Source of the DNA: Bryobacteraceae bacterium
GTDB taxonomy: Bacteria; Acidobacteriota; Terriglobia; Bryobacterales; Bryobacteraceae
Assembly: GCA_026002855.1 (NCBI GenBank)
Contig: BPGD01000001.1
Span: forward strand, 3,604,001 to 3,668,000
Length of the DNA: 64,000 nt
Direction: 5' to 3'
Shown here: positions 1-64,000 of the stretch, in pieces
Layout of the letters: every line of letters starts with the position of its first letter
How positions within the stretch are numbered: the stretch's first letter is position 1
Made by a program: the position numbers and the translations under genes
Notes under the pieces: generated by a model
Told to the model about the DNA's origin: nothing
Seen by the model: the letters and a program-made list of their open reading frames with translations, nothing else
The model's database searches: none

Positions 1-3000
1 GCGCGTTGCGGCCGAGGTTGCCGAAGGGGGCCGAGGCAGTGGGCATCGCAAAGGCCGCCTTGTTCCAATAAGAACTGATCATGCTGGCGCCGGCGGGCCG
101 TGAGGGGTCGCCGACCAGATTGGGCCGCTGCTGGGCGCCGCCGCGCCATTCGGCCAGCCGTCCGGTCGTGTCCAGGGCGGCCGAAGGCGTGTAAATGACG
201 TTCACTGGCCGTCCCGAGTAGGCGGTGTGAATCGTGTTCGTCTCCCAGCCTCCGGCGATGGCATCGAGCCATGCGTTCCAGCCGCCGCCGAAGCGCTGGC
301 CGCGTCCGAATGGCAGTTTGTAGACCAGGCTGGTGGTGTTGATGAAGGTCGTGTCGTAACTTGTGGGGCCGCGCTCGTTCCTGAGGTCGCGGATGTTCTG
401 CACGACGGCGTTGTCTTCCAGCGCCTGTTCGGAGTTGCCCAGCGCTTTCGACCAGGTGAAGGAGTTCAGGAAATACATGCCGCCGCTGATGCGCCGCTCG
501 GCGCGCACCGAGAGCCCGTGGTAGACGGTCTGTCCGGCCGGGTTGACCCAGGTGATGGCGCCGAAGGTCTGGATCGGGCGGCGCGCCTGGATGCCAAGGT
601 TCTGGCCGGGCTGGTTGGGGTAAGCCTGGTTGTAGTCGCCGAGGATCGGCAGCCGCAGACTGTGGTTGCCAGTGTAGCCGATCTCCACCACCCAGTTGTA
701 AGGCAGCTCGCGCTGAATGCCTAGGAACCAGGTCTGCACATACGGCCAGCGCGTGTCGCGGGGGATGTAGGACACATTGGCCTGCACGGGGTTGAACTTG
801 TCCGGATCGGTCATGCCCGGCGGGAAGGCATTCTCGGTGGTCCGGAAGGTGGCCGGCACGGGTCCTCCGGGCGGGATCGTCTGATTGATGGTCGCAATGT
901 TGACCTGCGGCCCGTTGATTCCGAGCAGATCCGCGCTGCCCATCCGGTTATGGTGCACGTAGCTGATGCCATAGCCGCCGCGAACCACCATCTTCGGCGT
1001 GACACTGTAGGCGAAGCCGAACCGCGGACCCCAGTTGCGATAGTCAGGATCCACCAGCGCGCGCTCGTAGATGCCGCCGGGCCGCGCCATGATCATCCGG
1101 ACGCCGACGGGGTCGAAGTTGGACAGGATGTTGTCCCGCTCCCAGCGCGGCGTGGCGTATTCATAGCGGAGACCGACGTTCAGCGTCAATTTCGAGCTCA
1201 CCCGGATGTCGTCCTGGAAGTAGAAGAACGAGTCGCGCTGACGGTAGTTGCCCACCAACCAGTTGGCGAGCTGGATCTGGCTGGGCAGGCCGAACATGAA
1301 GTCGGCCAGGTTGTAGCTGGCCTGATCGGCCGGGATCGTGCAGTTGGCCGGCTGGCCGAGCACCGCACACGTGGGGCGGCTGAACTGGCCGGCATAGCCG
1401 AGCAGACCGTAGACCGGGTTGATGTCCATGACCTGGGTGAGGATCCAGTGGAACTCCGCTCCGGCTTTCATGCTGTGGCGGCCGCGCAGGAAGGAATAAT
1501 TTACCTTTGGATTCCAGGTGGTCGGATGCTGGAACTGCGGATTGGTGGCCTGGCGGCCGATGATGCCGGTGGTGAAGCCGGTAATGTTCTGCGTGTTCAG
1601 GCCGCCGGTGATGTCCGGCGCGGTGGGGAGCCCCTTGATCCCGTACAGCGCCTCCATGCTGGCCCCGCCCAGAGACGGCGGCGCCTTGCCGGCGCGCATG
1701 TGGGTGTAGCTCATGCGGAGCTCGAGCAGCGAGGTGGGCGTCAGCGTCCAGGTATAGCCGGCCGCGGCGGCCTGGCTCAGCACGCGGACGTAGCCGTTGC
1801 CCGAACCGCCGGAGGGGCCTTCCAGATATGGTGAATAAAACTGATTGTCTTTCCACTGACTGAAGCGCAGAAATCCGGTCATCCGGCTGTTGATGACGCC
1901 GTCGATTTTTGCGTCCCATTTGTCGCCGAAATCACGGGGATTCAGCATCAACTGCTGATAATTGTTCGAGCGCCCCGTGCCGGCCGGCACCGGGGGCAGC
2001 TCGGAGAGCACCTTCCGCGCAAATGGGGTCATCGCCACCGGCGTGCCCGCGGGATACACGGCGCCGGTCAGCGGATTGTACACGGTCACCGGGAGGATGC
2101 CGGCCCGGTCGTTCATGTTCGGAATGGTGGCGAAATAAACCGTTTTCTGGATCTGCCGGAATCCTTCGTAATCGGCGAAGAAAAAGACCCGGTTTTTTAC
2201 AAACGGGCCGCCAATGGTGAGGCCGAACTGGTTCTGGTTGAGAGGCGGCTTTTTCCCGTCGGCAGGGCGGAAAAATCCGGTTGCGTTCAGTTTTGTGTTC
2301 CGCAGGAATTCGTATGCCGTGCCGTGGAACTGGTTCGTGCCCGAGCGCATCACCACGTTGACCACCGCTCCGCCGACGCGGCCGTATTCGGCGCTGAAAT
2401 TGCTCGTGATGACGCGGAATTCGGCCACAGCGTCCGGCGACGGCCGCGCCACCTGGTTTGAGAAGCCCTGGTTCGAGGTGGAATAGGCGTTGTTGTCCAT
2501 GCCGTCAAGGAGGAAATTGTTGTAAGTGCTGCGCATCCCATTGACGTTGAAGGAGCCCTCGCGCGGCGTCGTGGCCGTCATCGCGATCGGCGACTTGCGG
2601 ATGTTGGTGGCGAGCAGCGCGAGGTCGGAATAGTTGCGCCCGTTGAGCGGCAGCTCGACGATCTGCTCGGTTCGGACCACCTGGCTTTTTTCGCTTGTGT
2701 CCGTCTGGAGGACGGCTGCGGCCTCCTTGACTTCGACGACTTCGGTGACCGCGCCCACCTGCATGGTGATGTCGACACGCTGGCGGGAGTTCACGTTCAC
2801 CATGACATCGGACGTCGAGAATCGGGCGAAGCCCGGCGCCTCGGCCGTCACCGTATAGCGGCCCACCCGGACGTTGAAAAAGCTGTAGTTGCCGGAGGCA
2901 TCCGTGACGGTTTTGGCCTGCACGCCGGTCTCCTGGTTGATGAGCGTGACCGTGACGCCGGCCATGACGGCGCCGGACGGATCGCGGGCAGTCCCGAGCA

Positions 3001-3088
3001 CCTCGGAAGTTTCAAACTGCGCGGCCGCGGGCGCGGCGAGCAGCAACACGGCCATCGCCGCACGGAACAGGAACATTTTCAGTCGCAT
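1..3088 (-). CDS. Oar-like TonB-dependent receptor with N-terminal carboxypeptidase-regulatory-like domain (3' partial)
   Basis: Outer-membrane receptor, probably for import of a carbohydrate or peptide ligand powered by TonB; the ligand cannot be read from sequence. The frame is open from an ATG at 3088 to the window edge, about 1029 codons, so only the extreme C-terminus is missing. It starts MRLKMFLFRAAMAVLLLAAP, a signal peptide, followed by a CarboxypepD_reg-like beta-sandwich (EVLGTARDPSGAVMAGV), a plug domain with the typical VELPLNGRNYSDLALL and LDGMDNNAYS segments, and a long beta-barrel. A strong Shine-Dalgarno (AGGAGG, 3093-3098) sits 5 bases before the ATG. This architecture is greatly expanded in Acidobacteriota. 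All other open frames in this span are shadows of it. Confidence 0.93.
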   Translation of the reverse strand, partial: MRLKMFLFRAAMAVLLLAAPAAAQFETSEVLGTARDPSGAVMAGVTVTLINQETGVQAKTVTDASGNYSFFNVRVGRYTVTAEAPGFARFSTSDVMVNVNSRQRVDITMQVGAVTEVVEVKEAAAVLQTDTSEKSQVVRTEQIVELPLNGRNYSDLALLATNIRKSPIAMTATTPREGSFNVNGMRSTYNNFLLDGMDNNAYSTSNQGFSNQVARPSPDAVAEFRVITSNFSAEYGRVGGAVVNVVMRSGTNQFHGTAYEFLRNTKLNATGFFRPADGKKPPLNQNQFGLTIGGPFVKNRVFFFADYEGFRQIQKTVYFATIPNMNDRAGILPVTVYNPLTGAVYPAGTPVAMTPFARKVLSELPPVPAGTGRSNNYQQLMLNPRDFGDKWDAKIDGVINSRMTGFLRFSQWKDNQFYSPYLEGPSGGSGNGYVRVLSQAAAAGYTWTLTPTSLLELRMSYTHMRAGKAPPSLGGASMEALYGIKGLPTAPDITGGLNTQNITGFTTGIIGRQATNPQFQHPTTWNPKVNYSFLRGRHSMKAGAEFHWILTQVMDINPVYGLLGYAGQFSRPTCAVLGQPANCTIPADQASYNLADFMFGLPSQIQLANWLVGNYRQRDSFFYFQDDIRVSSKLTLNVGLRYEYATPRWERDNILSNFDPVGVRMIMARPGGIYERALVDPDYRNWGPRFGFAYSVTPKMVVRGGYGISYVHHNRMGSADLLGINGPQVNIATINQTIPPGGPVPATFRTTENAFPPGMTDPDKFNPVQANVSYIPRDTRWPYVQTWFLGIQRELPYNWVVEIGYTGNHSLRLPILGDYNQAYPNQPGQNLGIQARRPIQTFGAITWVNPAGQTVYHGLSVRAERRISGGMYFLNSFTWSKALGNSEQALEDNAVVQNIRDLRNERGPTSYDTTFINTTSLVYKLPFGRGQRFGGGWNAWLDAIAGGWETNTIHTAYSGRPVNVIYTPSAALDTTGRLAEWRGGAQQRPNLVGDPSRPAGASMISSYWNKAAFAMPTASAPFGNLGRNA

Positions 3089-3383
3089 CTGTACCTCCTG
3101 ATTGCAAACTTTGGAAGCGTCCTTCGCATTGAGGCGGGCGTGTGCACGTTGGCGAGGGGCGCCAGTGGGAGTCGGCGCCCTTGACCTGTCTCCCGGGTCA
3201 GCATGCCCTCGCTGGTTTTCACCCTGATGAACAGGGCTTGACAGCCCGGTGAGAAGCAGCAGCAGGGCGGGGAAGCGAGACTCATCCGGCCCACATTCAG
3301 AAAACCGGCCTGCATCGCAGCCCCCTGACCTCGATCAGGTGGAGTGTACGGGGCCTCTGCCCACCTGTCAATGCCAGCACGGA

Positions 3384-3434
3384 GCGGGTCCAAAGTTGAC
3401 GCCGCCTGCGAGAGGGCCGTATATTTGGACCCGC
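3384..3434 (+). promoter_or_regulatory. Promoter with overlapping 11-bp inverted repeat (candidate operator)
   Basis: TTGACG (3396-3401) and TATATT (3420-3425) are separated by 18 bases and form a near-consensus sigma70-type promoter. The predicted start point falls within a few bases of the ATG at 3435, so the message would be leaderless. A perfect inverted repeat, GCGGGTCCAAA (3384-3394) and TTTGGACCCGC (3424-3434), brackets the promoter, as expected of a repressor site. The remaining intergenic bases 3089-3383 show nothing I can identify beyond the receptor's ribosome binding site. Confidence 0.6.
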
Positions 3435-4787
3435 ATGTCCCATCGGTTCCAGTTTCTTCGCCCGGCGCCGCCGGCGCCGCCGCTGCCTCCAGAGGAGGTT
3501 GAACGGCTGTACCCGAGATTCCGATGGCAGATTCTGGAGGCCACCTTCATCGGCTACGCGACCTTTTATCTGGTGCGCAACAATCTGCCGGTGGTCTCCA
3601 AGGAGATGGGCGAGGCGCTTGTCTATTCCAAGAGCCAGATCGGCGACATGCTGGCGGCCACGGCCATTTCGTATGGGATCGGCAAGTTCCTGATGGGCGC
3701 GTGGTCGGACCGCAGCAATCCCCGCTATTTTATGCCGCTCGGGCTGCTGCTGACGGCGCTGTGCAACTTTCTGTTCGGCTCGGTGGCCAGCTATCCGGTC
3801 CACCTGCTGCTGTGGACGCTGAACGGGCTGTTCCAGGGCATGGGCTGGGGGCCCTGCGGCCGGTCGCTGGGCCACTGGTTCAGCGTGCGGGAGCGCGGCA
3901 CGATCTTCGCCGTCTGGAACATCGCCCACAACCTGGGCGGCGGACTCACCGGGCTGATTGCCGCTTACAGTGCTCACCGGCTTGGCTGGCAATATGCCTT
4001 TTATGTTCCGGGGCTGCTCGCGGTACTGTGCGCCATGTACCTTGTGGCCCGGCTTCGCGACACGCCGCAATCAGTGGGTTTGCCGCCCGTGGAGGTCTAT
4101 CGGGGCGATGCGCGCGAGCCGGACGAGGCGCGCGAGCGCGAACTGGGCACGCGAGAGCTGCTGCTGCATCAGGTGCTGAACAACCGCGTGCTGTGGCTGT
4201 TCGCCGCAGCCAATTTCTTTGTCTACATCGCGCGGTACAGCCTGCTGGACTGGGGCCCGACGTATCTGAAGGAGGTCAAGGGCGCCAGCCTGACTGAAGG
4301 CGGCCTGAGCACGGCCGTATTTGAATTCGCGGGCATCTTCAGCACCCTCCTCATGGGATAGGTTTCGGACCGCGTGGGCGGCCGCCGCGGCATGGTGAGT
4401 CTGCTGTGCATGGTTCCGGTGCTGGTGGCCCTGGGCGGCATTCTGCTCACTCCGCCGGGCCTGCTCTGGTTGGACATGGCGCTGTTCGCGGTCATTGGCT
4501 TCTTCGTCTACCCGCCGGTGATGCTGCTCGGCGTGGCGGGACTGGATTTCACTTCCAAGAAGGCCGTGGGCACGGCGGCGGGCTTCATCGGCCTGTTCGG
4601 GTATTTCGGGCGCACCGTGCAGGGCAAGGGGCTCGGATGGATCGCCCAGCACCACGGCTGGACGCCGGCGCTGCTGGCGGTGCTGGCCTGCACGCTGTTG
4701 TCGATCCTGCTGCTGGCGGCGACCTGGCGCCTTCGGCCGAAAGACTGGAAGCAGGAAGCGGCCGCAGAGACCCGGCGGCGGTCCTGA
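3435..4787 (+). pseudogene. OPA-family MFS transporter (GlpT/UhpT-like) interrupted by an in-frame TAG
   Basis: Inner-membrane organophosphate:phosphate antiporter family, with typical segments [20 protein letters not shown] and [20 protein letters not shown] and about 12 hydrophobic helices. The first 308 codons end at a TAG at 4359-4361, and the same frame continues at once as [15 protein letters not shown] through to 4787. In this family the loop before the distal helices usually reads G-W-x-S-D-R/K, so TAG most simply replaces a TGG tryptophan codon. Codon usage and reading frame are otherwise intact on both sides. It may be a recent nonsense mutation, a sequencing error, or a suppressed codon. 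The start is the ATG right behind the promoter; there is no Shine-Dalgarno. Confidence 0.85.
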
Positions 4788-4886
4788 GCAGCGCGCCCGG
4801 CAACGGGCACGGCTGTTGATTCCCGGCGAAGAGATTTCAGGCAGGCGGGTGCCAGCCAGGCCCTTTCCATCCACAGCGGGGCCGAT

Positions 4887-5735
4887 TCAGCGGGCGAACT
4901 CGAATTCAATGTCCGAGACACGGCCGCGCCAATAGGGATGCGGCCCGGAGGGCAGAATCCAGGAAGCTTCGCCTTCCTGCGGAATCCAGAACCCCTGCCG
5001 ATCCACGTAGCGCCCGAAACGCCCTTGCCAGGGAGTAGGAACGGTGCTGCCGCCTGTGGAGCGCGGCCTCGCTTCAGCGCGCACTTCCAGCACGAAATCG
5101 TCCTCCCCGAATGTGAAGAGAAGCGAAGTCTCTGTTGTGCCGTCCCGAAGCGTGGCCCGGGCGTGACGGTCATCCACGGCCTCCCACCGCACGGTGCCGC
5201 CGGGCAGAAGCAGGGCCGGATACCACGGAGACTCGGCCAGAAACCGCAGCTGTTGGCCCTCAGCCAGGCCGCCGCGGCCCCGCGTGGAGGCCAGCGGCCA
5301 CAGTGCGAGCAGGCGCGCCTGGGTGAGCCCTTCTCCTTCGCAAAGGCTGTCCCGGACATAGACGGCCACGCCGGGCGCAAATCGGACGCGCGCGTCCCAG
5401 TCAAAGCCCGGCGGATCGAGAGTGACAAGCTGCGTAGCGGTGAACGGAACCCATCGTTCGCTGCTCTCCGAGAGGTTGAACAGGCCTTCCTGCCGGATGC
5501 GGACGGCCGTTACGGGACGCGGCGCGCGCGGTACGGCACGGCGCAGATAGCGCTGTACTGGCAGAGGAAGCGGGAACAGGTCCGCCGGGTTGCGGCCGGC
5601 AGCGGCGGTCCGCATGGCTCCTGCGAGCCGCGCCCGAATGGTGCGCGTGGAGGACTCCCACCGCAGCCGTCCGGCTGCGGCCGTCACCAGGACGGCCGCC
5701 AGAAGAAATCCGGCCGCGATCCACGGCAGTCTCAT
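4887..5735 (-). CDS. DUF6544-family protein, membrane-anchored or secreted
   Basis: Function unknown. The protein (282 residues from the chosen start) opens with MRLPWIAAGFLLAAVLV, a signal peptide or anchor, and contains features I associate with the DUF6544 family: LPVQRYLRRAVP near the N-terminus, PPGFDWDARVRFAPG, LRFLAESPWYPALLLPGG, and a C-terminal PTPWQGRFGRY...WILPSGPHPYWRGR. A start at 5783 would begin two bases beyond the stop of the upstream CE15 gene and cannot be excluded; I prefer 5735 because it puts the hydrophobic segment at the N-terminus. Same strand as the CE15 esterase, so probably cotranscribed. Confidence 0.72.
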   Translation of the reverse strand: MRLPWIAAGFLLAAVLVTAAAGRLRWESSTRTIRARLAGAMRTAAAGRNPADLFPLPLPVQRYLRRAVPRAPRPVTAVRIRQEGLFNLSESSERWVPFTATQLVTLDPPGFDWDARVRFAPGVAVYVRDSLCEGEGLTQARLLALWPLASTRGRGGLAEGQQLRFLAESPWYPALLLPGGTVRWEAVDDRHARATLRDGTTETSLLFTFGEDDFVLEVRAEARPRSTGGSTVPTPWQGRFGRYVDRQGFWIPQEGEASWILPSGPHPYWRGRVSDIEFEFAR

Positions 5736-5784
5736 GAGAGTCCCGGAACAACTGCAAAACGAAAAAAGAACAGAATCAATCACC

Positions 5785-7068
5785 TCATTTCAGGCGAAAA
5801 TGCATCCGCGCAAAAGCAATGAACTGTTCCCAATCATAATCAGTGACATCGTGCTTTCCGGCGCGGATATGGTAGCCGAGATCGCCCATGACGGGCTGAT
5901 GCAGCGGCGGCATTTCCTTCGCCGGGAGGCCTTTTTTTCCGAGCAGCCGCCACACCGGCGAAGCATGAACCGCCGAGAGGAACTCTCCGCGCGGGTCGGC
6001 CCAGAGGTCTTCGGCGGCGCTGGCAATGTAGACGGGCCGGGGCGCCGCCAGCGCCAGCAGCTCGTGCTGGTCCACCGGGAGTGCGTCCTCGCGGCCGGCA
6101 TACTCAAGGAAATTGCGGCAGAACCACCAGGGGAATGTCCGGCTGATGGAGGCGACGGTTTCCCCGAAGCGGCGGCGGCTGAGCGCCGCGCCCATGCAGC
6201 CGGAATTATTGGAAATGACCAGGGCGAATCGCGGATCGGCCGCAGCGGCCCAAAGGGCGGTCTTGCCCAGCCGCGAATGTCCCATCACGGCCACGCGGCG
6301 GGCGTCCACGGCGGGCTCCTGCTCCAGGCAGTCCAGCGCCCGGCTCAGGCCCCACGCCCAGGCGCCGATGGCGCCCCAATCGTCTGCGGCGCGCTCTGTC
6401 TGACCGGGACGCCAGAACAGCGCATGGACGCCTTCCGCAAAGGCGTTGGCGCGGTCCGGCGTGATATCGCCGTAGTACGCCGTTGCCAGGGCGAAGCCGG
6501 CAGAGCTGATCTTCTCCACCGCCCAGCGCGAGGCGGCGGCGCCGCGCAGGGTTTCCGGTGGCCGGTCCAGGGGGCGGCCGGAGACCCTGCGGTCGCGCTC
6601 GACATTGGGATTCAGCAGGATGCCCGGATCGTTCCGGACCGTGTGGTTGCCCTGGAAATTGAGGCCAAGAAATACCGGCGCTTTTGCGGTTGAATTCGGC
6701 GGCAAATACAGCAGCAGATCCATTTTGGGTCCATCCTGTTTTCCCGAAAACAGGATGCGGATCTGCTTGCGAAGCGCCGCCCCGCCGAGGGCCGGCTCAG
6801 CCTGTGTCAGCACCTCGAAGCGCAGGCCTGGCGGGCGTCCGGCAGGCATGCGCCCGTAGACGTGCTGCTCGAACAGCGAGAAGATCTCGGCGCGGCGGCG
6901 CGGCCAGTCGCGCGCTGAGCGGACCGGAGATCCATCGGAAAAGCACAACGGGTCGGGAAGCGTGTAGTGCGGAACTTTCGTCTCGTCGTAATTGAAACCC
7001 TGAGGGAGCTGGGCGCGCAGCAGGGGAAGGGCGGCGATGGGGAAACAGGCGCGGCGCGTGATCTTCAT
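5785..7068 (-). CDS. CE15-type glucuronoyl esterase, exported
   Basis: Alpha/beta hydrolase of carbohydrate esterase family 15, whose members cleave ester bonds between lignin alcohols and 4-O-methyl-glucuronoyl groups on xylan. The nucleophile elbow GHSRLGK places Ser at about residue 265; the SNNSGCMGAALSRRRFGE stretch is the diagnostic CE15 segment, and the late His lies in GKHDVTDYDW. The N-terminus MKITRRACFPIAALPLLRAQ looks like an export signal with a twin arginine. I chose ATG 7068 because GGAGG lies 9 bases upstream; ATG 7074 is in frame and only 3 bases from that motif. Fits a plant-polymer-degrading acidobacterium. Substrate is inferred from family only. Confidence 0.8.
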   Translation of the reverse strand: MKITRRACFPIAALPLLRAQLPQGFNYDETKVPHYTLPDPLCFSDGSPVRSARDWPRRRAEIFSLFEQHVYGRMPAGRPPGLRFEVLTQAEPALGGAALRKQIRILFSGKQDGPKMDLLLYLPPNSTAKAPVFLGLNFQGNHTVRNDPGILLNPNVERDRRVSGRPLDRPPETLRGAAASRWAVEKISSAGFALATAYYGDITPDRANAFAEGVHALFWRPGQTERAADDWGAIGAWAWGLSRALDCLEQEPAVDARRVAVMGHSRLGKTALWAAAADPRFALVISNNSGCMGAALSRRRFGETVASISRTFPWWFCRNFLEYAGREDALPVDQHELLALAAPRPVYIASAAEDLWADPRGEFLSAVHASPVWRLLGKKGLPAKEMPPLHQPVMGDLGYHIRAGKHDVTDYDWEQFIAFARMHFRLK

Positions 7069-7147
7069 ATGCATCAGCCTCCGGGCGCCCTCGACGAGGG
7101 AGCGCTCGAAGACACGATATCAGGCTGGCCGGCCAGGCGGGATGGGC

Positions 7148-8620
7148 TCAGCGCGCCGTCGCATCTTCCACCGGGACCGTTTCAGCTCCTGATGGGATGC
7201 GAACCTGGAAAGTCGTCCCTTCGCCCACGCGGCTGTGCACGGTCACCGTGCCGCCGTGCGCGCGCGCGATCCACTGGACGAAGGCAAGACCCAGGCCGAC
7301 GCCGCGGCCCGCCGTCCGTTCGCCTTCGCGGACGCGGTAGAACTTCTCAAAGATGTGCGGCAGGTGCTGCTCGGCGATGCCCGGCCCATTGTCGGCCACT
7401 TCCAGCACCGCCTGGTCCCCTTCCTGCCGCAGCCGCACCTCGACCCGGCCGCCTTCCTGCGTGTACTGGATGGCATTGGACAGCAGATTTCCGATCAGGC
7501 GCTCCATCTGAAGCCTGTCGACGCTGGCGAGGCATGCGTCCGGGGCGTCGAGATGGAGCTCGATCCGCTTCTTCTCCGCCAGCGGCCGGAACTGCGCCAA
7601 CAGCCGGGCGGCCACCTCGGCCAGCATCTCCGGCTGGCGGTTGAGGCGGATCTGCCCGGTTTCGGCCTGGGCGAGCTGCAACAGAGACTGGACGATGCGT
7701 CCCAGCCGCTCCACATCCTCAAGTGCAGTCGAAATGGAACGGCGGAAATCCTCGGTCGTCTTTGCCGTCAGCAGGGCCACTTCGAGCTGGCCGCGGATCG
7801 CGGTGAGAGGCGTGCGGAGCTCGTGTGAGGCGTCGATGGAGAAACGCCTCATCTGCTCGAAATTGGCCTCGAGCCGTTCCATCATGCTGTTGAAGGTGGC
7901 GATCAGCTCATCCAGCTCATCGCGCGTGCCCAGCGGCAGAATGCGCAGGCTGAGGTTGCCGCCCGAAACCGTGCGCGCCGCTTCGGCCACGCGGATCAGC
8001 GGCGAAAGGGCCCGCCCGGCGGCGTACCAGCCGAGCACGGCGATGGCCAGCAACATGACCGGAGCGGCAATCGCGTAGACGGCCAGCATTCGGGCCGGCA
8101 CGCGCTCGGTCTCGCTGATGGGCAGGCCGATGGCGACGAAATAGGTGCGGTTGCCGGCGCCATAGGGCCCCATACGCACCATGTAAGATTCTCCGCGAGA
8201 ACCCGAGCGCTTCACCGTCCACTGCCGCCCGGACTGGAGCACGCGCCGCACCGTCTCGGGCGCCTCCCGCCCGATGGCGGCGTAGCCGTTGGACATCTCC
8301 AGCACGTCTCCTTGCGCGTCGGTGAGGAGAAAAATGCGGCGCAGCCGGTCCACCGTGAAGGCCTCTTCGGGATGCTCGGGGTCGTAGGCCCAGACGAGAT
8401 CCGTGTCCCGCGCGCGCAGGAAGCCTTTCAGCGCGTTCCATTCCCCGTCCAGGAGCCGTTCGGCCTGCTGGTGAAATACGACAACGAGAGCCTGATGGAA
8501 AGTGAGGCCCACCGACGCCATCACCACCGCGAACAGCAGCAGATAGCTCAGCGTGAGCCGGGTGCGGAGACCCAGGGCCGGGCGGGAGGGCGGCCTGGGG
8601 AGACGGCCGGGCGGCGTCAT
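7148..8620 (-). CDS. Sensor histidine kinase (HAMP, HisKA, HATPase_c)
   Basis: Membrane-bound two-component kinase of 490 residues. A first transmembrane helix (TLSYLLLFAVVMASVGLTF) and a second one (MLAVYAIAAPVMLLAIAVLGWY) flank a periplasmic sensor of about 140 residues. HAMP follows (ALSPLIRVAEAARTVSGGNL), then the phospho-acceptor His in DASHELRTPLTAIRG, the N box GNLLSNAIQYT, the G1 box DNGPGI and the G2 box GRGVGLGLAFV. It resembles CusS/heavy-metal-type kinases in layout; the actual stimulus is unknown. The ATG has AGGAGC 4 bases upstream and lies 35 bases after the regulator gene, so the pair is an operon. Confidence 0.95.
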   Translation of the reverse strand: MTPPGRLPRPPSRPALGLRTRLTLSYLLLFAVVMASVGLTFHQALVVVFHQQAERLLDGEWNALKGFLRARDTDLVWAYDPEHPEEAFTVDRLRRIFLLTDAQGDVLEMSNGYAAIGREAPETVRRVLQSGRQWTVKRSGSRGESYMVRMGPYGAGNRTYFVAIGLPISETERVPARMLAVYAIAAPVMLLAIAVLGWYAAGRALSPLIRVAEAARTVSGGNLSLRILPLGTRDELDELIATFNSMMERLEANFEQMRRFSIDASHELRTPLTAIRGQLEVALLTAKTTEDFRRSISTALEDVERLGRIVQSLLQLAQAETGQIRLNRQPEMLAEVAARLLAQFRPLAEKKRIELHLDAPDACLASVDRLQMERLIGNLLSNAIQYTQEGGRVEVRLRQEGDQAVLEVADNGPGIAEQHLPHIFEKFYRVREGERTAGRGVGLGLAFVQWIARAHGGTVTVHSRVGEGTTFQVRIPSGAETVPVEDATAR

Positions 8621-8655
8621 GGGAGCTCCTTGAGCCGCGCGCCCATGGCAGCCGT

Positions 8656-9366
8656 TCAGGCGGAGGCCGAACCGGAGGCGCTGGCCCCGTCGTCGGCTTC
8701 CAGCATGTAGCCGGTTCCGCGGATCGTGCGAATCATCTTGAAGCTGAATGGATCGTCGATCTTGGCCCGGAGGTGGCGGATATAGACGTCGACGATGTTG
8801 GTCAGGCCGTCATACTCCATGTCCCACACGTGTTCGACGATCATCGTCCGCGTGAGCGGCTTGCCGCGGTTGCGCACCAGATATTCGAGGATGCTGAACT
8901 CTTTCGGGGCCAGCTCGATGGGGCGCCCCGCGCGGGTCACCTTGCGGCGGAGGCAGTCGACCACGAGGTCGCCGGCCACCAGCCTCTCCGGCACCGGCTG
9001 GCCGCGCCGCAGCAGCGCCTTCACGCGCGCCAGCAGCTCCTCGAAGGCGAACGGCTTCACCAGATAATCGTCGGCGCCGACCTCGAGGCCGCGCACGCGG
9101 TCCTCCACTTCGCTGCGTGCGCTCAGGATCAGCACCGGCGGGCTCACCTTGCGGTTGCGCACCTTTTCGAGCACCTGAAGGCCGTCCATGTCGGGCAGCA
9201 TCAGATCCAGCACCAGCAGGTCATATTCCAGCTCATGGATTTTATTGAGGCCCGTCTGGCCGTCGGGCGCCGTGTCCACCAGATAGCCCGCACCTTCCAG
9301 CCCGCGCTGAATGAAATCCGCGATACGGTCCTCGTCCTCGATGACCAGAATTCTCTTGGCGCTCAT
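8656..9366 (-). CDS. OmpR/PhoB-family response regulator
   Basis: Cognate partner of the adjacent kinase. The receiver domain has the acidic pocket (EDED near residues 10-13), the phospho-acceptor Asp54 in LLVLDLMLPDMDG, the Ser/Thr switch region (LILSARSE) and the conserved Lys in VKPFAF. The C-terminal half is a winged-helix domain (LAPKEFSILEYLVRNRGKPLTR...VDVYIRHLRAKID), which binds DNA on phosphorylation. At 236 residues it is the standard length. It is first in the operon. No nearby target operon is evident, although the CE15/DUF6544 genes lie just downstream on the same strand. Confidence 0.96.
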   Translation of the reverse strand: MSAKRILVIEDEDRIADFIQRGLEGAGYLVDTAPDGQTGLNKIHELEYDLLVLDLMLPDMDGLQVLEKVRNRKVSPPVLILSARSEVEDRVRGLEVGADDYLVKPFAFEELLARVKALLRRGQPVPERLVAGDLVVDCLRRKVTRAGRPIELAPKEFSILEYLVRNRGKPLTRTMIVEHVWDMEYDGLTNIVDVYIRHLRAKIDDPFSFKMIRTIRGTGYMLEADDGASASGSASA

Positions 9367-9405
9367 GGAACCGCTTGATCCCAGATTATCACTGCCGGCC
9401 GCGGC

Positions 9406-9954
9406 TCACCGCACCAGCACGGTTTCGGTGATCTGCTCCCCGAGGTGGACATGAAAACCGCCCGGAACCGGATGGATCCACAATCCGCTGTCCCGCGGTG
9501 CCGGGATGTCTTCCACTCGCCGCACCAGAAGGAACCGCGACGTCTCCGCCGCCTGCACAAACCGGCCTACGTGCAGATGCAGATGGCACTGCGTGCGCAC
9601 CGAGGCTCCGTTATAGGCGATGCCCCATTCCTCGCCGAACTTTTCGCGGGCCGTCCGGATGGCGAAGCGCCAGTAACGGTCGCGGAGGGGCCTGGGCAGA
9701 TCGTGCAGGTGGTGCGGCCCCGGCAAATGCGCACGCGGCAGCACCAGCCAGCGGTTCGGCTTACGGGGATTTGCGTCCTTGAGAACGAAGAACTCCACCT
9801 CCGGCGGCTGTTTCTCCGCCTCCACGCACAGCGAGCAATTGCGCTCCTTCATCGTCTCCGGACGCGAGGGATCGCAGGCACAGCGTGAGACGTCGGCCCG
9901 GGCGGCGGCGGCCCACAGGAGGACCGCTGCCAGCGTGAGCGATAGAACCCGCAT
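9406..9954 (-). CDS. Secreted HIT-domain protein
   Basis: Histidine-triad hydrolase-like protein of 182 residues with a cleavable signal peptide (MRVLSLTLAAVLLWAAAARA). The HIT signature is QCHLHLHVG, three alternating histidines in a hydrophobic context; LVLPRAHLPG upstream matches the family's strand before the triad. A periplasmic HIT protein is reminiscent of CDP-diacylglycerol pyrophosphatase (Cdh), but the match is too short to claim that activity. The ATG at 9954 is 7 bases downstream of a perfect TATAAT on this strand, implying a leaderless message. The divergent gene starts about 20 bases away. Confidence 0.8.
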   Translation of the reverse strand: MRVLSLTLAAVLLWAAAARADVSRCACDPSRPETMKERNCSLCVEAEKQPPEVEFFVLKDANPRKPNRWLVLPRAHLPGPHHLHDLPRPLRDRYWRFAIRTAREKFGEEWGIAYNGASVRTQCHLHLHVGRFVQAAETSRFLLVRRVEDIPAPRDSGLWIHPVPGGFHVHLGEQITETVLVR

Positions 9955-9960
9955 TGCCGC

Positions 9961-9970
9961 CATTATACTG
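9961..9970. promoter_or_regulatory. Bidirectional -10 core CATTATACTG between divergent genes
   Basis: On the + strand TATACT (9964-9969) lies 5 bases before the GTG of the ArnT-like gene; on the - strand TATAAT (9967-9962) lies 7 bases before the ATG of the HIT gene. Both hexamers share the same AT core, so one melted bubble could serve either direction. The identical 10-mer recurs at 17564-17573. I see no clear -35 boxes. Confidence 0.55.
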
Positions 9971-9974
9971 GTGG

Positions 9975-11465
9975 GTGTCTGCGGCCCGTTGGAAAGACCG
10001 GCAATTGTGGCTGGCTGCGCTGTTTTCCGCAGCGGTGGTGGCGTTTTATCTGGACGCGCTGAGCGCCACCGGCCTGCTGGGCCCCGACGAGCCCCGCTAT
10101 GCCGCCATCGGCCGGGAAATGGCCCGCAGCGGCGACTGGATGACGCCACGGCTCTGGGGCAGGCCGTGGTTCGAAAAACCGCCGCTGCTTTACTGGATGA
10201 CCGCGGCCGCCTTCCGCCTCGGGCTCGGCGACGACCTCGCCCCGCGCGTCCCCGTGGCGCTGCTTTCGGCGCTGTTCCTGATTTTCCAGTGGGCGTTGCT
10301 GCGGCGACTGGTGGGAGAGGCGGCCGCATGGGCGGCGACGCTGATGCTGGCGACCTGCGCCGGCTGGGCGGCTTACAGCTTCGTCGCCGTGACTGACCTC
10401 CCGCTTGCCGTCTTTTTTCAGACGGCCGTCCTGCTGGCCTGGTTCTGGATGGAGACCGGTCGGCGGCCAGCCCTGTATGGAGCCGCGGGGGCGCTGGCGA
10501 CGGCCGTTCTGGCCAAGGGGCTGGTGCCGGTGGTGCTGATCCTCCCCGTGCTGTGGCTGTCCCGCCGGCGCTGGCGGGAATGGCTGGGGCCGGCGGCGCT
10601 GGCGGCCGCACTGGCGGCGCCGTGGTTCGCTCTCCTGCTGTGGCTTCACGGGCGCGCGTTTTTTGACGAATTCTTCCTCCGGCATCATCTCTCCCGCTTC
10701 ACCAGCGGCGAGCTTCAGCACGTGCAGCCGTTCTGGTTTTACCTGCCAGTGCTTCTGGCCGGCGCGTTGCCCTGGACGCCTGTTCCCCTGCTGACCGGAT
10801 GGCGGGCGTGGCAGGATGCGCGTCTGAAAATCCCGTTCTTCATTCTGATTTTCGGGTTTTTATTTTTCTCGCTGTCGCGCAATAAACTGCCCGGATATCT
10901 GCTGCCGCTGCTGCCATCATTCTGCATCCTCTCGGCGGCAGGTCTCGAAAAGGCCCGGACCGCCGGCCGCGCGCTTTTCTGGACGGTGATGCTCGCATCG
11001 CTGGCGCCCGCCGCAGCCGGAATGCTGCCGGAAGCGCTGCTGTATGGCATCCGTGCGGCCAGCTTCAGGGGGCTGCAATGGGAACTGACCGCGGCGCTGA
11101 TCCCTGCCGGGCTGCTGGTGTGGTGGCTGGACGGCCGCGGCCGGCGGATGGCGGCGGCAGCCTTGGCGGCCGTGCTTGCAGGCTCTCTTCTGTGGCAGGT
11201 GAAACGAAGCGCGGCTCCAGCACTCGATGAGCTGGTTTCGGCGCGTGGACTCTGGCGTCGCGCCGCTCCGAACCGGGACCGGATCTGCACCCTCCGGCTC
11301 CACCGCAGCTGGCGTTATGGACTCGCCTATTATGCCGGCGAGCCGCTGCCAGATTGTGCCGACCGCCCGCTGCCTCTGGCCATCGATCAGGCGCCCGGGG
11401 CCTTTCCGCGCATCGTGCCACTGGCGCGGGCCGGTATCGCCGGAGGCGGCCGGGCGGTAGAATGA
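9975..11465 (+). CDS. ArnT-like lipid-linked sugar transferase (PMT_2/GT83)
   Basis: Polytopic inner-membrane glycosyltransferase of about 496 residues that would move a sugar from a polyprenyl phosphate onto a periplasmic acceptor such as lipid A. The first periplasmic loop carries the catalytic Asp-Glu motif GPDEPRYA and the family-typical [10 protein letters not shown]; about a dozen hydrophobic helices follow, then a short soluble C-terminal domain. The GTG start directly follows the -10 element; a TTG at 9954 is in frame but lies upstream of the promoter. It overlaps the -10 of the next gene. An ArnC-like transferase is encoded at 51213-52175, but no complete L-Ara4N pathway is present, so the sugar is unknown. 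Confidence 0.88.
11458..11463 (+). promoter_or_regulatory. -10-like TAGAAT before the aminotransferase
   Basis: TAGAAT overlaps the stop codon of the ArnT-like gene and lies 10 bases before the ATG at 11474; no Shine-Dalgarno is seen, so the message may be nearly leaderless. Confidence 0.4.
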
Positions 11466-11473
11466 TCGACGCC

Positions 11474-12793
11474 ATGAAAAGGGATCTGACCCGGCGCCAT
11501 CTGCTGGCGGCCGCGCCTGCCGCGGCGGCCGCCCCTCGCCTGCGCAATGACAGACCGGCGCTGCTCGGAGGCGCCCCGGTGCGTTCGACGCCGTGGCCCG
11601 GCTGGCCGGTTTTCGACGCCCGCGAGGAAAAGGCCCTGCTTGAAACGCTACGTTCGGGCCGCTGGTACCGCGGCAACGGCGAACACGTGAAGCAGTTCGA
11701 GGAGGCTTACGCGCGCGCGACCGGCGCAAAGCACTGCCTGGCCACCTGCAACGGCACGTCGGCGCTGTTCGTTTCCCTGAACGCGCTGGACGTCCAGCCC
11801 GGCGACGAAGTGATCGTCCCGCCCTACACCTTCATCGCCACCGTCAATGTCGTGCTGCGGCAGTCTGCGCTGCCAGTCTTCGTCGACACGGACCCGGAAA
11901 CTTTTCAGATGGACCCCTCAAAGCTGGAGGCGGCCATCACCGGCCGCACCCGGGCCATCATTCCGGTGCATCTTGGCGGCAACGTCTGCGACCTGGACCG
12001 GATTCTTGACATTGCCTCGCGCCGCGGCCTTCCCGTCATCGAGGACGCCTGCCAGGCGCACATGGCCGAATGGAAGGGGCGGAAGGCGGGCACATTCGGC
12101 GCTGCCGGATGCTTCAGCTTTCAGGCGTCCAAGAACCTGAACTCCGGCGAGGGCGGCGCGATGCTCACCAACGACAGCGCGCTGTTCGAGCGCGCCTATG
12201 CGTTCCACAACAACGGCAGCGGGCTCAGAGCCATCGGGACGAATTTCACCTACGTTTCCACCGGCCATAACCTGCGGCTCACCGAGTTTCAGGGTGCGCT
12301 GCTCGTGGCCCAGATGACGCGGCTCGATGAACAGGTGCGCAGACGCAGCGCCAACGGCGCGTATCTGACGTCGCTGCTGGAAAAGATCCCGGGCATCCGC
12401 CCGGCGCGCCAGTATCCGGGCTGCACGCTGAACGCCTATCACCTGTACATGTTCCGCTATGACGCGCGCGAATTTGCGGGGCTGCCGCGCGAAATGTTCC
12501 TGAAAGCCTTGCGCGCCGAGGGAATTCCCGCCTCGGGCGGATATTCACCGCTGAATACCCAGGATTTCCTGAAAAATGCGCTGAACGGACGAGGATACCG
12601 GCGCCTGTTTCCGGAAAAAATCCTGAAGGAATGGCCGGAGCGGACGGCGTGCCCTGCCAACGACCGGCTCTGCGCGGAAGCCGTCTGGCTCACGCAGAAC
12701 ATGCTGCTCGGCGAGCGCGCCGACATGGACTCCGTCGCTGAAGCCATCTACCGCATCCGCCAGTTTGCGGGCGAGCTGAAAAGGCTGGCCTGA
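11474..12793 (+). CDS. DegT/DnrJ/EryC1/StrS-family PLP enzyme with a Tat signal
   Basis: Fold-type I PLP protein of 439 residues related to sugar-nucleotide aminotransferases. PLP Lys is in [15 protein letters not shown]; other typical segments are [31 protein letters not shown] and [13 protein letters not shown]. The N-terminus reads [20 protein letters not shown], a twin-arginine signal followed by an Ala-rich hydrophobic stretch, so the folded enzyme should be exported, which is odd for a cytosolic sugar-nucleotide enzyme. I start at 11474 rather than the in-frame ATG at 11462, which lies inside the -10 element. Tandem with the ArnT-like gene, suggesting envelope glycan work, but the substrate is unknown. 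Confidence 0.9.
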
Positions 12794-12805
12794 GCCGGGG
12801 CGAGG

Positions 12806-14224
12806 TCAGGACGCCGTGGGCGCCTCGCAGCGCGCGTTCATGCACTCGCCAATCACCCACTGGACCTGTTCCAGCGTGAACGGCGCCGAGAGCACCGTGA
12901 ACGCGCCCAGCTCCATCAGATCGGCACACCCGGCATCCACGGAGTCCAGGCAGACCACCGCGGGGGCGACCGGGCGTCCGTCGCTGCCTGACTGGCGCGC
13001 CAGGTCAGCAAAGCAGCCATCGCTGAAGCGCAGGTTCGAGAAGATCACGTCGATGTCCGGATTCAGCGCCAGCGCCGTGCGCGCCTGCTGGCACGAGCTG
13101 ACCGCGTGGATGCGCGCCCCGCACTGCGCCAGCACGGGCCGCAGCTGCATTTCAATTTCCGGCGACACCGCCAGCAGAACCAGCGGGGTGTGCTGGAAGT
13201 GGGCCTGGTAGGCCAGCGGGGGCGTCGAAGTGCGGCGGTGCGCTTCGCCCACCACCCGGTCGGCGATCTCGCGGATCTGCGTCCAGTGAAGGCTCGAACC
13301 GAGGACGCTGTCGGAGCCGGCCGCCAGGTTCGATCCGCCCCAGATCTTCTCGTTCGGATAGTCCTCGGCGGCCTGGAAGGCCTCGATCAGGCGCGGGATG
13401 TCAAAGATGTCTTCATCATAAGGCGAGCCGCGAATGATGCTGTACGTGTATCGTCCGCTGGGACGGCGGCAGATCAGGCTGATGAGGTTCGTATAGCCGG
13501 CGCTGGCCAGCACCAGCCGCGACAGCGGATCGCCCTTCTCGTCGGCGATCACATAGTTATAGGGGGACTGATAGAGGATGTCCGGCCGCGCCGTAATGGG
13601 GGCGATGCCCGCCTCGCCGTTCAGCAGCGCCAGCAGGCGGTCACACACCAGCCGGATGGTCGTGACCACGAGCCCTTCGTCGCCCTGCACCTTGCCGTGA
13701 ATGCGCTGCTGACGGTATGGTTCAAAGACCCAGGTGAAGTGGTTGTTCACCAGGTCCTCAAGGTTGACCGGATACAGCCCGCCGCAGACGTCCAGCTTGT
13801 TGTTGTACTGCACGATCCAGCGCAGCATCGGCATGCCCTCGGCCCGCTCGAGTAACTGATGGTATTCGAGCACGAAGGCGGCCAGACAGACGTCCTGGTC
13901 GGCGTTCCAGACATAGACCGGCACGGGGCGCCGCTTCTGGAGCCAGCGCTGCATCAGATGGCCCTGGCGCACGGCGATATAGGCCTGCATGGCGGCGCTC
14001 ATCGTCGCCTCGCGGACCACGCCCGCGTGGTGGTCAAAGTTCACATGGTGGCCGCGGTGGCCCGGAATATCATCGAGCACTTCGAGCGCAATCGAGTACT
14101 CCGGCGCCTCCCGCAAAAACTCTTCCCAGGATTCGAAGCGTTTCTGCCGAACCCGCAGCTCGATGTTCTGAAATGGATTGACAGTCATCGCGCTGTCCGC
14201 CCCGCCCGGAAGCCGGGCGGACAC
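12806..14224 (-). CDS. Uncharacterised protein with DHH-like motif and degenerate receiver-like C-terminus
   Basis: I do not recognise a family for the whole 472-residue protein. The N-terminal half has VNFDHHAGVVREATMSAAMQ and, later, VYVWNADQDVCLAAFVLEYH, which recall the metal-binding motifs of DHH phosphoesterases but in an unusual order. The last 120 residues (TPLVLLAVSPEIEMQLRPVL... IDVIFSNLRFSDG ... TVLSAPFTLEQVQWVI) have the spacing of a response-regulator receiver domain, but Asn stands where the phospho-acceptor Asp is expected and the conserved Lys is missing. Start GTG 14224 has a purine-rich stretch and a TAGGCT upstream; ATG 14188 is an alternative. It diverges from a GGDEF regulator, so a signalling role is plausible. 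Confidence 0.75.
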   Translation of the reverse strand: MSARLPGGADSAMTVNPFQNIELRVRQKRFESWEEFLREAPEYSIALEVLDDIPGHRGHHVNFDHHAGVVREATMSAAMQAYIAVRQGHLMQRWLQKRRPVPVYVWNADQDVCLAAFVLEYHQLLERAEGMPMLRWIVQYNNKLDVCGGLYPVNLEDLVNNHFTWVFEPYRQQRIHGKVQGDEGLVVTTIRLVCDRLLALLNGEAGIAPITARPDILYQSPYNYVIADEKGDPLSRLVLASAGYTNLISLICRRPSGRYTYSIIRGSPYDEDIFDIPRLIEAFQAAEDYPNEKIWGGSNLAAGSDSVLGSSLHWTQIREIADRVVGEAHRRTSTPPLAYQAHFQHTPLVLLAVSPEIEMQLRPVLAQCGARIHAVSSCQQARTALALNPDIDVIFSNLRFSDGCFADLARQSGSDGRPVAPAVVCLDSVDAGCADLMELGAFTVLSAPFTLEQVQWVIGECMNARCEAPTAS

Positions 14225-14313
14225 CTTCTTCTTTCAGCCTAGCGCGGACTGGTTTGCCGCGCTACGGGATGCGTATCCGCTGATATCATGTGTTCGACGG
14301 AGAAGTGGCCCCC

Positions 14314-15246
14314 GTGAGAGTGCTTGTTGCCGATGACAGTCTGGTGATGCGGCGCCTGCTGGAGGCATCGCTCGCCGGTTGGGGCTATGAGCCCGTCACC
14401 GCCGCCGATGGCCAGCAGGCCTGGGCGTTGTTGAGCGCAGACGACCCGCCGCCGATCGCGATCCTCGACTGGATGATGCCCGGCCTCAGCGGGCTGGAGA
14501 TCTGCCGCCTGCTGCGGCAGCGCGGATCGCCTCCCTACGTCTACGTGATCCTTCTCACCGCACGCGGCCTGAGGGAAGACATCGTCGAAGGCATGAATGC
14601 GGGGGCCGACGACTATGTCGTCAAGCCGTTTGACAAACACGAACTCGAGGTCCGCCTCCGCGCCGGCCGGCGCATTATCGACCTCCAGACCGAACTGCTG
14701 CGGGCCCAGGAGCGGCTGCGGGAGCAGGCGATGCGCGATCCCCTGACCGGGATCTGGAATCGCGCCTCCATCCTGGAAATCCTGGATCGTGAGCTCGACC
14801 GCGCCAGCCGCGAGGACTCCGCCCTTGGCGTGCTGCTGCTCGATCTCGACCACTTCAAGCAGCTCAACGACACGCGAGGCCACCAGTTCGGGGATCAGGC
14901 GCTGCGCCTGTTCGCCCAGCGCGTGCAGGCTTCGGTGCGCTCCTACGACAGCTTTGGCCGCTACGGCGGGGAAGAGTTCCTGATCATCGCTCCCCATTGC
15001 GGGCGCCCGGAGCTGATGTCGCAGGCCGAAAGGCTACGCCACGCCGTCGAGGCGCAGCCCTTCATCCTCGACGGCGCCGAGTGCCGCCTCACCGTCAGCA
15101 TCGGCGCCAGCAGCACGGAGAAGGGCGGGCGGCACGCCTCGACCGAACTGATTCGGGCCGCCGATGAGGCGCTTTACGCGGCCAAGCGCGCCGGGCGCAA
15201 TTGCGTCATCTACGCGCCGGTTCAGGCCTTTCACCGGGTCGACTGA
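14314..15246 (+). CDS. PleD-like response regulator with GGDEF diguanylate cyclase domain
   Basis: Makes c-di-GMP from two GTP when its receiver is phosphorylated. The N-terminal receiver (MRVLVADDSLVMRRLLEASL) has the phospho-Asp in AILDWMMPG and the Lys in VVKPFDK. The GGDEF domain follows a helical linker: DPLTGIWNR, the LLLDLDHFKQLND metal site and the active loop RYGGEEF. Five residues before GGEEF is RSYD, an intact RxxD product-inhibition I-site, so feedback control is expected. GTG 14314 is preceded by GGAG at 14299-14302; in-frame GTG codons at 14290 and 14305 are alternatives, and a TATCAT (14284-14289) could be the -10. The 3' end overlaps the convergent amidase gene by 16 bases. 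Confidence 0.93.
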   Translation: MRVLVADDSLVMRRLLEASLAGWGYEPVTAADGQQAWALLSADDPPPIAILDWMMPGLSGLEICRLLRQRGSPPYVYVILLTARGLREDIVEGMNAGADDYVVKPFDKHELEVRLRAGRRIIDLQTELLRAQERLREQAMRDPLTGIWNRASILEILDRELDRASREDSALGVLLLDLDHFKQLNDTRGHQFGDQALRLFAQRVQASVRSYDSFGRYGGEEFLIIAPHCGRPELMSQAERLRHAVEAQPFILDGAECRLTVSIGASSTEKGGRHASTELIRAADEALYAAKRAGRNCVIYAPVQAFHRVD

Positions 15247-16892
15247 GGCGACTCGGCCGCAGTGGCCGCGCGCAGCGCCTGCGTTTGCCCCAGGCTGCGG
15301 GCATATCTCTCGATGCCGCGATAGAGCGCTTCGGCCAGTTTCTGGCGGTAGTCCGGCTTCTTCAGCAGCGCCTCGTCCTTCGGGTTGCTGAGGAAGCCGA
15401 TTTCGGCCAGCACCGAGGGCATTGAGGCCCCAATCAGCACCACAAACGGGGCTGTCTTCACGCCGCGGTTGCGCGAGGCGGGGTTCAGCCGTCGCCATTC
15501 CTTCGACAGTTCCTGCTGCATGTAGCCGGCGAACTCGCGCGACTCGTCCAGCTTGTCCTTCAAGGCGATCTTCTGGATCAGCTCCCGCAGCTCGAAGATC
15601 GAGCGGTTGTGGCCGGCGTTTTCCCGCGCCGCCAGATCGAGCGCCTCGCGTGAAGTCGTGAAGTTGAGGTAAAAGACCTCGGCCCCGGAAACGCGCCGCA
15701 CGGGCGAGGAGTTGGCGTGGATCGAGAGGAACAGGTCGGCGCGGCTCTCGTTGGCGATGGCGGTGCGCTCCTCCAGAGAAATAAAATCGTCGGTGCGCCT
15801 TGTGTAGACGACCTGCGCCCCGAGCCGCTCCTCGAGCAGCGCGCCCAACCGAAGGGCCACGTCCAGCACCAGCTCCTTTTCGAGCAGGCCGGTTGGACCT
15901 TCGGTGCCCTGGTCATGCCCCCCGTGGCCCGGGTCGAGCACCACGCGGCCGATATGGAGGCCGAGGGCGCGTGTCAGCGAGCGTTCGCCGCGCCTGGTGG
16001 GCCGGGCGGGCTCCGCCGGCAGCGCGGCAGCGGATCTGGAAGGCTCCGCCTTGGCCGCATCGGAGACAGCCGCTGCCGATTCGGGCCGCGCGGGCTTGGC
16101 AGCGGGAATCTTCTGCGGCGCTTCTGCCGGCGCGCTACGGGCCGTCTCCGCCCGCGCCGTGTCCGCGGCTGGCTCGGTCTCCGCAGTGCGGCGGGTGCGG
16201 GACTCCGGCTTGGCGGGCGCGGTGGGCGCCTCTGCGGATTTGGCCGAATCCTCTCCTGCCCGGGACGGCTTCGCAGGGACGGTTTTCGCCGGGCCGGGCG
16301 TGGGCGTCTCCGCCGGCCGGCGAGCATGCAATTCCGATTTCCCGGACTCCGCCGGGGCGTCGGGCGGCCTGACCGCAGGATCCGCGGCTTGCGCCGGCTT
16401 GGCATGCGCGACCGCGGATTCGCCGGCCGCGGAAGGTTTCGGAGCGTTCTCGCTCAGCGTCTCCGCCGGGCGCGCGACGCCCTTCAGCCGCACTTCGACG
16501 ACCAGCCGCTCCGGGTTGGTCAGATGGGAAACTTCGTAGTCGATCTCTGCGGCCAGGTCCAGCACCAGGCGCGTCGTGCGCGTGTCCTTCAGCCCGACGC
16601 GCGCCTGCCGGACGCGCGCATCGCCCACAGGCACGGTCTGGATCCGCGGTGCGCCGTGCTTCGGCCGTGTGTCGGCAAAGTCGAAAAAGAGCCGCGGCGG
16701 ATTGGTCAGCCGGCCGTATTTCCACTTCGTTTCCCGGCTGAGCTCCACCACGATGCGTGTCACGTCCGCGCCGGACCACGCCCGCACGCTGCGCAGCTCG
16801 CCCGTTGCCGACGCCTGTGCCGCGGCCAGCGCCGCACTGGCTGCGGCGGCCAGGGCCAGCCGGAAAGCGCCAGACGGGACTGCGATGGGCAA
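15231..16892 (-). CDS. AMIN-domain N-acetylmuramoyl-L-alanine amidase (AmiA/B/C type)
   Basis: Periplasmic zinc amidase that cuts the stem peptide from peptidoglycan, typically at the septum. An Ala-rich signal peptide precedes an AMIN domain (RIVVELSRETKWKYGRLTNP), which targets peptidoglycan; about 150 residues of Ala/Pro/Glu-rich low-complexity linker follow. The catalytic Amidase_3 domain has Zn ligands in LDPGHGGHD, GLLEKE and SIHANSS, and the catalytic Glu in VLAEIGFLSN. Total 553 residues; the linker accounts for the extra length. It starts at TTG 16892 with AGGAGG 5 bases upstream. Only 9 bases after the transglycosylase gene, so the two cell-wall hydrolases form an operon. Confidence 0.92.
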   Translation of the reverse strand: MPIAVPSGAFRLALAAAASAALAAAQASATGELRSVRAWSGADVTRIVVELSRETKWKYGRLTNPPRLFFDFADTRPKHGAPRIQTVPVGDARVRQARVGLKDTRTTRLVLDLAAEIDYEVSHLTNPERLVVEVRLKGVARPAETLSENAPKPSAAGESAVAHAKPAQAADPAVRPPDAPAESGKSELHARRPAETPTPGPAKTVPAKPSRAGEDSAKSAEAPTAPAKPESRTRRTAETEPAADTARAETARSAPAEAPQKIPAAKPARPESAAAVSDAAKAEPSRSAAALPAEPARPTRRGERSLTRALGLHIGRVVLDPGHGGHDQGTEGPTGLLEKELVLDVALRLGALLEERLGAQVVYTRRTDDFISLEERTAIANESRADLFLSIHANSSPVRRVSGAEVFYLNFTTSREALDLAARENAGHNRSIFELRELIQKIALKDKLDESREFAGYMQQELSKEWRRLNPASRNRGVKTAPFVVLIGASMPSVLAEIGFLSNPKDEALLKKPDYRQKLAEALYRGIERYARSLGQTQALRAATAAESPQSTR

Positions 16893-16901
16893 ATCCGCCT
16901 C

Positions 16902-17552
16902 CTAACGGGTGCGCAACCAGACGCGCCCGGTTTCATCCGTTTCCACAAGCAGCCCGCGGACCGCCGGTTCTTCCTCCTTCGCCTGCTGCGGCGCGCTGCC
17001 AGCGGCGGCGCGCGCCTGCCGATACAGGTTCTCCACCCTGCGGACGTATTCCAGCGTTTCCCGGTACGGCGGCACGCCGCCGTGCCGCACCACTGCGGCC
17101 TCGCCCGCGTTGTAGGCGGCCAGGGCCAGGCGCGGGTCGCCGAAAGACTGCTGAAGGGTCTTCAGATACCGGATGCCCGCCTGCACATTTTCCCGCGGAT
17201 CGAACCGGTCGCGCGCGCCCAGCCGTTTTGCCGTGCCGGGCATCAACTGCATCAGGCCGGCGGCGCCCCTGGGCGAGACGGCGGCGGCATTGTAGCCGCT
17301 TTCGGCGCGGATCACCGCGTCCACCAGCAGCGGGTCCACCTGATGCTCGCGGGCGGCGTGCTCCACCAGCGGCCGCACGGCGGCCTCCGGCGGCACCGGC
17401 CGGCCGTCGCGGGTCTGGTAGCGCACCACGCGGACCAGCCTGCCGGTGCGCGGGTCGGCGCGCACGGTGCTCACGGCGCGGATGTCGGCCGCGGCGGCTG
17501 CCGGCGCGAGCGCCGTGGCGGCCAGCCCACAGGCGAAACAAAACATGAGCAT
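16902..17552 (-). CDS. Lytic murein transglycosylase (SLT domain)
   Basis: Periplasmic soluble-lytic-transglycosylase-like enzyme of 216 residues that cleaves the glycan strand with 1,6-anhydro product formation. Signal peptide [17 protein letters not shown]. The catalytic Glu is in [20 protein letters not shown], followed by [12 protein letters not shown] and a later [11 protein letters not shown], all diagnostic of the SLT fold. A longer frame begins at 17579, but a perfect TATAAT (17570-17565) would then lie inside the coding region; the ATG at 17552, 12 bases after it, is more likely. Precedes the amidase gene in the same operon. Confidence 0.9.
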
Positions 17553-17563
17553 TTTGTTTAGTA

Positions 17564-17573
17564 CATTATACTG
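17564..17573. promoter_or_regulatory. Second bidirectional -10 core CATTATACTG
   Basis: Same 10-mer as at 9961-9970. On the - strand TATAAT (17570-17565) drives the transglycosylase/amidase operon; on the + strand TATACT (17567-17572) points toward mobA, whose start is about 80 bases on and has its own -10-like element. Confidence 0.5.
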
Positions 17574-17637
17574 CTTCATGTTTCAAACACAACCGGTTCT
17601 TTTCCGTCGGCCCGCGGCGCGCCCGGCGCGCCGCTGC

Positions 17638-17643
17638 TACAAT
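17638..17643 (+). promoter_or_regulatory. -10-like TACAAT six bases before mobA
   Basis: TACAAT is separated from the mobA ATG (17650) by TCTCTC, with no Shine-Dalgarno; the predicted start point coincides with the ATG, so a leaderless message is likely. Confidence 0.45.
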
Positions 17644-17649
17644 TCTCTC

Positions 17650-18210
17650 ATGGCGCGCGGCGCCTTCATTCTCACCGGGGGCCGCAGCCGCCGCATGGGC
17701 CGGGACAAGGCGCTGCTGGACTATCACGGCCGTCCGCTGGCCGCCCACGTGGCCGCTCAGGCCGCCGCCGCGGCCGGCCGCGCGTGGCTGGTGGGGCCCG
17801 CGGAACGCTACGGTCATCTCGGCTATCCCTGCCTCGAAGAGCGCTTTCCCGGGGCCGGGCCGCTGAGCGGCATTGAGGCCGCCCTCCGCTCCGGCCTGGC
17901 CGACTGGTGCCTGGTGCTCGGCTGCGACATGCCGGGTGCTGACGCCGCGTCGCTGAGCCGGCTTCTGGATTTCGCCGAGACCTGCGCGGCGGATGCCGCC
18001 GTCACCACCGGCGAGGACGGGCGACCCGAGCCGCTGTGCGCGGTCTATCACGCCCGGCTGGCGCTGCTGGCGGAGGCACTGCTGCGCGAAGGCCGGCTGG
18101 CGGTTCACGAGCTGCTGGCCTCCATCCGCTGGGCCGCCTTCCCGGCGCCGCACCCGCGTTTTGCCGCCAACATCAACACGCCCGCGGAATGGGCACAATG
18201 GAATCGTTGA
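17650..18210 (+). CDS. mobA: Molybdenum cofactor guanylyltransferase
   Basis: Cytosolic enzyme that transfers GMP from GTP to molybdopterin, giving the MGD form of the cofactor used by many anaerobic oxidoreductases. The nucleotide-binding loop is ILTGGRSRRMGRDKALLDY; the second signature LVLGCDMPGADAASL holds the metal-binding Asp. At 186 residues it matches the family. The start is ATG 17650, set by the adjacent -10-like element; the frame continues upstream but without plausible sequence. The 3' end overlaps the next gene by 13 bases. No other molybdenum gene is seen in the window. Confidence 0.9.
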   Translation: MARGAFILTGGRSRRMGRDKALLDYHGRPLAAHVAAQAAAAAGRAWLVGPAERYGHLGYPCLEERFPGAGPLSGIEAALRSGLADWCLVLGCDMPGADAASLSRLLDFAETCAADAAVTTGEDGRPEPLCAVYHARLALLAEALLREGRLAVHELLASIRWAAFPAPHPRFAANINTPAEWAQWNR

Positions 18211-18965
18211 GGGACCTCTACCCGTATTACATCGAATTCCGTCACGTCTATAAGACGTTTGACGAGCCCGTTCTGGTCGACGTGTCCTTCTACGTCAAAG
18301 ATGGCGAGACGCTGGCCATCATCGGCCGCAGCGGCGTCGGCAAGAGCGTCAGCCTGAACCACATCATGGGCTTTCTCAAGCCGGACAGCGGCCGCGTGAT
18401 CGTCGCCCACCAGGACATCACCGACATGACCGAGTCCGAACTGCGCGAAATCCGCCGCAAGGTCACCATGGTCTTCCAGAGCGGCGCGCTGTTTGACTCG
18501 CTCACCGTGGGCGAGAACGTCCTCTTCGCACTCGAGCTCCGCGAGGACTATGACGAGGCCAACAAGCTCGACATCATGCGCGGGCTGCTCCGCATGGTCG
18601 GGCTGGAGGACCGCGAGAACGACTATCCGTCCGATCTCTCCACCGGCCACCGCCGCGCCGTCGCCATCGCCCGTGCCCTGGCCGCCCAGCCTGAGTGCAT
18701 CCTCTATGACGAGCCGACCACCATGGTCGACCCGCTGATGTCTGACCTGATGATCAGTCTGATGCTGCGCCTGAAGGAACAGCTCCGCCTGACCAGCGTC
18801 GTCGTCACCCATGACCTCGACCTGATGCGGCGCGTGGCCGACCGTGTTGTGGTCCTCCACGAAGGCCGGGTCATCTACATGGGGCCGGTGAGCGAGATTG
18901 ACCGCTGCGAGCACCCCCATGTGCGCGAGTTTCTCGCCATGGACCGTGTGGAGCTCACCGGCTGA
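18198..18965 (+). CDS. MlaF-like ABC transporter ATPase
   Basis: ATP-binding subunit of the family that powers phospholipid/lipid trafficking between membranes (Mla type). Walker A is GRSGVGKS, the Q-loop region is MVFQSGALFDSLTVGEN as in MlaF, Walker B is CILYDEP and the H-loop VVTHDLD. The signature motif reads DLSTGHRRAVAIAR rather than the usual LSGG, a conservative but noticeable change. The start ATG 18198 overlaps mobA, so translation may be coupled. No MlaE permease or MCE substrate-binding gene adjoins it, so its membrane partner must lie elsewhere. Confidence 0.85.
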   Translation: MESLRDLYPYYIEFRHVYKTFDEPVLVDVSFYVKDGETLAIIGRSGVGKSVSLNHIMGFLKPDSGRVIVAHQDITDMTESELREIRRKVTMVFQSGALFDSLTVGENVLFALELREDYDEANKLDIMRGLLRMVGLEDRENDYPSDLSTGHRRAVAIARALAAQPECILYDEPTTMVDPLMSDLMISLMLRLKEQLRLTSVVVTHDLDLMRRVADRVVVLHEGRVIYMGPVSEIDRCEHPHVREFLAMDRVELTG

Positions 18966-20232
18966 CTTTGCCCCGCCATTCTCCGGCCCACTGGCGCAAC
19001 CGCATGATCCACGAGCGCTCCTCCACGCCGGGGTCTGCCGTCGCCTGCGGCGCCGGCGGTTGCCGCTCCAGCCAGGATGCCGGACGCGAAGCCGGCGTGC
19101 GCGCGATGAGGCGGGCCCGGAACGTGTTCGGCTGCACTGAATATGTCCGCTTCACGACCCTGCCGTCCCTTTCTTCGACCACCGCCTGGAAGCCATCCAC
19201 CTCCGCCCCGCTATGGAGCAGCTCCAGCGGCAGCCAGCCCCTGAGGTTCCGCTCGATAAACGCTGTTTCGTAACGCTGCCGCCTCGTGCTCCAGACAAAG
19301 ATCCGCAGCGAATCAAAGCCGTGCTCGGCGGAGCGCTGTGACTGCGCCGCCCACAGCCATACGGGCTTCTCGCCCCCCTTCGTGCGGATCGAGCCGATGC
19401 GGAAATAGGCGGCGATGCGCGCCCGTTCGGCGTACTGGGCCACTTCGTCGGGGATCTCCATCACCAGCATTCGCGCCAGCACCCAACCGGCTGAGCCGTC
19501 CTCCAGCCGGACCAGCGCCCAGTCGTCGGCGCTCTTCGGCGGGGCGGCTGGAGGAGCCGCTGCCGGAGGGCCGGCCGTGGTCCTGGACGGTTCTTCCGGC
19601 ATCGCCGTGCGGCTCAGTTCCAGCCAGTTGTCCGGCAACGGCGGGACAGGGACCGGCGCCAGGGGAGGCCCGGCGGTTTTCGCCGCCTTCTTTCGCGAGG
19701 CTGCGCTTCCGTTCGCTTTTCTTGCGGTGACGGACGATGCCGCCACCAGCGGCGCCGGCTCGTACGGCGAGCGCTCCACGCGCTCATAGGCGATGACGTC
19801 CACGTGCTGGCCGGGCTGGATGCGGCGGAAGCTGGGCGAGAGCCGGTGCGGGACGGTGTGAACGTTCAGCGCATCCAGTGCGGATGCGCGGCCCTGGGAA
19901 GGGGCTCCGGCGGCGCGCGCGCTCAGCCGCCGCAGTGTCTCCAGGTCCTGGCCCGAGAGCAGCAGCCGGCCGTCGATCCAGCCTTCGGCGCCGGACTGCG
20001 TGCGAATCTGATAAAAGCGCCGCCGACGGCCGATGATCTGGACGCGCTCGCCGTGGCGTAGCCTCGCCACCACGCGCGAGCGGGCGGCGAGCGCCTCCCG
20101 CAGGTCATATTCGAGCGGCCCGATGAAGGCCTCGCCGAGCGCCGGCCGCCGTTCGGCGCGCGTCGAACAGGCCGCCAGCGCAAGCGCCAGCAGCAGGAAC
20201 GCTCCCGCCACAGACCGCATCCGCGCCAGCAC
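18955..20232 (-). CDS. Lipoprotein with SH3-like domains
   Basis: Predicted lipoprotein of about 425 residues: AFLLLALALAACSTRAE is a lipoprotein signal with lipobox LAAC. The N-terminal segment (ARSRVVARLRHGERVQIIGRRRRFYQIRTQSGAEGWI) is a bacterial SH3 fold; a second, more divergent SH3-like stretch (DDWALVRLEDGSAGWVLARML) follows a long Pro/Ala/Lys-rich linker. The C-terminal region (IAAYFRIGSIRTKGGEKPVW) is not recognised. Bacterial SH3 domains often bind cell-wall peptides, so an envelope role is plausible. GTG 20232 has a GGGGGGAGG run 8 bases upstream; ATG 20220 is the next possible start. Its 3' end overlaps the convergent ATPase gene by 11 bases. Confidence 0.8.
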   Translation of the reverse strand: MLARMRSVAGAFLLLALALAACSTRAERRPALGEAFIGPLEYDLREALAARSRVVARLRHGERVQIIGRRRRFYQIRTQSGAEGWIDGRLLLSGQDLETLRRLSARAAGAPSQGRASALDALNVHTVPHRLSPSFRRIQPGQHVDVIAYERVERSPYEPAPLVAASSVTARKANGSAASRKKAAKTAGPPLAPVPVPPLPDNWLELSRTAMPEEPSRTTAGPPAAAPPAAPPKSADDWALVRLEDGSAGWVLARMLVMEIPDEVAQYAERARIAAYFRIGSIRTKGGEKPVWLWAAQSQRSAEHGFDSLRIFVWSTRRQRYETAFIERNLRGWLPLELLHSGAEVDGFQAVVEERDGRVVKRTYSVQPNTFRARLIARTPASRPASWLERQPPAPQATADPGVEERSWIMRLRQWAGEWRGKVSR

Positions 20233-20276
20233 GTTGCCCGCCTCCCCCCAGCATAGCAATGCCGGCGCGGCGCGGA

Positions 20277-21470
20277 TCAGCAAACCATTTCTTTCAGAAA
20301 TTGTTCGATCCGTCCGAGGCCCTTTTCAAGGTTTTCCATCGAAGTGGCGTACGAGATGCGCACGTGGTGTTCGGTGCCGAACGCCTCGCCGGGCACCACC
20401 GCTACATGCGCCTTCTCCAGCAGCTTCTCGGCGAACTGCATCGGCGTGTGGATGCCATTGCGGCCCAGCGCGGCGCTGATGTTCGGGTAGGCGTAGAAGG
20501 CGCCGCGGGGTTCGGCGCAACGCACGCCCGGCATGGCCCGCAGCCGCTGAACCACATACTGGCGGCGGCGGCGGTATTCGGCCAGCATGTCCTCCACCGC
20601 GCTCTGGTCGCCGAGCAGCGCCTCGATCGCCGCCTTCTGCGCGATCGAGGTGGGGTTGGACGTCGAATGCGATTGCAGCTTGATGATTGCCGAGCAGACC
20701 TCGGCCGGCGCCAGCGTGAATCCGATGCGCCAGCCGGTCATCGCGTAAGTCTTCGACAGCGAGCCGGCGACGATCACGTGCTCCTTCATGCCCGGCACGG
20801 CGGCGATCGAGAAGGGCTCGCTGTCGTAGAGGAAGCGGCAGTAGCACTCATCCGTCATCAGCCAGATGCCGCGCCGCGCGGCCAGGTGGCCGATCTTTTC
20901 GAACTCTTCCCGCCCGATCACCGCGCCCGAAGGGTTGCAGGGCGAGTTGATGATGATCAACCGTGTCCGCGGCGTGATGGCGCGCTCCACCTGCCCGGCC
21001 GTCAGGGCAAAGCCCTCCTCCTCGCTGGTCTCGACGAGCACCGGGCGTCCGCCCGAGTAGCTGACGACGTCGTAGTAGGTCACCCAGTAAGGCACCGGGA
21101 TGATGACTTCGTCGCCCTCGTTGATGAGCACCTGCACGGTGTTGAAGATGGCGTGCTTGCCGCCGACGCTCACCACGCACTCGGGCACGGTGTAATTGGT
21201 CCCGAAGTCCAGCCGGTGCCGCTCGCAGACGGCCTGACGGAGTTCAGCGACGCCCGCCATGGCCGTATAGCGGGTAAAGTTTTCCTCCAGGGCGCGCACG
21301 GCGGCCTGCTTGATGTGGTCGGGAGTCGGGAAATCCGGCTCGCCGACGCCAAAGTCCACCACGTCAACGCCCGCCCGGCGCAGCTTTTCGGCTTCGGCTG
21401 ACACGCGCGCCGTCGAGCTGACGCTGATGGACTGAACTCGGGACGAAAGAGTAGAAGCTGGTTGAAACAT
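20277..21470 (-). CDS. Aspartate-type PLP aminotransferase (class I/II)
   Basis: Cytosolic fold-type I aminotransferase of 397 residues. Typical segments in order: VDVVDFGVGEPDFPTPDHIK, the pyridine-stacking aromatic in PVPYWVTYYD, INSPCNPSGAV, the Asp in LMTDECYCRF, the PLP Lys in VAGSLSKTYAMTGWRIGF, and the substrate-carboxylate Arg in HHVRISYATS. It most resembles aspartate/prephenate aminotransferases of subgroup I-beta; the donor cannot be fixed from sequence. A GTG at 21503 overlaps the coaD stop (GTGA) and would allow coupled translation; the family-typical N-terminus favours ATG 21470. Confidence 0.92.
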   Translation of the reverse strand: MFQPASTLSSRVQSISVSSTARVSAEAEKLRRAGVDVVDFGVGEPDFPTPDHIKQAAVRALEENFTRYTAMAGVAELRQAVCERHRLDFGTNYTVPECVVSVGGKHAIFNTVQVLINEGDEVIIPVPYWVTYYDVVSYSGGRPVLVETSEEEGFALTAGQVERAITPRTRLIIINSPCNPSGAVIGREEFEKIGHLAARRGIWLMTDECYCRFLYDSEPFSIAAVPGMKEHVIVAGSLSKTYAMTGWRIGFTLAPAEVCSAIIKLQSHSTSNPTSIAQKAAIEALLGDQSAVEDMLAEYRRRRQYVVQRLRAMPGVRCAEPRGAFYAYPNISAALGRNGIHTPMQFAEKLLEKAHVAVVPGEAFGTEHHVRISYATSMENLEKGLGRIEQFLKEMVC

Positions 21471-21499
21471 TCCTGCCACTCGGTGGTTCCAACGGGATT

Positions 21500-22021
21500 T
21501 CACCCGGATGTCTTGCTGTCCGGCCGCTTTGCCGGCAGCCGCTGTCTGAGCCTCGCCTCGACCTGGGGCGGCACCAGGCCGCTGACGTCGCCGCCCAGTG
21601 CAATCACTTCCTTCACCAGCCGCGAACTGAGGAAGGAATAGGCTTCACCTGCCATCATAAACATAGTTTCGATCTCCGGCGCCAGCCGCCGGTTCATCAG
21701 CGCCATTTGCAGTTCATACTCGTAGTCGCTGATGGCCCGGATGCCGCGCAGCAGCAGGCAGGCGCCGCGCCGCCGCGCGTACTCCACCAACAGCCCGTCG
21801 AAGGAGTCCACTTCGACGTTAACCAGCCCGGCGGTCGCCTCGCGCAGCATCTCGACGCGCTCAGCGGCGCTGAACAGCGGCTGCTTGCCCGCATTGCGCA
21901 GCACGGCAACAATCAGCCGGTCCACCAGCGGCGCGCAACGGCTGATCAGGTCGAGATGGCCGTTGGTGACGGGATCGAATGAGCCCGGATAGACCGCAAT
22001 AAGAAGCTTCTGTGCGGACAA
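21500..22021 (-). CDS. coaD: Phosphopantetheine adenylyltransferase
   Basis: Penultimate step of coenzyme A synthesis: ATP plus 4'-phosphopantetheine gives dephospho-CoA. The nucleotidyltransferase motif YPGSFDPVTNGHLDLI carries the catalytic T/HxGH element; RGIRAISDYEYELQMALMN and YSFLSSRLVKEVIALGGDV are the other family signatures. 173 residues, near the usual 160. The start appears to be TTG 22021 with GGGGAAGG about 7 bases upstream. Upstream, 22022-22288 contains nothing I can identify. Confidence 0.95.
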   Translation of the reverse strand: MSAQKLLIAVYPGSFDPVTNGHLDLISRCAPLVDRLIVAVLRNAGKQPLFSAAERVEMLREATAGLVNVEVDSFDGLLVEYARRRGACLLLRGIRAISDYEYELQMALMNRRLAPEIETMFMMAGEAYSFLSSRLVKEVIALGGDVSGLVPPQVEARLRQRLPAKRPDSKTSG

Positions 22022-22288
22022 GACTGTGCCTTCCCCAATGGATGTCGACGGAGGAATGACCCTTCATTGTACGCCTTTGGCCCCGCTGGGCTGAAAGGCG
22101 TCCTTGCCTGAAAACCGCGCGGTCGCGCGATTCCATGCAGCCTGCATCTGCCAGGGCCGGCTGGCGCGCGCCCCCGGCAGCCGCGGCTCGGACTCAGGAC
22201 TCCCGGAGGAGGCGCCGGCGGTTCCGCGGCCGTCGCCGTACGGTTCCTGCGGTCATTTGCCGCGCGGCGGGCCTTCGCAGCAGCCTGC

Positions 22289-22294
22289 TAGATT
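22289..22294 (+). promoter_or_regulatory. -10-like TAGATT six bases before the start codon
   Basis: TAGATT is followed by GGAACG and the GTG at 22301; there is no Shine-Dalgarno, again suggesting a leaderless message. Confidence 0.4.
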
Positions 22295-22300
22295 GGAACG

Positions 22301-22807
22301 GTGAGCCGAAAGGACGAGCTGCGCGCGCGGGCCCTGAAGGACGCGTTGGGAGCGCTGGGATATCCGGGATTCCTGTCCCTGTTCTCGGAGATCGAGGCCG
22401 AAGAGGGGCACGACCCGGCCGTCGTGCTGATGGCGGCCCTGGCCTGTGACCGGCTTGAGGAGCCGATCATCGAGGCCCTGCCGTGGCTGGTGCTGCGCTT
22501 TGAGCAGCTCGACTGGGACTGGCTTCTGCGCGAGGCCCGCCGGCGCGGCGTGCAGAACCGCCTCGGTTTCGTCGTCGCGCTCGCCCTGCGTGCCGGCGCA
22601 GGGGCGCTCGATATGGCGCGGCTGGCGCGGCTCGCCGCCATTGAGGAAGAACTCTACGCCTGCCGTCTTGACCGGGAAGATCCGCGATGGCCTCCTGTGC
22701 CTCCGGCCCGGCGGGATGAGCGGCGGAGCCTGCGCAGCGAGGAGGCCGCACAGTGGGGGCTGATGAGCTGCCTGCGGCCAGAAGAGTTGCGCTTTCTGGA
22801 TGTCTGA
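22301..22807 (+). CDS. Hypothetical helical protein
   Basis: No family recognised. The 168-residue product is rich in Leu, Arg and Glu and looks all-helical (LPWLVLRFEQLDWDWLLREARRRGVQNRLGFVVALAL), without signal peptide or membrane segment, so probably cytosolic. The charged C-terminal third (RRDERRSLRSEEAAQWGLM) may be a flexible tail. The regular arrangement of Trp/Leu and the acidic/basic patches would fit a regulator or antitoxin-like protein, but nothing specific supports this. Codon use is like that of its neighbours and no competing frame is better. Confidence 0.65.
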   Translation: MSRKDELRARALKDALGALGYPGFLSLFSEIEAEEGHDPAVVLMAALACDRLEEPIIEALPWLVLRFEQLDWDWLLREARRRGVQNRLGFVVALALRAGAGALDMARLARLAAIEEELYACRLDREDPRWPPVPPARRDERRSLRSEEAAQWGLMSCLRPEELRFLDV

Positions 22808-22905
22808 CCGCCAGTCCTCAACCGGCCGCCGCTTCGGCTACATTGGAAGGTGCCCTGGCCCCCCGGGGCCAGCGGATCTCTGCCGTGATTGGGAGGGCAC
22901 TCTCA

Positions 22906-23346
22906 ATGAGAATTCTTGCGCTTGTGATCCTGAGCCTTTCGCCGGCCCTGCTGATGGGCCAGCAGCGCACGCTGATGCACTGTTTCACGTTCACGGAAAT
23001 TCCGGAAGCCACGGCGGCCGACTGGGACGCCTTCCGCAAGGCCACCGAAGAGCTGCCGTCCAAAATTGACGGCCTGCTCCGGGTCTGGCACGGGAAACTG
23101 GCGCGCCCGCTCGGCATCCTGCAAACCGACGGCGCGCTGGATGCGGACAACCAGAAGAAGCTGCGCGAAGGCGGCTCGGTGCCCGCGCAGGTGAAGATGG
23201 TGCGCCGCCAGTATGGCGTCTGCATGGAGTTCCGCAACGAGGACGCGCTCAAGGCCTACGCAAAACACCCCGCGCATGACGCGTGGATGAAGGTCTACGA
23301 GAAGGTTCGCGTGCCGGGCACGACGACCTTCGACATTCTGCCCTGA
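22906..23346 (+). CDS. Secreted Dabb-type (stress-responsive alpha/beta-barrel) protein
   Basis: 146 residues with a signal peptide (MRILALVILSLSPALLMGQQ) and a dimeric alpha/beta-barrel core: TLMHCFTFTEIPEATAADWDAF at the start and EDALKAYAKHPAHDAWMKVY near the end are the usual strand-helix pattern of Dabb domains. The Dabb family is structurally defined; catalytic roles vary and none can be assigned here. ATG 22906 is preceded by GGGAGG with about 9 bases spacing. A TACATT farther upstream may be the -10. The 3' end faces the photolyase gene. Confidence 0.75.
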   Translation: MRILALVILSLSPALLMGQQRTLMHCFTFTEIPEATAADWDAFRKATEELPSKIDGLLRVWHGKLARPLGILQTDGALDADNQKKLREGGSVPAQVKMVRRQYGVCMEFRNEDALKAYAKHPAHDAWMKVYEKVRVPGTTTFDILP

Positions 23347-23364
23347 GCCGCGTGCGGTCCGGAT

Positions 23365-24726
23365 TCAGCGGCGCCGCCTGGCGGGGCGCTTCCGGCTGCC
23401 GTGGCGCTCGCGCACCCGCTCGGCCTCGAGGCGGGCCTGCGGCGTGCGGCGCACCGCGCGGATGCGCGCCTGGGCGGCGCGCACGGCGTCGCGATGATCC
23501 ACGATGGGCCGCGGATAACGGTTCGGGTCGTCCAGCTCCGGCACCCAACGACGGACGAAAAGCCCGTCGGGGTCGTGGTCGCGTTGCTGCTTGTATGGGT
23601 TGTAGATGCGGAGGGTGTTGATTCCGGTGGTTCCGCTCTGCATCTGGCACTGGCTGTAGTGGATGCCCGGTTCGTAGTCAGTGAACAGCCGGGCCAGATG
23701 CAGCGCCACCGGCCTCCAATGCAGCCAGAGGTCATAGGCCGCGAAGCTGACCAGCATGGCGCGCATGCGGAAGTTGAGCCAGCCGGTCTGCCGCAGCATC
23801 CGCATGCAGGCATCGACGAAGGGATACCCCGTCAGGCCCTCGCACCAGCGGCCAAACCATTCTTCGTTGAATTCGTTTTCGCGCAGACCGTCGCAGGCTC
23901 GAACCATGTTCTCGAATTCGATCCGCGGTTCGTCCTCCAGCTTCTGGATGAAATGGTCCCGCCAGTGCAGCCGCGCCAGAAAGGCCGCCAGCGCCATCCG
24001 CCACGTCCCCTCGGCCGTCTGACGGCGCCTTTCCACCGCCTGAAAGACCACCCGGGACGAAATCGTGCCCCAGGCCAGATGCGGGCTCAGGCGCGAGCAG
24101 CTTTCTTCGGCCGTCAGCGGGCTCGACATCTCCAGGTGATATCGAGCGCCACGCCGTGCCAGGAAGGTTTCGAGCACTTCGTGGGCTGCCCGTTCGCCGC
24201 CCCGCTGGACGTGGATCGGACAGCGGGCGGGAGGCAATCCGCCCGGATCGATGTCATGGGGTTGCAGGCGCGCCGGCGCTGCAATCACGGGCTCGGTCAT
24301 CCTCTGTATCCACCGGCGCGACCAGCCGTCGCGCGTCTTCAGGCCGCGAATGACGCCATTTGAGGGATATTCGAAAAAGGGGATCCCCGATTCCCGCGCC
24401 CAGCGCCTCACGCGGCGGTCCCGGGCGTAGGTCCAGCCGTTGCCGGTTTCTTCGTGCGCGTATAGCGCGGTGACGGGAAGCGAACGCAGCACGTCAATGG
24501 CGTCGCCGGCGCGCACGACCAGCGGCGCTCCCAGACGGCGCAGATTGGCGTCGAGCTCCTCCAGGCACTGCCGTGCGAACGCCCAGTGGCGTGAGTCGTA
24601 GTCCGGGCCCTCCCAGAGCTCCGGTTCATGAATGAACAGGGGCAGCACCGGGCCGTGGCGCGCCGCCTCGGCCAGCGGCCGGTGATCCAGAATGCGAAAG
24701 TCGCGCTTGAACCAGACGACGTGCAT
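23365..24726 (-). CDS. Cryptochrome/deoxyribodipyrimidine photolyase family protein
   Basis: FAD enzyme that repairs UV-induced pyrimidine dimers with light, or a related photoreceptor. The N-terminal antenna domain starts [20 protein letters not shown]; the FAD-binding C-terminal half has [58 protein letters not shown], and the dimer-proximal [30 protein letters not shown] split across helices. 453 residues is standard. The C-terminus is unusually Arg-rich ([15 protein letters not shown]), which might aid DNA binding. Whether it is a CPD photolyase or a cryptochrome-like subclass cannot be settled here. Confidence 0.9.
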
Positions 24727-25251
24727 CGTGTTTCAAACAAGACTATCGAGCCATGTTCCGGCCACGGGCCGGCCGTCTCCCCCGGGTCCGGCGCAGAGAC
24801 GGCCACGGACGTCCGCTCCGCATGGCCCCGTCACAGAAGTCGATTCGCGGCCCGGGCCGTGCGGTGCATTTTTCAGGTCAGGGTTTCGGACCCTGGGATC
24901 GTAAAATTATGTAAAGGCGACAGGTCCACCGTATCGAATCTCAATTGCGGAACGTCCAAAGTTGCAGACCGCAACGCGGCCCCTGCGGAGACAGACAACC
25001 TCCCGGGCCGCATGCCGGACGCGTCTTTCACCCCTTTCAGCGCGTTCGGTCCGGCCCCCGGCGTTGCTGACCCCCTGGCGCGCCGGGGCCCATCCCTTCA
25101 CGCCCTCGCACGCTCCGCCGATTCATTGCCCGTCGGGCAGCGTGTGGCCGGACTTCTTTTTTCCCGCCGGTCGATGCGGATTGATATGGAGACAGCCCTG
25201 CTCGAGGCACTGGGGCGGGCGGGGATGCAGCAGGAATGTGCGCGCCGGAAG
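24727..25251. other. Intergenic stretch without a supported gene
   Basis: I see no convincing coding frame. A small perfect hairpin, CAGGGT-TTCGG-ACCCTG, lies near 24879-24895 and is followed by an AT-rich patch (GTAAAATTATGTAAAGG, from about 24901), which may be a transcription signal. The long + frame crossing this region runs through the antisense of tRNA-Gly and is spurious. Confidence 0.4.
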
Positions 25252-25326
25252 TGGAGCGGGAGACGGGACTCGAACCCGCAACCAACGGCTTGGAAGGCCG
25301 TGACTCTACCCTTGAGTTACTCCCGC
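25252..25326 (-). tRNA. tRNA-Gly (anticodon TCC)
   Basis: On the minus strand the acceptor arm GCGGGAG pairs perfectly with CTCCCGC, the anticodon stem-loop is CGGCCTTCCAAGCCG with anticodon TCC, and the T arm is GCGGGTTCGAGTCCCGT. The discriminator base and an encoded CCA complete the 3' end. 75 bases including CCA. Confidence 0.95.
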
Positions 25327-25390
25327 TCGCAGCGGCCTCAAAGCCGTCACTTTGATTCTAGAAGACGGCCGCGCGCCGGTCAACGCCCGC

Positions 25391-26782
25391 CTACTGGGCG
25401 CCTCGGCTGAGCAGCATGACTTTGAGCGTGTTGAACACGATGTACATGTCAAGCGAAAGCCCGAGATGTTTCAGGTAATACAGGTCATACTCAAGCTTCG
25501 TGATCGTGTCCTGGAGCGTGTCGCCGTACTTGTGGTTGATCTGCGCCCATCCGGTGATGCCCGGCGGGATCGTGTGACGCTGGTCGTAGAAGGGGATCTG
25601 CTCGCGCAGCACCTGTACGAACTCCGGCCGCTCCGGCCGCGGCCCGACGATCGACATCTCCCCTCTGAGCACGTTGAAAAACTGCGGCAACTCGTCCAGG
25701 CGAAGCTTCCGCAGGACGCGCCCGACGGGCGTGACGCGCGGATCGTTCGTGGTGGCCCACACCGCGCCGGAGCGGGCCTCGGCATCCTGATACATCGAGC
25801 GGAACTTCAGCAGCTCAAATACGCGCCCGCCCTGCCCGACGCGGCGCTGGCGGTATATGACAGGTCCCGGCGAGTTCAGCCGCACGGCGAGCGCGATGAT
25901 CGCCATCAGCGGAAGCGTCAGCAGCACGCCAACCAGCGCCATCAGGAAAGAATAAGCGCGTTGCATCGCCAGCTTGCGCGGATTCGGCCCGAGCGTTCCG
26001 GAGAAGATCAGTTGCGAGGGACGCAGCGCGTCCACCGGCACGCGCCACATCACATGTTCGTAGAGAGAGGCCGCGTCCTCCACCGGAACGCCCTTCAACC
26101 GCAACTGAAGAAGCTGCTGGACGGGCATCTGCCCTCGCCGCTCATCCAGCCCCACAACAAGGCGTTCCGGCCGCAGCTTTTCGTACACGGCCAGAATATC
26201 CGACGCAGACCCCAGCCAGCGTCCCAACCCTGGCACTTCCTTTTCGAGCGGCGCCGGGGCCAGATACCCGATCCCCTCCATCGCGAAGTGCGGCCGCTCG
26301 GTCACGGTGCGCGCGATGGTGCGAACCAGCCGGTTGTGTCCAATAAACAGCAGCCGCTGCCGGTGCAGCACGCGGAGAACATAGATGTCGAACAGAATCC
26401 GCCAGCCCGGAAGCACGGCCAACCCGATGAGGCTGCCCGCGATCATCTGCCACCGGGGCAGCGCCAGGGGCGGATACAGATAACTCAGCATCCCCTGGGC
26501 GAGAAACGCCGCCCCGAACACCAGGCAGAACTGCTGCACCAGCCGCAGCCGCGAGTAGACGCGGATCTCCGAGTACAGGTCGTTGAAGTAAACTCCGAGC
26601 GCGATGGCGCCAACGGCGGCCAGCACCTGCGAACTGCCGCCGTCATAGAGCAGATAGATCAGCCAGTCGTCCTCCCCGAGCAGCGGAATCACCGCAAGAT
26701 AACAGGTCGCCGCCAGCAGGATTTCCACTCCCATCAAGGCAAGCAGCGGGACGGGAATGGCGATTTGGAAGAGCCGGATCAT
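25391..26782 (-). CDS. Polyprenyl glycosylphosphotransferase (exopolysaccharide sugar transferase)
   Basis: Inner-membrane enzyme that transfers a sugar-1-phosphate to undecaprenyl phosphate, the first step of exopolysaccharide or O-unit assembly. About four N-terminal helices and a cytoplasmic CoA-binding-like domain ([18 protein letters not shown]) precede the catalytic bacterial sugar-transferase domain: a fifth helix ([20 protein letters not shown]), [63 protein letters not shown] and [15 protein letters not shown]. 463 residues, full length. It resembles the EpsB/PEP-CTERM-associated branch (TIGR03013), but no exosortase is seen here. The tRNA-Gly lies just downstream on the same strand. 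Confidence 0.92.
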
Positions 26783-27001
26783 CCGCGTTCAGGGGTGAAC
26801 AGAATGCCAGTCTAGCACGCGGCGGTTGCGTGTCACCGGCGGCGCGAAGCCGGCTATCATCGGGCCGGCGACAGGCCGGCGTTGTGTTCGACGAGGTGCC
26901 TTCTCCGGGGATTCCGTGCAGCGGCAAGAAGGCCCGCCGTTTGGGAACGGCCCGCTGACGCAGGCGCTCGCCGCGCTTGCCAGCCGGTTCGAATTCGAAG
27001 T

Positions 27002-27117
27002 GAAGCGGCCGCGGGAAGGGCATCGGATGAAGGCCCGTTCCATCGAAGTCCGGCATGATGGCCGGGAAACGAGCTCCAGGGATGCGGACGCCGCGTGGCC
27101 GCTTTGGTCCAGCGCGG
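27002..27117 (+). repeat. Degenerate intergenic repeat, copy B (pairs with 49858-49974)
   Basis: Aligned by eye to 49858-49974 with about three-quarters identical bases and almost no length difference. Best conserved blocks are GAAGCGGC at the left, GGCATCGG, AAGGCC with TCCATC, and CCGCTTTGGTCC near the right. Both copies are in noncoding gaps just upstream of a + strand gene. Confidence 0.6.
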
Positions 27118-27284
27118 CGCCCTCAGTCACCGGCGGTGCCGACACTGTATTCGTGAGGCCCCAGAGGCGTCAAAACCAGCGGGCCACCCCGACAGCAGGG
27201 GGCCGCCCGAAGCTTTCACCCTGGAACCGGGACGGTGTCACGAATGCCTGCCGGCCCCGGTTTTCACAGCGGCCCCGGCTCTGC

Positions 27285-27290
27285 TATACA
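27285..27290 (+). promoter_or_regulatory. -10-like TATACA before the cytochrome gene
   Basis: TATACA lies 9 bases before the ATG at 27300; a TTTTCA about 18 bases further upstream (27261-27266) could be the -35. No Shine-Dalgarno is present. Confidence 0.45.
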
Positions 27291-27299
27291 CTGATCCCT

Positions 27300-27668
27300 A
27301 TGAAGACGACTGCTTTTCTGCTTGCTCTCTCTGTTGCCGTTCCTGCCGCCATTGCGGCTCTCGAAGACCCGCCGCCCCAGCACGTGAAGTGGATGCAGGA
27401 GAGCGGTCAGCTCATGGACAAGATTCGCAGCGGGCAGGACGTTCAGGCGAGTGCACAGCGCCTGGGGGCCATTTACAAGGAAGTGGAAGCCTTCTGGGCG
27501 AAGCGGAATTCGGAAGTCGCCGTGAAGGCGACCCGGGACATCCAGGCGGCTGCGGCGAAGGTCGCTGCCGGAGACACGGCCGCCGGGCGCGCCATTGGCG
27601 CCGGGTGCCGTACGTGCCACGACCAGCACCGCGAAAAGATCTCCGATACGGTCTACAAGATCAAGTGA
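27300..27668 (+). CDS. Periplasmic c-type cytochrome (cytochrome c'/c556-like)
   Basis: 122 residues with a signal peptide (MKTTAFLLALSVAVPAAIAA) and a single C-terminal haem-binding CRTCH motif within GAGCRTCHDQHREKISDTVY. The helical body (HVKWMQESGQLMDKIRSGQD, IYKEVEAFWAKRNSEVAVKA) and the haem site at the C-terminus match the four-helix cytochrome c'/c556 fold. It likely shuttles electrons or binds small gases in the periplasm. The axial sixth ligand cannot be determined. A much longer upstream extension of the frame is open but has no signal and spans the dispersed repeat. Confidence 0.82.
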   Translation: MKTTAFLLALSVAVPAAIAALEDPPPQHVKWMQESGQLMDKIRSGQDVQASAQRLGAIYKEVEAFWAKRNSEVAVKATRDIQAAAAKVAAGDTAAGRAIGAGCRTCHDQHREKISDTVYKIK

Positions 27669-27682
27669 ACTGAGCGCCCCGC

Positions 27683-29050
27683 TCAGTCGGCGCCCTGGAG
27701 CCGCCGCCAGGCGCCTTCGTGCCAGTAAAAGATCACGGAGACCTTCCCGAGGAAGTGTGACTCGATTCCGTCGTGATCGAGCTCCGGCAGGGCCTCTCCG
27801 CCGAACGCCTCGTGGTAGCGGCGGATGACGCGCGGGTTCGCGGCCGTGATCATCCAGGAAAACCCTGCCCGGCCGTCGGCCAGCATCTGAAAGAATGCGA
27901 TCTCCAGTCCGCCGGAGAGCGTCTCCGGTCGTGTGTCATAACGGTCACGGAAGGCCAGCAGCCGCACGGCGCCCTGAACCGAGCACAGCGCCGCCCAGCC
28001 TTCCACGCCCGGGCCCGAAAAACGTCCGCGGATCAGGTTGTATGGCCTTGGCCCGTCCGGCGGATCCTCGGGCTGCGGGATGGCGCACCCCATTGCGCCG
28101 AGCGTGGATCGGATTGCGGGCGGAAGCTCAGGAAAATCATCCAGGGACAGACGGCGCATCTGCCGCCAGCCGGTGTTGATGGCCAGTTGCAGGTCGAGCA
28201 GCGCCGGGGCAGCCGGCTTCGCGTTCCCGTAAGACCGCGCTGGACGGAAATCCTCTTCGCCAAGATGCGGGCTGATGGCGCGGGCCCGCTGGATACACGC
28301 CTCTGCCTCGGCCTCCAGACGCGGATCCACCCGTCCGGATGCGTGACGCTGTTGCTGCACCGTACGGAACTCCCGCGCGGCTGCGGTCTGGAGTATCGGG
28401 TTCAACGACCGGCCCAGCAGCTCGCGCGCTTCGGCCTCCAGCGCCGTCCGTCCAGCCATCTGCTCCACGCACCAGGCGGCCAGGGCCTCCACGGCAGGTT
28501 CGAAATCGGGCTGAGCCTCTAACGCGGATTCGAGGAAGCGGCGGTACAGATCCGGATCGTGCGGCTTGACCCACAGCGCGGCGTGCCAGGCGATGCGCGG
28601 GTCGAATGGCGCCCGAGAAACGGCCTCCCGCCAGGCGTCAAGGATCGCGACGTAGCGGTCGCGGCTGAGGTCTCCCGGGGCAAAGCGCGCCGGCGCCCAG
28701 TCCAGGAATTCGGATGCCGGTTCATTGCGGATCAGCCAGAGGACATGAGCCGCGCGCTCCTGAGAGGAGTCTGTGCCGCGCACGCGCCACAGCCAGGCCA
28801 TCAGAAGCGCGCGCCGATTGGGGTCTTGCCCGTCTGCGACCAGTTGTTTGCGGATCCCGCTGACTTCTTCGGGCCGCAGACGGCGAGCCTCTTCCAGCAG
28901 CGACTCACGAAGCGACCGCGGGCGATCCTCGCTTGCCGGCAACGCCTGCCTTGCCGGCGCTGTGGGCCTGACGGGCGTTTGCCTGCCCAGCCAAAGCATC
29001 CAGACGCCGACAATCGCGGCAGATACCAGGGCTGGCAGGGCGCGGTTCAT
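27683..29050 (-). CDS. Hypothetical membrane-anchored protein with helical-repeat body
   Basis: No family recognised. One N-terminal helix (ALPALVSAAIVGVWMLWLGR) anchors a 434-residue exported part. The middle (SRAPFDPRIAWHAALWVKPHDPDLYRRFLESALEAQPDFEPAVEALAAW) has the spacing of TPR-like helical pairs. The C-terminal portion (GRAGFSWMITAANPRVIRRYHEAF ... SVIFYWHEGAWRRLQGAD) looks like a separate alpha/beta domain. Likely a periplasmic scaffold or lineage-specific protein. It ends 14 bases from the convergent cytochrome gene and starts downstream of tRNA-Glu. Confidence 0.7.
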   Translation of the reverse strand: MNRALPALVSAAIVGVWMLWLGRQTPVRPTAPARQALPASEDRPRSLRESLLEEARRLRPEEVSGIRKQLVADGQDPNRRALLMAWLWRVRGTDSSQERAAHVLWLIRNEPASEFLDWAPARFAPGDLSRDRYVAILDAWREAVSRAPFDPRIAWHAALWVKPHDPDLYRRFLESALEAQPDFEPAVEALAAWCVEQMAGRTALEAEARELLGRSLNPILQTAAAREFRTVQQQRHASGRVDPRLEAEAEACIQRARAISPHLGEEDFRPARSYGNAKPAAPALLDLQLAINTGWRQMRRLSLDDFPELPPAIRSTLGAMGCAIPQPEDPPDGPRPYNLIRGRFSGPGVEGWAALCSVQGAVRLLAFRDRYDTRPETLSGGLEIAFFQMLADGRAGFSWMITAANPRVIRRYHEAFGGEALPELDHDGIESHFLGKVSVIFYWHEGAWRRLQGAD

Positions 29051-29170
29051 GGCTCCATTTTCGGGTAATCAGGTGCAACCTCGAATCCTGAGGGCATGTG
29101 ATCGCAGCCACTACACGTAGTTGCGTGCCGCCTGGGAGAGCTGGAATCCGGGAGGAAACAGGCTGAGGGG

Positions 29171-29245
29171 TGGTAGCGCTAACGGGATTCGAACCCGTAT
29201 TTGAGCCTTGAGAGGGCTCCGTCCTAACCCTTAGACGATAGCGCC
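29171..29245 (-). tRNA. tRNA-Glu (anticodon CTC)
   Basis: Minus-strand cloverleaf: acceptor GGCGCTA pairs with TAGCGCT (one G-U at the end), anticodon arm GAGCC-CTCTCAA-GGCTC with anticodon CTC, T arm ACGGGTTCGAATCCCGT, and an encoded CCA. 75 bases in all. Confidence 0.95.
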
Positions 29246-29420
29246 GTACGAGACTCAATATACCAAACCCGGCCCGCTGTTTGCCACTCCCACCGGAACG
29301 AAACGCCGCAATTCTCACCCGGGCAGAACCCCATCCCGCCCCATTCATGCCGCGGCGTGGCGCAGTAGCGCGCGGCGATCTGACAGGTTCGAAAAGCCAG
29401 GTGCATTGGCGTTTCCCATT

Positions 29421-29458
29421 TCAAAAACAGGAAGCCCGGAAGCGAGAAGCTTCCGGGC
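29421..29458 (-). terminator. Rho-independent terminator of the repeat-protein gene
   Basis: A perfect 10-bp stem, GCCCGGAAGC (29434-29443) and GCTTCCGGGC (29449-29458), with a 5-base loop. Read on the minus strand it is followed by TTCCTGTTTTTG, a U-rich tail, about 50 bases after the stop of the repeat gene. Confidence 0.8.
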
Positions 29459-29508
29459 CCTGGAAGTTGAATTGGAACCCGTCTGAAGGAACGGGATCAC
29501 CCAGTCGA

Positions 29509-30039
29509 TCAGTCGAAGCCCAGCGGGTCGGGCGGACGAATCGGACGGATCTCCCGATCGAAGCCCAACGGGTCAGGCGGACGAATCGGACGGATCTCCC
29601 GATCGAAGCCCAGCGGGTCGGGCGGACGAATCGGACGGATCTCCCGATCGAAGCCCAGCGGGTCGGGCGGACGAATCGGACGGATCTCCCGATCGAAGCC
29701 CAGCGGGTCGGGCGGACGAATCGGACGGATCTCCCGATCGAAGCCCAACGGGTCGGGCGGACGAATCGGACGGATCTCCCGATCGAAGCCCAGCGGGTCG
29801 GGCGGACGAATCGGACGGATCTCCCGGTCGAAGCCCAACGGGTCGGGCGGACGAATCGGACGGATCTCCCGATCGAAGCCCAACGGGTCGGGCGGACGAA
29901 TCGGACGGATCTCCCGATCGAAGCCCAGCGGGCTCGACGAAGTAATGGCCACCATGTTGTCAGAGGGGAGAACCGCAGCCATCGCCACGCTCCCCGCTAC
30001 AACACAAACCAGGGCAACCAACAAAGTTGTTGTCCTCAT
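29509..30039 (-). CDS. Secreted protein of nine identical 15-residue repeats (PLGFDREIRPIRPPD)
   Basis: No known family. The product has a signal peptide (MRTTTLLVALVCVVAGSVAM), a short spacer (AAVLPSDNMVAITSSS) and then nine exact copies of PLGFDREIRPIRPPD plus a terminal PLGFD. ATG 30039 has GGAAGG 9 bases upstream, and a clear terminator follows the stop, so it is a complete transcription unit. All three DNA sites that vary between the repeats (Leu CTG/TTG, Pro CCC/CCT, Asp GAT/GAC) are silent in this frame, whereas two of them change the amino acid in the antisense frame; this supports real coding and selection on the peptide. Pro, Arg and Asp dominate. It could be a surface fibre, a polyvalent ligand or a multi-copy peptide precursor. 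Confidence 0.82.
   Translation of the reverse strand: MRTTTLLVALVCVVAGSVAMAAVLPSDNMVAITSSSPLGFDREIRPIRPPDPLGFDREIRPIRPPDPLGFDREIRPIRPPDPLGFDREIRPIRPPDPLGFDREIRPIRPPDPLGFDREIRPIRPPDPLGFDREIRPIRPPDPLGFDREIRPIRPPDPLGFDREIRPIRPPDPLGFD
29521..29932. repeat. 45-bp tandem repeat, nine full copies plus 7 bases
   Basis: Units start at CAGCGGGTCGG or its variants (CAACGGG in copies 2, 6, 8 and 9; one GTCAGG; one CCCGGTCG) and are otherwise identical, arranged head to tail without spacers. The unit length is a multiple of three, so copy-number change keeps the frame. Confidence 0.95.
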
Positions 30040-30563
30040 CACATGCACCTTCCGAAAGACCCTGGCCGCTGGAAAGGACAGTTCCTTCCCTTAGCCGGGC
30101 CTAAGATCTACACCTGAGGCTAATCCTAAGGGTCCCCAATCAGAGCTAGGATATTTCCTATGGTAAACACCGGGTATTATTCCGGGTCTCCAACAGGGGA
30201 ATCACCGAGGCTTTTGTCAGCCGCCTCGGCCGAGAAGTCCGGTCGATTTCCCCGCTTTCGGCAAGGAAGCCGTGTGGCCTGTGGGATTCATGGGGCAAGA
30301 TCGGGGGGCAGGGAGTTGCAGAGATTCCCGGCGAGAAAATATGGGCCTGGAGGCAAGCGGCCTGGAAGGCGGAAGTCGGAATCGCAGGACGACTCTTCAG
30401 CCCCGAATGACGGCCCTCAGATCCGCGGCTGGAGGTCGCCCGTCAGGGCGAGCGTAAGGAGCGGTTGGCGGAATTGAGGGGCGGGTTCAGGCTGTGCGCG
30501 GTGGCTGCCCCTTCTCGCAGACGGTGGCTGCGCAAAGGAAAATGTCAGCCAGCCGGGAGACGC
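30040..30563. other. Intergenic stretch upstream of the repeat gene
   Basis: No gene is supported. The right-hand half carries one copy of a short dispersed repeat (30417-30466). The part near 30110-30190 is AT-richer than its surroundings and contains TAGGATATTTCCTA (30147-30160, five-base inverted arms), which may be a regulatory site or part of the promoter of the repeat gene on the minus strand. Confidence 0.4.
30417..30466 (+). repeat. Short dispersed repeat, copy 1 (inverted relative to 59696-59745)
   Basis: Shares ATCCGC-N2-CTGGAG-N3 and the exact 17-mer GCCCGTCAGGGCGAGCG with the reverse complement of 59696-59745, followed by AAGG, GC and GTT at matching positions. The core GCCC-GTCA-GGGC is itself a small inverted repeat. 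Confidence 0.6.
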
Positions 30564-31451
30564 TCATGCGTCCGGAGAGAGCACTTGCGGCTCTTCGCCG
30601 GTGCGGGCATGATAGCGCGTGTGCCTCGGCATGCCCGGCCATTCGAGCCGCATGTCCTGACAGACTTCGTCGAGCATGTCCAGCGTAGTCTGCCGGCACT
30701 CCAGCGCAAAAGCCGTCAGCAGCAAATTGTCGCAGAGGGCGTTGATGACACGCGGAATCCCCTGGCTTCTGACGTGAATTTCACGCAGCACTTCCGGCGG
30801 GAAGACCTTCTGCTCAGGCATGCCGGCGCGGGCGAGCCGGGTCTGAATATATTCAGCCGTCTCTGCCGCGTTCAGCGGCCGGAGCGTGCAGCGGAGCACG
30901 ATGCGCTGCTTGAGCTGCCGCAGATTGGGCGCTTCCAGCTTGCGGTCGAGTTCGGGCTGGCCGGAAAGGATGATCTGGAGGAGCTTGCCGGCTTTGGGAT
31001 TTTCGAGGTTGGTGAGCAGCCGGATTTCTTCGAGGACCTCCCATTCGAGATTGTGCGCTTCGTCGACGATCAGCACCGTGGTGCGCCCTGCGCCCGCCTC
31101 CTCGAGAAGCATCTGGTTCAGGGCGAACAACACCTCGGTTTTCGACTTGCGGTCGCAGCGCAGGTCGAGGTCGTAGGCGATCATCTCGAAAAACTGGTCT
31201 GCGTTAATGCGGGAGTTGAAGATGTAGGCGAATTCGATGCCCTGGGCGTCCAGCTCATCGCGCAGGCATTCCAGCAGGGTGGTTTTGCCGGTGCCCACTT
31301 CGCCGGTCAGGACGATGAAGCCTTTCCGCGCGTGGACCCCGTAAATCAGGTTTGCCAGCGCTTCTTCGTGCTGGGGGCTGCGGTAGAGAAAAGCCGGATC
31401 GGGGCTGAGATTGAAGGGACTTTCGCGAAATCCAAAAAACGCGTTATACAT
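30564..31451 (-). CDS. ExeA/GspA-like AAA ATPase
   Basis: 295 residues starting MYNAFFGFRESPFNLSPDPA, the hallmark N-terminus of ExeA-like and PEP-CTERM-associated (TIGR03015-like) ATPases. Walker A is LTGEVGTGKTTLL, Walker B is TTVLIVDEAHNLEW, and the sensor region has LLQIILSGQPELDRKL. Family members energise type II secretion, pilus or exopolysaccharide systems, or act in transposition as TniB-like proteins. Here the C-terminal peptidoglycan-binding part of true ExeA is absent. It has AGGAGGAG just before the ATG. Positioned after the csm operon on the same strand with a 130-base gap, but function in CRISPR immunity is not implied. Confidence 0.85.
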   Translation of the reverse strand: MYNAFFGFRESPFNLSPDPAFLYRSPQHEEALANLIYGVHARKGFIVLTGEVGTGKTTLLECLRDELDAQGIEFAYIFNSRINADQFFEMIAYDLDLRCDRKSKTEVLFALNQMLLEEAGAGRTTVLIVDEAHNLEWEVLEEIRLLTNLENPKAGKLLQIILSGQPELDRKLEAPNLRQLKQRIVLRCTLRPLNAAETAEYIQTRLARAGMPEQKVFPPEVLREIHVRSQGIPRVINALCDNLLLTAFALECRQTTLDMLDEVCQDMRLEWPGMPRHTRYHARTGEEPQVLSPDA

Positions 31452-31581
31452 GCTCCTCCTGCGGCCCCGGCGCAGGATGCGGATGCCGGCGTCCGCTTCC
31501 CTGGAGCCATTCTACCATCAGGCATCGGCAGAACCCGGCGGAAACATGAATCCCCGGCGGGAACAATTGCGCCCGTCGCTG

Positions 31582-32766
31582 TCAGGCGCCGGATCCGGCC
31601 TCGACCATGGACAGCTCCGCCCACCCTGCCAGTGTGGCCGGCTGGTCGTTGAGAAACACGATGCGGCGGGTCTTGGGAAACGGCAATCCGGTGCGGATCT
31701 GTTCGCGGTAGACGGGCAGCAGCCGGAGCAGTTCGTGGTAGGGACCGCTGGCCGTGCCGAGGCTGGCCGATTTTGACAGCAACCCCGTCCCCCAGCCGAA
31801 ACAGAGCAGGCAGGAATTGTTTGTGGTCTGGATCTCGGCCAAGCGCTGTTCGAGCCGCGCCAACGAGTCGGCCACCGCACGCAGCCCCACGGCCTCGGCA
31901 TAGCGGCGGTGCAGGGCGAGCAGCTGGGTTGCGGAGCGGTTGGCGGCCGCCATGGCCCGCTGCCAGTCGCGCGGTTCGCCGTTCCAGCGAAGGGCGCGGC
32001 GCAACTGAGACTGGTGGGCCGGGCTTGCCAGGGAAAGCGTGCCTTCAAAGACCACGCCGGGCATGGCCATTTCGGCGAAATGCGGTGTCGAATCGCCTGG
32101 CCGGCGGCTTTCCACCGCGCCCCGCGGACTCATCTTCCAGCCCAGCTCAAGCCGCCCGCCGCGCTGGACGAGCGTTGCCGTGCGCAGCAGACAGATGCGC
32201 GTTTTGCCGCCGGGCGCCAGCGGCGCCGAGTCCGAAATCATCAGCGCGCGGAGGCGGTCCGCGCCCTTGGCCCCAAGGACGGCTTCTTCGAGAATTTCAG
32301 CGGGGCGACGCGGCGGACGTTCGGATTGCCGCACCGCCTCGAGGGTCTGCTTCCAGTGTTGTTCGGTGGCGGCATCGAGCAGGAGGGCGCGCCGCAGCGC
32401 GCCCTTGATGGCGCTGCCGGGCACGAAGATGCCGCCGCCGGCCGCAGCCGCGAACGTCGGGATGAAGAGATGTTCGGCGGAAGTCCGTGCGTAGTAGGCC
32501 GCCAACGCCGGATGTTCAAACGGGATGCGGCGGCTGGCGTAATTCTGGGCGTAGCCTCCCCAGGAGGCAAAATCCAGCTTGTCGGCCCGCCGGATCTGGT
32601 TGAGGTACGTATCGAGCCGCGGGCTGCGCGCCAGAAGGCGGAAGATGCGCCGCTGGTCGAGCACGTTCACCTGGTCCTTCCAGACCATGTAGTCGATGGG
32701 CGCCAGCCTCTGGCCGTCGCCGGCCAGCAACGGGGTGAGGACGGTGAGGCGGTATTTCGTCGTCAT
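31582..32766 (-). CDS. csm5: Type III-A CRISPR RAMP protein Csm5
   Basis: RAMP-fold subunit (394 residues) that caps the crRNA 3' side of the Csm complex and helps crRNA maturation. The N-terminus MTTKYRLTVLTPLLAGDGQR followed by LAPIDYMVWKDQVNVLDQ is the family's most conserved block; a glycine-rich loop (AAAAGGGIFVPGSAIKGALR) is the RNA-binding RAMP element. The ATG overlaps the csm4 stop as ATGA, implying translational coupling. Last gene of the operon. Confidence 0.92.
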   Translation of the reverse strand: MTTKYRLTVLTPLLAGDGQRLAPIDYMVWKDQVNVLDQRRIFRLLARSPRLDTYLNQIRRADKLDFASWGGYAQNYASRRIPFEHPALAAYYARTSAEHLFIPTFAAAAGGGIFVPGSAIKGALRRALLLDAATEQHWKQTLEAVRQSERPPRRPAEILEEAVLGAKGADRLRALMISDSAPLAPGGKTRICLLRTATLVQRGGRLELGWKMSPRGAVESRRPGDSTPHFAEMAMPGVVFEGTLSLASPAHQSQLRRALRWNGEPRDWQRAMAAANRSATQLLALHRRYAEAVGLRAVADSLARLEQRLAEIQTTNNSCLLCFGWGTGLLSKSASLGTASGPYHELLRLLPVYREQIRTGLPFPKTRRIVFLNDQPATLAGWAELSMVEAGSGA

Positions 32767-33782
32767 GCGTTCCCCGGCCAGGAAATGGGAATTGCCACGG
32801 CGTGCCCGGCGCGCCAGACCGGATGGGGGCAGCCCTCCGGGGCAACGTTGTGCACCGTGCCGCGCGGCGGCTGCGGGCACACCACCACGGAGCCTTCCGC
32901 CAGCGCCCGTGAGGTCCGCTTCAGCAGTCCGCCCCCTTCCTGGCTGCCGATGCGGCCGCTCCGCTTCACCAGCTCATAATGGCCTTCCTCCCAGCGCACG
33001 GCGTCCGTTCCGGAAGGGATCATTAACGACAGCAGCCACCAGGCGCCGCCCGGCGCTGGCGCTGGCCTGGGACCGAAGAGCAGGTCGGGAAGAAGCCCGG
33101 CCTGGAAGTCGACGCTGCGGGCACGCCCGAAGCCGCGTGAGCGCATGCCTCCGATGCCGGTATCTCCGAGAAGCCGGAAGGCCGCCTGGATGCGCGGCGC
33201 CCAGACGGCATAGGCGGTCTGGGTGGCGAATTGTGCGGCGCACCAGAGGCCGGAAAAGGGGGCGAACTGTACACACCCGGCAACGTAGGGCAGCACCTGA
33301 CCGCCGTTCATCCGGTCCACCGCGGCCATGGATCGCACGAGGAACCGGAACGGTCCGGAAGCCGACCGGCTGGCGGCAGGGATCAGGCAGGCGCTGAAGC
33401 CGTCCACTTCCCAGGCGTCTTCGTCCGGTTTTTCTCCTCGCAGCAGTGCGGCTACAACGGTGGAAGGCACGAACCGGGCGCCTTTCCATCGAACTTTCGC
33501 AGCAGCACTGTCAGGCGGCCACAGCCCCTTGGGCGGCGGAACGTAAAGCAGGCTCCGTTGCCAGGGAAAGGCGGAGGTAAAGCGGACGGCCGGTTCGCGC
33601 AGCGGGTCCGCAGTCGCCTCAAGCCAGGCATCCATCCAGCCGAGCTGCCCGAGCGCCAGGGTGACGGCCGAGTACACGGCGTCGCTGTGCAGGATGGCGG
33701 CCGCCTCGCCCAGCGAGCCGGACTCCGGCCCCAGCCGCCACGGTGTCGATGGACGGATGCGGACGAGCAGCGCCGGGTTCAT
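32763..33782 (-). CDS. csm4: Type III-A CRISPR RAMP protein Csm4
   Basis: 339-residue RAMP subunit that binds the 5' handle of the crRNA and contacts Cas10. It begins with ALLVRIRPSTPWRLGPESGS, has an early ILHSDAVYSAVTLALGQLG helix typical of Csm4/Cmr3, and carries a glycine-rich motif GDTGIGGMRSRGFGRAR. The order between csm3 and csm5 agrees with the standard operon. It starts 11 bases after the csm3 stop. Confidence 0.92.
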   Translation of the reverse strand: MNPALLVRIRPSTPWRLGPESGSLGEAAAILHSDAVYSAVTLALGQLGWMDAWLEATADPLREPAVRFTSAFPWQRSLLYVPPPKGLWPPDSAAAKVRWKGARFVPSTVVAALLRGEKPDEDAWEVDGFSACLIPAASRSASGPFRFLVRSMAAVDRMNGGQVLPYVAGCVQFAPFSGLWCAAQFATQTAYAVWAPRIQAAFRLLGDTGIGGMRSRGFGRARSVDFQAGLLPDLLFGPRPAPAPGGAWWLLSLMIPSGTDAVRWEEGHYELVKRSGRIGSQEGGGLLKRTSRALAEGSVVVCPQPPRGTVHNVAPEGCPHPVWRAGHAVAIPISWPGNA

Positions 33783-33793
33783 GGCCGCCCCGT

Positions 33794-34627
33794 TCAGACG
33801 AGCTTCTCCAGAAACTCCGCGCCCGCGGAGGCCTGGAGGTCGGCCGTGGTTTCGGCCTTCTCGACCAGCGTCTGTTCAGCTTCGGCGCCCGCGTAGTAGG
33901 CCTTGTTGCGCCAGGTCACCTTCCAGTTGGCGAAGCGGACGCGCCCGCTGCCGCGCGAGCCGCCGCCGCCGAGCGCATCATCTTCCAACAGGCGCAGGCC
34001 CTGAAGGAAGGTGGCGACCAGCTCGCGGTCTTCGGGGCAAAGGATGTCGAGCACGAAGCGCACGCGGAAGCGCGCGCCGGCGGGCACGCGCTCCAGCGTG
34101 CGGGCGCTGGACTGGGCGGTGATGCGGTCAATCGCGTTCTCGCTCTTGACCTCGGTGAGTTCGTCGTCGAGGTTTTCGCGCATCTGCGGCGTGATCGAGT
34201 CGAGGTCGAGCGGCGCGTCGTAGGCGGTCAGCCGCGCCGGCGTCGCCGCTGAAGGCTCCAGCGGCTCGCCGGCCACCCGCTCCATGCGGCCCGGGTTGCG
34301 GCCGAACAGCAGGCAGATCTCGTCGCCGGGATCCTCGCTTTGATGGATCCGCACTTCCTGCCCGCGGCGGCGAGACAGGTAGACGAGATCCTCCGGGCCG
34401 ACCCGTCCCGAGGCCTGCTCCAGCAGGCTGCGGATGCGGCCCCGCAGGCTGCTGCCGGGCACATAGGGCCGGCCGAAGGCGTCCTTGACCACCGGGTTGT
34501 CGGCGCCGCCGAGATCGAGCGAGCCCTTGCCCGCGCCAATGTGCAGGCCGGTTTCGCAGATCAGCTCTCCGTCAAACAACAGCTTGCCGATCAGGCCGAG
34601 CTTGGTGGATGCGCTGTGGGAACTCAT
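33794..34627 (-). CDS. csm3: Type III-A CRISPR backbone RNase Csm3
   Basis: 277-residue backbone subunit that cuts target RNA at 6-base intervals. The diagnostic stretch is TGLHIGAGKGSLDLGGADNP; Asp43 aligns with the catalytic Asp33 of the Streptococcus thermophilus protein (GAIDSP), so RNase activity should be intact. YVPGSSLRGRIRSLLEQ and the C-terminal glycine loop GGGGSRGSGRVRF complete the RAMP fold. GGAGAG precedes the ATG by about 5 bases. About 50 residues longer than minimal Csm3, mainly at the C-terminus. Confidence 0.95.
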   Translation of the reverse strand: MSSHSASTKLGLIGKLLFDGELICETGLHIGAGKGSLDLGGADNPVVKDAFGRPYVPGSSLRGRIRSLLEQASGRVGPEDLVYLSRRRGQEVRIHQSEDPGDEICLLFGRNPGRMERVAGEPLEPSAATPARLTAYDAPLDLDSITPQMRENLDDELTEVKSENAIDRITAQSSARTLERVPAGARFRVRFVLDILCPEDRELVATFLQGLRLLEDDALGGGGSRGSGRVRFANWKVTWRNKAYYAGAEAEQTLVEKAETTADLQASAGAEFLEKLV

Positions 34628-34651
34628 GGGTCTCTCCGCTGTCTGGCAGTG

Positions 34652-35344
34652 TCATTCGTTGTAGGCGACGATCGCCTCGAACAGGTCGCGGAAGCGCTCG
34701 TAGCCACGGGCGTCGTTCCTGCGCGTCACCTGCAAAAGGAGCTTTTCGAGCGGGTCGAGGCTCCGGAGCTGGTGGCGGGCGATAGTGTAGGCAAGCCGGG
34801 CCCGCAGCATGACGAAGGCGTGCTGGCGCTCGCTTTCGGCGGTGCGGCAGGCGCGGCGCACGGCGCTGAAGAGCCGCCGGAGCTGGCTGCGCGTGCCGGA
34901 GTCCATGTCACGCATGCGCGCGACGATGGCGTGGGCCTGGTTGTCGAGATACAGGCTGTCGGTGATCAGCTTGTCGAGGTCGATCTCGATGGGCCCTTCC
35001 GGACCGCGGCCGCGCTCCGGGCGGGCCGCTTCGCGGGTCTGCGCCTGCGGCCGGGCGCGGCCGTTGCGTTCTCCGCCGGCGCGGCGCTGGGCGCGCTCAG
35101 CTGCCGCGGGCTTCTGTGCGGCCCGCGCGTTTTTCGGCTCCTGCCGGGGCGGAGCAGCGGCCGGAGCCGCTTCCTGCACGGGAGGCGCCTCGGCGGCCTG
35201 CGCGGGCGCTCCTTCCGCCGCCGGGGGCGGTTCGGCCGACGCGGCTTCCGGCTCCGCGGCCGGCACCGGGGCGGGTTCGGCCAAAGTCGTCTCCGCTGCC
35301 GGTTGGGGCTCCTGCGGGTTCTGTTGAGGCTCGAGTTCGTTCAT
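34652..35344 (-). CDS. csm2: Csm2 small subunit with long Pro/Ala-rich N-terminal extension
   Basis: The C-terminal 115 or so residues (IEIDLDKLITDSLYLDNQAH ... LRRLFSAVRRACRT ... LRARLAYTIARHQL ... RFRDLFEAIVAYNE) are the all-helical Csm2 small subunit, which lines the target-RNA groove. The first 115 residues are low-complexity, rich in Pro, Ala, Glu and Gln and then Arg (PAAEPEAASAEPPPAAEGAP), and are absent from usual Csm2 proteins of about 120-150 residues. The start ATG is 3 bases after the cas10 stop; no internal start has a good Shine-Dalgarno. The tail is predicted to be disordered and exposed on the complex. Confidence 0.85.
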   Translation of the reverse strand: MNELEPQQNPQEPQPAAETTLAEPAPVPAAEPEAASAEPPPAAEGAPAQAAEAPPVQEAAPAAAPPRQEPKNARAAQKPAAAERAQRRAGGERNGRARPQAQTREAARPERGRGPEGPIEIDLDKLITDSLYLDNQAHAIVARMRDMDSGTRSQLRRLFSAVRRACRTAESERQHAFVMLRARLAYTIARHQLRSLDPLEKLLLQVTRRNDARGYERFRDLFEAIVAYNE

Positions 35345-35347
35345 CGC

Positions 35348-36745
35348 CTATTCCACCTCTTCCAACGTGCGCGCCCATTCCAGCGCCACCCGGCCAGACG
35401 GCTTCAGTTTCAGTTGCGCCTGCCCGCGGGTGAGAAACGCCGCGAGGACCGTCTGCCGGGCCTTTTCAAATTCCCGGTTGTGTTCCGGGCCGTCGAGCAC
35501 GCGGTTCAGCCGCCGGTGCAGGCGCCACGGCCGCTGTTGCGTCTCCAGCAGCCGCCGCGAACTCCGCGCCGGCAAAACGCGGTCCGTCTCCCGGTAAAAC
35601 GCGCCGAGCTCGCCCAGAAACTGCGGCGAGCAACCGAAGCGGTCCACCATCCGCACCATCACGTCTTTCAGCTCGGCCGCTTCTCCGAGCTGCTTCCAGT
35701 CGAGAATTTTTCCAAAAACCGCAATGCAGTCCTTGCCCGCGCTCTTGGCGGCTTCCAGTTGCCGGCCCGCCTCGCGGTAGACGACCGCCGGCTCAAAGTC
35801 CGCATGCGGCGCCAGCGCAATCCCCATCGAGAGCGTCTTGCCTTCGACCCCCGGAAATTCGCGAAGGAACTCTTCCACCGAGCGGCGGAAGACGCGCTCG
35901 ATCGAGCGCGCGAACGGCAGCAGCGCATCCCAGCTTCCAGCAAGCGCAAACTCATCGCCGCCGGTGTAAAGCACGGTGACCTTGTTGCGGAACTCTTCCA
36001 TCCCGCACAGCACCTGGACCTCGCCGGCGAAAAACTGCTTGTAAAAGACCGAGAGCTGGATGTACTCCTCGACGGACTCCGCCTTCTGCAATCTCGCCTG
36101 GAACTGGTCCGTATCGCCCCGCAGGATGCCCCAGGCCTTGCGGCCGTGCGCCCGCGCCGCCAGCTCTTCGACACTGGCCGGCCAGCCGCCGGGCATCTGG
36201 GCGAAGTGCGTGGCCAGCCAGTGGGCCTCGCCCTCGCGGCGCAGCATGCCGGGCGCTTCCGGGTCCCAGACGGCCGCGGCCGACTCGGGCAGAGCGAGGA
36301 AGAGATCCTCATAAAAGGAGTCGTCGCCGGTGTCGTCGAAGGGTTCGAACAGCCCGTCCGGCTCGAGCGCATTCAGCCCGCGCCATTTGCGGAATCCGGC
36401 ATCGAGGCGCTTGCGGATGTCGCTCCAGGCGCCGAGATTCTCCGTGCTTGACCATGCCAGCCGCAGCTCGTGGCCGGAAAAGCCGGCCAGACGTCGCGTG
36501 GCGTCGACCAGAAATTCGTTGGCCTGGGCGAGGCTCTCTTCCGGAAGCACCGCCAGGAATTGCCCGCCGCCGCAGGAACCCAGCAGCTCCTGCGCCAGCC
36601 CGAGCCGGTCGAGAAGGGCCCGCGGCAGCGCCTCCGTCAGCAGCGACACATAGAGGCAGCGGCCCGCCAGCGCCGCAAAGCCGCCCCGGGCGCTATGGAC
36701 GAAGGGCTCGATCCCCAGGAGTTTCCCCTGCAAAAAGACTTGCAC
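35348..36745 (-). CDS. cas10: Cas10/Csm1 without HD domain, palm motif GGDEF
   Basis: Large subunit of the type III-A effector, normally a target-activated DNase and cyclic-oligoadenylate synthase. This protein has 465 residues, against roughly 750 in well-studied Csm1. It starts directly in the first palm domain (GSCGGGQFLAVLPEE at 57-71 corresponds to the GGGKF-type segment). The second palm has an acidic site at GDTDQF (210-215) and the catalytic loop YTGGDEFALAG with GGDEF at 262-266 instead of GGDD. No HD motif and no Cys4 zinc site are present. The start is GTG 36745 with GAGG 9 bases upstream, and the 700 bases before it contain no HD remnant. First gene of the operon; the C-terminal helical domain (LKPSGRVALEWARTLEEVE) is present. 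Confidence 0.88.
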   Translation of the reverse strand: MQVFLQGKLLGIEPFVHSARGGFAALAGRCLYVSLLTEALPRALLDRLGLAQELLGSCGGGQFLAVLPEESLAQANEFLVDATRRLAGFSGHELRLAWSSTENLGAWSDIRKRLDAGFRKWRGLNALEPDGLFEPFDDTGDDSFYEDLFLALPESAAAVWDPEAPGMLRREGEAHWLATHFAQMPGGWPASVEELAARAHGRKAWGILRGDTDQFQARLQKAESVEEYIQLSVFYKQFFAGEVQVLCGMEEFRNKVTVLYTGGDEFALAGSWDALLPFARSIERVFRRSVEEFLREFPGVEGKTLSMGIALAPHADFEPAVVYREAGRQLEAAKSAGKDCIAVFGKILDWKQLGEAAELKDVMVRMVDRFGCSPQFLGELGAFYRETDRVLPARSSRRLLETQQRPWRLHRRLNRVLDGPEHNREFEKARQTVLAAFLTRGQAQLKLKPSGRVALEWARTLEEVE

Positions 36746-37453
36746 GCGGACTACCTCAGCGAGAGCCTAACCCTTCAAATCTAGCACAAGGAGGCCCGAA
36801 AAGAAGCCGCATGGCACCGCCATGCCAGCGCTGGAGGCGAACCGGCCGTTGCGCGACCTTGACCGGCTGTTTCGGAACAGGAATTCAGACCTGTTGATGT
36901 CGTCTCTTTTTCTTCGCAGCAAGCCGCTGCCTCTGTCCCTGTCCAGAGAGCGCGGCGGCAAAGTATCCCGGCTCACGGCGCCCGGGAGGAGTTCCGGATT
37001 CCCCGCAACCGCCCCATCCCGCACGAAGGTTCGCAGCGGACGTGGGGGAGAAGTCCTTCTTCTGCGGACATGCGTCTGACAGTCGAAGCGGTCCGCGGGT
37101 TCGCGGCGGGGTTTCCTTGCAAGAGACGCATCCAAGACACGAAAAGCATGAGCGGGCGCCATCCGTGATCCGTTGGCGTGATAGTTGAGTTGCGAAGGCC
37201 GCCTGATCGAATCACGGGCCGGTCTCATGAGTTCACCATCCTGCATTCCTTCGGCCCGACCGGGTGCAGCGTGGGGTTGTTCCAGGAAGACTTCGATAAA
37301 GACCGCCGGGCAAAGCAGCGGAGGGCGCCTGGCGTTTGCGCGGCTCTGATTCCATAGAGCGCCCGCAACCGAGGCCGCTTCTGGCAATCGGAAACTGGGG
37401 TGGCCTGCGGGCCTTGCCCGGCTACGGTGAATTTTCCACCTGAACGTGAGAAA
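36746..37453. other. Intergenic stretch between divergent cas10 and helicase genes
   Basis: No gene or CRISPR repeat is visible here. Near 36764-36782, minus-strand TAGGCT and TAGATT hexamers could serve as -10 elements for cas10. The rest of the gap is GC-rich with open but unrecognisable frames. No direct repeats of 25-40 bases were seen, so it is not a CRISPR leader or array. Confidence 0.45.
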
Positions 37454-40400
37454 ATGCCATTCCACAACGTCATGCCTGATGAAAGCGGGCGCCACCATGC
37501 CGAGGCCGTTTCCGGCAATCCGGAAGCGATCCTTTCGGCGTGGATTGCGCTTGAGGTTCTTTCGCCGCAATCCTATTACCGGTCCGAGGATCTTGTGGCG
37601 GGAGACAAGGAAAGAGTCGTCAAACTGGATGAAGATCACCTGCCCTGGACCGAGAAGGGAAAAAAGGGGCCATTTCGGCAGAACTACCGGCTCTACTATC
37701 AGGTGCCTTTGGGCTCGATCCGCCTCCAACGCGCGATGGAAGCGCTTCTCCATCGCTGGGGTGACACCCGCGCTGAGTGGGCGCCCAGCAGGAAGAGCGC
37801 CCTGCTCGGGCTGGTCACAGTAGACAGCGCCGGGCGCCCGGCAGAGTTCCCGGCGGTCACGCTTTCGAGTTTCCCCTGGGGTGTCATGACCGCCCTTGAG
37901 GGCGACTTGCGGGAACTGGCGGAGTGGCCACGCGTCGAGCCGGAACTTGCGATGACTGTGGAACGGATTTTCCGGCCGGAGCGGGACCGCGCCGACGAGG
38001 AATCGCCGCCGCCCCTGTCCTGGGAGAAAATCCTTGCCGCATTCGAGACAATCGTTGAACTGCTGAAAATCCCAAAAAAATGGGTGATCCCGCCGGAATT
38101 TGTGCTCCTGTCGTATGTGTATTACAAAGACCCAAATCCGCCCGATTCCATTCTGCTCAACAGCTTCTTCCTCGAGGATCTGAATCGCGTGCTCGCCCTG
38201 TGCAGGTCCCCGGACCTGCCAAAAGTTCTGCGCTACTACCTGGGGATCGAAAGTCCAGAATCGCGCCGGGACATCAAGGATGATGCGGCCGCGCTGGAGG
38301 AGGCCGTGCGGCCTGGCCTGATTCCACGGGCGGCGTGGCCGGCGCCGGGGGGCTTTTCACCGGTCCTGATGCAGCAGGCGGCAGTGAACCTGGCGCTCGA
38401 GGAAACGCGTCAAGGGAGGATTCTTGCCGTCAACGGGCCGCCCGGCACTGGAAAGACTACGCTGCTGCGCGACCTGGTGGCGGCCATCGTCACCGAGCGC
38501 GCCCGTGTGATGGCCCGCTTTGACGACCCGAAAAATGCGTTCCAAAGTTCCGGCGCAAAAATCCGCGCATGGCAAGGTTGGATTCATCTCTACAGGCTGG
38601 ACCCCGATCTCCGTGGTTATGAGATAGTCGTTGCGTCGACTAACAACAAAGCGGTGGAAAACGTCAGCAGCGAATTGCCCGCTATCTCTGCAATCGACCG
38701 TTCGTTCGCAGGCCTCCGGTATTTCAGAACCATCTCCGACGCGGTCCACGGCCGTGAGACCTGGGGCCTGATTGCGGCCGTTCTCGGCAACCAGCAGAAC
38801 CGCTCTCAGTTCCGGCAGTCCTTCTGGTGGGACGATGACACGAGTCTCCAGGCCTACATGGACTCGGCACTGGGCAAGAAGAAGCTGATTCCGGTTAAGG
38901 ATCCGGATACGGGCGCTGAGCAGGAGCGCCCGCCGCGCGTGGTGACTCTGGAGGATCCGCCGAAGGATCGTGAGCAGGCGCTGGCCCGCTGGAAAAACGC
39001 GAGGGTCCGGTTTCTTCAGGCGTACCAAAACGCGGAGGCAAAGCTTGCCGGGCTCGAACGCCTGCGAGAGGGGCTCCAACAGCTCGCCTCTCTGCGCGCC
39101 AAACAGGAGGAGCTGAGTCGGCAGCGGCAGGAAGCGGAGGCGGCGCTCAGGGAGCGCGAGCAGGAGGCTGGGCAGTGGAAGCGGGAGAAGGAGCGGGCGG
39201 ACAGGGATGCGCAGGAGTTTCGGAGTCTGCTCGCAAATCACCAGCGGACCCGCCCCAGCTGGCTGGCGCGTTTGTTCCGCACTGAGCGCGCCCGATCCTG
39301 GGAGCGCCAATATGGATTGTTGCTCGAACAGTGGAAGCAGGCGGAAGACCTGTCCCGGCACGCCGCGCAACGGCTGGCAGCGCTGGAGCGCGCCCTGGAG
39401 TCGGCGCAGGCCGGGCTACAGGCAGCCCTCAAGGAAGCGGACTCTCTCCGGAAGCGGCTGGACGAGATTGACGCTTTGCGGGAGGGTCTTCGGCGGGTCG
39501 GTGTGGTCATTCCCGATGAGGAGTTTTTCCGGCGGGCGCACGCGGAAAAGCACGCCTTCACCGTGTGGCTGGACGACAGCCTCAACCGGCTGCGCCACGA
39601 AGTCTTCGTTGCCGCCATGGAGCTGCACCGCGCCTTTGTGGACGCCGCAGCTCGCCCGCTGCGGCATAACCTTGCCGCATTGATGAGCGCATTGGTCAAT
39701 CGGCGACGCCTGTCGAAAGCGAACCCTTCCCTTCTGCCTGATCTTTGGTCCTCTCTGTTTCTGGTGGTCCCCCTGGTGTCGACGACCTTCGCCTCCGTCT
39801 ACCGGATGTTGGGGGCCCTGCCGCCGGAAAGCCTCGGCTGGTTGTTCATCGACGAGGCCGGGCAGGCGGCGCCGCAGGCCGCTGTGGGAGCGATGCTGCG
39901 CTGCCGGCGCGTTGTGGTTGTGGGCGACCCGGCCCAGCTCGAGCCGGTCGTGGAGCTGCCCGACCAGTTGGCAACCGCCATCTGCGAGAACTTCGCGGTG
40001 GATCACGAACGCTGGTCTGCCCCGGCAGCCTCCGTGCAGACGCTCGCCGATGAAGCCTGCGCCTGCCAGAGTGAGTTTGAGCTGGAACGGGGCAGCCGCA
40101 CGGTCGGTGTGCCCCTGCTGGTGCACCGGCGGTGCTCGGAGCCGATGTTCAGCATCGCGAATGCGATTGCCTACGCAGGCGAAATGGTCTCCCTGAAGCA
40201 GCCGCGTCCGTCTCCCATCGCGGAACTCCTGGGGGAGAGCTGCTGGTTTGAGGTTTGCGGGACGGCTGACGAGAAATGGTGCCCGGAGGAGGGCGAGGCG
40301 CTGATCCAGCTTCTTCGGCGCCTGGCTGAGGCGGAGGTGGCGCCGGACTTTTACGTCCTGAGCCCGTTCGTCATCGTTGCCGAACGGCTGAGGACGATGA

Positions 40401-40708
40401 TTCAGGAGAGCTGCGTCTGGCGGAAATGGATGTCCGAGGAGGAGCTTTGGCCGTGGCTTTATCAGCGCGTGGGAACAGTGCACACGGCGCAGGGCCGGGA
40501 GGCCGAAGCGGTGTTCCTCGTGCTTGGCGCGCCGGATCCGAGACAGGTGGGAGCGCGCAACTGGGCGGGCGGCCGGCCCAATCTCCTGAATGTCGCGGTG
40601 ACGCGGGCCAGAGAGGTCCTCTACGTGATTGGCAACAGCGAGCTGTGGAGAAGCGCCGGCGTGTTCGCCGAATTGGACCGGATACTGCCGCACAGACGGC
40701 CGGACTGA
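37454..40708 (+). CDS. Superfamily 1 (UPF1/Dna2-like) helicase with coiled-coil insert
   Basis: Probable RNA/DNA helicase of 1084 residues. An unrecognised N-terminal domain of about 320 residues precedes Walker A (NGPPGTGKTTLLRDLVAAIV, near residue 328), motif Ia (VVASTNNKAVENV), a long Arg/Glu/Gln-rich coiled coil (about 515-690), Walker B (LFIDEAGQAAPQ, near 797), motif III (VVGDPAQLEP), motif V (VGTVHTAQGREAEAV, near 1006) and motif VI (LLNVAVTRAREVLYVIGN). The order is that of AAA_11/AAA_12 helicases often found in defence loci. No nuclease motif was seen. ATG 37454 is the chosen start; the sequence upstream does not look coding. It diverges from the csm operon. Confidence 0.88.
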   Translation: MPFHNVMPDESGRHHAEAVSGNPEAILSAWIALEVLSPQSYYRSEDLVAGDKERVVKLDEDHLPWTEKGKKGPFRQNYRLYYQVPLGSIRLQRAMEALLHRWGDTRAEWAPSRKSALLGLVTVDSAGRPAEFPAVTLSSFPWGVMTALEGDLRELAEWPRVEPELAMTVERIFRPERDRADEESPPPLSWEKILAAFETIVELLKIPKKWVIPPEFVLLSYVYYKDPNPPDSILLNSFFLEDLNRVLALCRSPDLPKVLRYYLGIESPESRRDIKDDAAALEEAVRPGLIPRAAWPAPGGFSPVLMQQAAVNLALEETRQGRILAVNGPPGTGKTTLLRDLVAAIVTERARVMARFDDPKNAFQSSGAKIRAWQGWIHLYRLDPDLRGYEIVVASTNNKAVENVSSELPAISAIDRSFAGLRYFRTISDAVHGRETWGLIAAVLGNQQNRSQFRQSFWWDDDTSLQAYMDSALGKKKLIPVKDPDTGAEQERPPRVVTLEDPPKDREQALARWKNARVRFLQAYQNAEAKLAGLERLREGLQQLASLRAKQEELSRQRQEAEAALREREQEAGQWKREKERADRDAQEFRSLLANHQRTRPSWLARLFRTERARSWERQYGLLLEQWKQAEDLSRHAAQRLAALERALESAQAGLQAALKEADSLRKRLDEIDALREGLRRVGVVIPDEEFFRRAHAEKHAFTVWLDDSLNRLRHEVFVAAMELHRAFVDAAARPLRHNLAALMSALVNRRRLSKANPSLLPDLWSSLFLVVPLVSTTFASVYRMLGALPPESLGWLFIDEAGQAAPQAAVGAMLRCRRVVVVGDPAQLEPVVELPDQLATAICENFAVDHERWSAPAASVQTLADEACACQSEFELERGSRTVGVPLLVHRRCSEPMFSIANAIAYAGEMVSLKQPRPSPIAELLGESCWFEVCGTADEKWCPEEGEALIQLLRRLAEAEVAPDFYVLSPFVIVAERLRTMIQESCVWRKWMSEEELWPWLYQRVGTVHTAQGREAEAVFLVLGAPDPRQVGARNWAGGRPNLLNVAVTRAREVLYVIGNSELWRSAGVFAELDRILPHRRPD

Positions 40709-40741
40709 TAGAGCAACGGATCGCCCGGGGGGTGAAAGCCG

Positions 40742-41851
40742 CTATTTCCGCTTCTGGCAGTCCCGGACGGCTGACACGGGGCCAGCCTCCCGAGCGGGCC
40801 TTGCGCGCCGTGCCGCCATGAAGACCCAATCGCGCTGCAACAGGAAGTTCAGCGGGAACAGGCATGTCTCGACGGTGATTTTCGCCGCCATCCAGCCGAT
40901 GCCCCCATGTGCCGCCAGCCAGTGGATGGCGGCGTAGGAGAGCAGCGCGTGTCCCACAGCGACCAGCAGGAACCTCGGCAAAGTGCCGCGGTGCGGCGCA
41001 CGCGAATGGAAGACGGCGCGGCGCGCCGCCGGGTACTGAAACAGGTTGGCGAAGACGCGCGCGAGCGCCTGCGATGCGGGCATCGGCAGCCCCTGCCAGA
41101 GCGACAGGGCGAAAACGCTGTTGTCGATCAGCGCGGTGAGCAGGCTGACGATGGTGAACCGGAGCAGGACGAAGTAGATCTTCATCGAGTCCCGCAGCGG
41201 ACGGAAGTGCGAGCTCCGGTTGCCTTCCACATAGACCGTGCGGATGGGCTCTTCGACGATGGCGAAGCCCGCGTGGCGCGCGGCCAGCAGCATGTCAAGC
41301 TCGAACTCGTACCCGCCTGCCGGGGATTCCACCAGCCTCTCGGCCAGCGCGCGCGGAACGCCGCGCAGGCCGGTCTGCGTGTCGGCCAGCCGCAGTCCGG
41401 CGATCCAGCGGAGGGCATGAACGCTGAACCGGTTGCCGAAGCGGCTGCGAAGGGGCACGGAGCGGTCGAAACGGCGCGAGCCAAGCACCAGGGTGGCGCC
41501 ATCGGAGGCGGCCAGGCGGCGGGCCACGCGCTCCACGTCTTCGGGCAGGTGCTGGCCATCGGCGTCGGCGGTGACCACGCCGCAGGCGTCTGCCAGCTCG
41601 GCCAGCAGATGCCGCAGGCCGGTCTTCAGCGCCTCGCCCTTGCCCCGGTTTTCTTCGTGGCGCAGCAGCTTCACTCCTGGCAGGCGGGCGATCTCGTCAA
41701 ACACGCAGGCATGGACCGGACCGCTGCCATCGTCCACCACCAGAATCCGCGCGAAGCCGCGCGCCGCCAGCTCCTGCACCAGGCGCACCAGCGCGTGCGA
41801 CGGCCGGTAGGCGGGGATCAGCACGGGCGGCAGCTCGCAGCGGACGCGCAT
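40742..41851 (-). CDS. GT2 glycosyltransferase fused to a GtrA-like membrane domain
   Basis: 369 residues. The N-terminal half is a dolichyl-phosphate-mannose-synthase-like GT2 domain: PVLIPAYRPSHALVRLVQEL, ILVVDDGSG, RHEENRGKGEALKTGL, the DxD metal site in VVTADADGQH, and LADTQTGLRGVP. The C-terminal part has four hydrophobic helices of GtrA type (FTIVSLLTALIDNSVFALSLW, LLSYAAIHWLAA). The protein would load a sugar on polyprenyl phosphate and help flip it for cell-surface glycosylation. ATG 41851 has GGAGG 6 bases upstream; the longer frame beyond it is antisense to murJ. Confidence 0.9.
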   Translation of the reverse strand: MRVRCELPPVLIPAYRPSHALVRLVQELAARGFARILVVDDGSGPVHACVFDEIARLPGVKLLRHEENRGKGEALKTGLRHLLAELADACGVVTADADGQHLPEDVERVARRLAASDGATLVLGSRRFDRSVPLRSRFGNRFSVHALRWIAGLRLADTQTGLRGVPRALAERLVESPAGGYEFELDMLLAARHAGFAIVEEPIRTVYVEGNRSSHFRPLRDSMKIYFVLLRFTIVSLLTALIDNSVFALSLWQGLPMPASQALARVFANLFQYPAARRAVFHSRAPHRGTLPRFLLVAVGHALLSYAAIHWLAAHGGIGWMAAKITVETCLFPLNFLLQRDWVFMAARRARPAREAGPVSAVRDCQKRK

Positions 41852-41883
41852 CGCGTTCCTCCAAGACAGCATGCCACGGCGGG

Positions 41884-41889
41884 TACAAT
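41884..41889 (+). promoter_or_regulatory. -10-like TACAAT before murJ
   Basis: TACAAT lies 7 bases before TTG 41897, the first usable start in the murJ frame (an in-frame stop lies at 41891-41893). The predicted transcript start coincides with the TTG. Confidence 0.45.
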
Positions 41890-41896
41890 GTGAACG

Positions 41897-43522
41897 TTGT
41901 CCTCGCCCTCGGAACAGGTTTTTAAAAGCGCGGGTGTTGCCTCTTTTGCCGTTCTGCTGAGCCGTATCAGCGGCCTGATCCGCGAAGGGGTGATGAGTCG
42001 CCTTTTCGGTGCCGGATCGGCCTATGACGCCTTCGTCATCGGCTTCCGCATCCCCAACCTCACGCGCGACCTGTTTGCCGAAGGCGCGCTCTCGGCGGCG
42101 TTCGTGCCCACCTTTGTCGAGTATCTCCAGCGCCGCGACCGCGCGGAGGCCATTCACCTGGCCAATCTGGTGGCCACGGCGATTGTGCTCTTCGTGGGCG
42201 GGTTCTGTGTTCTCGGCATCCTGCTGGCACCGTGGTTTGTGCCGCTGCTGACGCCCAACTGGACGCAGGCCGCGCCCGAAAAAACTCTCGAGGCGGTGCG
42301 GCTGACCCAGATCATGTTTCCATTCCTGCTGCTGGTGGCGCTGGCGGCGCAGGCGATGGGCGTGCTGAACTCGTTCGACCGGTTCGCCGTGCCCGCCTTC
42401 TCCTCCACGTGGTTCAACGTGGGCAGCGTGCTGAGCGGCATTGCGCTTGGCTTCTGGCTGGGGCCGCGGCTCGGCATCGAGCCCATCGAAGGCATGGCCT
42501 ACGGCGTCGTCATCGGCGGCGCGCTTCAGCTCGTCTGGCAGCTTCCCTCGCTGTACCGGCTGGGCTTCCGCTTCCGGCCGGCGTTCGACTTCAGCCATCC
42601 CGGCCTGCGGCAGATCGCGCGGCTGATGGGGCCGGCGATCCTCGGCAACGCCAGCGTGCAGGTGAACGTGCTCGTCAACACCTTCTTCGCCGCCTCGATC
42701 ATCGACCCCGTGCGCGGCGTCAACGGCGCCACGGCATGGCTGCAATACGCGTTCCGCTTCATGCAGCTTCCGCTCGGGCTGTTCGGCGTGGCCATCGCCA
42801 CCGCCACGCTGCCGGCCATCGGCCGCAGCGCCTCGAGCGGCGACATGGACGAGTTCCGCGAAACGCTGGCGCGCTCACTCGGACTCGTGTTCCTGCTTAC
42901 CGTGCCGGCCTCGTTCGGCCTGATCGTGCTCGGCCCGTCCATCGTCGGCGCCATCTACGAAGGCCGCCGCTTTGAGGCCTATGACACGCACCAGACCGCC
43001 GTGGCGCTGGCCTGCTATTCGCTGGGCCTGGCCGGCTACTCGGCGGTGAAGGTGCTGGCGCCGGCCTTTTACGCGCTGAAGGACTCGCGCACGCCGGTGG
43101 CCGTGAGTCTTGCGTCGATCTTCATCAACGCCGGCATGGCCTGGCTGCTGGTGACGCGCGCCGGCCTCGGGCCGGCCGGGCTGGCGCTGTCCACCTCGTG
43201 CGTGGCCCTGTTCTCCTTCGTGGCGCTCTTTCTGGCGATGCGCGCCAGAATCGGCGGCGTCCACGGGCGCCGGCTCCGCAGCGTGGTGCTCAAGACTCTG
43301 GCGGCGTCGCTGGTCATGACCGCCGCCGTGTGGACCTCCAGCCGCATGATCGGGAGCTGGCTGGGCACGGGATTCCTGGCGCGCCTCACCGATCTTGGCA
43401 TCTCGATTCCCCTCGGCCTGGCGGTGCTCTATGCCGTGGCGCGCGCGCTCGATATCGAGGAGCTCGAGATGGCACACCGTGCGTTCGCTTCGCCCATCGC
43501 GAGGCGGCTTGCCGGGGAGTAA
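41897..43522 (+). CDS. murJ: Lipid II flippase MurJ
   Basis: Polytopic inner-membrane protein (541 residues, about 14 helices, MOP exporter superfamily) that moves lipid II to the periplasmic side for peptidoglycan synthesis. Typical segments: ASFAVLLSRISGLIREGVMS, FRIPNLTRDLFAEGALSAAF, FVPTFVEYLQ, LQYAFRFMQLPLGLFGVAIA, ATLPAIGRSA and YSAVKVLAPAFYALKDSRTP. The charged residues of the central cavity (Arg in SRISG, NLTRD) are retained. It starts at TTG 41897. It diverges from the GT2/GtrA gene across a 45-base gap, and the zinc-ribbon gene follows closely. Confidence 0.95.
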   Translation: MSSPSEQVFKSAGVASFAVLLSRISGLIREGVMSRLFGAGSAYDAFVIGFRIPNLTRDLFAEGALSAAFVPTFVEYLQRRDRAEAIHLANLVATAIVLFVGGFCVLGILLAPWFVPLLTPNWTQAAPEKTLEAVRLTQIMFPFLLLVALAAQAMGVLNSFDRFAVPAFSSTWFNVGSVLSGIALGFWLGPRLGIEPIEGMAYGVVIGGALQLVWQLPSLYRLGFRFRPAFDFSHPGLRQIARLMGPAILGNASVQVNVLVNTFFAASIIDPVRGVNGATAWLQYAFRFMQLPLGLFGVAIATATLPAIGRSASSGDMDEFRETLARSLGLVFLLTVPASFGLIVLGPSIVGAIYEGRRFEAYDTHQTAVALACYSLGLAGYSAVKVLAPAFYALKDSRTPVAVSLASIFINAGMAWLLVTRAGLGPAGLALSTSCVALFSFVALFLAMRARIGGVHGRRLRSVVLKTLAASLVMTAAVWTSSRMIGSWLGTGFLARLTDLGISIPLGLAVLYAVARALDIEELEMAHRAFASPIARRLAGE

Positions 43523-43524
43523 GC

Positions 43525-43530
43525 TAAACT
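43525..43530 (+). promoter_or_regulatory. -10-like TAAACT before the zinc-ribbon gene
   Basis: TAAACT begins just after the murJ stop and lies 8 bases before the ATG at 43539, again without Shine-Dalgarno. Confidence 0.4.
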
Positions 43531-43538
43531 CCTTACTG

Positions 43539-44282
43539 ATGCATCCCGATGTTGCCACTGCCCTGCGGCTCCAGGCGCTCGATCTCCGCGCCGCCGGGCT
43601 GCGGCGCGAGATCGCCTCGCTGCCCAAACGCATTCTCGAGATCGAAAAAGCGCTGGAAGCCCACACCCGCCGGCTGGAGCTCGACCGCGCCGCGCTGGCC
43701 GCCAACCAGCGCGAGCGGAAGAAAATCGAGGGCGAAATCCAGATGCATCAGCAGAAAATCGCCCGCCTTCGCGACCAGATGATGGAGGCGAAAACCAACG
43801 AACAATACCGCGCTTTCCAGCAGGAAATCGAATATTTTGAGCAGGCCATCCGCAAGGCCGAAGACCAGATCCTCGAACTGATGCTGGAGGCGGAAACGCT
43901 CGAAGCCAACGTGCGGCGGGCCGAGGCGGACCTCCAGGCGGAAAAGAAGAGCGTCGAGGCGGAAAAGGAGCAGGCCCGGGCGCGCACCGTGGCCGACAGG
44001 GAGGAACTCGCGCGAATCGAGGCGGAGCGCCGCGAGGTGGCGGCGCGGCTTTCGCCCGAAGTGCTCTCTGCCTATGAGCGGCTCCGCTCGCGCCATTACC
44101 CGGCGGGCGATGTGCTGGCCGAGGCGCGGGACGGCCGCTGCATGGGCTGCATGATGACCATCCGCCCGCAGCTTTTCCAGGAAGTGAAATCGGGGCAGAC
44201 GGTGGTCTATTGCGAGACCTGCCGCCGCATCCTCTACGCCGAGGAGCCGCCGCGGGACGTCGAGGCAGAAATGAACGTGTGA
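43539..44282 (+). CDS. CdsZ-type coiled-coil zinc-ribbon protein
   Basis: 247 residues of COG1579 type. The first 190 form a long antiparallel coiled coil (LPKRILEIEKALEAHTRRLE, QQEIEYFEQAIRKAEDQILE). The C-terminus is a four-cysteine zinc ribbon: GRCMGCMMTIRPQLF and VVYCETCRRIL. Homologues are widespread and conserved near RNA- or cell-division genes; a role in protein or nucleic-acid scaffolding has been suggested for CdsZ, but the molecular function is not settled. Follows murJ at once. Confidence 0.88.
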   Translation: MHPDVATALRLQALDLRAAGLRREIASLPKRILEIEKALEAHTRRLELDRAALAANQRERKKIEGEIQMHQQKIARLRDQMMEAKTNEQYRAFQQEIEYFEQAIRKAEDQILELMLEAETLEANVRRAEADLQAEKKSVEAEKEQARARTVADREELARIEAERREVAARLSPEVLSAYERLRSRHYPAGDVLAEARDGRCMGCMMTIRPQLFQEVKSGQTVVYCETCRRILYAEEPPRDVEAEMNV

Positions 44283-44342
44283 GCCGCGGCGCGGCCTGCG
44301 CGGCGCACTACGATATGCTTCCTTCGAGAAAGGAAGTCAGAA

Positions 44343-45425
44343 GTGCGCCTGCTGCTGTTGACCTGCGCGGCCGCGCTGCTGCTGCCAGCACAGCCGGTTC
44401 TCTCCCCTGAGGTCCGCCCGGACCGCCGGGTCACCTTCCGCCTGCGGGCGCCGAAGGCGCAGAAGGTGGAGCTCGCGCTGGAGACCTTCTCCCGCCGCGA
44501 AATGCAGCGCGGCGAGGGCGGCCTGTGGACGCTGACCGCGGAACCGCTCGAACCGGACAACTACGGCTGCACGTTCATCGTCGATGACACGAGTTTCGCT
44601 GACCCTCCAACGGGATGATCAAACCGAACGCGCTCGCCTTCTCGAGCGCCGTTCTGGTTCCCGGCAGTCCTGCCATGCCATGGGAGGAGACCGATGTCCT
44701 CCACGGGACCGTGCACCAGCATTTCTCCGCGTCGCGCGTGGCGGGCGACAGGCGGGACTACTTCGTCTACACGCCGCCCAACTACGCCCCGAAGAAACGC
44801 TATCCGCTGCCTGTGCTCTGCCACGGCCTCTCCGATTACGCCAATGGCTGGACCGCGGCAGGCCGGCCCACTTCATCCTCGACAATCTCATCGCGCGCGG
44901 CGAGATCCGCCCGCTCATCGTGGTCATGGCGCTCGGCTGCGGCGTGCCCCTGGAGCTGATCCGCAAGGGCGTCGAACGCCCCCACGGATGTGGAAACAGA
45001 ACGCGGCCCGATTCTCCGAGGCGCTCCTGAAGGAGGTTCTGCCCGCAGTGGAGCGCGCCTTCCGCGTCGAGAAAAAGCCGGAGAAACGCGCAATCGCCGG
45101 ACTCTCGATGGGCGGCGGCGAGGCGCTGTTGGTTGGACTCAACCATCTCGGTCAGTTCGGCTGGATCGGCGCCTTCAGCTCGGGCGGCTTCGCCGGAACG
45201 CCCGAGGAGATGTTTTCGAGGCTTGGCGAGAGGGACAATGCGCGGATCCGGCTGCTCTGGATCGCCTGCGGGCACGACGTCCGGCTGCTCGAGAGCAACC
45301 GCGAGCTGGTGGAGTGGCTGACAGGCCGCCGCATTCGCCACACCTGGCGGGAGACGCCGGGCGCGCACACCTGGCCCGTCTGGCGCCGTTACCTGGCTGA
45401 TTTCCTGCGTGAGCTCCGGTGGTGA
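44343..45425 (+). pseudogene. Feruloyl-esterase-like (esterase D family) gene with three frameshifts
   Basis: A secreted carbohydrate esterase split over three frames. Part 1 (GTG 44343, signal peptide MRLLLLTCAAALLLPAQPVL and an N-terminal beta-sandwich) ends at a stop at 44616-44618; part 2 continues in another frame as MIKPNALAFSSAVLVPG ... YPLPVLCHGLSDYANGWTAAG; part 3 is HFILDNLIARGEIRPLIVVM; part 4 is WKQNAARFSEALLKEVLP ... AGLSMGGGEALLV (nucleophile Ser) ... GAHTWPVWRRYLADF (His). Homology runs on across all junctions if one base is restored near 44605, 44868 and 44990. All three are single-base losses, so the gene is probably decaying, or the assembly has errors. The GAAAGGAAG before the GTG is a fair ribosome binding site. 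Confidence 0.85.
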
Positions 45426-45729
45426 CGCTTCCGGCTTGCCGCGCGGACATTCTCACTCGATATTCGCATGATGTTCGTCGTCTGATCGTTGTCGTTTCGC
45501 CGGTGCCGGCCGGCGAAATCAGGCGAGCTAAGAAAGGCGTATCCCAGGAATGCATTAGCAAATTCATGGAATATTCAAGATTGCGAAACAGAAGAGCGGG
45601 TGCGAGCGTCTGATTGGGTAGACAAGCATTCCCGGACCCGCCGCCCGCCCCACGGGCAGGCCGGTTCGGGTTTTCAGGGCGGATGTTTTCTCCTCCGGCA
45701 TCCGCCCTCTTTTTGTGTCTGTGCCCCGC
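45426..45729. other. AT-richer intergenic stretch with several hairpins (candidate small RNA or long 3' UTR)
   Basis: No coding frame is supported. It holds a 9-bp perfect hairpin TTTCGCCGG (45495-45503) / CCGGCGAAA (45510-45518), a GC-rich imperfect hairpin around 45629-45670, and the terminator at 45676-45715. The stretch between 45520 and 45620 is clearly AT-richer than its surroundings. The arrangement would suit a structured transcript ending at the terminator. Confidence 0.4.
45676..45715 (+). terminator. Rho-independent terminator
   Basis: 10-bp perfect stem AGGGCGGATG (45676-45685) / CATCCGCCCT (45699-45708), 13-base loop, followed by CTTTTTG. Oriented for + strand transcripts from the esterase region or the putative small RNA. 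Confidence 0.88.
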
Positions 45730-47076
45730 TTAAAGGGGCTCGAACCGGCAGGAGAAGTGGCGGAGAAACTCCGGCTGCTCGACGATGCGGTAGCCCCGCA
45801 ATTGCTGACGCCGTTCGTTGACTTCTAGGATCGCCTCCACCACATAGTCAATGTGGCTCTGCGTGTAGACACGGCGCGGAATGGCGAGCCGCAGCAGCTC
45901 ATTGCGCGCGTGCTCGCCGAACATCACCGAGCCGATCTCCACGCTCCGGATGCCGGCGTGCAGGAACAGCTCCACCGCCAGCGACTGGCCGGGAAACTGG
46001 TGGCGGGGAATGTGAGGTAGCATGCGTCCGGCGTCGATGTAGATGGCGTGGCCGCCCGGCGGCTGCACGATGGGCACGCCGGCTTCGGCCAGGTGCCTGC
46101 CGAGATAGGTGGTGGAGGCGATGCGGTAGCGCAGATAGTCCGGGTCGAGCACCTCCTGAAGGCCCACGGCAATCGCTTCCAGGTCGCGGCCGGCCAGGCC
46201 GCCGTAGGTCGGGAAGCCCTCGGTCAGGATCAGCAGGTCCTTTTCCTGGCGCGCCAGCGCGTCATCGTTGGTGCACAGCAGGCCGCCGATGTTGGCGAAG
46301 GCGTCCTTCTTGGCCGAGAACGTGCAGCCGTCGGCAAGCGAAAACATCCTGCGGGCGATGTCAAACGGGGACCAATCGTGATAGCCGGGTTCGCGCTCAC
46401 GGATGAACCAGGCGTTTTCGGCGAAGCGGCAGGCGTCGAGGTAGAAGGGAATCCCGTGGCGGCGGGCGATGCGGCTCACCGCCTCGATGTTGGCCATCGA
46501 GACGGGCTGGCCTCCGCCGCTGTTGTTGGTCACGGTGAGCATGATGAGCGGAATCCGGTCGCGTCCGCGCTCTTCAATCAGGCGCTCGAGCGCGGCCGTG
46601 TCCATGCCACCCTTGAAGGGCAGCACGGCCTGCGTGTCGGCAGCCTCCGGCAGCGGCAGGTCCACTGCCTCGGCGCCGGCAAATTCGATGTTGGCCCGCG
46701 TCGTGTCGAAGTGCGTGTTGTTCGGCACCACGTGGCCGGGCTTGCAGAGGACCGTGAACAGAATGCGCTCGGCCGCGCGACCCTGGTGCGTCGGAATGAC
46801 ATGGCGGAAGCCGGTGAGGTTTTCCACCACGCGCTTCAGCCGAAAATAAGACTCGCTGCCCGCATAGGACTCGTCACCGCGCATCATGGCGGCCCACTGC
46901 TCGGTGGACATGGCGGAGGTGCCCGAATCAGTGAGCAGATCAATGAGAATGTCGCAGGCGGGGACGAGAAAGAGGTTGTAGCCGGCCTCGCGAAGGACGC
47001 GCTCGCGCTCCTCGCGAGTGGTGTGGCGCAGCGGTTCGACGCTCTTGATGCGGAACGGCTCGATGATCGTTTTCAT
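45730..47076 (-). CDS. Tryptophanase / tyrosine phenol-lyase family enzyme
   Basis: PLP beta-eliminating lyase of 448 residues; the family splits tryptophan to indole or tyrosine to phenol, with pyruvate and ammonia. N-terminus MKTIIEPFRIKSVEPLRHTT, then TDSGTSAMSTEQWAAMMRGD and ESYFRLKRVVENLTGFRHVIPTHQGRAAE in sequence, LTVTNNSGGGQPVSMANI, and the PLP Lys in CTFSAKKDAFANIGG. The C-terminal AIPRRVYTQSHIDYVVEAI is also conserved. Tryptophanase (tnaA) seems more likely from overall impression, but substrate choice depends on a few residues I cannot resolve. ATG 47076 has GGAGG upstream. No tnaC-like leader or tryptophan permease is seen. Confidence 0.88.
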   Translation of the reverse strand: MKTIIEPFRIKSVEPLRHTTREERERVLREAGYNLFLVPACDILIDLLTDSGTSAMSTEQWAAMMRGDESYAGSESYFRLKRVVENLTGFRHVIPTHQGRAAERILFTVLCKPGHVVPNNTHFDTTRANIEFAGAEAVDLPLPEAADTQAVLPFKGGMDTAALERLIEERGRDRIPLIMLTVTNNSGGGQPVSMANIEAVSRIARRHGIPFYLDACRFAENAWFIREREPGYHDWSPFDIARRMFSLADGCTFSAKKDAFANIGGLLCTNDDALARQEKDLLILTEGFPTYGGLAGRDLEAIAVGLQEVLDPDYLRYRIASTTYLGRHLAEAGVPIVQPPGGHAIYIDAGRMLPHIPRHQFPGQSLAVELFLHAGIRSVEIGSVMFGEHARNELLRLAIPRRVYTQSHIDYVVEAILEVNERRQQLRGYRIVEQPEFLRHFSCRFEPL

Positions 47077-47303
47077 GGCGGCTCCGCCTCCAGTGTATGC
47101 CCCGGCGGCGATCCGCGCCGCGTAAATCACGCCGCAGGCAGCGCCGCACTGAGCTGTTTCGGCACCGGCCGGGCGGGGCGCCGTGAGGCTCCGTTTCCAG
47201 ACTCCGCAGTCCATAATTCGCCATTTCGGTTGTGTTACCATGCGCCCTAGATGGGCATCCTGCGGGATGTTCCTGATACTGAATCTCTTTGGGAGCGTGC
47301 CCT

Positions 47304-49400
47304 GTGAAGATCTACGAAAGCACCGATGTCCGAAACGTGGCCCTCGTCGGCCACGGCAACAGCGGAAAGACGTCGCTGGTGGCCGCGATGCTGTACACGG
47401 CCGGGGCGACCAACCGCCTGACCCGGGTCGACGAGGGCAACACGGTGACGGATTATGACGAAGAAGAGATCGCCCGCAAGATCACGATTTCAACGGCGAT
47501 TGCCGCGGTGGAGTGGAACCGGAAAAAGCTGAACCTGTTCGACACGCCGGGCTTCAACCTCTTCACCTACGACACCAAGATCGCCATGGGCGCGGCCGAC
47601 TCCGCGCTCGTCGTGGTCGACGGCGTCGCCGGCGTGGAGGTCGTCACTGAGAAGGTGTGGGAGTATGCCGAAGGGTTCCAGCTCCCCCGGGCGTTCTTCG
47701 TCAACAAGCTGGACCGCGAACGGGCGGACTTCCAGCGAACGGTGGATCACATCGTCGAGATCTTCGGCCGCCACGCCATCCCGGTGCAGTGGCCGATCGG
47801 GGCCGAGCGCGACTTCCGCGGCATCATCGACCTGATCGAGATGAAGGCCTACGAATACGTGCCCGAAGGCGACGGCAAGTGCAGGGAAATCCCCATTCCC
47901 GAAGCGCTGAAAGAGCAGGCCGAAAAGGCCCACGGCGCATTGATCGAGATGATCGCCGAAGGCAAGGACGAGCTGCTGGAACGCTACTTTGAGCAGGGCA
48001 CGCTCCCGCCGGAAGACATCATGGCGGGCCTGCACGAGGCGGTGAAGGAAGACCGCATCTTCCCCATTCTGTGCGGCTCGGCGCAGCTCAACATCGGCGC
48101 CGACCTGGCCATGAACTTCATGCTGGCCTTCTGCCCGAACCCGACCGAGCACCCGGCCATCCGCGCGATGGTCGGCGACCACGAAGAGTTCAAGACGATC
48201 ACCGACAAGGACCACGTCACCGCGTACGTCTTCAAGACGGTGGCTGATCCCTTTGCCGGCCGGCTCTCCTACTTCAAGGTCTGCACCGGCGTTCTCAAGA
48301 ACGACGCCAACCTCATCTGCATGCGGTCCAAGAGCCAGGAGCGGCTCGCCCACCTGAGCGTGCCGTTCGGAAAGCAGCTGCTGCCGGTGAATGAGCTGCA
48401 TGCGGGCGACATCGGCGTGGTGGCGAAACTCAAGGACGTGCTCACCGGCGACACGCTCTGCGAAAAGGGCGACTCGGTCGAATATCCGCGCGTCGAGATC
48501 CCTGAGCCGTCCATCGCCTATGCGATCGCAGCCAAGAGCCGCAACGACGAGGATCGCATGGGCAACGCCGTCGCCCGCATCCTTGAAGAGGACCCCGGCC
48601 TGCGTTTCTACCGCGACCCGCAGACGAACGAGTTTCTGCTCGCCGGCATGGGCGGCCAGCACGTGGAGATTGTCGTCAGCCGGCTGAAGCGGCGCTACAA
48701 CGTCGACGTCGAGCTGCGCGCGCCGAAGATCCCTTACCGCGAAACCATCCGCGGCACCGCCGACGTCCACGGCCGCCACAAGAAGCAGACCGGCGGGCAT
48801 GGCCAGTTCGGCGACTGCAAGATCCGCATGGAGCCGCTCGAGCGCGGCAAGGGCTTCGAATTCGTCAACGCCATCTTCGGTGGCGCCATCCCCAAGCAGT
48901 TCATCCCGGCGGTCGAGAAAGGCATTCTCGAAGCGGCGGCCAAAGGCTATCTGGCCGGCTATCCGGTGGTGGACTTCAAGGTGACGCTCTATGACGGCGC
49001 CTACCACGAGGTGGACTCCTCGGAAATGGCCTTCAAGATTGCCGGCCGCAAGGCGTTCAAGCTGGCGATGGAGCAGGCCAAGCCGGCGCTGCTCGAGCCC
49101 ATCATGAAGGTCGAGGTGCAGGCCCCGGTGGAGTTCGCCGGCGACCTGATGTCAGACATCAACGGCCGCCGCGGCCGCATCACCGGCATGGACACGAAGG
49201 GGTCCACGCAGATCATCCGCGCGCTCGTTCCCATGGCCGAGATGCTGACCTACCAAAACGACCTGACTTCGATCACGCAGGGCCGCGCGTCGTACACGAT
49301 GGAGTTCTCCCACTACGACTTCGTGCCGCAGGCCCAGGCGGAAAAGATCATCGCGGCTTACAAGGCCGCGGCGGCGGGCGTGGCCGAAGAAGAAGAGTAG
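47304..49400 (+). CDS. Elongation factor G paralogue (EF-G-like GTPase)
   Basis: 698-residue translational GTPase with all five EF-G domains. The G1 motif reads GHGNSGKTS rather than the AHIDAGKTT of canonical EF-G; G3 is DTPGF; G4 is NKLD; the switch I region is ARKITIST instead of RGITI. Domain IV has GGHGQFGDCKIRMEPLERG and domain V FAGDLMSDINGRRGRITGMD. This is the EF-G-like subfamily common in Acidobacteriota and Actinobacteria; it stands alone, not in a str operon, so another gene presumably supplies the main EF-G. GTG 47304 has GGGAG about 8 bases upstream. Confidence 0.92.
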   Translation: MKIYESTDVRNVALVGHGNSGKTSLVAAMLYTAGATNRLTRVDEGNTVTDYDEEEIARKITISTAIAAVEWNRKKLNLFDTPGFNLFTYDTKIAMGAADSALVVVDGVAGVEVVTEKVWEYAEGFQLPRAFFVNKLDRERADFQRTVDHIVEIFGRHAIPVQWPIGAERDFRGIIDLIEMKAYEYVPEGDGKCREIPIPEALKEQAEKAHGALIEMIAEGKDELLERYFEQGTLPPEDIMAGLHEAVKEDRIFPILCGSAQLNIGADLAMNFMLAFCPNPTEHPAIRAMVGDHEEFKTITDKDHVTAYVFKTVADPFAGRLSYFKVCTGVLKNDANLICMRSKSQERLAHLSVPFGKQLLPVNELHAGDIGVVAKLKDVLTGDTLCEKGDSVEYPRVEIPEPSIAYAIAAKSRNDEDRMGNAVARILEEDPGLRFYRDPQTNEFLLAGMGGQHVEIVVSRLKRRYNVDVELRAPKIPYRETIRGTADVHGRHKKQTGGHGQFGDCKIRMEPLERGKGFEFVNAIFGGAIPKQFIPAVEKGILEAAAKGYLAGYPVVDFKVTLYDGAYHEVDSSEMAFKIAGRKAFKLAMEQAKPALLEPIMKVEVQAPVEFAGDLMSDINGRRGRITGMDTKGSTQIIRALVPMAEMLTYQNDLTSITQGRASYTMEFSHYDFVPQAQAEKIIAAYKAAAAGVAEEEE

Positions 49401-49413
49401 GCCAATGCAGTCA

Positions 49414-49434
49414 GGGCGGCCCGCCGGGCCGCCC
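49414..49434 (+). terminator. GC-rich hairpin after the EF-G paralogue
   Basis: GGGCGGCCC (49414-49422), 3-base loop, GGGCCGCCC (49426-49434): a perfect 9-bp stem 13 bases after the stop. It has only a short T-containing tail, so it may act as a terminator or a stabilising 3' hairpin. Confidence 0.55.
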
Positions 49435-49857
49435 TTCCATTCCCCTCAGCGCCGGGTTGAACACCGGGCAGCCCTTGTTCCGTCGGCAACCGATTGAGGG
49501 GCGCAGGCGGAAGGCAAGAGGGCGGACGCCGGGGCGTCGTTGGGCGGGTTCACTCGGTGGGTGCTGAGTCGCTTGGCGATTGACGATGGCCCTGCCGGAC
49601 GAGCCCAGGCGCTTGCCATCCTCTGCCTGCCCCTTCGAGCATCCTGTGGCGGGCGCCTGCGCCTCGGAGGCGATGGCGGAGGAGCGTCCCTTGCGGGGAG
49701 GGCCGGTTCTGGCCAGACGTAGCCGACGCGGCGGCGGAACCGGTAGCGCGGGGCGGGCCGGAGGGATCATTCGCTTTGCGGGGAGCACGGGAATAAGCGA
49801 GGCGTTGAATATCCGGAAGACGCTCGTTCTCATCCCCTGCCGTTATCACTTCGGCGT

Positions 49858-49974
49858 GAAGCGGCTGCTCGATTGGCATCGGCAAAAGGCCGGCTCCATC
49901 CAGGACCCGCATCGTGTTCGGGGAACCTGCTGTATGGAAGCTGGGCGCCGTGTGACCGCTTTGGTCCGATGCGG
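49858..49974 (+). repeat. Degenerate intergenic repeat, copy A (pairs with 27002-27117)
   Basis: Aligns end to end with 27002-27117; see that entry for the shared blocks. Weaker similarity appears to continue leftward (a shared CGCTCG and TTCGAA/TTCGGCGTGAAGCGG region), so the full element may be longer. Confidence 0.6.
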
Positions 49975-50236
49975 AGCCGTTGCAGCGGGCGGTAAAGGCG
50001 CGCAGCATGCCCCCGGGTCTGAATAGAATCCCTCTGGGGCCGGAGTCTCTTCATGCGTGGCCGAGGCGAATGCGAGTAGGGTGGAAGCAGAGGCAACCGA
50101 CGCAGTAGCTGCGGGCCGCCGGCTGTCAGCACCCGCCTGACCGGGCAAACTGGCGGGAGAAGTTTGGAGGCCCGGCCGCAAGGCCGTGCCGGCGGGGCCG
50201 GCTTGTGCTATAAGGGTGAGCCTGAGGAGTGATCCG

Positions 50237-51091
50237 GTGGCCGCCGACAGCAGCGGAATGGACTACGAAAAATACTGGCGCCGGCTTCAGCAGGTGGGGC
50301 TGAATGCCTACGAGGCGCGCTCCTACCTGGTCCTGATGGGGCATCCACGGTTCAAGGCGCTGGAGCTGGCCGCGCGCGCCCGCGTGCCGCGCCAGAAGAT
50401 TTACGAGGTGCTGGACAGCCTCGTCGACAAGGGCTTCGCCCAGGTGATCCAGGAAAAGACGAAACTTTTTTCCGCCGTTGAACCGGGCCTGGCCATCCCC
50501 GCCTATCTCGAACGCCAGCGCGAGGCGATGGAACGCCAGCTCGAAGAGCAGCGCCGCATGGGTCAGGCCCTCGCCGAAGAGCTGAAGCGGCTGTATGCAG
50601 CGGGGCAGGGAGGCGCCGGGACGCTGGACTATCTGCGCATCGTCGGCGACCCCGTCCAGATCGCGGCGCACTACCGTTCCATGCTGGAATCGGTGGAACA
50701 GCGCTATATGGAGTTTTCCCGGCCGCCCTACGCTGTGGACCCGCTCGACGAGCAACTGGTGAAGCAGGCGGCCGAGCGCGGCGTCGCCTGCCGCATCCTT
50801 CAGGAAGCCGGCCCCATGGACGCGGCACACCGGCAGCGGATCGAGGAATACCGCCAGCTCGGCATTGGAGTCCGCTTCGTGCCCAGCCTGCCGATGAAGC
50901 TGGCTGTTTTTGATGGCAAGCAGGGGCTGGTGTCGCTGCTCGATCCGGTGAAGACGCGCCCGGCCTGGACCGCCGTGGTCTTTGACCACGCGAGCTTCGG
51001 CGAGGCCCTGGAAACGTTGTTCGAGCAATGGTGGGAACGCGCCTCCGAACACGAATTCCCGCTGGAGTTGAGCCAGACCGGGGTATCGTGA
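50237..51091 (+). CDS. TrmB-like transcriptional regulator
   Basis: 284 residues. The N-terminal winged helix (LQQVGLNAYEARSYLVLMGH, ALELAARARVPRQKIYEVLDSLVDKGFAQVI) is the TrmB DNA-binding domain, followed by a coiled-coil dimerisation helix (ERQREAMERQLEEQRRMGQALAEEL) and a C-terminal effector domain (MKLAVFDGKQGLVSLLDPVKTRPAWTAVVFD) of the type that senses sugars in archaeal members. TrmB regulators in bacteria are less well known; the ligand is undetermined. GTG 50237 has AGGAG 7 bases upstream; ATG 50258 is an alternative. Confidence 0.85.
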   Translation: MAADSSGMDYEKYWRRLQQVGLNAYEARSYLVLMGHPRFKALELAARARVPRQKIYEVLDSLVDKGFAQVIQEKTKLFSAVEPGLAIPAYLERQREAMERQLEEQRRMGQALAEELKRLYAAGQGGAGTLDYLRIVGDPVQIAAHYRSMLESVEQRYMEFSRPPYAVDPLDEQLVKQAAERGVACRILQEAGPMDAAHRQRIEEYRQLGIGVRFVPSLPMKLAVFDGKQGLVSLLDPVKTRPAWTAVVFDHASFGEALETLFEQWWERASEHEFPLELSQTGVS

Positions 51092-51212
51092 CGGGACGGG
51101 CGGCCTGGATCGCCGCTGACGGAAAACCGTGCGGCCGTGGCGTCCCGCTCTCGGGCGCGGCGCGCCCTTCGCTCGCGGCTCAGAAGGACGTGATCTTGCG
51201 GGAGCGGGCCAG

Positions 51213-52175
51213 TCAGGATGCCGCCGGCCGGGTCTCCTTCGAGCGGATTTCCCGGACCGCGTAAATGCGGCGACCCTGGCTCTCGAAATATGTGCGCATC
51301 AGGATCTCGCCCAGCAGCCCGGTGGTGAACATCATCAGCCCGGCCAGCAGCAGCAGGCCGCCGGTGAACAGCAGCGGCCCGTGGGCCATGATGATCTCAT
51401 AGCCGAGAATCTTCTTCACCAGCAGGAATGCCAGAATCACCCCGCCCAGGCTGACGCTGACCAGGCCGATGCGTCCAAAGAAGTGCATCGGACGGGTGAA
51501 GTACTTCAGCAGGAAGCGAATCGTCAGGATGTCAAACAGCACGTTAAACGTGCGCCCCAGGCCGTAGTGCGAGGCCCCGCCTGCGCGCGGCGGGTTCTGG
51601 ATGGGCACCTCGGCGATGCGCGCGCCGTAAAAACTCGCCAGGGCCGGGATGAACCGGTGCAGCTCCCCGTACAGGTTCACGTCTTTCAGGATCTCCGCGC
51701 GGTAGGCCTTGAACGTGGTGCCGAAATCGTGGAGGGGGACGCCGCTCACCTTCGCCATCAGCCAGTTGGCGATGCGCGACGGGATCTTGCGCAGCAGCAG
51801 ATGATCGTTGCGCTGCTTCCGCCAGCCGCTGACGATGTCGTAGCCTTCCTCGAGCTTCTCCACAAGGGCCGGCAGATCCTCGGGTGCGTGCTGGAGGTCG
51901 CCGTCCATCGACACAATCACTTCCCCGCGCGCCTCGTCGAATCCTGCCGACAGCGCCGCCGTCTGTCCGAAGTTGCGCCGAAGCCGCACGACCCGCAGCC
52001 GCGGGTCCGTCTCCACCAGGTTGGCCAGCAGCTCGAAGCTGCGGTCCGTGGAGGCATCATCGACGAAGATGATCTCGTAGGGCCGTCCCAGCCGCTCGAG
52101 CACGGCCGTCAGGCGGTCATACAGCGGCAGAATGGCCTGCTCCTCGTTGTGGATCGGGATGACGACGGAAAGCAT
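51213..52175 (-). CDS. ArnC/DPM1-like GT2 glycosyltransferase with two C-terminal helices
   Basis: 320 residues. Catalytic GT2 domain: MLSVVIPIHNEEQAILPLYD, EIIFVDDASTDRS, LRRNFGQTAALSAGFDEARG, the DxD-like MDGDLQH, and KYFTRPMHFFGRIGL leading into two C-terminal membrane helices (SLGGVILAFLLVKKI and LLFTGGLLLLAGLMMFTTGL). Such enzymes attach a sugar to undecaprenyl phosphate on the cytoplasmic face, giving the donor for GT83/GtrC-type transferases; the ArnT-like protein encoded at 9975-11465 could be a user. ATG 52175 lies 13 bases after a perfect TATAAT. Confidence 0.9.
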   Translation of the reverse strand: MLSVVIPIHNEEQAILPLYDRLTAVLERLGRPYEIIFVDDASTDRSFELLANLVETDPRLRVVRLRRNFGQTAALSAGFDEARGEVIVSMDGDLQHAPEDLPALVEKLEEGYDIVSGWRKQRNDHLLLRKIPSRIANWLMAKVSGVPLHDFGTTFKAYRAEILKDVNLYGELHRFIPALASFYGARIAEVPIQNPPRAGGASHYGLGRTFNVLFDILTIRFLLKYFTRPMHFFGRIGLVSVSLGGVILAFLLVKKILGYEIIMAHGPLLFTGGLLLLAGLMMFTTGLLGEILMRTYFESQGRRIYAVREIRSKETRPAAS

Positions 52176-52188
52176 TGCCCTGTCTCGA

Positions 52189-52230
52189 ATTATAGCAAAA
52201 GCCCCGTAAATTCAGGCATTTTGCTAAAAT
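52189..52230. promoter_or_regulatory. Divergent extended -10 promoters between the GT2 gene and gyrA
   Basis: On the minus strand TTTTGCTATAAT has its -10 at 52194-52189; on the plus strand TTTTGCTAAAAT has its -10 at 52225-52230. Both have TGC directly before the hexamer (extended -10), which creates an inverted repeat TAGCAAAA (52193-52200) / TTTTGCTA (52219-52226). gyrA then has GGAGATC just before its ATG. Confidence 0.7.
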
Positions 52231-52242
52231 GATAAGGAGATC

Positions 52243-54861
52243 ATGTCCATACCGCAGCCTCCTGAGAATCAGCCGCCCCAGCCAGGCGGCGGCGAGCTGT
52301 TTCCGCACGGCGACCGCAAGAACATCGTCCCGGTCAACATCGAAGACGAGATGCGCCGGTCGTATCTCGACTATTCGATGTCGGTGATCATCGGCCGGGC
52401 GCTGCCGGACGTGCGCGACGGGCTCAAGCCGGTTCACCGCCGCATCCTGTACGGGATGAGCGAGATGGGGCTCACCCACAACCGCCCCACCCGCAAGTGC
52501 GCCAAGATCGTGGGCGAGGTCCTCGGCAAATATCACCCCCACGGCGACAGCGCCGTCTACGACGCCCTTGTGCGCATGGCGCAGCCCTTCTCGATGCGCT
52601 ACCCGCTCATTGACGGGCAGGGCAACTTCGGCTCCATTGACGCCGATCCGCCCGCAGCCATGCGGTACACGGAAGCGCGGCTTTCAAAGATCTCGTCGAT
52701 GCTGCTCGAGGACATCGACAAGGAGACAGTCGACTTCCGCCCCAACTACGACGACAGCGAGGTGGAGCCCGAGGTCCTGCCGGCGCGCTTCCCGAATCTG
52801 CTCGTCAACGGCAGCGAGGGCATCGCCGTCGGCATGGCCACCCGCATCCCGCCGCACAACCTCCGGGAGATGATCGACGCGGCCATCGCGCTTGTCAACG
52901 ATCCTTCAACGCCGGTCCAGCGAATCCTCGAACTCGCGCCCGGCCCTGATTTCCCAACCGGCGGCATCATCCTCGGCAGGCAGGGCATCATCGACTACTA
53001 CTCCAAGGGCCGCGGCACTCTCAAGGTCCGGGCCCGCGCCTCACGCGAGAAGATCGGCAAGGACAAGGAAGCGATTGTCATCACCGAGCTGCCGTACCAG
53101 GTGAACAAGGCCCGGCTTGTCGAGCAGATCGCGCAGCTTGTCAACGATCGCAAGATCGAAGGCATCGCCGACGTTCGCGACGAAAGCGACCGCGAGGGCC
53201 TCCGCGTGGTGCTCGAGCTCAAGCGCGGCGAGAACGCCGAAATCGTCCTCAACAACCTGTACAAGCACACGCAGATGCAGGTGAATTTCGGCGTCATCAT
53301 GCTGGCCATCGTCAACGGCCAGCCGCGCGAAATGGGCATCATCGACGCGCTGAAGCGGTTCATCGACCACCGCGTCGAAGTCGTCCGGCGCCGCACCGAG
53401 TTTCTTCTCCGCAAGGCCCGCGAGCGCGAACACATCCTGCTTGGCTTCCAGAAGGCTCTTGAAAATCTCGACGCCGTCATTGAAACCGTCCGCGCCTCCC
53501 GCACTCCCCGCGAGGCCCGCGAGGCCCTGATGGGCCAGACACAATTTCCGGAGAATCCGGCGCTCGAGCAGGTGCTGGCGAAATGGGCGCCGAAATTGCG
53601 CTGGAACGGACAGCCGCTGTCCAGGTTCGACTTCAGCGAAAAGCAGGCGCAGGCGATCATCGAGCTCCAATTGCAGCGCCTCACCGGCATGGAACGCCAG
53701 AAAATCCTCGACGAGCTGGCGGAAATCCAGAGGCAGATTGCGTCGTATCTGGAAATTCTCGGCTCGGAAAAGGCGCTTCGCCGCGTGATTGTCAACGAAC
53801 TGAAGGAAGTCCAGAAGGAATTTGGCGACGACCGCCGCACCGAGATCGTCGACGACGAAGGCGAAATCAACCTGGAAGACCTCATCAAGCGCGAAGACGT
53901 CGTCGTCACCGTCACCCGCGGCGGCTATCTCAAGCGCACCTCGCTCGACACCTACCGCCGCCAGGGGCGCGGCGGCAAGGGCCGCATCGGCATGGCCACG
54001 CGCTCGGAGGACGTCGTCGAGGACCTTCTCATCGCCAACACGCACAGCTATCTGCTGATCTTCACCTCCAAAGGCAGGCTCTACTGGCTGAAGGTCTACA
54101 ACATTCCCGACGCCCAGGCCGCCGGCCGCGGCAGGCACATCAAGGGCCTGGTGAACCTTCAGGAAGACGAAGAGCCGCGCGCCTTCCTCCCTGTGTCTGA
54201 ATTTGAGCCCGGAAAATACGTGGTGATGGCGACCAAATTCGGCGTCATCAAAAAATGCGAATTGACCGAATTTGACAACCCGATGTCCAAGGGCATCATC
54301 GCCATCAACCTGAAGGAAAACGACGAGCTGGTGCGCGCCGCCCTGAGCGATGGGTCGAAAATGATCTTCCTCGCCACGCGTGAAGGCATGGCCATCAAGT
54401 TCCCCGAAACCGACGTGCGGCCCATGGGTCGGCCGGCGGCCGGCGTCACCAGCATGAAGCTCGCCGAAGGCGACTGGATCGTCGGCATGGAGGTGGTCAC
54501 CGACGATGACTACATCCTGTCGGTGAGCGAGCTCGGCTACGGCAAGCGGACCCAGGTGAGCGAGTACCGCCTTCAGTCCCGCGCCGGCAAGGGGGTCATC
54601 AACATGAAGGTGACCAACAAGAATGGCAAGGTGGTGAGCGTGCTCGCGGTGAAGGAAGACACCGACGTGATCGTCATCAGTCGCGAGGGCAAGATCCTGC
54701 GCACTGAGGCAGAAAGCATCCGGCGCACGGGCCGCTCGGCCATGGGGGTGCGCATCGTCTCCCTCGAGACCGGCGACGCGGTGGCCGCCGCCTGTGCAGT
54801 CAAGGAAGCCGACGAAGAAGGCGAGGCCGACGACCGACAGCCCGAGCTGCCGCTCGCCTGA
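52243..54861 (+). CDS. gyrA: DNA gyrase subunit A
   Basis: 872-residue catalytic subunit that breaks and rejoins DNA during negative supercoiling. [20 protein letters not shown] opens the core; the quinolone-resistance region is [19 protein letters not shown] with the wild-type Ser and Asp (E. coli positions 83 and 87), so no target mutation is seen there; the catalytic Tyr is in [10 protein letters not shown]. The C-terminal beta-pinwheel contains QGRGGKG, the GyrA box that separates gyrase from topoisomerase IV. The Shine-Dalgarno AAGGAG lies just upstream. gyrB is not adjacent. Confidence 0.97.
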
Positions 54862-54869
54862 ACCTCGCA

Positions 54870-54891
54870 GGGCGGGGCCGCGGCCCCGCCC
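54870..54891. terminator. Bidirectional GC-rich palindrome between convergent genes
   Basis: GGGCGGGGCCG / CGGCCCCGCCC is a perfect 22-base palindrome lying between the gyrA stop and the end of the convergent adenosine-specific kinase gene. It lacks a clear U-tract but is placed to terminate in both directions. Confidence 0.6.
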
Positions 54892-54901
54892 CGGTGCGCG
54901 C

Positions 54902-55384
54902 TCAGCGCTTGTAGCCGATCTTCCGCAGCAGCGAGTGCCGCCACTCAACGTCTGCCGGGCCCTCGACGCCCTTCGGCGGGAAGCCGTCGATCACGCCCAG
55001 CACGCCGCGGCCCTGTTCCGTCTCGGCGATCACCACTTCCACCGGGTTCGCCGTGGCGCAGAAGATCCGCACCATCTCGGGCACGCCTCGCACGGCGCCG
55101 AGAATGTTGATTGGATATCCGTCCCGCAGGCAGATGATGAATGTGTGGCCGGCGGCCACGGCCTGAGCATTTTCCACCGCAATCCGCTTCAGTTCTTCGT
55201 CGTTTCCCTCCACGCGGATCAGGCACGCGCCGGAGGCCTCGCAGAAGGCGATGCCGAACTTCATGTGCGGCGCCGTGTTCACGATGGCCTCATAGAGGTC
55301 TTCCACCGTCTTGATGAAATGCGACTGGCCGAAAATGATGTTGCCGTTTTCGGGAATCGTCAGCCGGACCGTCTTCAGTTCCAT
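54902..55384 (-). CDS. Adenosine-specific kinase family protein (PF04008)
   Basis: 160 residues from the chosen ATG. The sequence closely follows the archaeal/bacterial adenosine-specific kinase family: MELKTVRLTIPENGNIIFGQ, SHFIKTVEDLYEAIVNTAPH, KFGIAFCEASGACLIRVEGN, IFCATANPVEVVIAETEQGR and GVLGVIDGFPPKGVEGPADV. The catalytic annotation rests on the archaeal members; its cellular role in bacteria is unclear. ATG 55384 has GGGGA 6 bases upstream and a TAGGAT 10 bases upstream; ATG 55396 is an in-frame alternative. Diverges from the peptidase gene across 40 bases. Confidence 0.9.
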   Translation of the reverse strand: MELKTVRLTIPENGNIIFGQSHFIKTVEDLYEAIVNTAPHMKFGIAFCEASGACLIRVEGNDEELKRIAVENAQAVAAGHTFIICLRDGYPINILGAVRGVPEMVRIFCATANPVEVVIAETEQGRGVLGVIDGFPPKGVEGPADVEWRHSLLRKIGYKR

Positions 55385-55410
55385 GGCATTCCCCATCCTA
55401 ACGCGTGCTG

Positions 55411-55416
55411 TATGCT
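55411..55416 (+). promoter_or_regulatory. -10-like TATGCT before the M28 peptidase gene
   Basis: TATGCT lies 8 bases before the ATG at 55425, with no Shine-Dalgarno, in a divergent 40-base intergenic region. Confidence 0.4.
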
Positions 55417-55424
55417 GGCATCAT

Positions 55425-56990
55425 ATGCGAGTGCTGGTTGCCTGTGTAGCGGCTGCGGCGCTGCTGGGCGCGCAGGAGCGCGTCGATCTGGAGACGATCG
55501 GTAAGATCCGTGGGGAGGCCGAGCAGCGTTCCCAAGTGATGAAGCACCTTCAGGTGCTCACGGACCGCTATGGACCGCGCCTTACCGGCTCGCCCAATTA
55601 TGAGGCTGCAGCGCGCTGGGCGATGAAGCGGCTGGCGGAGTGGGGTCTCCGGAACGCGCGGCTTGAGCCGTGGGACTTCGGCCACGAAGGCTGGTCGAAC
55701 GAGCGCGCCACCGGGCATCTTGCGAGCCCCGTGCGGGACGCTCTCGTCTTCGAGGTGATGGCGTGGACGCCCTCCACAACCGGGACAGCCCGCGGCGATG
55801 CCGTCCTGCTGGTTCCCCCATCGTCGCCCACCCAAGGGGAGCTCGAGGCCTGGCTGAAGGAAAACGCCGGCCGCGTGCGCGGACGCATCGTCCTGCTCGG
55901 CAAACCGCGCGATCTTCCGGTGAGCTTCACCGCACCCTCCAAACGGCTGGACGAGGAAGCGGTGAAGCGGCGGCTCGAGGCGCGCATGGGCCCGCCGCGA
56001 CCGGCCGCGCCGAAGGCCGAGCCTGGGAGGCTGACCCCGCAGCAGGTGAACGCGGCCCTCGATGCGTGGCTGGTGGCCAACGGGGCGCTCGTCAAGGTCC
56101 TCGACGCCGGCATGCCGCACGGCATGATTCGCGCCTTCCAGAACCGCACGTATGATGTGACGAAGTCCGTGCCCGCCGTGTACCTGCGCAACGAGGACTA
56201 CGGCCGCGCCGCCCGGCTCATCGAAATCGGCGAAAAGGTGGAAATGGAATTTGAAATTGTCAACCGCACGCATCCGGGCCGCACCACCTGGAACGTCCTG
56301 GCCGACATCCCGGGCGCGGAAAAGCCCGAAGAGGTTGTCCTCATTGGCGCTCATCTCGACTCCTGGCACGCGGCCACTGGCGCCACGGACAACGCAGCCG
56401 GCGTCGCGGTGATGATGGAGGCCGTGCGCATCCTCACAGTGCTTGGGCTCCGGCCCGCGCGCACCATCCGCATCGCACTGTGGAGCGCGGAAGAGCAGGG
56501 CCTGCTTGGGTCGAAGCACCATGTGCAGGCGAATTACGGCACGTTTGAAAGCCCGAAGCCCGGATTCGCCAGGCTCTGCGCCTATCTCAATCTCGACAGC
56601 GGCACCGGTCGTATCCGCGGCGCCAGCGTGTTCGGCCCCGAAGAGGCCGCCGCTGTTGTCGCCGCCGTACTGGCACCTTTCCGCGACCAGGGCGTCGCCG
56701 GCGCCGCCGCGTCTTCCAGCCGGCGGGAAGGCGGCACGGACTCCACGTCGTTTTCCAGCGCCGGCCTGCCCGCCATCGGCTTTTTCCAGGATCCGATCGA
56801 ATATTTCCAGCAGACCTGGCACACGAATCTCGACACCTATGAGCGGGCCGTTCCGGACGACCTGAAGCAGGCCAGCGCCGTCGTCGCGGCCGTGGCCTGG
56901 CATCTGGCCGCGCGGGACGAGATGCTGCCGCGCTTCAGCGCGGACACGATGCCCGCGCCCGCCGTGACGGCGCCTCCGGTCACGCAATGA
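55425..56990 (+). CDS. Secreted M28-family zinc aminopeptidase/carboxypeptidase with PA-like insert
   Basis: 521 residues, signal peptide MRVLVACVAAAALLG. The N-terminal substrate-side region includes a PA-like domain (GDAVLLVPPSSPTQGELEAW), and the catalytic M28 core has the co-catalytic zinc ligands in LIGAHLDSWHAATGATDNAAG (His and Asp), the catalytic Glu pair in LWSAEEQGLLGS, Asp in YLNLDSGTG, and His in QQTWHTNLDT. The enzyme would degrade extracellular or periplasmic peptides. The stop overlaps the rnr start as ATGA, linking expression to RNase R. Confidence 0.93.
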   Translation: MRVLVACVAAAALLGAQERVDLETIGKIRGEAEQRSQVMKHLQVLTDRYGPRLTGSPNYEAAARWAMKRLAEWGLRNARLEPWDFGHEGWSNERATGHLASPVRDALVFEVMAWTPSTTGTARGDAVLLVPPSSPTQGELEAWLKENAGRVRGRIVLLGKPRDLPVSFTAPSKRLDEEAVKRRLEARMGPPRPAAPKAEPGRLTPQQVNAALDAWLVANGALVKVLDAGMPHGMIRAFQNRTYDVTKSVPAVYLRNEDYGRAARLIEIGEKVEMEFEIVNRTHPGRTTWNVLADIPGAEKPEEVVLIGAHLDSWHAATGATDNAAGVAVMMEAVRILTVLGLRPARTIRIALWSAEEQGLLGSKHHVQANYGTFESPKPGFARLCAYLNLDSGTGRIRGASVFGPEEAAAVVAAVLAPFRDQGVAGAAASSSRREGGTDSTSFSSAGLPAIGFFQDPIEYFQQTWHTNLDTYERAVPDDLKQASAVVAAVAWHLAARDEMLPRFSADTMPAPAVTAPPVTQ

Positions 56991-59299
56991 AAGAGCAGGA
57001 CATCCTCGACCACGTCGCCCGCCTGCCGCACGGCAAGGCCACCCTCCGGCAACTGGCCCGCGAGCTCAGGCTGCGCGGCGATGAGCGCGGGCAACTCGAG
57101 CGGCTCTTGGAACGGCTCGTGAAAAAGGGCGCGCTGATTGAACTTCGCGGCGGCCAGTATGTGCTGCCCGGGCGCACGCAGCAGTTCGCCACCGGCCGGC
57201 TCTCCATGCACCGGGACGGCTATGGATTTGTGACTCCCTCAAAGCCGGCGCCGGGCGTCGAAGGCGACATCTTTATTCCGCCGGAGGCGGCCCGGCACGC
57301 GATGCACGGCGACACGGTGCTTGCGCGCATCACGCGTGTCGGCGCCGACGGCCGCGCCGAGGGCGAAGTGGTGCGCGTGCTCGACCGCGCCCATCCGACC
57401 ATCACCGGCGAGTTCCGCGTCGGCCGCCGCGAGTGTTACGTCGTGCCCTTCGAGTCGCGCATCCAGCAGTGGGTCGTCATTCCGGAAGGACTCGAAATTC
57501 CGGGCCGCGGCGCCAACGTGGACCGTATCGGCGCCGCCGCACCGGGCGTCCGCGACCCGCGCGACATGGACGGCATGATCGTCGATGTCGAGATTCTGGA
57601 ATACCCGCACGAGGCCGGCGAAGCGGCCGTCGGACGTGTCGTCGAGATTCTCGGCCGCCCCGACGATTTCGGCGTTGACGTCGAAATCATGATCCGCAAG
57701 CACCATCTGCGGCACCGCTTCCCCGCCGAAGTGCTCGAACAGGCGCAGTCGATCCCGCTGACTCTCTCGCAGGCCGACCTGGCCGGCCGCCGCGATTTCC
57801 GCGGCATGGACGTCGTTACCATCGACGGCGAAACGGCGCGCGACTTCGACGACGCCGTCTGGGTCGACCGCCTCCCTGACGGCAATTTTCTTCTGCACGT
57901 GCACATTGCCGACGTCAGCCACTACGTCAAACCGGGCACGCCCATTGACGTCGAGGCCTGGCAGCGCGGCACCAGCGTCTATTTCCCGGACCGCGCCGTG
58001 CCGATGCTTCCGCTTGAGCTCTCCACCGAAATCTGCTCGCTCAAGCCGAACGTGGACCGGCTCTGCATGTCGGCGCTGCTCGAGATCGACCGGCAGGGCG
58101 ACGTCGTCCGCCAGGAGTTCTGCCGCGGGGTCATGCGCAGCGTGGAGCGCATGACCTACACGGCCGTGCACCTCATCCTCGAAGGGGACCCCGGTCTGCG
58201 CGAGCGCTACGCGCCGCTCATCGGGCGCTTCGAGCTGATGAAGGAGCTTGCGCTCATCCTCTACCGGCGGCGGATGAAACGCGGCGCCATCGACTTCGAC
58301 CTGCCCGAGCCGCTGCTCGTCTTCGACGAGAACGGCACGATGACCGGCATCGAACGCACGCCCCGCAACATCGCGCACCGCATCATCGAGGAGTTCATGC
58401 TCGCGGCCAACGAGGCCGTCAGCCGACACCTGGAAGAGAACCTGCCGGAAAGCCTTTTCCGCGTTCATGAGCCGCCGGATGTGCAGAAGGTGTACGAGTT
58501 CGAGCAGATCGCCGCGCGGTTCGGTTATTCGCTCGGCATTCCTGCCTTTCCGGCGCGGCGCTACCCGGTGGTCACGCGCACCAGCGATGGCCGCAGGCTC
58601 CGCCGCGACATCGTCCGGCTGGAAGAGAGCGTGAAAATCACGTCGCGGATGTACCAGAAACTGGTAGAAAAACTGGAAGGAAAGCCGGAAGAACGGATCC
58701 TGAATTATCTGATGCTCCGGTCACTAAAGCAGGCGAGGTATTCGGAAAAAAATATCGGCCATTTCGCCCTGGCGGCGAAATCATACACTCACTTTACTTC
58801 GCCCATCCGCCGGTATCCGGATCTCGTCATCCACCGCCTGCTGGGCGCCTGGCTCGACCGCCGCGAGCCGGACGTCGGCGACCTTCACGAGATTGCCGAG
58901 CAGTGCTCCGAGACCGAGCGCCGCGCCGCTGATGCGGAACGGGAACTGATCGAGTGGAAGAAGGTCAAGTTCATGACGGACCGCGTCGGGGACGAATTCG
59001 ACGCGCTCATCATCTCCACGACGAAATACGGCTTCTTCGTCGAGCTGCACGACCTCTTCGTTGAAGGTCTTGTCCCGATCGACCTGCTGCCCGGCGACCG
59101 CTGGACGTATCAGGAGAACACACGCAAGATCGTCGCCGGGCGCAGCCGCCGCGAATACAAGATCGGCGATCAGGTGCGCGTCCGCCTGGACAAGGTGGAC
59201 GGCGTCGAACGCCGCCTTTACTTCTCCGTGGTGGAGCCCGAGGCCACGCGCCCCGGCGGCCTGTCCAGAGGCCGCGCCGCCCGGAAGCGGCGCGGCTGA
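56987..59299 (+). CDS. rnr: Ribonuclease R
   Basis: 770-residue 3'-5' exoribonuclease that degrades structured RNA. An N-terminal winged helix (LPHGKATLRQLARELRLRGD) is followed by cold-shock domains, then the RNB catalytic domain with the Mg-binding Asp cluster in TIDGETARDFDDAVWV, LHVHIADVSHYV and SPIRRYPDLVIHRLL, and a C-terminal S1 domain (ALIISTTKYGFFVELHDLFV). The short basic tail (RPGGLSRGRAARKRRG) is typical. ATG 56987 overlaps the stop of the peptidase gene by 4 bases. Confidence 0.96.
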   Translation: MKEQDILDHVARLPHGKATLRQLARELRLRGDERGQLERLLERLVKKGALIELRGGQYVLPGRTQQFATGRLSMHRDGYGFVTPSKPAPGVEGDIFIPPEAARHAMHGDTVLARITRVGADGRAEGEVVRVLDRAHPTITGEFRVGRRECYVVPFESRIQQWVVIPEGLEIPGRGANVDRIGAAAPGVRDPRDMDGMIVDVEILEYPHEAGEAAVGRVVEILGRPDDFGVDVEIMIRKHHLRHRFPAEVLEQAQSIPLTLSQADLAGRRDFRGMDVVTIDGETARDFDDAVWVDRLPDGNFLLHVHIADVSHYVKPGTPIDVEAWQRGTSVYFPDRAVPMLPLELSTEICSLKPNVDRLCMSALLEIDRQGDVVRQEFCRGVMRSVERMTYTAVHLILEGDPGLRERYAPLIGRFELMKELALILYRRRMKRGAIDFDLPEPLLVFDENGTMTGIERTPRNIAHRIIEEFMLAANEAVSRHLEENLPESLFRVHEPPDVQKVYEFEQIAARFGYSLGIPAFPARRYPVVTRTSDGRRLRRDIVRLEESVKITSRMYQKLVEKLEGKPEERILNYLMLRSLKQARYSEKNIGHFALAAKSYTHFTSPIRRYPDLVIHRLLGAWLDRREPDVGDLHEIAEQCSETERRAADAERELIEWKKVKFMTDRVGDEFDALIISTTKYGFFVELHDLFVEGLVPIDLLPGDRWTYQENTRKIVAGRSRREYKIGDQVRVRLDKVDGVERRLYFSVVEPEATRPGGLSRGRAARKRRG

Positions 59300-59324
59300 C
59301 CTCGGAGACGAGGCCTGAACAGGT

Positions 59325-59355
59325 CCGCCGGGAGAGCCCTTCTCGGCTCTGGCGG
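59325..59355 (+). terminator. Terminator-like hairpin after rnr
   Basis: CCGCC (59325-59329) and AGAGCC (59333-59338) pair with GGCTCT (59345-59350) and GGCGG (59351-59355), giving an 11-bp stem with one three-base bulge. No U-tract follows. Confidence 0.45.
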
Positions 59356-59695
59356 CGTCAATCCGGGCGTCGAATGCCGCCACCGGGCGTCTGTGCGGAT
59401 TGGGTCCCGTATTCGGAAGCGCGCGGAGGGTGGGGCGTTCGCCCGTCTTCCGGATCTGCACATGGAAGGGAAAGGCAGGACGGACCCGCAAGGGAGACTC
59501 AATCTTCACCGCGCATTTACGTTTCAGTGCGACCATGACGGAGAGCTACTGTGCACTCAGTGTGCTGGTTATGCGGATCGCCGCAGCCTGCACAGGGATG
59601 GCGCAGTGGGAGGCCGGCGCTGGAATGATCGCCGGGCCGGTGGCGGACCCTTCCGGATGACGGGCGGCCACGGTTCATGCCGCACCAGAACGAAG

Positions 59696-59745
59696 AACGG
59701 CGCCTTCCGCTCGCCCTGACGGGCTCGCTCCAGTTGCGGATCAGA
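59696..59745 (-). repeat. Short dispersed repeat, copy 2
   Basis: Reverse-complement match to 30417-30466, including the exact 17-mer GCCCGTCAGGGCGAGCG and the spaced ATCCGC-N2-CTGGAG block. Confidence 0.6.
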
Positions 59746-59831
59746 AGGCCCTGATTTTCATGGGGTCCGCGGCGCGCGGCCTTGTCGGCGCAGTCAGGCC
59801 GTGGGGCGACAGACAGTCCCCCGCGTCCCCT

Positions 59832-60812
59832 TCAGTCTTTGGGCGCGTAGTAGCCTTTGCGGACCTGGACGCGGTAGTTGCGGTCTTTCGTCCTGATCTG
59901 AATGCGGCGGAAACTGCCGTCGCGGGCCTGGTTGGCGGGAGCGTACGCGATCGAGTACTGGCTGCGCAGCTCGGTCTGGATGGTGTCGTAGATATCGTCG
60001 AGCGTCTCGCGGCGGCTGACGCGGAACACGCGCCCGCCGGTCTCTTCTGCCATCCGGCGCATCGCGCCTTCTCCAGAAACGCCGCCATACTGCCAGGACG
60101 TGTAGCGCGGGTCCTCGAACAGGATGACATAGACGATCGCGTCGGCCCGCTGGGCCTCCTCGATCGCCTCCTCGAGCTTCACCCGGCTGCCGACGTCCAC
60201 GCCATCGGTGATGACCACCAGCGCCTTGCGGCCCACCTCCCCGCGCAGCTTTTCCCGCGCCGCCAGCCAAACGGCATCATACAGGATCGTGCCACGCGGT
60301 CCGCCCGGCAGAGGCACGGGCGACCCCGTCGGCGACATTCCGCTGACGCCCGCGTTCAGCCGCAGACGCTCCAGCGCCCTCGCCAGCAGCACCGGCGAGC
60401 CCGTGTGGTCCTGCAATAGCTCGGCATCCACGCCGAAGCTGATCAGGAAGGCCATGTCCTTCTCTTTCAGGACACTATCGAAGAACCGCGCCGAAGCCCG
60501 CCGTTCCACCTCGATCAGCGCCTCCTGACTGCGGCTGACATCCACTAACAGACCCAATGTGAGCGGCTGGTTCGTTTCCCGGGAAAAGAACCGGATCTCC
60601 TGCGGCTTGCCGTCTTCGTAGACGGTGAAATCGTCCTTTCCCAGGCTGGAGACATAGCTGCCCTTGCGGTCCCGAACGCTGAAGAAGAGGTTCACCAGGT
60701 TGACCTCCACGCGGATGACCGGTTCTTCGGGCTGCGCCGGCGGCTGCTGGGGCGGTTGTTGCGCAACACAGGGAATGGTGGCGATCAAGGCCAGGAACGA
60801 CTTGATTCTCAT
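59832..60812 (-). CDS. Acidobacterial VWFA-domain secreted protein (TIGR03436-like)
   Basis: 326 residues with signal peptide MRIKSFLALIATIPCVAQ followed by a Gln/Pro-rich spacer. The N-terminal part (VEVNLVNLFFSVRDRKGSYVSSLGKDDFTVYEDGKPQEI read in segments) and the VWFA domain match the Acidobacteria-specific TIGR03436 family. The metal-ion-dependent adhesion site is LLVDVSRSQ with supporting VVITDGVD. Such proteins are presumed to mediate adhesion or protein-protein contact at the cell surface; partners are unknown. A useful lineage marker for the window. Confidence 0.93.
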   Translation of the reverse strand: MRIKSFLALIATIPCVAQQPPQQPPAQPEEPVIRVEVNLVNLFFSVRDRKGSYVSSLGKDDFTVYEDGKPQEIRFFSRETNQPLTLGLLVDVSRSQEALIEVERRASARFFDSVLKEKDMAFLISFGVDAELLQDHTGSPVLLARALERLRLNAGVSGMSPTGSPVPLPGGPRGTILYDAVWLAAREKLRGEVGRKALVVITDGVDVGSRVKLEEAIEEAQRADAIVYVILFEDPRYTSWQYGGVSGEGAMRRMAEETGGRVFRVSRRETLDDIYDTIQTELRSQYSIAYAPANQARDGSFRRIQIRTKDRNYRVQVRKGYYAPKD

Positions 60813-61216
60813 AGCGCTAATCGAAGGATGCCTCCGCCGCGACTGCTGTTACAATCCCGCACACTGCCTCAGGCCGGAGGTTCCGAGTGTTTCCATTTTT
60901 CCTAGCCACATGGCGTCGAAAAGTTCCGCTCAGGTGTGCGGGCCGTGGATCCGTCGAAGACCCCAACAGCCCGCGTTGCAGGATTCTACACCAGCCGGAA
61001 CTGTCTGGCTCACGGGAGGTTACGCTTGTCTCAGACGTTAACATCCGAAATCCAGCGTTGAAAGTCTCAACATCCCGGTGGGTCAGCCTGAAAGTGATTG
61101 CTTTGGCAATCAATGAGTTAACTGCAGCACGAACTTTGGCACGCGCCGTGCCCATGAAAGGGTGCGGGCCGGCCCCAAACAGGCAGGCCGGCAAGGAATT
61201 CAGGAAAAGGAGAATC
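60813..61216. other. Divergent intergenic region upstream of the electron-transfer module
   Basis: 404 bases with no supported gene. It must contain promoters for the VWFA gene (minus) and the GcvH-like operon (plus), but I could not place -35/-10 pairs with confidence. A GAGTTAACTGCAG stretch near 61115 and an AT-richer area around 60895-60930 are the most likely regulatory positions. Confidence 0.4.
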
Positions 61217-61885
61217 ATGATGGTCGTCCTACTCGTTATCGTTACCTTCGCAGTGTTTATCGCCATTGATCTGCTGCTGAGCCGGCAGAAGGTTCCCGTG
61301 GTGGCCCCTGCCATGCAGGAAGCCGAAATTCCAGCCGTTGGGCAGGAGCTGCTGAGCGGGTTCCATATTCCGATGAACCTGAAATATCATCCGGGCCACA
61401 CCTGGGTGCAGAAAGAGCGCAAGAACGTTCACCGCGTTGGCGCCGACGAGCTGGCGGCGGTGCTGGCAGGCCCGGTGGACCGCATTGAGCTGCCCAAGCC
61501 CGGCCAGTGGGTGCGTCAGGGCCAGAAGGTTTTCGCCTTCTATCGCGGCAACGAGAAGATTGAGATGGTTTCGCCGGTGGAGGGCGAGGTTGTGGAAGTG
61601 AACCGCGAGATCGCCGAGAATCCGCGCCTGCTGCTGGAGGACCCCTACGGGCGCGGCTGGCTGATGACGGTGTTCTCGCCCGATGAGGAATCTCCGACCC
61701 GGAATCTGCTGCCCAGCTCGCTGATCCCCGCCTGGATCCGCGAGTCCGCTGAAACCTTCTACAGCTTCCAGCCCCAGTTGGCGGGCGCGACGGCTGCCGA
61801 CGGCGGGCGCGCGTCGAAGGATGCAACAGCCGCCCTGCCGTTGAACAAGTGGAAGGAAGCGGCCCGGGCGCTGCTGCTCAGTTAA
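61217..61885 (+). CDS. Membrane-anchored GcvH-like (lipoyl-carrier fold) protein
   Basis: 222 residues. One N-terminal transmembrane helix (VVLLVIVTFAVFIAIDLLLS) is followed by a domain resembling glycine-cleavage H-protein: LKYHPGHTWVQKERKNVHRV, IELPKPGQWVRQGQKVFAFY, EMVSPVEGEVVEVNREIAEN. The lysine that carries lipoate in GcvH lies eight residues before the SPV proline; here the nearest Lys (GNEKIEMVSPV) is two positions closer, so lipoylation is doubtful. The C-terminal tail is not recognised. AAGGAG lies a few bases before the ATG. Upstream of the HybA/HybB-like genes, it may help couple or dock the module. Confidence 0.8.
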   Translation: MMVVLLVIVTFAVFIAIDLLLSRQKVPVVAPAMQEAEIPAVGQELLSGFHIPMNLKYHPGHTWVQKERKNVHRVGADELAAVLAGPVDRIELPKPGQWVRQGQKVFAFYRGNEKIEMVSPVEGEVVEVNREIAENPRLLLEDPYGRGWLMTVFSPDEESPTRNLLPSSLIPAWIRESAETFYSFQPQLAGATAADGGRASKDATAALPLNKWKEAARALLLS

Positions 61886-61962
61886 TTTGCCTCCATTGCC
61901 GATAATCAGAACACAAGACCTGAAAGTTTGATATAGAATGAGGCTGGAGGCGACTGAGCCGC

Positions 61963-62706
61963 ATGGCGAGAGCACTCTTGTTCGACAGCACCCTTTGCAT
62001 CGGGTGCCGGGAATGCGAGCGGGCCTGTTCGGAAGGCAAACATCTTCCTTACGACGAGAAGATCGCGCAGGAAGAGCAGACTTCAGCCCGCAAGCTGACG
62101 GCGATCAGGACGCACGGGGAGCGTTTCTCGAGAAAACTGTGCATGCACTGCCTGGACCCGGCATGTGCATCGGTATGCCCGGTGGCGGCGCTGGAGAAGA
62201 CCGCCGCCGGGCCGGTCATTTATCATCCCGAACGCTGCATGGGATGCCGGTATTGCATGGTTTCCTGTGTCTTCGGCGTTCCGACCTACGAGTGGAACTC
62301 GCGCCTGCCGTATGTGCGCAAATGCGACGGGTGCGCCGACCGCGTTGCCGGCAATGAGCCGACACGATGCGCGGAGGCCTGTCCGACCGGCGCGACGCTG
62401 TTTGGGGACCGCGACGAGCTGATCGCCGAGGCGAAGAAGCGCCTGGCGGAGAAGCCGGATGAGTACTACCCGCGCATTTATGGGATCGAAGAGGCCGGCG
62501 GCACATCGGTACTGGTTCTCTCCGCGGTGCCGTTCGACCAGATCGGCTATCCGGTGAACATCGAGAAGGTGGCCCTGCCGCAATACACGTGGGCGGCGCT
62601 GAAGCACGTTCCCGACGTCGTGGTGATGGGCACGGTGCTGCTCGGCGGCATCCACTGGCTGACGCACCGCAAGGAAGAAGTGGCGAGGAAGGAGGGCCGC
62701 TCATGA
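61963..62706 (+). CDS. HybA-like ferredoxin with four [4Fe-4S] clusters
   Basis: 247 residues. Cysteine sets at 12/15/18/22, 60/63/68/72, 92/95/98/102 and 121/124/136/140 match four [4Fe-4S] clusters of the HybA/DmsB/NrfC group. A C-terminal hydrophobic segment (VVVMGTVLLGGIHWL) is the membrane anchor typical of HybA. The N-terminus MARALLFDSTLCIGCRECER lacks a Tat signal, so the subunit may act on the cytoplasmic side or travel with a partner. ATG 61963 has GGAGG 12 bases upstream and a TAGAAT farther up. It overlaps the next gene as ATGA. Confidence 0.92.
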   Translation: MARALLFDSTLCIGCRECERACSEGKHLPYDEKIAQEEQTSARKLTAIRTHGERFSRKLCMHCLDPACASVCPVAALEKTAAGPVIYHPERCMGCRYCMVSCVFGVPTYEWNSRLPYVRKCDGCADRVAGNEPTRCAEACPTGATLFGDRDELIAEAKKRLAEKPDEYYPRIYGIEEAGGTSVLVLSAVPFDQIGYPVNIEKVALPQYTWAALKHVPDVVVMGTVLLGGIHWLTHRKEEVARKEGRS

Positions 62707-63884
62707 TGGAAGGAATCCGGAGATACTTCTGGCGCGCTCTGTTTGTGGTCATCATGGCCGCCGGCGCGTGGGCCACATACCTCCGCTTCTGGGGCGGGCT
62801 GGGTGCTGCCACCAACCTGAGCGACCAGTTCCCCTGGGGCATCTGGATCGGCTTTGATGTCCTGTGCGGCGTCGGCCTCGCGGCCGGCGGTTTCACGCTG
62901 GCGGCGACGGTGCACATCTTTAACATCAAGTCCTTCCGGCCGGTCGTCCGTCCCGCCATTCTGACGGCTTTTCTCGGCTACCTGTTGGTGGTGGTGGCGC
63001 TGCTGTTCGACCTCGGCCATCCCTACCGCATCTGGCACCCGATCATCATGTGGAACCCGCGTTCGGTGATGTTCGAGGTGGGCTGGTGCGTCACGCTCTA
63101 CACCACGGTGCTGTTCCTGGAGTTCCTTCCAGTGGTGCTTGAGAGGCTGAAGTGGCACACGGCGCTGAAGGTGATGAAGGCGGCGACGCTGCCCATCATC
63201 ATCGCCGGCGTCATTCTGTCCACGCTGCACCAGAGCTCGCTGGGCAGCCTGTTCCTGATCATGCCGAACAGGCTCCATCCGCTGTGGTGGACTCCGCTGC
63301 TGCCGGTGCTGTTTTTCATCTCGGCGGTCGCCACAGGGCTGGCGATGACGATCTTCGAGTCCTGGCACAGCTCGAAGGCTTTCGGGCGTCAGCTCGAATA
63401 CGGGCTGGTGTGCCGCATGACGCGCGTGCTGGCAGTGATCACGGCCATCTACCTGACGCTGCGCTTTCTCGACCTCAGCCACCGCGGCGCGCTTTCGACG
63501 CTGAACCAGCCGGGCTTTGAGCGCTGGATGTTCGGCCTTGAGATCGTGCTGATGGCCGTGCCCATGCTCATGTTCTTCCGTGAGAAGACGCGCCAGCATC
63601 CGCTGGCCGTCTATCTGGGCGTGGTGATGTGGCTGCTGGGATTCGTGACCAACCGGATGAACGTCAGCGTCACCGGGCTGGAGCGGAGCTCGGGCGTGCA
63701 CTACTTCCCCAAGTGGAGCGAAATCGCGGTGACGCTGGCGATCATCGCCGCAGGCTTTGCCATCTTCCGCCTGGCGGCCCATTACCTGCCCGTGTTCGAG
63801 GAAGAGCACGAAGAGGAGGCCACCACGCCGGCAGGGTCGGGCCGCATCCCGACGCTCGAAGCGGCCCGTGTCCCGGGAGACTGA
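62703..63884 (+). CDS. HybB/NrfD-family integral membrane quinone-interacting subunit
   Basis: 393 residues with about ten transmembrane helices, of the polysulfide-reductase NrfD family and closest in appearance to HybB. Conserved features: NLSDQFPWGIWIGFDVLCGV, FDLGHPYRIWHPIIMWNPRS, LSTLHQSSLGSLFLIMPNRL and GFVTNRMNVSVTGLERSSGV. It would pass electrons between the iron-sulfur subunit and the quinone pool. No hydrogenase catalytic subunit is visible before the window end, so the electron donor is unknown; a downstream gene may supply it. ATG 62703 overlaps the HybA-like stop (ATGA) with AAGGAGGG upstream. Confidence 0.92.
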   Translation: MMEGIRRYFWRALFVVIMAAGAWATYLRFWGGLGAATNLSDQFPWGIWIGFDVLCGVGLAAGGFTLAATVHIFNIKSFRPVVRPAILTAFLGYLLVVVALLFDLGHPYRIWHPIIMWNPRSVMFEVGWCVTLYTTVLFLEFLPVVLERLKWHTALKVMKAATLPIIIAGVILSTLHQSSLGSLFLIMPNRLHPLWWTPLLPVLFFISAVATGLAMTIFESWHSSKAFGRQLEYGLVCRMTRVLAVITAIYLTLRFLDLSHRGALSTLNQPGFERWMFGLEIVLMAVPMLMFFREKTRQHPLAVYLGVVMWLLGFVTNRMNVSVTGLERSSGVHYFPKWSEIAVTLAIIAAGFAIFRLAAHYLPVFEEEHEEEATTPAGSGRIPTLEAARVPGD

Positions 63885-63894
63885 CAGGGCTTTG

Positions 63895-64000
63895 ATGCTT
63901 CGCGCCGTCCGCCTGCCACGATTCGGCCTGGCGGCGAAGCTCGCCGCCTGGCTTACGGTGGGTGTGGTCATCTGTTTCTTCCTGTTCGGATACGCGCACC
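63895..64000 (+). CDS. Partial membrane protein (3' end outside window)
   Basis: Starts ATG 63895, 8 bases after the stop of the HybB-like gene with AGGG upstream. The 35 visible residues (MLRAVRLPRFGLAAKLAAWL followed by TVGVVICFFLFGYAH) form a basic N-terminus and a first transmembrane helix, as in sensor kinases, but a cytochrome or other membrane subunit of the module is equally possible. Confidence 0.6.
   Translation, partial: MLRAVRLPRFGLAAKLAAWLTVGVVICFFLFGYAH

Follow-up and report, generated by a model that had tools for sequence, protein, structure and literature searches.

An undescribed family of exported tandem-repeat peptides in Bryobacteraceae, possibly multi-copy ligands of a cell-envelope partner

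What might a secreted chain built on nine identical 15-residue units do for the bacterium that encodes it? The question is raised by a gene in a 64,000-nucleotide stretch of a Bryobacteraceae genome (hereafter the window). The nine perfect repeats of the original prediction, at 29509-30039 on the minus strand, are borne out by the ORF, its translation and Tandem Repeats Finder, which reports a period of 45, 9.3 copies and 97% matches at 29513-29932, the sole array in the window. The gene and the elements around it are as follows.

29509..30039 (-): coding sequence of a secreted tandem-repeat protein, 176 aa, with ATG at 30039 (ORF and translation)
29977..30039 (-): signal peptide MRTTTLLVALVCVVAGSVAMA, cleavage at AMA-A predicted by eye
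29932..29976 (-): linker AVLPSDNMVAITSSS, 15 residues, its VLPS largely kept within the genus
29527..29931 (-): nine units of PLGFDREIRPIRPPD, all identical (Tandem Repeats Finder and translation)
29512..29526 (-): truncated tenth unit PLGFD, five residues (translation)
30048..30053 (-): Shine-Dalgarno-like GGAAGG, 8 nt upstream of the ATG (sequence)
30101..30115 (-): second conserved upstream element AGGTGTAGATCTTAG, seen by eye, an AGG-N6/7-CCT-like dyad in relatives
30147..30160 (no strand assigned): palindrome TAGGAAATATCCTA, 107 nt upstream of the ATG
29432..29460 (-): intrinsic terminator, 12-bp stem then T run CCTGTTTTTG (stem search and folding)
30564..31451 (-): AAA ATPase like TIGR03015 (XrtA/PEP-CTERM-associated), directly upstream of the repeat gene (profile match and neighbourhood)

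Read on the minus strand, the ORF has the order MRTTTLLVALVCVVAGSVAMA-AVLPSDNMVAITSSS-(PLGFDREIRPIRPPD)x9-PLGFD-stop. The mature product is not, as had been claimed, nothing but repeat: the 15-residue linker precedes the units, and the five-residue tenth unit ends the chain. The arrays of several relatives likewise finish on the core. The N-terminus (MRTT..VLPS) is common to congeners, and an in-frame GTG at 30048, upstream of the ATG, is a less likely start. The description of a complete transcription unit stands as far as the Shine-Dalgarno sequence, the signal peptide and the terminator (RNA folding energy -32.6 kcal/mol, z -6.6) are concerned, but a consensus search found no sigma-70-type promoter. 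Because the host genome is assembled as one contig of 4.44 Mb, with one such repeat gene, there is no obvious sign that the nine copies result from a collapsed assembly. In an AlphaFold model, the structure prediction that had been proposed as a check, a single N-terminal helix is followed by a disordered remainder (pLDDT 59), though the surface filament suggested earlier is still conceivable. Pfam and NCBIfam scans of the protein gave no family above cut-off, and a PDB sequence search with the repeat peptide gave no match. A Pfam WSD match (E 1.8e-4, 22 bits, below cut-off) covers a 12-residue stretch only and was set aside as composition-driven. Directly behind the terminator lies a tRNA-Glu(CTC) gene at 29171-29245 (-), which an Rfam scan recovered together with one sub-threshold chance match. 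A 455-aa protein with an N-terminal hydrophobic segment and without a Pfam or NCBIfam match is encoded at 27686-29050 (-); among the loci compared, it adjoins the repeat gene in the window's genus only.

At the DNA level the copies vary in three codons (CTG/TTG, GAT/GAC and CCC/CCT), and every variant is synonymous in the minus frame, as the original prediction had stated. In the overlapping plus-strand ORF (29281-30117), residues differ between copies (e.g. I/V and G/R), which identifies the minus frame as the one under selection. The same bias extends to relatives. Across 29 arrays, the codons that differ from copy to copy comprise 187 synonymous and 22 nonsynonymous changes against about 147 nonsynonymous expected, a ratio that is somewhat flattering since arrays were delimited by protein identity and the count is biased against replacements; a single array, L123, read out of frame past an assembly gap, accounts for five of the 22. 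Arrays that accompany 7TM genes elsewhere than at the ATPase give 160 synonymous and 36 nonsynonymous variants, 24 of the latter from the single array L214, with its variable spacers. Silent differences are so numerous that the copies must be old enough to have gained replacements. Selection on the peptide, already argued from the window, is thus strongly supported by sequence comparison well beyond the window's genome. The accompanying idea of recent amplification holds in that copies are homogenised. It is too simple alone, as the copies of many relatives bear many silent differences and their arrays are thus kept for long times. Four bases separate the unit consensus of the window's genome (G000) from that of its sister species (G001); each difference is silent, and in both species all copies carry the species' own base. 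This pattern supports concerted evolution of the array with the peptide held constant. Across greater distances the unit turns over fast. G015 and G142 are 98% identical in the ATPase and 47% in the units, and for G126 and G074 the corresponding values are 90% and 30%.

Orthologues are present in all four of the other species in the window's genus, on the same strand as the ATPase and directly behind it, except for one intervening gene in G003. The sister species, whose record is the sole match in a scan of genome_contigs, has five copies of PLGFDREIRPIRPPD. The unit is PLGFDRAEIRPIPPPD in G004 and PLGFDPAIRPGPPPD in G002 and G003, the G003 array having two interrupting stretches. When 200 Bryobacteraceae genomes were searched with a DNA pattern for PP[DN]PWD, tandem arrays appeared in many, and matches in the control were almost nil. 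In a wider phylum sample, the unit cores gave scattered single matches near the control rate and no arrays. An exported repeat gene occupies 19 of 60 regions behind the ATPase, whilst the rest, three trivial cases apart, hold no tandem repeat. Other units of the family include AISPLPPPDPWGDGL, LTIKVGDPPRPYD, ISPLPSPLPWEEHG, IDPNACTFPWETAM and GGPIPPPDDNGTFALF.

By our tally, the family spans about 60 genomes in 33 genera. Its members are exported peptides of 1-10 tandem units, each of 10-26 residues, mostly proline-rich and never net-cationic; homologues with other repeat numbers, whose search had been proposed, therefore exist, including a single-unit form in G087. The window gene encodes an exported array with homogenised units, preceded about 110 nt before the ATG by the palindrome TMGGAWWWWTCCKA found in most members. 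It is placed in the same family as the G126 gene because ATPase, palindrome, signal peptide, array and core are all common to both. Judged by sequence, it is a member of an undescribed Bryobacteraceae family, on which a literature search found no paper. The family is probably under-annotated, since in draft genomes the arrays are frequently found at the ends of contigs. On the ATPase tree, at least 16 changes of repeat-gene presence are required, compared with 24 for shuffled labels, so the distribution is patchy but not random. In G007 the repeat gene (L057:6238-6567) lies away from the ATPase, and no 7TM gene was detected in that genome; one of its neighbours groups with an OmpA-type lipoprotein of G090.

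The conserved neighbours of the family, namely the ATPase, a 7TM protein and the palindrome, are the main clue to its role. The ATPase scores 295 bits against TIGR03015, below the 324.5 cut-off, and is a conserved neighbour in part of the family. As an obligatory partner it was dropped, since repeat genes are found elsewhere and in G007. About 4 kb from the ATPase, 25394-26782 (-) encodes an EpsB/TIGR03013-type XrtA-associated glycosyltransferase, above cut-off, and two exosortase genes are present elsewhere in the genome. Directly upstream of the ATPase is a type III-A-like csm operon (31585-36745 (-); cas10, csm2, csm3, csm4 and csm5), and csm-like genes are also near the ATPase in G002, G003, G015, G006 and G093. 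At 465 aa the Cas10 is short, with a main match that covers profile positions 479-748 only, and GGDEF replaces GGDD in the window, G002 and G015. There are no CRISPR-like direct repeats in the window between 20 and 50 kb, and no Cas1 in G003, G015 or G006. It may be that the operon is an orphan or re-purposed effector complex.

The palindrome TAGGAAATATCCTA is the sole site with at most one mismatch in the window's genome. Of the 24 loci examined, 17 have its family form, TMGGAWWWWTCCKA, at 94-121 nt upstream of the ATG, and it is the only such genomic site in G000, G001 and G002. Peptide genes away from the ATPase have it in front of them too (e.g. L182 and L199, 14 of 14), and it is absent behind ATPases without a repeat gene, where the best score is 12 of 14. 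Because it travels with the peptide gene at the ATPase and elsewhere and is missing at repeat-less ATPases, it is assigned to the peptide gene, for which it may serve as an operator or a promoter element. A wider regulon was discarded, the site being essentially unique per genome. A DNA site is a better fit than an RNA hairpin, since each half-site varies independently of the other (TCGGA..TCCTA being a common form). In the upstream regions of L014 and L074, a second dyad, AGGGGTAACCCCTTAGTA, occurs about 30 nt past the palindrome; between G015 and G142 this dyad is more conserved than the repeat unit itself.

Neighbourhood comparison further revealed a membrane protein of roughly 230 residues encoded directly downstream of many repeat genes. 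This 7TM gene is present at 11 of 19 repeat loci, and none of the 40 ATPase loci that lack a repeat gene has it (Fisher P 2.7e-7, although related loci are not independent observations), and one further case, in G009, was found afterwards. A profile of the protein matches 99 of the 200 genomes, often far from the ATPase. Forty such non-ATPase places were taken, of which four lay at a contig edge, leaving 36 assessable. A repeat gene stands just in front of the 7TM gene in 21-24 of these (three of the 24 being short and weak), and the new units include LGPWPSPDPFERPVA, IGPLPPPSPWDDNLA and HGPVWPPDDDGNGGNI. In seven of the 12 remaining places, all in genus g55 (L186, L188, L198, L200, L202, L204 and L206), the position of the repeat gene is taken by a hybrid kinase with PAS and receiver domains and a weakly matched HisKA, and the 7TM gene follows 60-105 bp after it. 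These kinase-linked forms make up one clade in the tree, beside the peptide-linked forms of the same genus. The linkage suggests a connection with signalling.

The 7TM model has seven helices (pLDDT 92), with the N-terminus placed outside and the C-terminus inside by the positive-inside rule, applied by eye. Its best structural match is a designed GPCR-like fold (VIA Z 15.8, rmsd 3.8, 211 aligned), and GPCRs and rhodopsins are the best matches overall, many GPCRs giving Z of about 13-15. Foldseek E-values are 0.013 or worse and helical bundles generally reach high Z, so that the likeness is one of fold rather than homology. A PDB sequence search with the profile gave no match. In the window's genus (G000-G004), protein and profile searches found no 7TM gene, and G015 and others likewise carry the peptide without a detectable one. 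The 7TM partner is therefore not obligatory. In the window's genus it may have been lost, replaced, or diverged beyond detection.

The explanation that best accommodates these observations, though we hold it as plausible rather than probable, is an exported multi-copy ligand that is read by a partner in the cell envelope. The polyvalent ligand was among the roles first proposed, and is here the preferred, possible reading of the repeat chain. The exported, disordered peptide would show its functional element, the unit, many times, either strung along a single multivalent chain or released by cutting. For most members of the family, the envelope partner recognising the unit would be the neighbouring 7TM protein, serving either as receptor or as a protector of the immunity type. 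An exported chain, a uniform unit, fast turnover and association with a membrane protein together fit specific recognition, whether of ligand by receptor or of peptide by immunity protein; a unit that is uniform within a genome and re-written between relatives is the pattern expected of it. The ligand reading is favoured because a 7TM paralogue stands beside a sensor kinase. At the sequence level, the support comprises the export signal, the constraint on the unit, homogenisation, fast turnover, the upstream element and the 7TM association. The system-level claim draws on association in relatives, and linked genes are no proof of interaction.

A bolder form of this reading, to which we give a low probability, is a peptide-ligand/7TM-receptor pair in Bryobacteraceae with a layout like that of yeast alpha-factor and its receptor. 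The product of a fungal alpha-type pheromone gene is read by a 7TM receptor. By analogy, an exported tandem-repeat precursor or multivalent ligand with a fast-changing, species-specific unit would have a dedicated GPCR-like 7TM reader, and the window's genus would keep a remnant or re-wired form. To our knowledge, little is known of cell-cell communication in Acidobacteriota, and the peptide together with a 7TM protein without known family is a testable candidate for peptide sensing or immunity in that phylum.

It is also conceivable, if unlikely, that the chain is a multi-copy precursor cut into short free peptides (signals or toxins), in the manner of Kex2-processed proteins or multi-core RiPPs. 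A signal peptide followed by identical tandem units of 10-26 aa, species-specific and in 1-10 copies, would suit such a precursor, and the 7TM partner echoes pheromone systems. However, there is no conserved cut site, dibasic pairs occur in only 2 of 30 units, spacers vary freely, single-unit forms exist (G087), and the part of the neighbours scanned with Pfam and NCBIfam includes no protease or modifying enzyme. The Pro/Arg-rich antimicrobial precursor originally envisaged is not supported by charge either, as 0 of 30 listed units are net positive, the window unit having a net charge of 0. A universal role in ribosome stalling by PPD/PPP was likewise dropped, since the units of G142 and G098 lack PP.

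Rather unlikely, too, is a structural or matrix role, with the protein forming a proline-rich polymer at the surface or in association with exopolysaccharide and the exactness of the unit reflecting assembly. The disordered, proline-rich chain and its XrtA/EPS-type surroundings (the adjoining ATPase, the nearby EpsB-like glycosyltransferase and the two exosortases) would agree with it. Chains as short as one or two units, fast change of units between close relatives, the lack of a C-terminal sorting signal and association with a 7TM protein instead of matrix genes argue against it. If the peptide were instead a bacteriocin and the 7TM protein its immunity factor, their adjacent genes and the fast divergence of both would be explained, but the units are neutral or acidic, the g55 paralogues adjoin a hybrid kinase and the window's genus would be without immunity, which makes this reading improbable. 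A selfish or neutral minisatellite without a protein role is hardly credible, for despite near-identical DNA copies in the window, variation is mostly silent over many arrays and species, the signal peptide and upstream element are conserved, and the silent/replacement ratio contradicts it.

The preferred ligand reading can be set beside several known systems. The window's genome shares with the XrtA/PEP-CTERM exopolysaccharide system a TIGR03015-like ATPase, a TIGR03013/EpsB transferase and exosortases. Unlike PEP-CTERM substrates, which carry a PEP motif, a hydrophobic helix and a basic tail at the C-terminus, the repeat protein ends in PLGFD without such a tail, and its only helix is N-terminal. 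No modifying enzyme of a multi-core RiPP was found among the neighbours scanned with Pfam and NCBIfam. The 7TM model has the seven-helix arrangement of the rhodopsin/GPCR-type fold, but the protein has no significant sequence relationship to that group, the match is one of helical bundles only, and nothing points to retinal or G-protein use; 2 of 23 members match MASE3 sensor domains weakly. Proline-rich exported proteins of unrelated organisms resemble the peptide in export, proline content and short tandem units, and a cell-wall role is not indicated for the window peptide. Kex2-processed repeat proteins are defined by a signal peptide together with three or more tandem units, each at least 8 aa long (PMC7329392), both of which the window protein has, and the fungal examples, including alpha-type pheromone precursors, likewise consist of a signal peptide and then near-identical tandem units (PMC7329392). 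The window unit contains no KR, RR, KK or RK and thus no Kex2-type dibasic site. The present family, known here from its genes, is bacterial, and the 7TM gene that was not detected in the window's genus stands adjacent to the repeat gene in relatives.
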